This document shows positions 1-40,566 of a DNA stretch of 40,566 nt, in pieces. The notes below the pieces were generated by a model. The model was given only the letters and a program-made list of their open reading frames with translations, ran no database searches and was not told where the DNA came from. A program made the position numbers and the translations under genes. Position 1 is the stretch's first letter; every line of letters starts with the position of its first letter. Origin of the DNA: Cellulomonas cellasea (lineage in GTDB: Bacteria; Actinomycetota; Actinomycetes; Actinomycetales; Cellulomonadaceae); assembly GCF_006538745.1 (NCBI RefSeq), contig NZ_BJLR01000032.1:1-40566 (forward strand), read 5' to 3'.

Positions 1-79
1 CGGCGAGCCGGCGGGAGCCCGGGGGCGCGACCGGCACCGGCACGTGCTCGGCGGCACCGGTCGGCGTGGCGTCCGTCAT
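1..79 (-). CDS. N-terminal fragment of an unknown protein, leaves the window
   Basis: An ATG at 79 on the minus strand opens a frame that stays open to the window edge and encodes about 26 residues, beginning MTDATPTGAAEHVPVPVAPP. A GGGAG sequence lies 8 bases before the ATG, a good ribosome-binding distance. The visible residues are low-complexity Pro/Val/Ala, typical of a disordered N-terminus, so no family can be named. It would be the next gene in the same direction after the GNAT gene, separated by the repeat tract. It could be chance, because frames in this GC-rich DNA stay open easily. Confidence 0.4.
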   Translation of the reverse strand, partial: MTDATPTGAAEHVPVPVAPPGSRRLA

Positions 80-152
80 CGCTGCTGCTCCCGTGTCTCG
101 GTGGGGCCGGTCCGTCCCGTCGGGCCGGTCGACCCGGAGGGCTGGTCCGGCC

Positions 153-242
153 GGTCGGGCCGGTCGGGCCGGTCGGGCCGGTCGGGCCGCTCGGGCTGGT
201 CGGGCCGGTCGGGCCGGTCGGGCTGGTCGGGCTCGTCGGGCT
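153..242. repeat. 9-bp tandem repeat, ten units
   Basis: Ten consecutive 9-bp units based on GGTCGGGCC run from 153 to 242. Six are exact and four have one or two changes (GGTCGGGCT twice, GCTCGGGCT, CGTCGGGCT). Related but degenerate copies extend on both sides. The 9-bp period would keep a reading frame, but no flanking gene runs through it. It may be a slippage-prone spacer. Confidence 0.9.
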
Positions 243-250
243 GGTCGGCG

Positions 251-278
251 GAGTCCGGCTGGTGGGCCGGCCGGACTC
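251..278 (-). terminator. Possible terminator hairpin after the GNAT gene
   Basis: GAGTCCGGC (251-259) and GCCGGACTC (270-278) form a perfect 9-bp stem with a 10-base loop. It lies about 160 bases downstream of the GNAT stop codon in the direction of transcription. There is no T-run, as is common for actinobacterial hairpins. It may end the ligA-GNAT transcript. Confidence 0.35.
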
Positions 279-435
279 CGCGCAGCGGGTCCGGGTGGTC
301 GGCCGGGTGGTCGGCCGGGTCCCGCTGGTCGGCGCACAGCCTAGGGGCACCGCGACGGGGAACCGGGCGCGCCGGACGTGCAGGCCCGGGTTCCGGTGGT
401 CCGGCGTGCCTGCGGCCGTGCGACGACCGGGCGGT

Positions 436-4717
<4,282 letters not shown>

Positions 4718-4721
<4 letters not shown>

Positions 4722-5746
4722 CCTTCGGCTCGCTCGGCGACGATCAGGGCGGCACGCACCGTACCGGCGAGCGCACCGCGGGCGTCGTCGGGGGTCGCGC
4801 CGGCACCGGCGGGCGGCGCGAGCACGACGACGTCGCGCAGCCGCTCGGCGGGCAGCCCGATGCGCCGCCACGGCTCGAGCAGCACGGCGGCCTGACCGGC
4901 GACGTCGGGTCCCGCGCACTGCGAGGACGCCTGCGGCGGGAGCTCGGCCCACAGCGCGGTGCCGCGCTCGACGAACTCGGCGACCCGCTCCCAGGCCCGC
5001 TCGTCGAAGCCGCCGACCGCGAGCGCGACGGCGTCGGCCCCGGAGTCGGCGACCGAGGCGATCGAGGACCAGGCCGACCCGCCGTGCACGACGACGCGCT
5101 CCGCCCCCGCGGCGCCGGCCCCGCGCAGCGCTCCGGTCACCGCGCGCAGCCGCTCGGCCGCGACCGGGGCGCGCACGGGCCGCAGCGCGGAGTAGCCGGA
5201 GAAGCTGGGCAGCACGCCCGCGACGACCTGCGCGAGCAGCGGCTCGTGCAGCACGACGGAGAGCGCCGCCCCGGGCACCGCGCGCCGGACCGCGGCCAGG
5301 TGCTCGACGAGCCCGGCCCCGAGCGACTCCGCGAGCTCGCTCACCGCGCCGGCGTCCGCCAGCACGCGGTCGCCGCGCGCGAGGTAGAGCGACGCCGCGA
5401 GCGTGAGCGGCCCGACGACGGGCACCACGAGCGGCCCGGTGTACCCGTGCGCGGCGACGGCGAGCACGTCGAGGCCCTCGCGCACGAGCGCCCGCGCCCG
5501 CGACTCGTCGTGGCCCGGTCGATCGGCGAGCTTCCAGCCGTGCACGCCGAGCTCGACGGGCATGTCGACGAGCAGCGCCGCGGCCTGCGCGGTGGCGTCC
5601 GCCCACGGACCGCGCGCCGGCAGTCGCACGAGGAACGGCAGCCCGTCGAGCCCCTCGGGGGTGTCCGCGAGGTCGCCGACGACGACGCTCTGCGCGTCGA
5701 GCAGGTCCTCGCCGGGCCAGACCGGGTGCCCGCTGACGCCCGTCAC
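4718..5746 (-). CDS. MetE-like (cobalamin-independent methionine synthase fold) protein, probably not a methionine synthase
   Basis: This 342-residue protein resembles the C-terminal barrel of MetE in length and layout and lies in the mnmA-ligA interval, where actinobacteria commonly carry such a gene. Genuine MetE binds zinc through a His-x-Cys pair and a later Cys. The matching places here read VVVHGGSAW (no cysteine) and [11 protein letters not shown] (no cysteine), so the zinc thiolate site seems absent. Methyl transfer to homocysteine is therefore doubtful. The start is the GTG at 5746, which overlaps the mnmA stop by 4 bases (GTGA); its own stop overlaps the next ATG. The fold call is fairly sure, the activity unknown. 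Confidence 0.8.
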
Positions 5747-6930
5747 GCGCGGTGCGCCGGGGTCGTCGCCGCGTCGGGCGTCGGCGCCTCGGGAACCGTG
5801 ACCGCGGGAACCGGCACCGCGGACGTCCGCACCGCGGGCGTGGTGGACGCCACCGTGGCCTGGCCGAGCACGCGCGTGCCGTCGTACAGCACGAGCGACT
5901 GGCCGGGCGCGACGCCGTGCAGCGAGCGCTGCGGGCCGTCGACGGTCACGTCGACCTCGACCGCCCCGCCGTCGAGCACCCGGGCGCGCGCCGCGACGGG
6001 CACGCCGTGCGCGCGCACCTGCACGGCGCACCCGAACCACCCGGGGCCGGGCTCGGTGAACCAGACGGCCTGCTCCCCCGCGATGCCCGCGACCTCGAGC
6101 GCCTCGACGGGCCCGACGACGACGCGCCGGTTCACCGGCTCGACCGCGAGCACGTACCGGGGCCGCCCGTCGGGCGCGGGCCGTCCGATCGCGAGGCCCT
6201 TGCGCTGCCCGACGGTGTACGCGTACGCCCCGTCGTGCGCGCCCAGGACCGTGCCGTCGGCGTCGACGATGTCGCCGGGCTGCGAGCCGAGCCGGTCGCG
6301 CAGGAACCCCTGCGTGTCCCCGTCGGCGACGAAGCAGATGTCGTACGAGTCGGGCTTGGCCGAGACCGAGAGCCCACGCGCGGCGGCCTCGGCCCGCACC
6401 TCGTCCTTGGACGTGACCTCGCCGAGCGGGAACATCGCGCGGGCGAGCCGGTCGGGGCCCATCACGGCGAGCACGTACGACTGGTCCTTGGCGGCGTCGC
6501 GGGAGCGGTGCAGCTCGCGCGTGCCGTCGGGGCGGGTCACGACGCTCGCGTAGTGGCCCGTGCAGACCGCGTCGAAGCCGAGCGCGAGCGCCTTGTCGAG
6601 CAGCGCCTCGAACTTGATGTGCTCGTTGCAGCGCACGCACGGGTTGGGCGTGCGGCCCGCGGCGTACTCGCTGAGGAAGTCGGCGACGACGGTGTCCTCG
6701 AACCGCTCGGACAGGTCCCACACGTAGTACGGGATGCCGAGCACGTCGGCGGCGCGCCGCGCGTCGCCGGCGTCCTCGATCGAGCAGCAGCCGCGCGAGC
6801 CGGTGCGGAACTGGTCGCGCGTGCGCGAGAGCGCCATGTGGACGGCGACGACGTCGTGCCCGGCGTCGACCGCGCGTGCCGCGGCGACGGCCGAGTCGAC
6901 GCCCCCGGACAGGGCCGCGAGGACGCGCAT
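5743..6930 (-). CDS. mnmA: tRNA 2-thiouridylase MnmA
   Basis: This enzyme places sulfur on uridine 34 of Glu, Gln and Lys tRNAs, using persulfide sulfur from IscS and ATP. The 395-residue length fits the family. The PP-loop SGGVDS lies near the N-terminus (residues 8-13). The two catalytic cysteines are visible in NPCVRCNEH and [10 protein letters not shown]. Start and stop are embedded in the operon: its ATG at 6930 shares one base with the iscS stop, and its stop overlaps the next GTG. A Thr/Pro/Ala-rich tail of about 35 residues follows the C-terminal barrel. The adjacent cysteine desulfurase supports the function. Confidence 0.97.
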
Positions 6931-8153
6931 CAGCGGGCCCCGCTCGGCTGGCGGTGCCCACGGTCGGCGCGGTCGGACCGGCCCGCGAGGCCCGCGGCTC
7001 GCGCCCGGTCGACGACCCCGGGCAGCGCGGTCAGCAGCGCGTCGACGTCGGCCCGCCTCGAGGTGTGGCCGAGCGAGAACCGCAGCGCGCCGCGCGCGTC
7101 GTCCTCGTCGACCCCCATCGCGAGCAGCACGTGGCTCGGTCGCGGGACGCCCGCCTGGCACGCCGACCCCGTCGAGCACGCGACGCCGGCCGAGTCGAGC
7201 AGGTACAGCAGCGAGTCGCCCTCGCAGCCGGGGAAGGTGAAATGTGCGTTGGCGGGCAGCCGCCGGGCGGCGTCCTCGGGGCCGCGCAGCACCGCGCCCG
7301 GGACGGCCGCGCGCACGCCCGCGACGAGCGCGTCCCGCAGCTCGGTGAGCCGCTGCGCGGTGGCCTCGCGGGCCGCGACCGCGGAGTCGACGGCGACCGC
7401 GAACGACGCGATCGCGGGCGCGTCCAGCGTCCCCGAGCGGACCCCGCGCTCCTGCCCGCCGCCGTGCAGGACGGGCGTGAGCTCGAGCCCGCGGCGGGCG
7501 AGCAGCGCCCCGACGCCGCCGGGGCCGCCGACCTTGTGCCCGCTGACGGTGAGCGCGTCGAGCCCCGACGCCGCGAAGTCGACCGGCACCTGGCCCACGG
7601 CCTGGACCGCGTCGGCGTGCACCGGGATGCCGTGGCGGCGCGCGAGCGAGACGACGTCGTGCAACGGCTGCAGCGCTCCCACCTCGTTGTTCGCCCACAT
7701 CACGGAGATCAGCGCGACCTGCTCGGCGTGCTCGTCGAGCTCGGCCCGCAGCGCGTCGAGGTCGAGCACCCCGTCCGCGTCGACCGGCAGGAGCACGATC
7801 TCGGCACCCGCGTGCTCGGCCATCCAGAAGGCGGGGTCGAGCACCGCGTGGTGCTCGACCGCGGAAACGAGGATGCGCCGGCGCGAGGGGTCGTGCGTGC
7901 GCCGCCCCCAGAACAGCCCCTTGACCGCGAGGTTGTCCGCCTCGGTGCCCCCACCGGTCACGACGACCTCGCTCGGGCGCGCGCCGAGGGCGGCCGCGAG
8001 GCGCTCGCGCCCCTCCTCGACGGTGCGCCGCGCCGCCCGTCCGGCGGCGTGCAGCGACGACGGGTTGCCGGTCCGGACCAGGTGCTCGGTGAGGACGGCG
8101 ACCGCCTCGGGGAGCATCGGCGTGGTCGCCGCATGGTCCAGATAGACACTCAC
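6930..8153 (-). CDS. iscS: Cysteine desulfurase, IscS/NifS type
   Basis: This PLP enzyme takes sulfur from cysteine and passes it on as persulfide, here most likely to MnmA encoded directly downstream. The 407-residue form starts at the GTG at 8153 ([12 protein letters not shown]). That start is preferred because TACACT lies exactly 7 bases upstream, as expected for a leaderless transcript; the GTG at 8159 would overlap the -10 spacing. The PLP lysine is in [13 protein letters not shown] and the catalytic cysteine in [13 protein letters not shown]. The family is clear. Whether it also serves Fe-S cluster assembly cannot be told, since no scaffold gene is nearby. Confidence 0.95.
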
Positions 8154-8160
8154 CTGCACG

Positions 8161-8166
8161 AGTGTA
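8161..8166 (-). promoter_or_regulatory. -10 box of a leaderless iscS promoter
   Basis: TACACT on the minus strand is followed by 7 bases and then the GTG at 8153. This spacing is typical of actinobacterial leaderless genes. It overlaps the divergent promoter region of the phosphotransferase gene. Confidence 0.5.
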
Positions 8167-8179
8167 CGAACCGCGCTGG

Positions 8180-8185
8180 CAGGAT
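8180..8185 (+). promoter_or_regulatory. -10-like box of a leaderless phosphotransferase promoter
   Basis: CAGGAT lies 6 bases before the GTG at 8192 and resembles the TAnnnT box in all but the first base. The AGGA within it could instead act as a ribosome-binding site 7 bases from the start. Confidence 0.35.
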
Positions 8186-8191
8186 GTGTGC

Positions 8192-9181
8192 GTGAGTCCC
8201 GACGCCGTCTACCCCTCGCCGCTCGCCTTCAGCGGTCAGCGCCTCGACTGGCGCGACCTGCCGCGGGCCGTGCGCGCGCGCATCGCGGAGCTCGCGGGGT
8301 CCCAGGTGAGCGCCGAGACGAGCGCGACGACGGGGTTCAGCCCGGGTTTCGCGGCGGTCCTCGAGCTCGCGGACGGGCGCGGGGTGTTCGTCAAGGCGGT
8401 CTCCCCGGAGCAGAACCCGACGTCGCCCGAGTTCGCCCGCGCCGAGATCCGTGCGGCGGCGGCGCTCCCGCCCGAGGTCCCCGCGCCGCGGCTGCTGTGG
8501 TTCGACGAGGACGGCGACTGGGTCCTGCTGGGCTTCGAGGTCTCGCACGGGCGCCCGCCGCTGCTGCCGTGGGACCCGGAGGAGCTCGCGCTCGTGCTCG
8601 ACGCGCTCGTGCCGCTGGCCCACGCCCAGCCGCTGCCCGGCCACCGGCTGCCGCGCACGGACGACCTGCTCGCGCCCGACTTCACCGGCTGGCGCTCGCT
8701 CGCCCGGTGGCCGCAGGACGAGCTCGAGGGCGCGGCACGCCTGGCCGGCGACCTCGGCCGGTGGGCGCACGAGCACCTCGACGACCTGGTGCGGTGGGAG
8801 CAGGACGCGCTGCGGGTGTGCGCGGGCGACGCGCTCGTGCACGGGGACCTGCGGGCCGACAACATCATGATCGACCGGGACCGGAACCGGGTCGCGCTCA
8901 TCGACTGGCCGCACGCGAGCGTCGGGGCCCCGTGGCTGGACCTGGCCTTCATGCTCCCGAGCATCGCGATGCAGGGCGGCGGAGACCCGCAGGAGATCTT
9001 CTGGTCGCACCCGGTCTCCGAGGGCGTCAGCCCCGCGGACCTGCGCGCCGGTCTGGCCGGGCTCGCGGGCTTCTTCGCGTACGGGTCGCTGCAGCCGGCG
9101 CCCCTGGGGATCCCGAACCTGCGCCGGTTCCAGCGGGCGCAGGGCGCGCAGGCGCTCGCGTGGCTGCGGGACCTCGCCTGA
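8192..9181 (+). CDS. APH/ChoK-type phosphotransferase family protein
   Basis: This 329-residue protein has a small-molecule kinase fold. The Brenner motif is [14 protein letters not shown] and the metal-binding aspartate lies in [20 protein letters not shown]. An N-terminal lobe contains VFVKAVSP, the likely ATP-contacting lysine. Such proteins phosphorylate aminoglycosides, macrolides, homoserine, choline or sugars; the substrate cannot be assigned and resistance should not be assumed. The GTG at 8192 is chosen because AGGA lies 7 bases upstream and a -10-like box sits in the same place; an upstream ATG at 8162 lies inside the iscS promoter. It is transcribed against iscS and is followed by the CE15 gene. 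Confidence 0.85.
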
Positions 9182-9191
9182 CCTGCTCGGC

Positions 9192-9204
9192 GCGAAACTT
9201 TCGC
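9192..9204. promoter_or_regulatory. Palindrome GCGAAACTTTCGC, xylanase-type operator
   Basis: This is a perfect 13-bp palindrome around a central C. CGAAACTTTCG-type inverted repeats are known in front of xylanase genes of Streptomyces, where they act in induction control. Its place upstream of a secreted glucuronoxylan esterase fits that role. A one-mismatch copy lies at 9422-9434. Confidence 0.6.
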
Positions 9205-9207
9205 ATG

Positions 9208-9219
9208 TGAGCGCGCTCA
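9208..9219. promoter_or_regulatory. Palindrome TGAGCGCGCTCA, LacI-like operator candidate
   Basis: A perfect 12-bp palindrome starts 4 bases after the first CGAAA palindrome. The GAGCG/CGCTC halves resemble cellobiose-type LacI operators (GAGCGCTC core) but with two extra central bases. Binding is uncertain. Confidence 0.35.
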
Positions 9220-9421
9220 TCGCCGCCCCAGCTCGACACGCCAGGACCGCCGGGTAGCCGACGCCGCGTCCGCCCGGGACTGACGAGATCACCCGATGCC
9301 GCGCGATGGCCCCTCGTCCGATCTCCACCGGTGAAGATCGCACCAAAGGGTTTCAGCACCTCGACACGCCTCCGCGGCGCCCGGACGCTCGGGTCGACCG
9401 GGAAGGATCCCGGGAAGAAGG

Positions 9422-9434
9422 GCGATAGTTTCGC
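9422..9434. promoter_or_regulatory. Second CGAAA-type palindrome, one mismatch
   Basis: GCGATAGTTTCGC matches the 9192-9204 palindrome with one broken base pair and lies about 50 bases before the CE15 start codon. A site here could block or guide RNA polymerase directly. Confidence 0.5.
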
Positions 9435-9482
9435 GGTCTCCTCGATGGCGAGGCGTCGCCTCCACCTGGAGGGAGAGCCCTG

Positions 9483-11144
9483 GTGACCAGATCGGGCCGC
9501 TCGAAGAACCGCTCGACGGTCGTCGTCCTGGCGGTGGTCGCGCTCGCGGCCGCCGCGGCGGTCGCCGACATCCCCCGCGCCGGGACCGCCCACGCGGCGC
9601 CGTTCGCGTCCGCCGTCGAGAACGAGGGCGCCGGCTGCGCGGTGCCGGCCCTCCCCGACGCCGGCTCGCTGCCGACGAACGCGAGGCTCCCCGACCCCTT
9701 CCAGCGGCTCGACGGCACCCGCATCGCCTCGCGCGCCGACTGGCGGTGCCAGCGCGAGCTGACCCGGCGGCTCGCCGAGAGGTTCGTCTACGGCGAGAAG
9801 CCCGCGAAGCCGACCGTCTCCGGGACCGTCTCGCGGACCGGCATCACCGTGAACACGTCTCACCAGGGCCGCAGCTCGAGCTTCTCCGCGAAGGTCGACC
9901 TCCCGAGCGGCACCGGCCCGTTCCCCGCCGTGATCGTCTACGGCAGCTTCGGCGGCGACACCGCCACGATCAAGGCCTCCGGCGCCGCCGTGATCAGCTA
10001 CGACCCCTACGCCGTCGGCAAGGAGGGCACCGGGCGCGCGAACAAGCAGGGAGCGTTCTACACGCTCTACGGCTCGTCGAGCAGCACGGGCCTCCTGATG
10101 TCCTGGGCGTGGGGCGTGAGCCGGATCATCGACGTGATCGAGCAGTCGGGCGGCACGATCCTGAAGGCCGACGCGACCGGCGTCACCGGCTGCTCGCGGT
10201 TCGGCAAGGGTGCCTTCGTCGCGGGAGCGTTCGATCAGCGCATCGCGCTCACGATGCCCATCGAGTCGGGCAGCGCAGGCGTGCCGATCTTCCGCGGCAT
10301 CCCCGGCGAGGGCGCCCAGAGCCTGAGCAGCGCCTACGGCGAGCAGCCCTGGCTCGGCGACGCGTTCGGCACGTTCACGGGCGGCCCGGCCCGGCTGCCG
10401 ATCGACACCCACCAGGTCGTCGGGCTCGTCGCCCCGCGCGGGCTGCTGATCATGGACAACCCGCACATCGCCAACCTGGGCCCGCGGTCCGCGAGCGTCG
10501 CTGCGCTCGGCGGCGCGGAGGTCTACCGGGCGCTCGGCGCGGGCGAGAACATCACCTACTGGTCCGACGTGCAGGACGGCAGCCACTGCGCCAACCGCGC
10601 CGAGTGGCGCACGCCGCTGCAGCAGAGCATCCAGAAGTTCCTGCTCGGCACGGGCAGCGCACCGGGCGCGATGCGCATCTCGAGCCGCGCGCAGGGCAAC
10701 CTCGCGGAGTGGCGCACCTGGCAGACGCCGACCCTCCCCGCGGGCCCCGAGCCGACGCCCACGGTGACCGCGACGCCGACCCCCACGGTCACCCCAGAGC
10801 CGACGCCCACCCCGACGCCCACCTCCGAGCCGACCCCGACCACGGACCCGGGGGCCGTCTGCACCGCGACCACGTCCGTCCAGCAGTGGAACGGCGGGTT
10901 CGTGGTGAGCGTGCGCGTGACCGCCGGCTCGGCGGCCATCCGCGGCTGGGACGTCGGCCTGACGCTCCCGGGCGGCGCGGCGATCACGAACGTCTGGAAC
11001 GCCGAGCGCAGCGCGGCCTCGGGGGCGGTCCGGCTGAGCAACGTCGCGTGGAACGGCGCCCTCGCCGCCGGGCAGGCGACCGAGCTCGGCTTCCAGGCCA
11101 CGGGCACCGGGAGCGGGATCAGCGCGACCTGCACGGCCCGCTGA
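9483..11144 (+). CDS. Secreted CE15 4-O-methyl-glucuronoyl esterase with CBM2
   Basis: CE15 enzymes cut ester links between glucuronic acid on xylan and lignin alcohols outside the cell. The 553-residue protein has an export signal (basic start, hydrophobic stretch from about 12, AHA-AP cleavage near 39), a CE15 domain (about 45-410), a Pro/Thr linker (about 420-458) and a C-terminal CBM2 (about 460-553) bounded by cysteines, with likely binding tryptophans (QQWNGG, GWDVG, NVWN, VAWNG). The catalytic serine is in GCSRFGKG (about 238), the family Glu in MPIESGSAG (about 261) and the histidine in GSHCANR (about 368). The start is GTG 9483, 7 bases after GGAGGGAG. A strong terminator follows. 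It probably binds cellulose or xylan surfaces. Confidence 0.92.
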   Translation: MTRSGRSKNRSTVVVLAVVALAAAAAVADIPRAGTAHAAPFASAVENEGAGCAVPALPDAGSLPTNARLPDPFQRLDGTRIASRADWRCQRELTRRLAERFVYGEKPAKPTVSGTVSRTGITVNTSHQGRSSSFSAKVDLPSGTGPFPAVIVYGSFGGDTATIKASGAAVISYDPYAVGKEGTGRANKQGAFYTLYGSSSSTGLLMSWAWGVSRIIDVIEQSGGTILKADATGVTGCSRFGKGAFVAGAFDQRIALTMPIESGSAGVPIFRGIPGEGAQSLSSAYGEQPWLGDAFGTFTGGPARLPIDTHQVVGLVAPRGLLIMDNPHIANLGPRSASVAALGGAEVYRALGAGENITYWSDVQDGSHCANRAEWRTPLQQSIQKFLLGTGSAPGAMRISSRAQGNLAEWRTWQTPTLPAGPEPTPTVTATPTPTVTPEPTPTPTPTSEPTPTTDPGAVCTATTSVQQWNGGFVVSVRVTAGSAAIRGWDVGLTLPGGAAITNVWNAERSAASGAVRLSNVAWNGALAAGQATELGFQATGTGSGISATCTAR

Positions 11145-11153
11145 CCGACGACG

Positions 11154-11195
11154 ACGGGCCGGTGCGACGGGGTCACCCCCACCGCACCGGCCCGT
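11154..11195. terminator. Bidirectional terminator between CE15 gene and etfA
   Basis: The arms 11154-11166 (ACGGGCCGGTGCG) and 11183-11195 (CGCACCGGCCCGT) pair perfectly over 13 bp, and the loop itself contains a GGGG/CCCC pair. It sits between two convergent genes and can serve both. Confidence 0.8.
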
Positions 11196-11217
11196 GCGTG
11201 CGTCGCGCGCCGGGCGG

Positions 11218-12225
11218 TCAGCCCTGGAGCCGCCGCAGCTCGGCCGCGGTCTGCGGCAGCACGGTGAAGAGGTCGCCCACGATGCCGTAGTCCGCGATCT
11301 CGAAGATCGGCGACTCGGGGTCGGAGTTCACGGCGACGATCGTGCCCGACGACTGCATCCCGCCGCGGTGGTGCACCGCGCCCGAGACGCCCGCGCCGAT
11401 GTAGAGCTTGGGGGCGATCGTGACGCCGGTCTGGCCGATCTGGGCGTCGTGCCCGATCCAGCCCTCGTCGGTCGCGACGCGCGTGGCGCCGACCGCTCCG
11501 CCGAGCACGTCGGCGAGCTCCTCGACCGCGGAGAAGTCGCCGTTGGTGCCGCGGCCGCCGACCACGACGACCTGCGCCTCGCCGAGCGCCGGGCGGTCGG
11601 ACGCGACGCGCTCCGTGTGCTCGACGACGCTCGCCCGGCCGGCCGCCTCGCTCACGGCGACGATCAGCCGCTCGATCGCGGGGACCGTCGCGGCGTCCGC
11701 GGGGACGGGCTGCACCGAGTTGGCCTTGAGCGCGACGACCGCGAGCGCGGTGCGGATCGCGCAGCGCGTGGTCCACGTGCCCGCGAACACCGTCTTGGCG
11801 GCCACGACGCGGCCCTGGTCGTCGACCTCGGCGCCCGAGGCGTCGACGACGACCCCGGCGCGCGCCGCGACACCGACGCGCGCGGCGACCTCCTTGTTCT
11901 CGAACGACGAGGTCAGCAGCAGCGCCGCGGCGCCGGTGCCGGCCGCGAGCGCCGTGAGGCCCTCCGCGACGACCGGGCTGAGCCGCGCGTCGGCGGACCC
12001 GAGGTCGAGCACGTGCACGGCCTCGACGCCGTGCTCGCCGAGCTGGGCGAGCGTGGCGTCGTCGGGCCCGGCGGCCGCGGGGGTGCCGGCCGCGGCGACC
12101 CACGCGCCGTGCACCGGGCCGAGGCTGCGGGCGATGGTCAGGAGCTCCAGGACGGTCGTGCGCAGGGCGCCGGTCGACGCGTGGTCGAGCAGCACGAGCA
12201 CGGGGCCGGTCAGGGTCGTCGTCAT
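11218..12225 (-). CDS. etfA: Electron transfer flavoprotein alpha subunit
   Basis: EtfA binds FAD and, with EtfB, carries electrons from acyl-CoA and other dehydrogenases towards the quinone pool. The 335-residue length is normal. The C-terminal FAD domain is clear: VATDEGWIGHDAQIGQTG, then APKLYIGAGVSGAVHHR and the SGTIVAVNSDPESPIFEIADYGIVGD signature. The ATG at 12225 has GAGGA about 10 bases upstream. It lies 28 bases after etfB in one operon. No dehydrogenase partner is in the same transcript. Confidence 0.96.
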   Translation of the reverse strand: MTTTLTGPVLVLLDHASTGALRTTVLELLTIARSLGPVHGAWVAAAGTPAAAGPDDATLAQLGEHGVEAVHVLDLGSADARLSPVVAEGLTALAAGTGAAALLLTSSFENKEVAARVGVAARAGVVVDASGAEVDDQGRVVAAKTVFAGTWTTRCAIRTALAVVALKANSVQPVPADAATVPAIERLIVAVSEAAGRASVVEHTERVASDRPALGEAQVVVVGGRGTNGDFSAVEELADVLGGAVGATRVATDEGWIGHDAQIGQTGVTIAPKLYIGAGVSGAVHHRGGMQSSGTIVAVNSDPESPIFEIADYGIVGDLFTVLPQTAAELRRLQG

Positions 12226-12253
12226 GATGGTGCGGTCCTCCGGGACTCGGTGC

Positions 12254-13042
12254 TCAGACCAGCTTGTTCTCGACGAGCCACGCGGCGAGCCGCAGGCCCG
12301 CCTCGCCGTCGTCGTTGACGAGCACGCGGTTCTCGCGCGGCGGGCGCGGCGCGGCCTCGACGACCTCGGTCCACGCGGCGTCGCCGCCGACCGACGCGGG
12401 GTCGACGCCCAGGTCGGCGAGCGTCAGGACGTCGACGGGCTTCTTGCGGGCGGCCATGATGCCCTTGAAGTTCGGATAGCGCGGGTCGTTCGCCTGGTCG
12501 GTGACCGAGACGAGCGCCGGGAGCGGCGCGGTGAGCACCTCGCTCGCGTGGTCGAGCTCGCGGCGCACCGTGACGGCGCCGTCGGCGACGGTGAGCTCGG
12601 CGGCGAGCGTGAGCTGCGGCAGGTCGAGCTCCGCGGCGAGTGCGCTCGGCAGCAGCGACGTCAGGCCGTCGAGCCCCGCCATGCCCGTGACCACGAGGTC
12701 GACGGGCGCGTCCGCGCCGATTCGGCGGATCGCGGCCGCGAGCACCGTCGCGGTCCCGAAGACGTCCGACCCGGCGACCGCGTCGTCGAGCACGTGAACG
12801 GCCTGCTCGGCACCCATCTGCAGGCCCTTGCGGACCGCGTCGACCGCGTCGTCCGGTCCGACCGTGAGCGCGACCACCTCCCCGCCGTGCTCCTCGACGA
12901 GCGCGAGCGCCGCCTCGAGGGCGTTCTCGTCGAGCTCGTTCAGCGTCCCGTCCCCCTGGTCACGGACGACGCGACCGTCGGGTCCGAGCGCCCGCTCCGA
13001 CTGGATGTCCGGCACGTGCTTGACGCACACCACGATTCTCAC
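12254..13042 (-). CDS. etfB: Electron transfer flavoprotein beta subunit
   Basis: EtfB pairs with EtfA and binds AMP. The 262-residue protein begins VRIVVCVKHVPDIQSE and contains LNELDENALEAAL, MGAEQAVHV, DLVVTGMAGLDG and PRYPNFKGIMAARKKP, all typical of the family. The GTG at 13042 is supported by TAACGT exactly 7 bases upstream, a leaderless arrangement; frames that stay open further upstream run antisense to glgX and are not genuine. It is divergent from glgX across 72 bases. Confidence 0.96.
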   Translation of the reverse strand: MRIVVCVKHVPDIQSERALGPDGRVVRDQGDGTLNELDENALEAALALVEEHGGEVVALTVGPDDAVDAVRKGLQMGAEQAVHVLDDAVAGSDVFGTATVLAAAIRRIGADAPVDLVVTGMAGLDGLTSLLPSALAAELDLPQLTLAAELTVADGAVTVRRELDHASEVLTAPLPALVSVTDQANDPRYPNFKGIMAARKKPVDVLTLADLGVDPASVGGDAAWTEVVEAAPRPPRENRVLVNDDGEAGLRLAAWLVENKLV

Positions 13043-13049
13043 GCGCGGA

Positions 13050-13055
13050 ACGTTA
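13050..13055 (-). promoter_or_regulatory. -10 box of a leaderless etfB promoter
   Basis: TAACGT on the minus strand, 7 bases before the GTG at 13042. Confidence 0.5.
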
Positions 13056-13114
13056 CCCGCACCGGCCGAGGTCACCCACCGGGTGTCCAGTGCCGGAAAC
13101 GTCGGGGGTTCACA

Positions 13115-15370
13115 ATGGGCGCCGTGCACCACGCCGAACCGCCCCTGGACCCCGCCGCCCGCCGCCGCCGGCCCGTGCCCCCGCTCGGCGTCCACGTCGT
13201 CGACGGGGGCGTGAGCGTCGCCGTGCGCGCGCCGCACGCGCACGCCGTCGACCTGTGCCTGCTCGACCCGGCGCCGGGCGGCGCCGACACCCCGTGGGCG
13301 GAGCGCCGGGTCCGCCTCGACGGGCCCGAGCACGGCGTGTTCTGGGCCTACGTCGACGGCGTCGCGCCCGGTCAGCGGTACGGGTTCCGGGCGCACGGCG
13401 CGTGGGACCCCGTCGGCGGCCACCGCTACAACCCCGCGAAGCTGCTCGTCGACCCGTACGCGCGCGGGCTCGTCGGCGACGTCGCGCACCGGCCCGAGAC
13501 GTACGGGCACGTGGTCGGCGACGACCTGGTGGGCGACCCCTACGGTCCGGCGGACCCGCGCGACTCCGCGGCGCACGTGCCGCACGCGGTCGTCGTCGAC
13601 ACCGGCGCGGTGCGCGCGCTGTCCCCCGACCCCGCGGCCAACCGCCCGCACGTGCCGTGGCCCGAGACGGTCGTCTACGAGGCGCACGTGCGCGGGCTCA
13701 CGCAGCGGCTGCCCACGGTGCCGCCCGAGCTGCGCGGCACGTACGCGGGCCTCGCGCACCCCGCGACGCTCGACCACCTGCTCTCGCTCGGCGTCACGGC
13801 GGTCGAGCTGCTCCCGGTGCACGCGTCCGCGTCGGAACCGCACCTGCTCGACAAGGGGCTGACCAACTACTGGGGCTACAACACCCTCGGGTTCTTCGCG
13901 CCGCACGCCGCGTACGCGACGCAGGCCGCGCGCGACGCCGGCCCGGCCGCGGTGCTCGCCGAGGTCCGCTCCGCCGTGCACGCGCTGCACGAGGCCGGGC
14001 TCGAGGTCCTGCTCGACGTGGTGTACAACCACACGTGCGAGGGCGGGCTGCCCGGGCAGCACCTGAGCTGGCGCGGGCTCGACAACGCGCGCTGCTACCT
14101 GCACGACGGCGGCTCCCCCGCGGCGCTCGCGGACATGACCGGGACCGGGAACTCGCTCGACTTCCGCCGCCCCGAGGTCGTCCAGCTCGCGCTCGACTCG
14201 CTGCGGTACTGGGCCGACGAGATCGGTGTCGACGGCTACCGGTTCGACCTCGCGGTGACACTCGGGCGCGGTCGCGACGGCTTCGACCCCGACCACCCGT
14301 TCCTCGTCGCGCTCACGACGGACCCGAGCCTGCGCGGGCTCAAGCTCGTCGCGGAGCCGTGGGACGTCGGCCCCGGCGGCTGGCGCACCGGGCACTTCCC
14401 CGCGCCCATGGCCGAGTGGAACGACCGGTTCCGCGACGCGGTGCGCTCCTTCTGGCTCGCCGACCCGGCCCGCGCGGCGCACGGCCTGCCCGGGCACCGG
14501 GTCCGTGCGCTCGCGACGCGCCTCGCCGGCTCGGTGGACCTGTTCGGGCACGGCGACCCGCCGCTCGCACGCGGGCCGGTCGCGTCCGTCAACTACGTCA
14601 CGGCGCACGACGGCTTCACGATGGCCGACCTCGTCGCCTACGAGCACAAGCACAACGCCGCGAACGGCGAGAACAACCGGGACGGGTCGAACGACAACCG
14701 CTCGTGGAACCACGGCATCGAGGGCCCGCTGCGCGCGGACTCGGTCGGCGCCGACATCCTGCCGCTGCGCCGCCGCTCGATCCGCAACCTGTTCGCGACC
14801 CTCGTGCTCGCCGCGGGGACGCCCATGATCACCGCGGGCGACGAGCTCGGGCGCACGCAGCTGGGCAACAACAACGCGTACTGCCAGGACGGCGAGCTGT
14901 CCTGGGTCTCGTGGGACCTCGCCCCCTGGCGGCAGGACCTGCTCGCGACCGCGCGACACCTGCTGCGCCTGCGCCGGGAGAACGCGGCGCTGCGCACGAC
15001 GCGGTTCTACACGGGCGCACCCGTCACCGACGGCGGCCCGCCGGACCTCGCCTGGTACGGGCCCGACGGCGTCGAGCTCGACCACGCGCGGTGGCACGAC
15101 CCGTCGATCCGCACGCTCCAGATGGTCCGGGCCGCGGCCGACGGGGGCCGCAGCGTCCTGCTCGCGGTCAACGGCGCGCTCGACGCGGTCGAGGTCGCGC
15201 TCGCCGCCGCGCCGGGCACCGGCTGGGAGCTCGCGTGGGACTCGACGTGGGAGCGACCCGACGAGCTGAGCGCCGCCGCGATCAATGGTGGCCTGCACCC
15301 GGCGCACGGCGAGCGCGTGCTCCTCGAGGCGCTCAGCATGCGGGTGTACCTCGCGCGCAGCCCGCACTGA
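13115..15370 (+). CDS. glgX: Glycogen debranching enzyme GlgX (GH13 isoamylase type)
   Basis: GlgX removes the short side chains left by glycogen phosphorylase by cutting alpha-1,6 links in the cytoplasm. The 751-residue protein has an N-terminal CBM48-like domain (about 20-130), the GH13 barrel and a C-terminal beta domain. Signature parts are LTNYWGYNTLGFFAP, the nucleophile in DGYRFDLAVTLG (about D378), the acid/base in LKLVAEPWDVG (about E414), VTAHDGFTMADLV and the NGENNRDGSNDN segment. The ATG at 13115 is the first sensible start; only a weak GGGGG precedes it. It is divergent from etfB and may work with GlgP, encoded 3.5 kb away. Confidence 0.95.
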   Translation: MGAVHHAEPPLDPAARRRRPVPPLGVHVVDGGVSVAVRAPHAHAVDLCLLDPAPGGADTPWAERRVRLDGPEHGVFWAYVDGVAPGQRYGFRAHGAWDPVGGHRYNPAKLLVDPYARGLVGDVAHRPETYGHVVGDDLVGDPYGPADPRDSAAHVPHAVVVDTGAVRALSPDPAANRPHVPWPETVVYEAHVRGLTQRLPTVPPELRGTYAGLAHPATLDHLLSLGVTAVELLPVHASASEPHLLDKGLTNYWGYNTLGFFAPHAAYATQAARDAGPAAVLAEVRSAVHALHEAGLEVLLDVVYNHTCEGGLPGQHLSWRGLDNARCYLHDGGSPAALADMTGTGNSLDFRRPEVVQLALDSLRYWADEIGVDGYRFDLAVTLGRGRDGFDPDHPFLVALTTDPSLRGLKLVAEPWDVGPGGWRTGHFPAPMAEWNDRFRDAVRSFWLADPARAAHGLPGHRVRALATRLAGSVDLFGHGDPPLARGPVASVNYVTAHDGFTMADLVAYEHKHNAANGENNRDGSNDNRSWNHGIEGPLRADSVGADILPLRRRSIRNLFATLVLAAGTPMITAGDELGRTQLGNNNAYCQDGELSWVSWDLAPWRQDLLATARHLLRLRRENAALRTTRFYTGAPVTDGGPPDLAWYGPDGVELDHARWHDPSIRTLQMVRAAADGGRSVLLAVNGALDAVEVALAAAPGTGWELAWDSTWERPDELSAAAINGGLHPAHGERVLLEALSMRVYLARSPH

Positions 15371-15434
15371 CGGGGGCTCCCGCACACCGCTGACCAGCGC
15401 CTTTTATCACGATTCGCCTGGTCCCGCGCCGTAG

Positions 15435-15440
15435 TAGGTT
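15435..15440 (+). promoter_or_regulatory. Weak -10 candidate for the YdjM-like gene
   Basis: TAGGTT lies 63 bases before the ATG at 15504. TTCGCC, 16 bases further upstream, is only a poor -35 match. Confidence 0.25.
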
Positions 15441-15503
15441 CCGGCGCCGGACGGGCCGTGGTGCCCGTCCCGCGACGACGGCACGACGGGAGACCACCGC
15501 ACG

Positions 15504-16313
15504 ATGATGGGCGCGAACCACGCGGCGACCGGGGCCGCGGCCTGGTTCGCGGTCGCCGGGTCCGGGCCGTTGATGCTCGGCTGGTACCCCGTGCACTCGA
15601 GCGGGCTGCTGATCGGCGCGGCCGTGTGCGCCGGGGCGGCGATGCTGCCCGACGCCGACCACCACGCGGGGACGATCAGCCACTCGCTGCCCCCGCTCTC
15701 GCGCCTCGTGACGCGCGGGGTCGCGCACGTCTCGGGCGGGCACCGGCACGGCACGCACTCGCTGCTCGGGATCCTGGTGTTCGCGGCCCTCGGCGCGCTG
15801 CTCGGCGCCGTGCGGGTACCGAGCGCGATCGGGCACCTCGCGGTCGGCGCGGGCGTGATCTCGCTGCTGCTGGTCGCCTACGCCGCGAAGGCGCTGCGCA
15901 TGACGAGCGACGCCACGTGGCTGCGCTCGTGGCTGCTCGCCACCGGGGTCGCCGCCGCGATCACGGTCTTCGCCCCCGAGGACCCGACGTGGCTCGCGGT
16001 GTGCGTCGGGCTCGGCGCCGCGGTGCACGTGCTCGGCGACGCGCTCACGACCGGCGGCGTCCCGCTGCTCTGGCCGTGGACCCCCGACCCGCCGCGGTGG
16101 TGGGCCCGCAACCGGGTGCTGCGGCGCGTGTGGCAGAGCAACGGCTGGGGCGGGGTGCCCGTGCTCGGCCGGACCGGCTCGGTGCGCGAGTGGCTGCTCG
16201 CGGTGCCGGTGAGCCTGTACGCGTCCTACGGGCTCGTCGTGGCGTTCGTCGGGATGCTCGAGTCGGCGTCGCGGTGGCTGCCCGCGCGCGTGCTCGCGGA
16301 GCTCACGGGCTGA
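15504..16313 (+). CDS. YdjM/DUF457-type metal-dependent membrane hydrolase
   Basis: This 269-residue membrane protein belongs to the YdjM-like group of predicted metal-dependent hydrolases. The metal-binding motifs are visible: NHAATG near the start, MLPDADHH (about 48-55), GGHRHGTHSLLG (about 77-88) and HVLGDALTTGGVPLLWP. About five hydrophobic segments alternate with these, which places the protein in the membrane. The ATG at 15504 has GGGAG upstream at a fair distance. It lies alone between glgX and a convergent gene. The substrate is unknown for this family, and no SOS-box-like sequence was seen before it. Confidence 0.85.
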   Translation: MMGANHAATGAAAWFAVAGSGPLMLGWYPVHSSGLLIGAAVCAGAAMLPDADHHAGTISHSLPPLSRLVTRGVAHVSGGHRHGTHSLLGILVFAALGALLGAVRVPSAIGHLAVGAGVISLLLVAYAAKALRMTSDATWLRSWLLATGVAAAITVFAPEDPTWLAVCVGLGAAVHVLGDALTTGGVPLLWPWTPDPPRWWARNRVLRRVWQSNGWGGVPVLGRTGSVREWLLAVPVSLYASYGLVVAFVGMLESASRWLPARVLAELTG

Positions 16314-16337
16314 CCGGGGCGCGGTCGCGTCGTGACC

Positions 16338-16356
16338 GAGGGGCCTGCGCCCCCTC
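16338..16356. terminator. Weak hairpin between convergent genes
   Basis: GAGGGG (16338-16343) pairs with CCCCTC (16351-16356) around a GC-rich loop. It lies between the stop codons of two convergent genes. The stem is short, so this is a weak call. Confidence 0.35.
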
Positions 16357-16380
16357 CACCCGGCCGCCCCGGCGCCCGGG

Positions 16381-17019
16381 TCAGGCCGTCGGGACGCCTG
16401 CGCCGCGGGCCTCCTCGGCGCCGCCGTCCTCGTCGTCGGAGAGGGGGACCAGCGAGAGCGCGACCGTGAGCGCACCGAGGACCGCAGCGGCACGGGTGTG
16501 GGCGAACCGCACCCCCGCGGCGGCGCGCGCCTCACCGCGCCGGAAGAGCCAGCGCTCGGCGGCGACCGTCCCGACGACGGAGGCGGCGCCGGCGACGGCG
16601 AGAACGCCGAGTGCGACGAGGCGGCGGCGGGACGCGCCGGACAGCGACGGGTCCGCACCGGCGGCGTCGTCGGCACCGGGGCCGTCCGCACCCGGGAGGC
16701 CGTCCGCGCCGGGGGCGCCGTCCGCGCCGGGGAGGCCCTCCCCGCCCAGGCCGTCCCCGCCGGGCAGGCCGTCCGTGCTCACGGACCGCTCGGACGACGC
16801 GGCGGCGTCGTCGGCGTCGGCCGCGGCAGCCCGGCGCGCCGCGCGCTCGGCGAGCAGCTGCGGGACCTCGACGGCGAAGGACGCCGCGGCGATGCCGGCC
16901 TTCGCCCAGCCGCGCGCGGTGCGGGAGGAGATGACGTCGGGGGTCGCGTAGTAGGCGGTGGTGGCCAGGCCGGAGGCGAGGGCGGTCAGGACGCGGGACG
17001 CTGTGCGGGTCGTCGTCAT
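16381..17019 (-). CDS. Membrane protein with collagen-like Gly-x-y linker, unknown function
   Basis: This protein of about 212 residues is not recognised. It begins MTTTRTASRVLTALASG, has a weakly hydrophobic N-terminal part (about 8-50), an Ala/Arg/Asp-rich segment, then a collagen-like run with GLPG and GADG triplets (about 82-120), a clear membrane helix (LVALGVLAVAGAASVVGTVAA), a basic stretch, a second hydrophobic helix (AAAVLGALTVALSLVPL) and an acidic end. The start is uncertain: ATGs lie at 17055, 17028 and 17019. The last is preferred because GGGAG lies just before it, although the spacing is short. It is convergent with the YdjM-like gene and divergent from the FAD dehydrogenase gene. 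Confidence 0.7.
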   Translation of the reverse strand: MTTTRTASRVLTALASGLATTAYYATPDVISSRTARGWAKAGIAAASFAVEVPQLLAERAARRAAAADADDAAASSERSVSTDGLPGGDGLGGEGLPGADGAPGADGLPGADGPGADDAAGADPSLSGASRRRLVALGVLAVAGAASVVGTVAAERWLFRRGEARAAAGVRFAHTRAAAVLGALTVALSLVPLSDDEDGGAEEARGAGVPTA

Positions 17020-17117
17020 GGCTCCCATCGTCGGGGGCCGTCGCGCCGCGCACATCCACCGCGCGCCCGACCCGGTGCCGCGCAGGCATACGCCTCAGGA
17101 GCGACCTGCGCCGCGGG

Positions 17118-17123
17118 TAGGGT
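17118..17123 (+). promoter_or_regulatory. -10 box of a leaderless FAD-dehydrogenase promoter
   Basis: TAGGGT, 6 bases before the ATG at 17130. Confidence 0.5.
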
Positions 17124-17129
17124 GCCCGC

Positions 17130-18803
17130 ATGACGGACAACGCCGACGTCGTGGTCATCGGTGCGGGCCTCGCCGGGCTCGTGGCCACCGCCGAGCTCAC
17201 GCGCGCCGGGCGCCGGGTGCTCCTGCTCGACACGGAGCCGTCGTCGGGCATCGGCGGGCAGGCGTGGTGGTCGTTCGGCGGGCTGTTCCTCGTCGGTTCC
17301 CCCGAGCAGCGCCGCCTCGGCGTGCACGACTCCGCGGAGCTCGCGCTCGCCGACTGGCTCGGCTCCGCGGGGTTCGCGGCCGACACCGGCCCGGGCGGCC
17401 CCGACCACCACGGCCGCGCGTGGGCTGAGCGCTTCGTCGACTTCGCGGCCGGCGAGATGCGGCCCTGGCTGCACGGGCTCGGGGTCCGGTGGTTCCCCCT
17501 CGTGCAGTGGGCCGAGCGCGGCGGCGGCCTCGCGGGCGGCCACGGCAACTCCGTCCCGCGCTTCCACGTCACGTGGGGCACCGGGCCGGGGATCGTCGAG
17601 CCGTTCGCCCGGGCGCTCCTCGACGCGCACCGCGCCGGCCTCGTCGACGTGCGCACGCGCCACCGCGCGACGGGTCTCGTGGAGCGCGACGGGCGCGTCG
17701 TCGGCGTGCGCGGCGACGTCCTCGCACGGCACGCGGTCGAGCGGGCGGTGCCGAGCTCGCGCGAGGTCGTCGGCGGCTTCGAGGTGTCCGCGAGCGCGGT
17801 CGTCGTCGCGACGGGCGGCATCGGCGCGAACCACGACCTCGTCCGCGCGACGTGGCCGGCGACCGCGGGCCGGCTCCCGGAGCGGATGCTCTCGGGCGTC
17901 CCGGACTCGGTCGACGGCTCGGGGATCGTCGCCGCACGGGACGCGGGCGCCGCCGTCGTGCACACCGGCCGCATGTGGCACTACCCCGAGGGCATCACCA
18001 ACCACTCCCCGGTGTGGGGACGGCACGGCATCCGCATCCTCGCGGGCCCGAGCTCGCTGTGGCTCGACGCCGACGGTCACCGGCTGCCCGCCCCGCTGTT
18101 CCCGGGCTTCGACTCCCTCGGGGCGCTCCAGCACATCGCCGGCCGCGGCGACGACCACTCGTGGTTCGTCCTCGACAAGACGATCCTGGGCTCCGAGTTC
18201 GCGCTGTCCGGCTCGGAGCAGAACCCCGACCTGACCGGTAAGGACGTGCGCCTGCTGCTCCAGCGGGTGCTCCCGGGCGCGGTCGGGCCGGTCGAGGCGT
18301 TCGCCGAGGAGTCCCCCGAGTTCCTGTGGGCCGAGACCCCCACCGCGCTCGCGGCCCGCATGAACGCCCTGACCGGCACGCGCCGCATCGACCCCGACGC
18401 GCTCGAGCGCACGATCCGCGAGCGTGACCAGCAAGTCGCGACCGGGCTCGGCAAGGACCACCAGGTCGTCGCGACCGCGATGGCGCGCCGGTACGTCGTC
18501 GACCGCGTGATCCGCGTCGCGAAGCCCCACGCGATGCTCGACCCGGCGCACGGGCCGCTGCTCGCGGTGCGCCTCTCGGTGCTCACCCGCAAGACCCTCG
18601 GCGGGGTGCTCACGGACGCCTCGGCGCGCGCCCTGCGCCCCGACGGCACCGTGCTGCCCGGGCTGTGGGCGGTCGGCGAGGCGGCGGGCTTCGGCGGCGG
18701 CGGCGTGCACGGCCACCGCGCGCTCGAGGGCACGTTCCTCGGCGGCTGCCTGCACACGGGCCGGGTCGCCGGGCGCGCGCTGGCCGCCGAGCTCGGGGAC
18801 TGA
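17130..18803 (+). CDS. FAD-binding dehydrogenase (fumarate reductase/ketosteroid dehydrogenase-like flavoprotein)
   Basis: This 557-residue flavoprotein has the dinucleotide fold at its start (VVVIGAGLAGLVATAEL, then an acidic end to strand 2 in LLLDTE) and the second FAD contact at the end (GLWAVGEAAGFGGGGVHG, then LEGTFLGGCLHTGRVAGR). The middle catalytic cap region (GGQAWWSFGG, RMWHYPEG) fits the group of putative FAD-binding dehydrogenases near ketosteroid and fumarate reductase flavoproteins. There is no signal peptide, so it is cytoplasmic. The substrate is unknown. It stands alone with its own promoter-like box and a strong terminator. EtfAB, encoded 4 kb away, could be an electron acceptor, but that is only conjecture. 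Confidence 0.88.
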   Translation: MTDNADVVVIGAGLAGLVATAELTRAGRRVLLLDTEPSSGIGGQAWWSFGGLFLVGSPEQRRLGVHDSAELALADWLGSAGFAADTGPGGPDHHGRAWAERFVDFAAGEMRPWLHGLGVRWFPLVQWAERGGGLAGGHGNSVPRFHVTWGTGPGIVEPFARALLDAHRAGLVDVRTRHRATGLVERDGRVVGVRGDVLARHAVERAVPSSREVVGGFEVSASAVVVATGGIGANHDLVRATWPATAGRLPERMLSGVPDSVDGSGIVAARDAGAAVVHTGRMWHYPEGITNHSPVWGRHGIRILAGPSSLWLDADGHRLPAPLFPGFDSLGALQHIAGRGDDHSWFVLDKTILGSEFALSGSEQNPDLTGKDVRLLLQRVLPGAVGPVEAFAEESPEFLWAETPTALAARMNALTGTRRIDPDALERTIRERDQQVATGLGKDHQVVATAMARRYVVDRVIRVAKPHAMLDPAHGPLLAVRLSVLTRKTLGGVLTDASARALRPDGTVLPGLWAVGEAAGFGGGGVHGHRALEGTFLGGCLHTGRVAGRALAAELGD

Positions 18804-18868
18804 CCCTTCGCCCGAGCAGTCAGCCCGTCCGGCCACGCCTACGCACGTCACCCGGCCGCCGCGGACAG

Positions 18869-18909
18869 CCGTAGGGCCCGCCGCCGGGATGCGGCAACGG
18901 GCCCTACGG
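18869..18909. terminator. Bidirectional terminator between FAD dehydrogenase and glgP
   Basis: CCGTAGGGCCCG (18869-18880) and CGGGCCCTACGG (18898-18909) form a perfect 12-bp stem, with a further CCGC/GCGG pair inside the loop. It lies between convergent genes. Confidence 0.8.
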
Positions 18910-18923
18910 GACGAGCGGTGCGG

Positions 18924-21512
18924 TCAGGACGCGGCGTTGGCGACGAGCCCCACGTCGGCGATCGAGCTCAGGCCCTTGTGCTTCGGGACGACCCGCACGG
19001 TGTACCCGAACGGCCCCGACGCGTCGAGGCGGACGTCGCCCGAGAACGCGTGGCGCCCGGCCTCGAACGTCTCCGACGGCTCGAGCGCGGCGACGGTGAA
19101 CGAGCCGAGCTCGTCGGCCTCGGACACCTTGCCGTGCACGACCTGCACCTCGACGTCCTGCGGGCTCAGCTCGCCGAGCGAGATGTACGCCTTGACGTGC
19201 AGCGTGTCGCCGACCTTCGCGACCTCGCCAACGCCCCCGGACTCGACGTGGTCGACGCGGACCTGCGCCCAGCCCGTGCGGACCTTGCTCTTCCACGCGG
19301 CGAGCTCGCGTGCGCCGTCGAAGTCGGCCGAGCCGTTGAGCGAGCGGCCGCCGGCCGCGGCGGGGACGTACAGGTGCTGCACGTAGTCGGCGACCATGCG
19401 CGTGGCCTGGACTTTCGGGCCGAGCGTCGCGAGCGTGTGGCGCACCATGCTCAGCCAGTGCACCGGCAGGCCCGAGTCGTCACGGTCGTAGAAGCGCGCG
19501 GCGACCTGGTTCTCGATGAGGTCGTAGAGCGCGGACGCCTCGAGGTCGTCACGGCGGTCGGGGTCCTCGACGCCGTCGGCCGTCGGGATCGCCCAGCCGT
19601 TCTCGCCGTCGAACCACTCGTCCCACCAGCCGTCGAGGATCGAGAGGTTGAGGCCGCCGTTGAGCGCGGCCTTCATGCCCGACGTCCCGCACGCCTCGAG
19701 CGGGCGCAGCGGGTTGTTGAGCCACACGTCGCAGCCGGGGTAGAGCGTCTTGGCCATCGCGATGTCGTAGTTCGGCAGGAACACGATGCGGTGCCGGACG
19801 TCGGCCTCGTCGGTGAACCGGACGAGCTGCTGGATGAGCCGCTTGCCCTGGTCGTCGGCCGGGTGCGACTTGCCCGCGATGACGAGCTGCACGGGCTTGT
19901 CGGGGTCGAGCAGCAGCGAGCGCAGGCGCTCGGGGTCGCGCAGCATGAGCGTCAGGCGCTTGTACGTCGGGACGCGGCGCGCGAACCCGATCGTCAGCAC
20001 GTCGGGCGACAGCACGTCGTCGACCCAGCCGAGCTCGGCGGGGCTGGCCCCGCGCTGCTTCCACGACGCCCGCAGGCGCGAGCGCGCGTCCTCGACGAGC
20101 TGGGCGCGCAGCGTGCGGCGCAGCTCCCACAGGTCCCGGTCGCTCACGCCGTCCTCGCGCAGCCAGCCGTTGCCGGTCGCGATCTCGTCGGCGCTGAGGG
20201 CCCGTGCGGCCACGTCGACGAGCCGGCGGTCGACCCACGTCGGGGCGTGCACGCCGTTCGTGATCGAGCTGATCGGCACCTCGGCGTCGTCGAAGCCCGG
20301 CCACAGCCCGCTGAACATCCCGCGGGAGACGGCGCCGTGCAGCAGCGAGACGCCGTTCGCGCGCCCGCCGAGCCGCAGGCCCATGAGCGCCATGTTGAAC
20401 AGCAGCGGGTCGCCGCCCTCGTGGTCCTCGGCGCCGAGCGCGAGCACGCGCTCGACCGGGAGCCCCTCGACCGCCCGGTCGCCGCCGAAGTACTGCGCGA
20501 CGAGCTTGGCCTCGAACCGGTCGATGCCGGCGGGCACGGGCGTGTGCGTCGTGAAGACGGTCGCGGCGCGCACGGCCTCGAGCGCCTCGTCGAAGCCGAG
20601 GCCCTTCTCGGTCACGAGCTCGCGGATCCGCTCGACGCCGAGGAAGCCGGCGTGGCCCTCGTTCATGTGGAAGACCTCGGGCTCCGGCGCGCCGGTCAGG
20701 CGCGACCACAGCCGCAGGGCCCGCACGCCGCCGACGCCGAGCAGGAGCTCCTGCTGGAGGCGGTACTCGCCGCCGCCGCCGTACAGGCGGTCGGTCACGC
20801 GGCGCGCGGCGTCGTCGTTCTCGGGGACGTTCGAGTCGAGCATGAGCAGCGGGACGCGGCCGACGGCGGCGCTCCACACGTGCGCGTGCAGCACGCGCCC
20901 GCCGGGCAGGTCGACCGTCACGACGGCGGGCGTGCCGTCCTCCTCGCGCACGAGCGTGAGCGGGAGACCGTCGGGGTCGAGCACCGGGTAGGTCTCGACC
21001 TGCCAGCCGTCGCGCGTGAGCGACTGCTTGAAGTACCCGGCGCCGTACAGGAGCCCGACGCCGACGATCGGCACCCCGAGGTCCGAGGCGCTCTTGAGGT
21101 GGTCGCCCGCGAGGATCCCGAGGCCGCCGGAGTACTGCGGGAGGACCGACGTGATGCCGAACTCGGGAGAGAAGTAGGCGATCGACGTGGGCAGGCTGCC
21201 GCGCGCGTCGTCGCTCTGCTGCTGGTACCAGCGCGGGGCGCTGAGGTAGTGGTGCAGGTCCTCGACGGTCTCGCGCACCCGCTGGACGAACGCCTCGTCG
21301 CCCGCGAGCGCGGCGAGCCGTTCCGGGGCGAGGGCGCCGAGCAGCGCCACCGGGTCGCGCCCGACCTGGGTGAACAGGTCGCGGTCGATCTCGGCGAACA
21401 GGTCGCGCGTGGGCGCGTGCCACGACCATCGGAGGTTGTGGGCGAGCTCGTCCAGGTCACCGAGCTCGACCGGCAGGAGGGTACGGACCGTGAATCGTCG
21501 GATGGCTCTCAC
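18924..21512 (-). CDS. glgP: Alpha-glucan (glycogen) phosphorylase, GT35
   Basis: GlgP releases glucose-1-phosphate from alpha-1,4-glucans using phosphate and PLP. The 862-residue protein has the N-terminal domain found in actinobacterial alpha-glucan phosphorylases ([19 protein letters not shown]), then [11 protein letters not shown], the glycan-binding region and the PLP lysine in [15 protein letters not shown] (about K614), followed by [11 protein letters not shown]. The GTG at 21512 is supported by TACGCT exactly 7 bases upstream. It is divergent from glgE over 134 bases, so degradation and synthesis of glucan may be co-regulated from one region. Its length is typical of the short alpha-glucan phosphorylase branch. 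Confidence 0.96.
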
Positions 21513-21519
21513 CTGCCCG

Positions 21520-21525
21520 AGCGTA
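21520..21525 (-). promoter_or_regulatory. -10 box of a leaderless glgP promoter
   Basis: TACGCT on the minus strand, 7 bases before the GTG at 21512. Confidence 0.5.
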
Positions 21526-21634
21526 CGCAGGTCGCAGGCCCGGCACACCCCACCCACGTCACGGGCGTGTGAACGGGTGAGCGCCCCGGTGCCGGGACAC
21601 GCGCCAGCGGATGCCCGCACCGGGAAGGAGTGGA

Positions 21635-21640
21635 TAGGTT
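21635..21640 (+). promoter_or_regulatory. -10 box of a leaderless glgE promoter
   Basis: TAGGTT, 6 bases before the GTG at 21647. A GAAGGAG at about 21624 is too far away to serve as a ribosome-binding site, which favours a leaderless transcript. Confidence 0.5.
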
Positions 21641-21646
21641 CGTCGT

Positions 21647-24009
<2,363 letters not shown>

Positions 24010-24013
<4 letters not shown>

Positions 24014-25809
24014 CCGCCGGGTCCCACGTCGGCCGCGCCCCCGCGCCGACGACCGGTCAGATCGCGATCACCGCGCTCCCCCCGCGCCGCCAGCCGGCCG
24101 TCCCCGCGTCCGCGGTCGCCGAGTCCGGCTCGCGCCCGGGGCTCTCGGACGACCCGGACTGGTACAAGACCGCGGTCTTCTACGAGGTGATGATCCGCTC
24201 GTTCTCGGACTCGACGGGCGTCGGCAGCGGCGACCTGCGCGGGCTGATCGCGCGGCTCGACTACCTGCAGTGGCTCGGCGTCGACTGCCTGTGGCTGCCG
24301 CCGTTCTACCCCTCGCCCATGCGCGACGGCGGGTACGACGTGTCGGACTACACCGCCATCGCCCCGCAGTACGGCTCGATCGCGGACTTCCACGAGCTCG
24401 TCGACGAGGCCCACGCGCGCGGCATGCGCATCGTGGTCGACCTCGTGATGAACCACACGAGCGACGCGCACCCGTGGTTCCAGGCGTCGCGCGCCGACCC
24501 GAAGGGCCCCTACGGCGACTTCTACGTCTGGAGCGACGACAACACGCGCTACCCGGACGCGCGCATCATCTTCGTCGACACCGAGACGTCGAACTGGACG
24601 TTCGACCCCGTGCGCCGGCAGTACTTCTGGCACCGGTTCTTCTCCCACCAGCCGGACCTCAACTTCGAGAACCCGCGCGTCGTGGAGTCGATGCTCGACG
24701 TCGCGCGGTTCTGGCTCCAGCTCGGGGTCGACGGCTTCCGGCTCGACGCCGTGCCGTACCTGTTCGAGGCCGAGGGCACGAACTGCGAGAACCTGCCCGA
24801 GACGCACGCGTTCCTGCGGCTCCTGCGCCGCACGATCGACGCCGAGTTCCCGGGGCGCATCATCCTGGCCGAGGCGAACCAGTGGCCCGAGGACGTCGTG
24901 CACTACTTCGGCACCGAGGAGGAGCCGGAGTGCCACATGTGCTTCCACTTCCCCGTGATGCCGCGCATCTTCTACTCGATCCGCGACCAGCGGGCGAACC
25001 AGATCGTCGAGATCCTCGCGGACACCCCGGCGATCCCGAAGGGCGCGCAGTGGAGCACGTTCCTGCGCAACCACGACGAGCTGACCCTCGAGATGGTCTC
25101 GACCGAGGAGCGCGCGTCGATGTACGGGTGGTACGCGCCCGACTCGCGCATGCGCGCCAACGTCGGGATCCGGCGCCGCCTGTCGCCGCTGCTCGACAAC
25201 TCCCGCAAGGAGATCGAGCTCGCGCACGCGCTGCTGCTCTCGCTCCCGGGCAGCCCCTGCCTGTACTACGGCGACGAGATCGGGATGGGCGACAACATCT
25301 GGCTGCACGACCGTGACGCGGTCCGCACCCCGATGCAGTGGACCCCGGACCGGAACTCGGGCTTCTCGACGGCCGACCCCGGGCAGCTCTACCTGCCCGT
25401 GAACCAGTCGCTCGTGAGCCACTACGGCCACGTGAACGTCGAGGCGCAGCTCGCGCAGCCGACGTCGCTGCTGCACTGGATCCACGGCATGCTCACGGTC
25501 CGCCGTCAGCACCCGGCGCTCGGCAAGGGCGAGTTCGAGGTCGTGCCGAGCTCGAGCGAGGCGGTCCTGACGTTCCTGCGCACGAGCGCGGAGGAGACGC
25601 TGCTCGTCGTGGCGAACATGGCGGCGACCCCCCGGTCGACGACCGTGACGCTCGACGGGTACGCCGGCGCGGAGCTGCGCGACGTCTTCGGCGGCGCGCA
25701 GTTCCCCGACGTGACGGCCGACGGCACCGTGCAGATCACGCTCGGCTCGCGCGAGTTCTACTGGCTGACGCTCGCGCCGGGTGGCTCGGCGGGGACGGCA
25801 GGAGGATGA
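24010..25809 (+). CDS. treS: Trehalose synthase TreS (GH13_16)
   Basis: TreS interconverts trehalose and maltose by an intramolecular rearrangement and supplies maltose for maltokinase. The 599-residue protein has a disordered N-terminus of about 45 residues, then [19 protein letters not shown], the usual start of TreS. The nucleophile is in [15 protein letters not shown] (about D246), the acid/base in [12 protein letters not shown] (about E288) and the third aspartate in [12 protein letters not shown]. The start GTG 24010 overlaps the glgE stop (GTGA), and the stop overlaps the ATG at 25806, so the three genes are coupled. The maltokinase is a separate protein here, not fused to TreS as in some bacteria. 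Confidence 0.96.
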
Positions 25810-25811
25810 CG

Positions 25812-27253
25812 ATGGCGGTCACGGACCACGAGCCCACCGACGACGAGGTCGTGCGGCTCCTCGCCGACTGGCTGCCTGACCGCCGGTGGTTCCCGGTCAA
25901 GGGCGCGGACGCGAGGCTCACGGCGGTCGGCGGGCTCACGCTCGCCGACCCGCGCGGGGAGGCGCGCGTGCGCATCCTGCTCGTGCGCGCCGAGGCGCCG
26001 GGGGTCGACACCGTGCTCCAGGTGCCGGTGACGATGCGCCCGGACCGCACCGCTGCCGACGACGGCCCCACCCCCGGTGGTGCCCGCCCCGGGCAGGCAG
26101 GGCCGGCGTGGATCGGCTCGGTCGGCTCACCGCCGATGCACGTGCGCGACGGCGTCGGGGACCCGGCGTTCCTGCGGGCGTGGATGTCCGCCGCCGAGGG
26201 GCCGCGTCCGCCGGTCGACGCCGAGCACGCCCGCGTGCTCACCGGCGAGCAGTCCAACACCTCGGTGATCATCCCTGCGAGCGACCCGGCGGGCGCGCCG
26301 GACGAGGGGCCGGCGGCCTCGGCGGAGTCGCGCCCCCCGGGCGCCGGCGACGCGACGCACGGTGCCGCGATCCTCAAGGTCTTCCGCGCGCTGGCCCCCG
26401 GCGACAACCCCGACGTCGACGTCCCCCGGGCACTCGCGCGCGGCGGCTGGGTGCACGTGCCCCGGCCGCTCGGCTGGCTCGAGGCGCAGTGGCCCGAGGA
26501 CGGCTCGCTCGTGCACGGGCACCTCGCGGTGCTCAGCGAGTTCGTCGACGGCGCGCAGGACGGCTTCGAGCTCGCGTGCGCGATGGCCGAGCGGGGCGAG
26601 TCGTTCGCCGACCTGGCGCGCGACCTCGGCTCGGTCGTCGCGGGGATGCACGCCGCGCTGGCGTCCGCCCTGCCGACCACCGACCCCGGGCGTGCCGACG
26701 AGCGCGCGGCGGCGACCGCGGACGCGGTGCGCGCGCGCTACCGGTGGGCCTCGGGCCGGAGCTCGCGCAGTACGCCGACGGCGTCGAGGCGCTCGCCGCC
26801 CGCACCGCCCGGCTGACCGACCTGCCGGCGCCGCAGCGCATCCACGGCGACCTGCACCTGGGCCAGGCGCTGCGCGCGCACGACGAGTGGTTCGTCACCG
26901 ACTTCGAGGGTGAGCCGCTCGCGCCCGTCGCGGCGCGCACACGCCCGGACCTCGCCCTGCGCGACGTCGCGGGCATGCTCCGCTCGTTCGACTACGCGAC
27001 CGCCGTCGGCCGGGGGCTCGAGACCGCCGGGACCGGCGACGACTCCTGGGCCGACGACGCGCGCGCCGCGCTGCTCGCGGGGTACGTCGAGGCGTCGTCG
27101 GGGTCCGCGGGCGGCGGGGCGGCGCCGCACACCGAGGACGTGCTGCGGGCGCTCGAGCTCGACAAGGCGCTGTACGAGGCGGTGTACGAGGCCCGCAACC
27201 GGCCCGCGTGGCTGTCGATCCCGCTGCGGGCGGTCGCGCGGCTCGTGGGCTGA
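25812..27253 (+). pseudogene. mak: Maltokinase (Mak/Pep2), frameshifted
   Basis: Mak phosphorylates maltose to maltose-1-phosphate for GlgE. The N-terminal part runs in one frame from MAVTDHEPTDDEVV (with LPDRRWFPVKG, LTGEQSNTSVI and AILKVFR) to YRWA near 26750. The C-terminal part, with the catalytic IHGDLHLGQALRAHDEWFVTDFEGEP and the ending LSIPLRAVARLVG, is read in another frame. Adding one base in the GGGCC at 26746-26750 (for example a third C) restores YRW-A-LGPELAQYADGVEALAAR. As written, translation stops at 26816 and yields a 334-residue protein without the active site. The start 25812 has AGGAGG 6 bases before it; the ATG at 25806 overlaps the treS stop. It may be a true mutation or a base-count error. 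Confidence 0.88.
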
Positions 27254-27257
27254 GGGC

Positions 27258-27272
27258 CCGGACGGGGTCCGG
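27258..27272. terminator. Short hairpin between mak and the ROK gene
   Basis: CCGGAC (27258-27263) pairs with GTCCGG (27267-27272) around GGG. It lies between two convergent stop codons 28 bases apart. Confidence 0.45.
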
Positions 27273-27281
27273 CGGCACCGC

Positions 27282-28538
27282 TCAGGCGAGCGTCGCCAGC
27301 TCCTGCGCCGACACCTCACCAGCGACCTCGGGGGGCAGCCGGACGCCCGAGTGCCGCGGCGCGAGCTCGCTCTGCAGCACGAGCGCCGCGGCTCCGACGG
27401 CGGCCGCCTCGGGCGCGTTCGTCGAGATCGTGACCCGCACGGGGTGGCTCGCGCGTGCGAAGAACGAGCGGCTCAGCTGCTCCTGCACCGCGGGCAGGTA
27501 GAGCGACCCCGCGAGCGCGAACGCGGGCCCGGTCAGCACGACGAGCTCGAGGTCCATCACGTTGGCCAGGGTCTGGGCCGCGACGCCGAGGTAGCGGGCC
27601 GACCTCGCGAGGATCTCGGCCGCGACGGGGTCCCCGCTCAGCGCGGCGCGGGCGACCGCCGCGAACTGCGCGGACACGGGCCGGTCGGCGCCGCCGAGGT
27701 CGAGGCCGCGCGCCTGTGCCTGCGCGACGACGGCCGCCGGCCCCGCCAGGGCTTCGACGCACCCCCGGCTCCCGCACCAGCACTCCGGGCCGTCGATGTC
27801 CACGCAGATGTGCCCGACCTCGCCCGCGTTGGAGCTCGCGCCGCGGTACACGGTGCCGTTGACAAGGATGCCCGCGCCGATGCCGGTGCCCATGTAGAAC
27901 GCGGCGAACGCGGACGTGGTCTCAATGCCGCCGGCCCAGTACTCGCCGATCGCGGCGGCGGTCGCGTCGTTGTCGAGCAGGACCGGCACGCCGACGGCGT
28001 CCTCGAGCGCGTCGCCGAGCGGGAAGTCGGCCCAGCGCCGCATGTTGGGCGGGGTCAGCACCATGCCGACCGACGCGGTGATGGGCCCGGGCGAGACGAC
28101 GCCGAGCCCGAGCACGCGCGTGCGGTCGATGCCGACGCGCGTGATCATGCCGTCGATCTCGGCGGCGATGCGCGCGACCACCTCGCGGGGGTCGTCGGCG
28201 CCGGCGCCGGGCTTGCGCCAGCGCGCGACGACCGCTCCCCCGAGGTTCGCGAGCACGTAGGTGATGCCCGCGTGGTCGAGGTGCACGCCGACGGCGAACC
28301 GCGCGGACGGGTCGAGCTGGAGCAGCATGCGCGGCTTGCCGCCGGTCGACTCGGCGCGCCCGGCCTCGACGACGAGCCCGTCGTTCATGAGGCGGCGCAC
28401 GACGGTCGAGATCGTCGCGCCGGTCAGGCCCGTGGCCCGCGTGAGCTCGACGCGGCTGATCGTGCCCGCGGCGCGGATCACGTCGAGGATCGCCGCGCGG
28501 CTGCTCGTGTGCGCCATCCCGAGGTTGGCACTGCTCAC
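27282..28538 (-). CDS. ROK family transcriptional repressor
   Basis: This 418-residue protein pairs an N-terminal winged helix-turn-helix (about 10-70: ILDVIRAAGTISRVELTRATGLTGATISTVVRRL) with a sugar-kinase-like ROK domain. The ROK zinc motif is intact in ECWCGSRGCVEALAG, and the sugar-site region VLLDNDATAAAIGEYW is present. Such proteins (NagC, Mlc, XylR types) release DNA when they bind a sugar. The GTG at 28538 is chosen for the strong AGGAGAG 7 bases upstream; a frame open to 28643 lacks a site. It is divergent from the ABC importer, whose promoter carries the 30-bp element. It is therefore the best candidate to bind that element and its twin before the beta-mannosidase gene. Confidence 0.9.
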   Translation of the reverse strand: MSSANLGMAHTSSRAAILDVIRAAGTISRVELTRATGLTGATISTVVRRLMNDGLVVEAGRAESTGGKPRMLLQLDPSARFAVGVHLDHAGITYVLANLGGAVVARWRKPGAGADDPREVVARIAAEIDGMITRVGIDRTRVLGLGVVSPGPITASVGMVLTPPNMRRWADFPLGDALEDAVGVPVLLDNDATAAAIGEYWAGGIETTSAFAAFYMGTGIGAGILVNGTVYRGASSNAGEVGHICVDIDGPECWCGSRGCVEALAGPAAVVAQAQARGLDLGGADRPVSAQFAAVARAALSGDPVAAEILARSARYLGVAAQTLANVMDLELVVLTGPAFALAGSLYLPAVQEQLSRSFFARASHPVRVTISTNAPEAAAVGAAALVLQSELAPRHSGVRLPPEVAGEVSAQELATLA

Positions 28539-28648
28539 GCTGGCTCTCCTGTCTGGTGCTGGGCGGTCGCCCCGGCCGTCGGCGCGCCCCTGCCCGCGTC
28601 CCCAATGTAACGATCGGGCGTCGGGGTGAGACCGGGACGACACGCGGA

Positions 28649-28678
28649 TTGACTTACTTTGTTCGGCTGCCTAAGAAT
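28649..28678 (+). promoter_or_regulatory. Promoter/operator element, copy 1 (ABC importer)
   Basis: The 30 bases consist of TTGACT (28649-28654), a 17-base spacer and TAAGAAT (28672-28678), which is close to the sigma-70 type consensus. It contains CTTA and TAAG as inverted ends 15 bases apart, a plausible ROK operator overlapping the promoter. It differs from copy 2 at two positions only and lies about 95 bases before the importer start. Confidence 0.75.
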
Positions 28679-28772
28679 GCCACACAGAGCGGGGTCGACC
28701 GACGCCCCCGCCGGGCAAGGACCGCCCACCCCCGCCGGCACGCCGAGGTGCCGGGCCGAGAGAGGATCAACG

Positions 28773-30101
28773 ATGTTCCCTCACGCACGACGCACGCGAC
28801 TGCTGGCCGTCGCCGCGATCGCCAGCACCGTCGCTCTGACCGCCGCCTGCTCGGGCGGCGGTGAGTCCGCGGAGACCAACGAGGACGGCACCCCCTCCGG
28901 CGACCTCCTGGTCCTCACGTGGCGCACCGACCTCCTCGAGGACGGCACGTTCGACGAGTACGCCGAGCGGTTCAACGAGGAGTACCCCGACGTCACCGTC
29001 GAGTTCGAGGGCCTGACGGACTACGAGGGCGAGGTCCGCACCCGCATGAACACCGAGGACTACGGCGACGTCCTCGGCGTCGTCGGAACCGTCACCCCCG
29101 ACCAGTTCCCCGACTTCTTCGAGCCCCTCGGCGACGTCGAGGAGCTCGAGCAGGAGTACCGCTTCCTGCGCGACAAGGCGTTCGAGGGCAAGGCCTACGG
29201 CATCCCGGTCGTCGGCAACACCCAGGGCATCGTCTACAACACGACCGTCTGGGAGGAGGCCGGCGTCACCGAGCCGCCGACCACGCCCGCGGAGTTCGTC
29301 GACGCGCTCAAGGCCATCAAGGCGAACGACCCCGAGGTCGTCCCGCTCTACACGAACTACAAGGACGGCTGGCCGCTCACGCAGTGGGAGGGCCACCGCG
29401 GCGAGATCACCGCGAACCCCAACTACGTCAACGAGATGGCGCAGTCCGACGCACCGTGGACCGAGGGCACCGACCACTACGTGATCGACTCGCTCCTGTG
29501 GGACGTCGTCAACCAGGGCCTGACGGAGAAGGACCCCACCACGACGAACTGGGAGGAGTCCAAGAGCCTCCTCGCGAACGGCAAGATCGGCTCGATGGTG
29601 CTCGGCTCGTGGGCCATCCAGCAGATGCAGCAGGCCGCTGAGGACGCCGGCACCGGCGCGGACACGATCGGCTACCTCCCGTTCCCGCACCAGGTCGACG
29701 GGAAGTTCTACGCGCAGGTCGGTGGCGACTACAACCTCGCGATCAACAAGAACTCGGACAACAAGGTCGCGGCCCGCGCCTGGATCGACTGGTTCAACAC
29801 CGAGTCCGGCTACGCCGAGGCCAACGGCGGCCTGTCGCCGCTCAAGGAGGGCCCGACGCCCGAGACCCTCAAGGACTTCGAGGCACTCGGCGTCGAGTAC
29901 CTCGAGCTCACGCCGGCCCCCGCCGGCAAGGAGAGCCTGTTCGCGGACATCGACTCGGAGTCCGAGGTCGGCACCAACACGCCCGACTACCGCCAGCGGA
30001 TCGTCGACGCCGCGCGCGGCGCCTCGGGCGAGACCAAGGACGAGATCTTCGAGGACCTGAACTCGAAGTGGGCGGCCGGTCGCGCCGCCGTCGGGGGCTG
30101 A
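28773..30101 (+). CDS. Sugar ABC transporter substrate-binding lipoprotein (CUT1 type)
   Basis: This 442-residue lipoprotein captures oligosaccharides outside the membrane. The signal peptide (FPHARRTRLLAVAAIAST) ends in the lipobox LTAAC, with the lipid-bearing cysteine at 26, followed by SGGG and an acidic stretch. The mature part is a type 1 extracellular solute-binding protein: FNEEYPDVTVEFEGLTDYE, GKAYGIPVVGNTQGIVYNTTVWEEAG and a C-terminal segment with ARAWIDWF. The ATG at 28773 has GAGAGGA about 6 bases upstream; frames open before it run through the promoter. It is first in the importer operon. Flanking genes suggest manno- or galacto-oligosaccharides as ligand, an inference only. Confidence 0.93.
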   Translation: MFPHARRTRLLAVAAIASTVALTAACSGGGESAETNEDGTPSGDLLVLTWRTDLLEDGTFDEYAERFNEEYPDVTVEFEGLTDYEGEVRTRMNTEDYGDVLGVVGTVTPDQFPDFFEPLGDVEELEQEYRFLRDKAFEGKAYGIPVVGNTQGIVYNTTVWEEAGVTEPPTTPAEFVDALKAIKANDPEVVPLYTNYKDGWPLTQWEGHRGEITANPNYVNEMAQSDAPWTEGTDHYVIDSLLWDVVNQGLTEKDPTTTNWEESKSLLANGKIGSMVLGSWAIQQMQQAAEDAGTGADTIGYLPFPHQVDGKFYAQVGGDYNLAINKNSDNKVAARAWIDWFNTESGYAEANGGLSPLKEGPTPETLKDFEALGVEYLELTPAPAGKESLFADIDSESEVGTNTPDYRQRIVDAARGASGETKDEIFEDLNSKWAAGRAAVGG

Positions 30102-30165
30102 CGGACCGGCTCGGTCCAGGACGAGGAGGTCGGTGACCCGTGGTGACAGGGCAGGAGAGCGTGCG

Positions 30166-31125
30166 ATGGCCGGCGTGAGCGACGTGGTCCGGGCGGAAGC
30201 CGCCGGGACGAGGAACGAGGCCGGCCTGCTGCCTGCCACCGCGAGGAAGCCGCGCGGCGGGTGGGGCTGGCGAGGGACACCGTACGTGTTCCTCGCCGTC
30301 CCGCTCGTCCTGCTGGTGGTGTTCACCTACCTGCCGGTGGTGAACATGTTCTGGTACTCCCTGACGTCCTGGGACGGGCTCGACAAGACCAAGGAGTTCG
30401 TCGGGCTCGACAACTACGTCGCGGTGTTCACGCGGCCCGAGCTGTTCCGGGTCTTCTACGTGAGCCTGTACTACTTCGCGGCGTCGTTCGTGCAGATGGC
30501 GCTCGCGCTGTACTTCGCGACGGTGCTCAGCTTCAGCACGAGGTTCCGGAACCTGTTCAAGGGGATCCTGTTCTTCCCCTACCTGATCAACGGCGTCGCG
30601 ATCGCCCTGATCTTCGTGTTCTTCTTCAAGCCGGACGGGACGCTCGACTCGATCCTGGCGCTGTTCGGCGCGGAGAACCTGCAGCAGCAGTGGCTCGGCA
30701 ACCCGGACATCAACAACATCTCGCTCGCGAGCACGTCGGTGTGGCGGTACATGGGCCTGAACTTTGTGCTGTTCCTCGGCGCGATCCAGTCGATCCCCGG
30801 CCAGCTGTACGAGGCGGCGGAGCTCGACGGGGCCAGCCGGTTCCAGCAGTTCCGGTACATCATCGCGCCGAGCATCAAGCCGATCATCGGCCTGTCGTTC
30901 ATCCTGGCGATCTCCGGGAGCCTCGCGGTCTTCGAGATCCCGTTCATCATGACCGGCGGCGCGAACGGGACCGCGACGTTCGTCATCCAGACCGTCGACA
31001 TGGCGTTCGAGAGCCTCAAGGTCGGTCTCGGCTCCGCGATGGCGGTCATCCTGCTCGTCATCGTGCTGGTCGTGACGTGGGTCCAGCGCAAGGTCGTCCC
31101 CGAGGAGAAGGTGAACCTGACGTGA
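30166..31125 (+). CDS. Sugar ABC transporter permease (MalF/UgpA type)
   Basis: This 319-residue membrane protein forms half of the import channel. It has about six membrane helices, beginning with YVFLAVPLVLLVVFTYLPVV, and the cytoplasmic EAA loop EAAELDGASRFQQFRYIIAP that contacts the ATPase. The start at 30166 (MAGVSDVV) is chosen because AGGAGAG lies 6 bases before it. A GTG at 30133 also has AGGAGG nearby, but at a short spacing. It follows the binding-protein gene by 64 bases and overlaps the next gene by 4. Confidence 0.93.
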   Translation: MAGVSDVVRAEAAGTRNEAGLLPATARKPRGGWGWRGTPYVFLAVPLVLLVVFTYLPVVNMFWYSLTSWDGLDKTKEFVGLDNYVAVFTRPELFRVFYVSLYYFAASFVQMALALYFATVLSFSTRFRNLFKGILFFPYLINGVAIALIFVFFFKPDGTLDSILALFGAENLQQQWLGNPDINNISLASTSVWRYMGLNFVLFLGAIQSIPGQLYEAAELDGASRFQQFRYIIAPSIKPIIGLSFILAISGSLAVFEIPFIMTGGANGTATFVIQTVDMAFESLKVGLGSAMAVILLVIVLVVTWVQRKVVPEEKVNLT

Positions 31126-31943
31126 GCTACGTCGCCAAGACCACCAAGTACGCGACGCTCGTCCTCGCGTGCCTCGTGACGCTGCTGCCCATCTCGGTGA
31201 TCGTCATGGCGTCCCTCAAGACGAACCAGGAGTTCTACAACACGGGCCCGTTCGACGCCCCGGGGAACTGGCTCAACCTCGAGAACTACGTGACGGCGTT
31301 CACGCGCGGCAAGATGGTGCAGGGCTTCGCCAACACCGCGTTCATCCTGCTGTTCTCGGTGGTCGGCACCATCCTGATCGGGACCATGGCGGCCTACGCG
31401 ATCGACCGGTTCGAGTTCCGGCTCAAGAAGACCGTGATCGCGCTGTTCCTGCTCGCGACCCTCGTGCCGGGCGTCACGACGCAGGTCGCGACGTTCCAGA
31501 TCGTCAACAACCTCGGGCTGTACAACACCCGGTGGGCCGCGATCGCGCTGTTCATGGGCACCGACATCGTGTCGATCTACATCTTCGTGCAGTTCCTGCG
31601 CGGCATCCCCAAGGAGCTCGACGAGGCCGCCACGCTCGACGGCGCCAACCACCTGACGATCTACCGGACGATCATCCTGCCGCTGCTCAAGCCGGCGATC
31701 GCGACGGTCGTCATCATCAAGGGCATCGCGGTGTACAACGAGTTCTACACGCCGTTCCTGTACATGCCGGGGCGCGATCTCGGGGTCATCTCGACGTCGC
31801 TGTTCCGGTTCAAGGGACCGTTCGGGGGGCAGTGGGAGGTCATCGCGGCGGGCGTGATCATCGTGCTGATCCCGACGCTGCTGGCGTTCCTCGCGCTGCA
31901 GAAGTACATCTACAACGGCTTCACGTCGGGCGCGACGAAGTAG
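31122..31943 (+). CDS. Sugar ABC transporter permease (MalG/UgpE type)
   Basis: This 273-residue partner permease has about six membrane helices. The first is YATLVLACLVTLLPISVIVM; a typical periplasmic stretch TNQEFYNTGPFDAPGNWLNLENY follows. The EAA loop is DEAATLDGANHLTIYRTIILP. The GTG at 31122 overlaps the preceding stop (GTGA). No ATPase gene follows; the operon ends at a very strong hairpin. As in other actinobacteria, a shared MsiK-type ATPase encoded elsewhere probably powers the importer. Confidence 0.94.
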   Translation: MSYVAKTTKYATLVLACLVTLLPISVIVMASLKTNQEFYNTGPFDAPGNWLNLENYVTAFTRGKMVQGFANTAFILLFSVVGTILIGTMAAYAIDRFEFRLKKTVIALFLLATLVPGVTTQVATFQIVNNLGLYNTRWAAIALFMGTDIVSIYIFVQFLRGIPKELDEAATLDGANHLTIYRTIILPLLKPAIATVVIIKGIAVYNEFYTPFLYMPGRDLGVISTSLFRFKGPFGGQWEVIAAGVIIVLIPTLLAFLALQKYIYNGFTSGATK

Positions 31944-31992
31944 CGACGGCTCCGCGGTCCTCGACCGCTGCCGCACGGGCAGCCGACCGGGC

Positions 31993-32037
31993 GACGACGG
32001 AGGCCGGGCACGCCCGAAGTGCCCGGCCTCCGTCGTC
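31993..32037. terminator. Strong bidirectional terminator, 19-bp stem
   Basis: The arms 31993-32011 and 32019-32037 are perfect reverse complements over 19 bp, with the 7-base loop GCCCGAA. The site lies between the convergent permease and alpha-galactosidase genes. Confidence 0.93.
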
Positions 32038-32048
32038 CCCGCAGTGGC

Positions 32049-34271
32049 TCAGCCCACGCGCGTCGCCCGGACCAGCACGAGCCGCTCGGAGAAGAGCACG
32101 GGCGCCTCGACGCCCACGTCCTCCAGCACCCGCCCGGGCAGCGTGACGCCCTCCGGCGTCCACCACGGCAGGTGCAGGTACCCGCTCGCGACACCGTCGA
32201 CGACGTGCGCCGGTGCCTGCGGGCGCACGAGGTACAGCGCGTCGGGGTCGAGCCCAGGCAGCGGCAGGCGGCCCGTCGGGCTCTGCGTCGACGTCGCGGT
32301 CGCGACGACGGCGAACAACGCGTCCGAGCCGTCCTGCGCGACGACCCCGTGCACCCCGTAGGCCGGGTCGGCGACGTCCGCGTGCACCGACGTGCCGGTG
32401 TGCAGCAGCCCGCGCAGCTCCTTGTACAGCGCGATCCACTCCGCGAGCTGCGCCCGCTGCGCGTCGTCGGCCTCGCGCAGGTCCCACTCGATGCCGAGGT
32501 GCCCGAACAGCGCGGTCCCCGCCCGGAACTCCAGCGGGTGCCGCCGCCCGGTGCTGTGCGCGGCGCCCGAGCCGACGTGCGCGCCGAGGATCTCGTAGGG
32601 CACGAGCAGGTTCGTCCACCGCTGGATCTGCTGGCGCTCGAGGGCGTCGATGCAGTCCGAGGTCCAGACCCGGTCGGTCCGCTCGAGGATCTCGAGGTCG
32701 ACGCGCCCGCCGCCCGACGAGCAGGACTCGATCTCGACCGCGGGGTGCCGCCGGCGCAGCTCGTCGAGCAGCCGGTAGACGGCGAGCGTCTGCGCGTGCA
32801 CCCCGGCGGTGCGCCGCGGCCCGTGACCGGCGTCGACGAGGTCGCGGTTGTGGTCCCACTTGAGGTACGCGATCGGGTACTCGGTGAGCAGCGCGTCGAG
32901 CCGCTCGAGGATGTAGGCGGACGCCCCGGGCTCGGCGAGGTCGAGCACCTGCTGGTGGCGCGCAGCGCGCGGCAGCCGGTCGGACGCCTGCAGCATCCAC
33001 TCGGGGTGCGCGCGGGCGAGGTCGGAGTCCGGGTTGACCATCTCGGGCTCGACCCACAGCCCGAACTCCATCCCGAGCCCGCGCACGTGGTCGACGAGCG
33101 GTCCCAGGCCGTCGGGCCACACGTCGGCCGAGACGTACCAGTCGCCGAGGCTCGTGGTGTCGTCGCGGCGCCCGCCGAACCAGCCGTCGTCGAGCACGAA
33201 CCGCTCGACGCCGACGGCCGCGGCCGCGTCGGCGAGGTCGGTGAGCCGGCCGAGGTCGTGCTCGAAGTACACGGCCTCCCAGGTGTTCGCGACGACCGGG
33301 CGCGGGGAGCGCGGGTGGTGCGCGCGTGCCCGGAACCAGCGGTGGAACCGCGCGGAGACGTCGTCGAGCCCGCGCCCGTACGCGCCGACGACCCAGGGGC
33401 TCGTGTAGCTCTCCCCCGCGCCGAGCCGGACCTCCCCGGGCAGCAGCAGCTCGCCGCCCCCGAGCAGGCCCGGGTTGTAGTGGCTGCGCTCGGCGAGCGT
33501 CCGGTGGTTGCCCGACCACGCGGTGTGCAGCCCCCACACCTCGCCGCGGCGGTTGCCGAAGCCGGGCGTCCCCGCGGCGAGCAGGAACGCGGCGTCGTAG
33601 CCGGTGCGCCCGCGGCGGTTCTCGCGCAGCCGGGTGCCGTGCGTGAAGTCGGTGCGCTGCGGGCTGCGCTCGCGCAGGTGCCGGCCGGTGAAGTCGAGCA
33701 GCTCGGTCGCGCGCGCCGGGACGGGCAGCGTCAGCAGCAGCCCGTCGAGCGTGAACGTGCCGTCCCCGGTGCTCGTCACCCGGGCGCGCTCGCGCACGAG
33801 CCCCGAGGCGGTGAGCTCCAGCACGAGCCGGAGCCCGAGCCCGGCGGACGCGTCGTCCGCGTCGACCACGAGCACGCTCGAGCCCGTCGCGTCCGCCGGC
33901 GTGGCGAGCGCCGCGCGCCGGACCGCGAAGGCGGTCGAGAAGTCGGCGCCGTCCCGGTGGCCGGTGAGCCCGGGCGTCCCGAGGAAGCCCGCGGACTGCT
34001 CGGGCAGCACCGCGATCTGGACCTCGCCGTCAACCGGGAACCCGAGCGGCACCGGGCGGGACGCGAGCGCGAGCGCGCCGAGCGAGGCGTCGGAGAGCGC
34101 GCCCAGGTCGGCGCCCCAGTGCAGCACGCGGGGCAGCGTCCCGCCGGTGAGGTCGACGACGAGGCTCACCCCGGCGGCGCGCAGGTGCACGACCCGGTCG
34201 TGCGGGTCGTGCGCGCCCTCGGGCGGGCCGGTGGGCGGGAACGTCAGGGACAGGGCCTCGGCGGCATTCAC
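32049..34271 (-). CDS. Alpha-galactosidase, GH36
   Basis: This 740-residue enzyme removes alpha-galactosyl residues, for example from galactomannan fragments or raffinose sugars, in the cytoplasm (no signal peptide). It has the N-terminal beta domain (WGADLG, FSTAFAVRR), the barrel with VLDDGWFGGRRDD and FGLWVEPEMVNPDSDL, the nucleophile in YLKWDHNRD (about D473) and the acid/base in WTSDCIDALERQQIQRW (about D539). The cysteine-containing EIESCSSGGGRVD is also typical. The start is the GTG at 34271, with AAGGAG 11 bases away. It is divergent from the beta-mannosidase gene, and the two activities together strip galactomannan oligosaccharides. Confidence 0.95.
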   Translation of the reverse strand: MNAAEALSLTFPPTGPPEGAHDPHDRVVHLRAAGVSLVVDLTGGTLPRVLHWGADLGALSDASLGALALASRPVPLGFPVDGEVQIAVLPEQSAGFLGTPGLTGHRDGADFSTAFAVRRAALATPADATGSSVLVVDADDASAGLGLRLVLELTASGLVRERARVTSTGDGTFTLDGLLLTLPVPARATELLDFTGRHLRERSPQRTDFTHGTRLRENRRGRTGYDAAFLLAAGTPGFGNRRGEVWGLHTAWSGNHRTLAERSHYNPGLLGGGELLLPGEVRLGAGESYTSPWVVGAYGRGLDDVSARFHRWFRARAHHPRSPRPVVANTWEAVYFEHDLGRLTDLADAAAAVGVERFVLDDGWFGGRRDDTTSLGDWYVSADVWPDGLGPLVDHVRGLGMEFGLWVEPEMVNPDSDLARAHPEWMLQASDRLPRAARHQQVLDLAEPGASAYILERLDALLTEYPIAYLKWDHNRDLVDAGHGPRRTAGVHAQTLAVYRLLDELRRRHPAVEIESCSSGGGRVDLEILERTDRVWTSDCIDALERQQIQRWTNLLVPYEILGAHVGSGAAHSTGRRHPLEFRAGTALFGHLGIEWDLREADDAQRAQLAEWIALYKELRGLLHTGTSVHADVADPAYGVHGVVAQDGSDALFAVVATATSTQSPTGRLPLPGLDPDALYLVRPQAPAHVVDGVASGYLHLPWWTPEGVTLPGRVLEDVGVEAPVLFSERLVLVRATRVG

Positions 34272-34385
34272 GGGACAACCAGCTCCTTCGCGGGTCTGTG
34301 GTCGGTCGGTGCTCGGGTCGTGCTCGGGTCGACGGTCGTGCCCGACTGCGGGCTGCCCGGGGCTGCCGGGCTGATCGACGGTCGG

Positions 34386-34415
34386 TTGACTTACTTTGTT
34401 CAGTTGCCTAAGAAT
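34386..34415 (+). promoter_or_regulatory. Promoter/operator element, copy 2 (beta-mannosidase)
   Basis: TTGACT (34386-34391), a 17-base spacer and TAAGAAT (34409-34415) match copy 1 at 28 of 30 bases; both differences are in the spacer. It lies about 120 bases before the beta-mannosidase start and may also influence the divergent alpha-galactosidase gene. Confidence 0.75.
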
Positions 34416-34533
34416 TGCCCCACCAGGGTACCTGCCTCGACGACGCCGCTCACGCGGCCACGTCGTCCGACGGGCGCACGCGACGATGCGTGCACCGCGC
34501 GCGGGACCTCCGAGACCCAGGAGCGGGCCGACG

Positions 34534-37056
34534 ATGATCACGCAGGATCTGCACGAGGGCTGGACGCTGCGCGCGGCAGGCGGCCCCGTCCCCGACGCGA
34601 TCGCCGGCCGGACGATCCCCGCGACCGTCCCCGGGAGCGCGCACACCGACCTCCTGGCCGCAGGCCTGATCCCGGACCCGTACCTCGACCGCAACGAGGC
34701 CGAGCTCGTCTGGGCGCACCGGGCCGACTGGCAGTACGACCTGACCCTCACGACGCAGGAGCCGACGCCCGACGAGCGCGTGGACCTGGTCTTCGAGGGC
34801 CTCGACACGGTCGCCACCGTCTCGCTCGACGGCGCCGTCGTCGCCCGCACCGCGAACCAGCACCGCTCCTACCGCGTCGACGTGCGCGAGGGCCTGACCT
34901 CGGGCGAGCACGCGCTCTCGGTGCACTTCCGCTCGGCGCTCGAGCATGCCGAGGCCGAGCGCGAGCGCCTCGGCGCACGGCCCGCCGCGTACGACCACCC
35001 GTTCAACATGGTCCGCAAGATGGCGTGCAGCTTCGGCTGGGACTGGGGCCCCGACCTGCAGACCGCCGGGATCTGGAAGCCCGTGCGGCTCGAGCGCTGG
35101 CGCACCGCACGCCTCGCCCAGGTCCGCCCGCTCGTGACCGTGGACGCGACGGGGACCGGCCACGTCGACGTGCACGTCGACATCGAGCGCTCGGGCCTCA
35201 CGAGGTCCGACGACGCGACGCTCGTCCTGCGCGCGACCGTGCGCGACGCCGAGGCGACCCTGACCCTCGACGCGGGTGCGACGTCCGCGGTCGTCCGGCT
35301 CGAGGTGCCCGACGCCCCGCTGTGGTGGCCCGCCGGGCACGGCGCGCAGCCGCTCAGCGACCTCGACGTGACGCTCGACGTCGCCGACGCCGGCGGGGCC
35401 CCGGGCGGCGCGCCGCTCGACAGCTGGCACCGACGCATCGGCTTCCGCACGGTCGAGCTCGACACGTCGACCGACGAGCACGGCACCGCCTTCACCTTCC
35501 GGATCAACGGCCGCCCGGTCTTCGCCAAGGGCGCCAACTGGATCCCCGACGACCACTTCCTCACGCGCATCACCCGCGAGCGCCTCGCCCGCCGCGTCGA
35601 CCAGGCCCTCGGGGCGCACCTCAACATGCTCCGCGTCTGGGGCGGCGGGATCTACGAGACCGAGGACTTCTACGACGTCTGCGACGAGAAGGGCATCCTC
35701 GTCTGGCAGGACTTCCTCCTCGCGTGCTCCGCGTACCCCGAGGAGGACCCGCACTGGTCCGAGCTCGAGGCCGAGGCCCGCGAGAACGTCGCGCGCCTCA
35801 CCCCGCACCCCTCGCTCGTGCTGTGGAACGGCGGCAACGAGAACCTCTGGGGCTTCATGGACTGGGGCTGGCAGGAGAAGCTCGAGGGCCGCACGTGGGG
35901 CCACCGCTACGCCACCGAGCTCTTCCCGCGGGTGGTCGCCGAGCTCGAACCGACGCGGCCCTACTCCGACGGCAGCCCGTACTCCCCCGGCTTCGCGCTC
36001 GACGTCGTGCACCCCAACGACCCCGACCACGGCACGCACCACGAGTGGGAGGTCTGGAACCGGGTCGACTACACCGCCTACCGGGCGGACGTGCCGCGGT
36101 TCTGCTCGGAGTTCGGCTTCCAGGGACCTCCGGCGTGGTCGACGCTGCAGCGCGCGGTGCGCAACCCCGACGGCACGCCGCTCACCAAGGCCGACCCCGT
36201 CTTCCTGCTGCACCAGAAGGCCGAGGACGGCAACGGCAAGCTCGACCGCGGCCTCGCGCCCCACCTCGGGGTTCCGGAGGACTTCGCCGACTGGCACTGG
36301 GCCACCCAGCTCAACCAGGCCCGCGCCGTCGCGTACGCGATCGAGCACTACCGCTCGTGGTGGCCCCGGACCGCGGGGGCGATCGTCTGGCAGCTCAACG
36401 ACTGCTGGCCGGTGACGTCGTGGGCCGCGGTCGACGGCGACGAGCGACCCAAACCGCTCTGGTACGCGCTCCGCAACGCGAACGCCCCGCGGCTGCTCAC
36501 GGTCCAGCAGCGCGACGGGCACGAGGCGCTCGTGGCCGTCAACGACACCGCCGACCTGTGGCGCGCGACGATGCACGTCTCGCGCCAGCGTCTCGACGGC
36601 ACCCCGCTCGCGGAGGCGACGATGGACGTGCGCGTCGGCGCCCGCTCGGTGACCGCGCTGCCCCTCCCCGCCGACATCGCGACGCCCGACGACCCCACCG
36701 CCGAGGTCCTGGTGGCGCGGCTCGACGGGGTCCTGACGGTGCACACATGGGTCGAGGACGTCGACCTCGCGCTCGACCCGGCTCCGCTCGAGGCCACCGT
36801 GACGGGCGTCGAGGGCGGCTACCGGGTCGACGTCGTGGCGCGCTCGCTCGCCCGCGACGTGACGATCCTCGCCGACCGCGTCGACCCGGCGGCGACCGTC
36901 GACGAGGCCCTGATCACCGTGCCGGCCGGCGGACGCGCGTCGTTCCGCGTGCGGACGAGCGCCCCGCTCAGCGCCGCGGACCTGACCGCACCGGCGGTGC
37001 TCCGGACGGCGAACGACCTGGCACCCCTGCGCGCGGCCGTCGAGACCCCGGCCTGA
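34534..37056 (+). CDS. Beta-mannosidase, GH2
   Basis: This 840-residue cytoplasmic enzyme releases mannose from the non-reducing end of beta-mannosides. The N-terminal sugar-binding domain holds TVPGSAHTDLLAAGLIPDPY and the KMACSFGWDWGPDL stretch typical of beta-mannosidases. The acid/base is in LVLWNGGNENLWGF (about E436) and the nucleophile in RFCSEFGFQGPP (about E526). IVWQLNDCWPVTSW is another family mark. The ATG at 34534 has AGGAG about 10 bases upstream. It is preceded by copy 2 of the 30-bp element and followed, 60 bases on and in the same frame, by the HTH-less LacI-type gene. The family and activity call is strong. Confidence 0.95.
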   Translation: MITQDLHEGWTLRAAGGPVPDAIAGRTIPATVPGSAHTDLLAAGLIPDPYLDRNEAELVWAHRADWQYDLTLTTQEPTPDERVDLVFEGLDTVATVSLDGAVVARTANQHRSYRVDVREGLTSGEHALSVHFRSALEHAEAERERLGARPAAYDHPFNMVRKMACSFGWDWGPDLQTAGIWKPVRLERWRTARLAQVRPLVTVDATGTGHVDVHVDIERSGLTRSDDATLVLRATVRDAEATLTLDAGATSAVVRLEVPDAPLWWPAGHGAQPLSDLDVTLDVADAGGAPGGAPLDSWHRRIGFRTVELDTSTDEHGTAFTFRINGRPVFAKGANWIPDDHFLTRITRERLARRVDQALGAHLNMLRVWGGGIYETEDFYDVCDEKGILVWQDFLLACSAYPEEDPHWSELEAEARENVARLTPHPSLVLWNGGNENLWGFMDWGWQEKLEGRTWGHRYATELFPRVVAELEPTRPYSDGSPYSPGFALDVVHPNDPDHGTHHEWEVWNRVDYTAYRADVPRFCSEFGFQGPPAWSTLQRAVRNPDGTPLTKADPVFLLHQKAEDGNGKLDRGLAPHLGVPEDFADWHWATQLNQARAVAYAIEHYRSWWPRTAGAIVWQLNDCWPVTSWAAVDGDERPKPLWYALRNANAPRLLTVQQRDGHEALVAVNDTADLWRATMHVSRQRLDGTPLAEATMDVRVGARSVTALPLPADIATPDDPTAEVLVARLDGVLTVHTWVEDVDLALDPAPLEATVTGVEGGYRVDVVARSLARDVTILADRVDPAATVDEALITVPAGGRASFRVRTSAPLSAADLTAPAVLRTANDLAPLRAAVETPA

Positions 37057-37103
37057 CCGGCGTCGACCCGGAGGGGCGGCGGGGCGGTGCGCACCGGCAG
37101 GTC

Positions 37104-37109
37104 TAGGCT
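37104..37109 (+). promoter_or_regulatory. -10 box of a leaderless promoter for the LacI-type gene
   Basis: TAGGCT, 7 bases before the GTG at 37117. It would let this gene be made separately from the beta-mannosidase transcript. Confidence 0.5.
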
Positions 37110-37116
37110 GGCGGAC

Positions 37117-37977
37117 GTGAAGAGCAGGGCGGACGCCGTCGGACTCGTGCTGGCGCGCCCCGCCCGCATGCTCGGTCTCGAGCCCTTCTTCATGGAGCTC
37201 ATCGCCGGGATCGAGGAGACGCTCGCCGCCGACTCGCGCTCGCTCCTGCTGCACGTGGTCCCCGACCACGAGGCCGAGATCCGCGCGTACCGGCGCTGGG
37301 GCCAGGGCGAGATGGTCGACGCGGTCGTCGTGGTCAACCTCGTCGACGACGACCCGCGCCTGCCCGTGCTCGTCGAGCTCGGGATCCCGACGGTCGTGGT
37401 CGGCGGCCCCCGCGGTGACCTGCCGTTCTCCAACGTCTGGATCGACAACGCGCAGGTCACGCGCGACGCCGTCCGGCACCTCGTCGCGCTGGGGCACCGC
37501 GACATCGCCCGGGTCAGCGGCCCGCACGCGCTCGCGCACACCCAGGACCGCACGCACGCCTTCGTCGGCGAGTGCGAGCGGCTCGGCGTGCACGGCACGG
37601 TGCTCGAGGGCGACTACACCGAGGCGTCGGGCACACGGGCGACGCGCGCGCTGCTCGGCCGCCGGGGCGCCCCGTCCGCGATCGTCTACGACAACGACGT
37701 GATGGCCGTCGCCGGGCTCGGCGTGGCCGGCGAGATGGGGGTCCCCGTCCCCGAGCGGCTGTCGCTCGTCGCCTGGGACGACTCGGCCCTGTGCCGGCTC
37801 GCGCACCCGCCGCTGTCCGCGATGAGCCTGGACGTGCACGCGATGGGCACCCAGGTGGCCGACTGCGTGCTCAACGTCGTCGCCGGCGGGCCCGTCACCT
37901 CCTACGAGGCGAAGCTCCCGCGCCTCGTGACGCGCGGCACGACCGCGGCCTTCGCCCCGGCACCCGCAGCGGACTGA
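37117..37977 (+). CDS. LacI-type ligand-binding protein lacking the DNA-binding domain
   Basis: This 286-residue protein consists of a complete LacI/periplasmic-binding-like sugar sensor: ADAVGLVLARPARMLGLEPFFMELIAGIEE, GIPTVVVGG, VWIDNAQVTRDAVRHLVALGHRDIA, AIVYDNDVMAVAGLGVAGEMGVPVPERLSLVAWDDS and PPLSAMSLDVHAMG. It begins VKSRADAVG, the junction that in normal LacI proteins follows the hinge helix. The roughly 55-residue helix-turn-helix is absent. The in-frame stop of the beta-mannosidase at 37054 leaves room for at most 20 more residues. There is no signal peptide, so it is not a transport binding protein. It may modulate another regulator or be a remnant; function unknown. Confidence 0.88.
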   Translation: MKSRADAVGLVLARPARMLGLEPFFMELIAGIEETLAADSRSLLLHVVPDHEAEIRAYRRWGQGEMVDAVVVVNLVDDDPRLPVLVELGIPTVVVGGPRGDLPFSNVWIDNAQVTRDAVRHLVALGHRDIARVSGPHALAHTQDRTHAFVGECERLGVHGTVLEGDYTEASGTRATRALLGRRGAPSAIVYDNDVMAVAGLGVAGEMGVPVPERLSLVAWDDSALCRLAHPPLSAMSLDVHAMGTQVADCVLNVVAGGPVTSYEAKLPRLVTRGTTAAFAPAPAAD

Positions 37978-38113
37978 GCGCCGGGCGGTGCGGGGCTCCC
38001 ACGGACCCGCGCGGCGACCGACTTCCCTGCCGATCGGGCCCTGACCAGCGACGCGACCGCGGCGGGACGCCGTGTCCCATGCGGGCCGAGCCCGCTGGTG
38101 GTTGGGTAGGGAC

Positions 38114-40297
<2,184 letters not shown>

Positions 40298-40322
40298 CCT
40301 GAACCGCCCCACGACGCACTCG

Positions 40323-40350
40323 AGGCGCCGGTCCCCAGGGACCGGCGCCT
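40323..40350 (+). terminator. Terminator after glgB
   Basis: AGGCGCCGGTCCC (40323-40335) and GGGACCGGCGCCT (40338-40350) form a perfect 13-bp stem with a 2-base gap, followed by TCGTCGTCTCGTTCG. It lies 25 bases after the glgB stop. Confidence 0.88.
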
Positions 40351-40441
40351 TCGTCGTCTCGTTCGATGGCTCGACCAGGCCAATGGGAGGCGGGGACCGG
40401 TCGGCCCATGCAACGCCTCGGCGCCCCGGCCCCACACGGGC

Positions 40442-40471
40442 GCGAAGCGCTGGCCTGCGAAGCGCTGGCCT
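40442..40471. repeat. 15-bp tandem repeat, two copies
   Basis: GCGAAGCGCTGGCCT occurs twice head to tail (40442-40456 and 40457-40471), followed by a partial third copy (GAAGCGC). Each unit holds the small palindrome AGCGCT. The rest of the stretch after the glgB terminator shows no gene that can be supported. Confidence 0.85.
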
Positions 40472-40566
40472 GAAGCGCACGAGCCCCGGCTGGCCTCCGC
40501 AGCGCACGGAGCACCGGAGGGAAGCCGCGAGAGGCATCACCGATACCGTGCACAAAGCCCCTGGAC

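Follow-up and report, generated by a model that had tools for sequence, protein, structure and literature searches.

We propose that a LacI-type ligand-binding protein lacking the helix-turn-helix (HTH) of its family may act as a cytoplasmic sugar sensor that works with a separate DNA-binding repressor of the ROK family encoded in the same locus, a reading to which we give a probability of roughly 0.6. Both genes lie in one 40,566-nucleotide stretch of DNA (the window), whose own proteins were the starting point of all searches. The comparative data suggest that a task normally handled by a single protein is here divided between the two, and searches of the open-licence PMC literature turned up no description of a LacI protein without HTH acting together with a ROK repressor.

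A LacI-type core without its DNA-binding half

The proposed sugar-sensing subunit is encoded at 37117..37977 on the plus strand, in a frame open from GTG 37117 to TGA 37975-37977 and giving 286 amino acids. The product matched Pfam Peripla_BP_3 (PF13377, 7.6e-29) and Peripla_BP_1 (PF00532, 2.5e-16), while the LacI HTH (PF00356) was absent from the same scan of the ORF and no other DNA-binding domain was found by Pfam in the protein. Its AF2 model (mean pLDDT 93.7, pTM 0.90) is a confident, complete core whose first strand spans residues 7-13, so that the model opens directly with this strand of the core; both the HTH and the hinge helix are missing. The best PDB fold matches were 4o5a (TMq 0.90), which also ranks first by sequence profile, and CelR-cellobiose 5ysz (TMq 0.86). 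The first-pass annotation, made from the letters of the window, had described a complete LacI ligand-binding core without HTH, and Pfam, the model and the PDB matches bear out that description.

The same annotation had placed the stop codon of the upstream glycoside hydrolase family 2 (GH2) gene 60 nt before the sensor start and had given the gene its own -10 box at leaderless spacing, and both claims held. The GH2 stop TGA lies at 37054-37056, and the -10-like box TAGGCT (37104..37109, plus strand) stands 7 nt before GTG 37117, in leaderless placement. Of the HTH-less genes at 60% identity or above, 59/61 have a TA...T box located 6-8 nt ahead of a possible start, compared with 4/1648 upstream start codons taken as background; over all HTH-less genes the figure is 67/110, the box being less frequent outside close relatives. 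An in-frame GTG at 37087 is an alternative start that would give 296 aa. Upstream of 37117 a profile scan gave no HTH match and, judging the alignment by eye, relatives have no common protein sequence there. Coupling to the GH2 gene is tight in one Streptomyces locus (L098), where the GH2 stop TGA is followed immediately by the GTG of the HTH-less gene.

For the census of relatives, duplicates were merged to leave 241 related genes (identity from ~40% upwards, with 300 nt or more of upstream sequence), in which the HTH was sought by a profile derived from Micromonospora-type relatives, in three forward frames up to 600 nt upstream. This divided them into 110 genes without and 131 with an HTH, overlapping loci never being in conflict, and the profile also found the HTH in 15/15 full-length paralogues of the window's genome tested. 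Close relatives with an in-frame HTH, which the first-pass annotation regarded as fatal to its proposal, did not appear: the three-frame scan of up to 600 nt upstream was negative for all 110 HTH-less genes, and each HTH-bearing relative examined is less than 60% identical to the window's sensor protein. An assembly slip was ruled out by a second genome (G005; L031/L167), in which a 98% identical copy on one contig has the same GH2-sensor junction, and an HTH hidden by a frameshift was rejected since the upstream sequence gave no HTH in any of the three forward frames. In one HTH-bearing relative (L350), the HTH and the ligand domain lie in different frames.

Comparison of the two forms (59 HTH-less and 63 HTH-bearing thinned rows) gave 46 positions conserved in both, among others W61, D79, R81, H141, R145, N193, D194 and W220-S223, which suggests that they bind the same class of ligand. 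P136 is invariant in the HTH-less rows only (59/59), a hint of altered allostery in this form.

The ROK repressor and its linkage to the proposed sensor gene

The proposed DNA-binding partner is a ROK-family repressor with a winged HTH, encoded at 27282..28517 on the minus strand (Pfam ROK 1.8e-50, HTH_24 9.3e-07) and divergent from a transporter operon. The latter encodes, on the plus strand and by Pfam, a sugar ABC transporter binding protein (SBP_bac_1, 28773..30101), permease 1 (30133..31125, start provisional) and permease 2 (31122..31943). It is followed on the minus strand by a GH36 alpha-galactosidase gene (Pfam Melibiase; 32049..34271, start provisional, with a GTG at 34269-34271 possible) and on the plus strand by the GH2 gene (34534..37056, Pfam Glyco_hydro_2_N2), directly upstream of the sensor gene. 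We take the GH2 enzyme to be a beta-mannosidase, following the first-pass naming, its substrate being putative.

Two copies of TTGACTTACTTTGTTCRGYTGCCTAAGAAT occur in the window, one before the transporter operon and one before GH2. The first, TTGACTTACTTTGTTCGGCTGCCTAAGAATG, is a ROK-operator-like promoter at 28649..28679 and the second lies at 34386..34416, both on the plus strand; in the window, no such copy precedes the sensor gene. A spaced pattern, used in place of a half-site motif that was too loose, gave 43 sites in 37/164 HTH-less loci versus 0/138 HTH-bearing loci, a count that leaves out 4 mixed loci and whose loci partly overlap and often come from related genomes, hence are not independent. 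From their place and co-occurrence, ROK presumably binds these operator-like sites.

The first-pass annotation had also suggested that the sensor might act on the ROK protein. As far as the genes are concerned, linkage now supports this suggestion; contact between the proteins is what we infer from it. In a family survey of 221 genomes, based on full lists of matches (139 sensor matches in 123/221, close ROK orthologues in 75/221), a ROK gene lay within 15 kb of 64/73 HTH-less genes read versus 1/47 HTH-bearing genes. A close ROK orthologue was within 15 kb of 58/139 matches, comprising 51 HTH-less genes, 6 outside the HTH reading and a single HTH-bearing gene, the second gene of L191, which stands beside an HTH-less gene. 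Another 22 family matches were read as HTH-less, and 13 of these have a more distant ROK within 15 kb. Ten of the 13 (L358, L363, L365, L368-L370, L372-L375) form divergent pairs with ROK at 95-228 bp and represent few independent cases since they come from close relatives; a more distant ROK also lies near L290 (~120 bp), L224 (136 bp) and G016 (2.7 kb).

Nine family HTH-less genes have no ROK within 15 kb. Among them, L168 and L171 have one 29.7 kb away, L036, L117 and L192 have one on another draft contig, and L193, L194 and L380 are second copies. The only HTH-less genome searched for ROK that has none at all is G062, a draft 89% complete. Such second HTH-less copies, found in some genomes, are ~63% identical; L380 was read over 0.8 kb upstream only. 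For the 47 HTH-bearing genes, the search for distant ROK genes covered 19 wide stretches and ~0.8 kb upstream in 27 others, and the 19 wide stretches yielded one match (32%, L240).

A class sample of 394 genomes gave ~120 matches (hand count), of which 67 were read, 16 as HTH-less and 51 as HTH-bearing. A ROK gene shared the contig, at no more than 12 kb, with 15/16 HTH-less genes, the remaining genome (G925) having it on another draft contig, versus 1/51 HTH-bearing genes, namely L304, beside an HTH-less gene. When all stretches were pooled, ROK lay within 15 kb of 54/58 HTH-less genes that had 6 kb or more of upstream sequence, versus 0/43 HTH-bearing genes for which the stretch reached at least 6 kb upstream as well as 5 kb downstream (Fisher p 2.7e-24, a value that ignores kinship and the ROK-guided choice of stretches). 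With any flank, the pooled counts are 75/110 versus 3/131; short stretches account for most of the 35 misses, and the three HTH-bearing exceptions (L191, L283, L304) each share a stretch with an HTH-less gene. Since many pooled stretches were drawn knowing the position of ROK, the family survey and the class sample are the fairer counts. Moreover, the HTH-less genes form one clade, so that kinship inflates all of these counts, and the association of HTH-less genes with ROK may be close to one evolutionary event. Across 42 loci, sensor and ROK distances still correlate after removal of GH2 distances (partial r 0.61, compared with 0.50 for sensor-GH2 and 0.23 for ROK-GH2), which is weak evidence for sensor-ROK pairing.

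Gene order (REARRANGEMENT) and asymmetry add to these counts. The ROK gene is upstream of and divergent from the HTH-less gene in 71/75 cases, at a distance of at least 4 kb in 45, less than 300 bp in 19 and in between in 7; four single other layouts complete the 75, and overall 21/75 pairs are less than 300 bp apart (distances between alignment ends). Neighbours vary around the pair, with GH2, GH36, or an ABC transporter without a GH2 match. In many HTH-less loci, the window included, ROK heads the operon and the LacI core lies elsewhere in the cluster, and in 18/20 family HTH-bearing loci it is the full-length LacI gene, read in the same direction, that heads a comparable operon of SBP and two permeases, with GH2 following in 16 of those 18. 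Of 45 Micromonospora-type HTH-bearing loci, 36 have GH2 on the opposite strand and 8 have none in the stretch.

At 10 loci the stretch has ROK but no HTH-less gene, a distribution that calls for 5 or more changes on the ROK tree. Genome-wide, 6/10 of these lone-ROK genomes have no sensor match at 1e-38, three (G204, G205, G208) have HTH-bearing matches only, and G064 has a separate ROK-sensor pair elsewhere; in the class sample, 7/23 genomes with a ROK match have no HTH-less match at the threshold used. Because ROK occurs alone and the sensor rarely does, the sensor seems to need ROK, while ROK does not seem to need the sensor.

Some single loci depart from the common layout. ROK and the HTH-less gene are adjacent on one strand in L295 (ROK ends at 1495, where the sensor begins), an operon-like arrangement, and in two genomes (L304, L310) a full-length relative of LacI type lies in tandem with an HTH-less gene, their starts ~1.2-1.3 kb apart. 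One Kitasatospora genome has a ROK-linked partial match without HTH (L282, ~475 nt aligned) and a separate full-length relative (L085). Downstream of the sensor, glgB was considered as a partner and rejected, since only part of the loci have it after the sensor gene, many Cellulomonas loci among them. Many Cellulomonas contigs stop 2-3 kb past the sensor gene; in two continuing assemblies, 5S and 23S ribosomal RNA genes come after glgB (L167:17554-18855; L174:18300-18828), so that these genes are the likely reason for the contig breaks, including the end of the window (40297-40566).

Other targets, other roles and the age of the HTH-less form

The best-surviving alternative, which we nevertheless consider rather unlikely, is a cytoplasmic sensor of the same pathway with another target (such as the ABC transporter, some enzyme or a regulator encoded elsewhere), ROK being near only through the shared sugar, since genes serving one substrate may stay linked even if their products form no complex. 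In its favour, a GH2 gene on the same strand lies within 300 bp upstream of 73/110 HTH-less genes versus 4/131 HTH-bearing genes, and around the second copies L193 and L194 neither ROK nor GH2 was matched over ~14 kb on the upstream side and 4 kb on the downstream side. The ROK proteins themselves also lend it something, as eight sugar and zinc residues are all kept in 59/64 paired and 10/10 lone ROK proteins. This does not bear out a loss of the ROK sugar pocket in the paired proteins, an idea we had considered, and implies that ROK may sense sugar without its partner. In L290:169-1422, a paired ROK beside an HTH-less gene, the zinc motif and the sugar-site E and H are lost. Against another target, ROK persists where the neighbouring enzymes change, at less than 300 bp in 21/75 pairs, and where HTH-bearing relatives stand by a similar transporter operon, ROK at 40% identity or more is found in 0/18 (L227-L244), L240 having the one weak 32% match.

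Mixed dimers with a full-length LacI-family repressor, with the HTH-less protein as a dominant-negative subunit, had been offered by the first-pass annotation as another outlet, and both forms do occur together in four fetched loci (L191, L283, L304, L310). In the window's genome, however, this idea went unsupported, the best full-length paralogue being 33% identical, and each of the 7/7 genomes in a genus survey, the window's own included, has a single sensor match at 1e-50; we hold mixed dimers to be very unlikely. We would put just as little weight on a protein that binds sugar without regulating anything, as a buffer or carrier, or that contacts DNA by itself in a novel way. The core does have a periplasmic sugar-binding fold (Pfam Peripla_BP), but inspection of the N-terminus by eye shows no apparent signal peptide, with the first strand from residue 7, a buffer would not be expected to be linked with a repressor, and the lack of any DNA-binding domain by Pfam speaks against direct contact with DNA.

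The history of the family bears on the remaining idea, a decaying regulator or truncated pseudogene. In a thinned tree of 105 rows obtained by a quick method, 48/48 HTH-less rows fall on one side with moderate support (SH-aLRT 88), with one change of HTH label versus 34.9 for shuffled labels, and in an earlier, more careful tree of 119 rows they form two groups with two label changes. HTH-less members come from Cellulomonas, Occultella, Pseudactinotalea, Humibacillus and Streptomyces, and from genomes of Phytohabitans, Paractinoplanes and Virgisporangium, the clade thus reaching Micromonosporaceae. Given this span of genera, the HTH loss is either ancient or was spread by transfer, and most simply the HTH was lost once, in an old ancestor. 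Compared with its closest copy (dS 0.24), the gene has a dN/dS of 0.055, and none of 250 sampled pairs reaches 1; these values are rough in GC-rich genes and distant pairs and serve as an upper check. Decay, which the first-pass annotation had kept as an option and for which one can say that HTH-bearing relatives and paralogues imply a loss, is rejected as exceedingly improbable, the HTH-less form being an old clade present in several families (one in the 105-row tree, two groups in the 119-row tree) and under purifying selection, with start and box conserved in 59/61 closer genes.

A proposed two-protein switch and its known counterparts

We propose a model in which basal transcription would supply the sensor protein, and an oligosaccharide, probably a manno-oligosaccharide, would enter via the ABC transporter. 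The sugar-loaded sensor would then bind the ROK dimer and lower its grip on the operators at 28649 and 34386, whereupon the transporter and GH2 genes would be switched on. The sugar sensed is probably a mannoside. ROK may in addition read a second sugar, since its own sugar and zinc residues are kept, which would make the system a two-input switch. Sensor-ROK contact and the sign of control are both what we infer from the genes; the sign is the least certain step, and we prefer an anti-repressor to a co-repressor because loci that lack the sensor gene still keep ROK.

On a wider scale, we would lay even odds that LacI cores and ROK proteins constitute a split class of one-component repressor in Actinomycetia, in which two unrelated families bring two sugar inputs to one operator, following a single HTH loss after which the LacI half has had only ROK as partner. 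If true, this would mean that LacI, the textbook one-chain sugar switch, has had its sensor and DNA-binder re-partnered between families. It would likewise give a role to genes annotated only as a binding domain and provide a natural two-part biosensor for plant-sugar breakdown. A vague annotation is thereby turned into a direct question, namely the effect of the sensor on ROK binding at two named sites.

Among known systems, the LacI/GalR regulators (4o5a of Bifidobacterium animalis and CelR-cellobiose 5ysz) resemble the sensor in their ligand-binding fold (TMq 0.90 and 0.86), and 46 core positions are shared with its HTH-bearing relatives; however, their defining DNA-binding half, HTH and hinge helix, is missing from the sensor. 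Mlc of E. coli is a ROK-family protein, and the window locus likewise has a ROK protein with a winged HTH (ROK 1.8e-50, HTH_24 9.3e-07). According to PMC3901232, Mlc is sequestered by EIICB-Glc and has no small-molecule induction, so that a repressor is controlled by a sugar-reporting protein, as proposed here. Unlike that membrane PTS transporter, the putative partner here is a soluble LacI core, and most paired ROK proteins keep their sugar residues (59/64). In Cereibacter sphaeroides, CerN is a LuxR homologue without HTH whose interaction with CerM takes place in the presence of the signal (PMC11655674), and it offers an HTH-less relative of a regulator with a DNA-binding partner, as proposed here. 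CerM and CerN are of one family, whereas the LacI core and ROK are of unrelated families. AraR is a fusion of LacI-type and GntR-type domains. The existence of such a fusion, in which a LacI-type sensor domain is served by a GntR-type DNA-binding domain, is reported in PMC4052901 and shows a LacI-type ligand domain with another DNA-binding unit, as we propose for the sensor and ROK. There, the domains are joined in one chain, whereas here they are encoded by separate genes.
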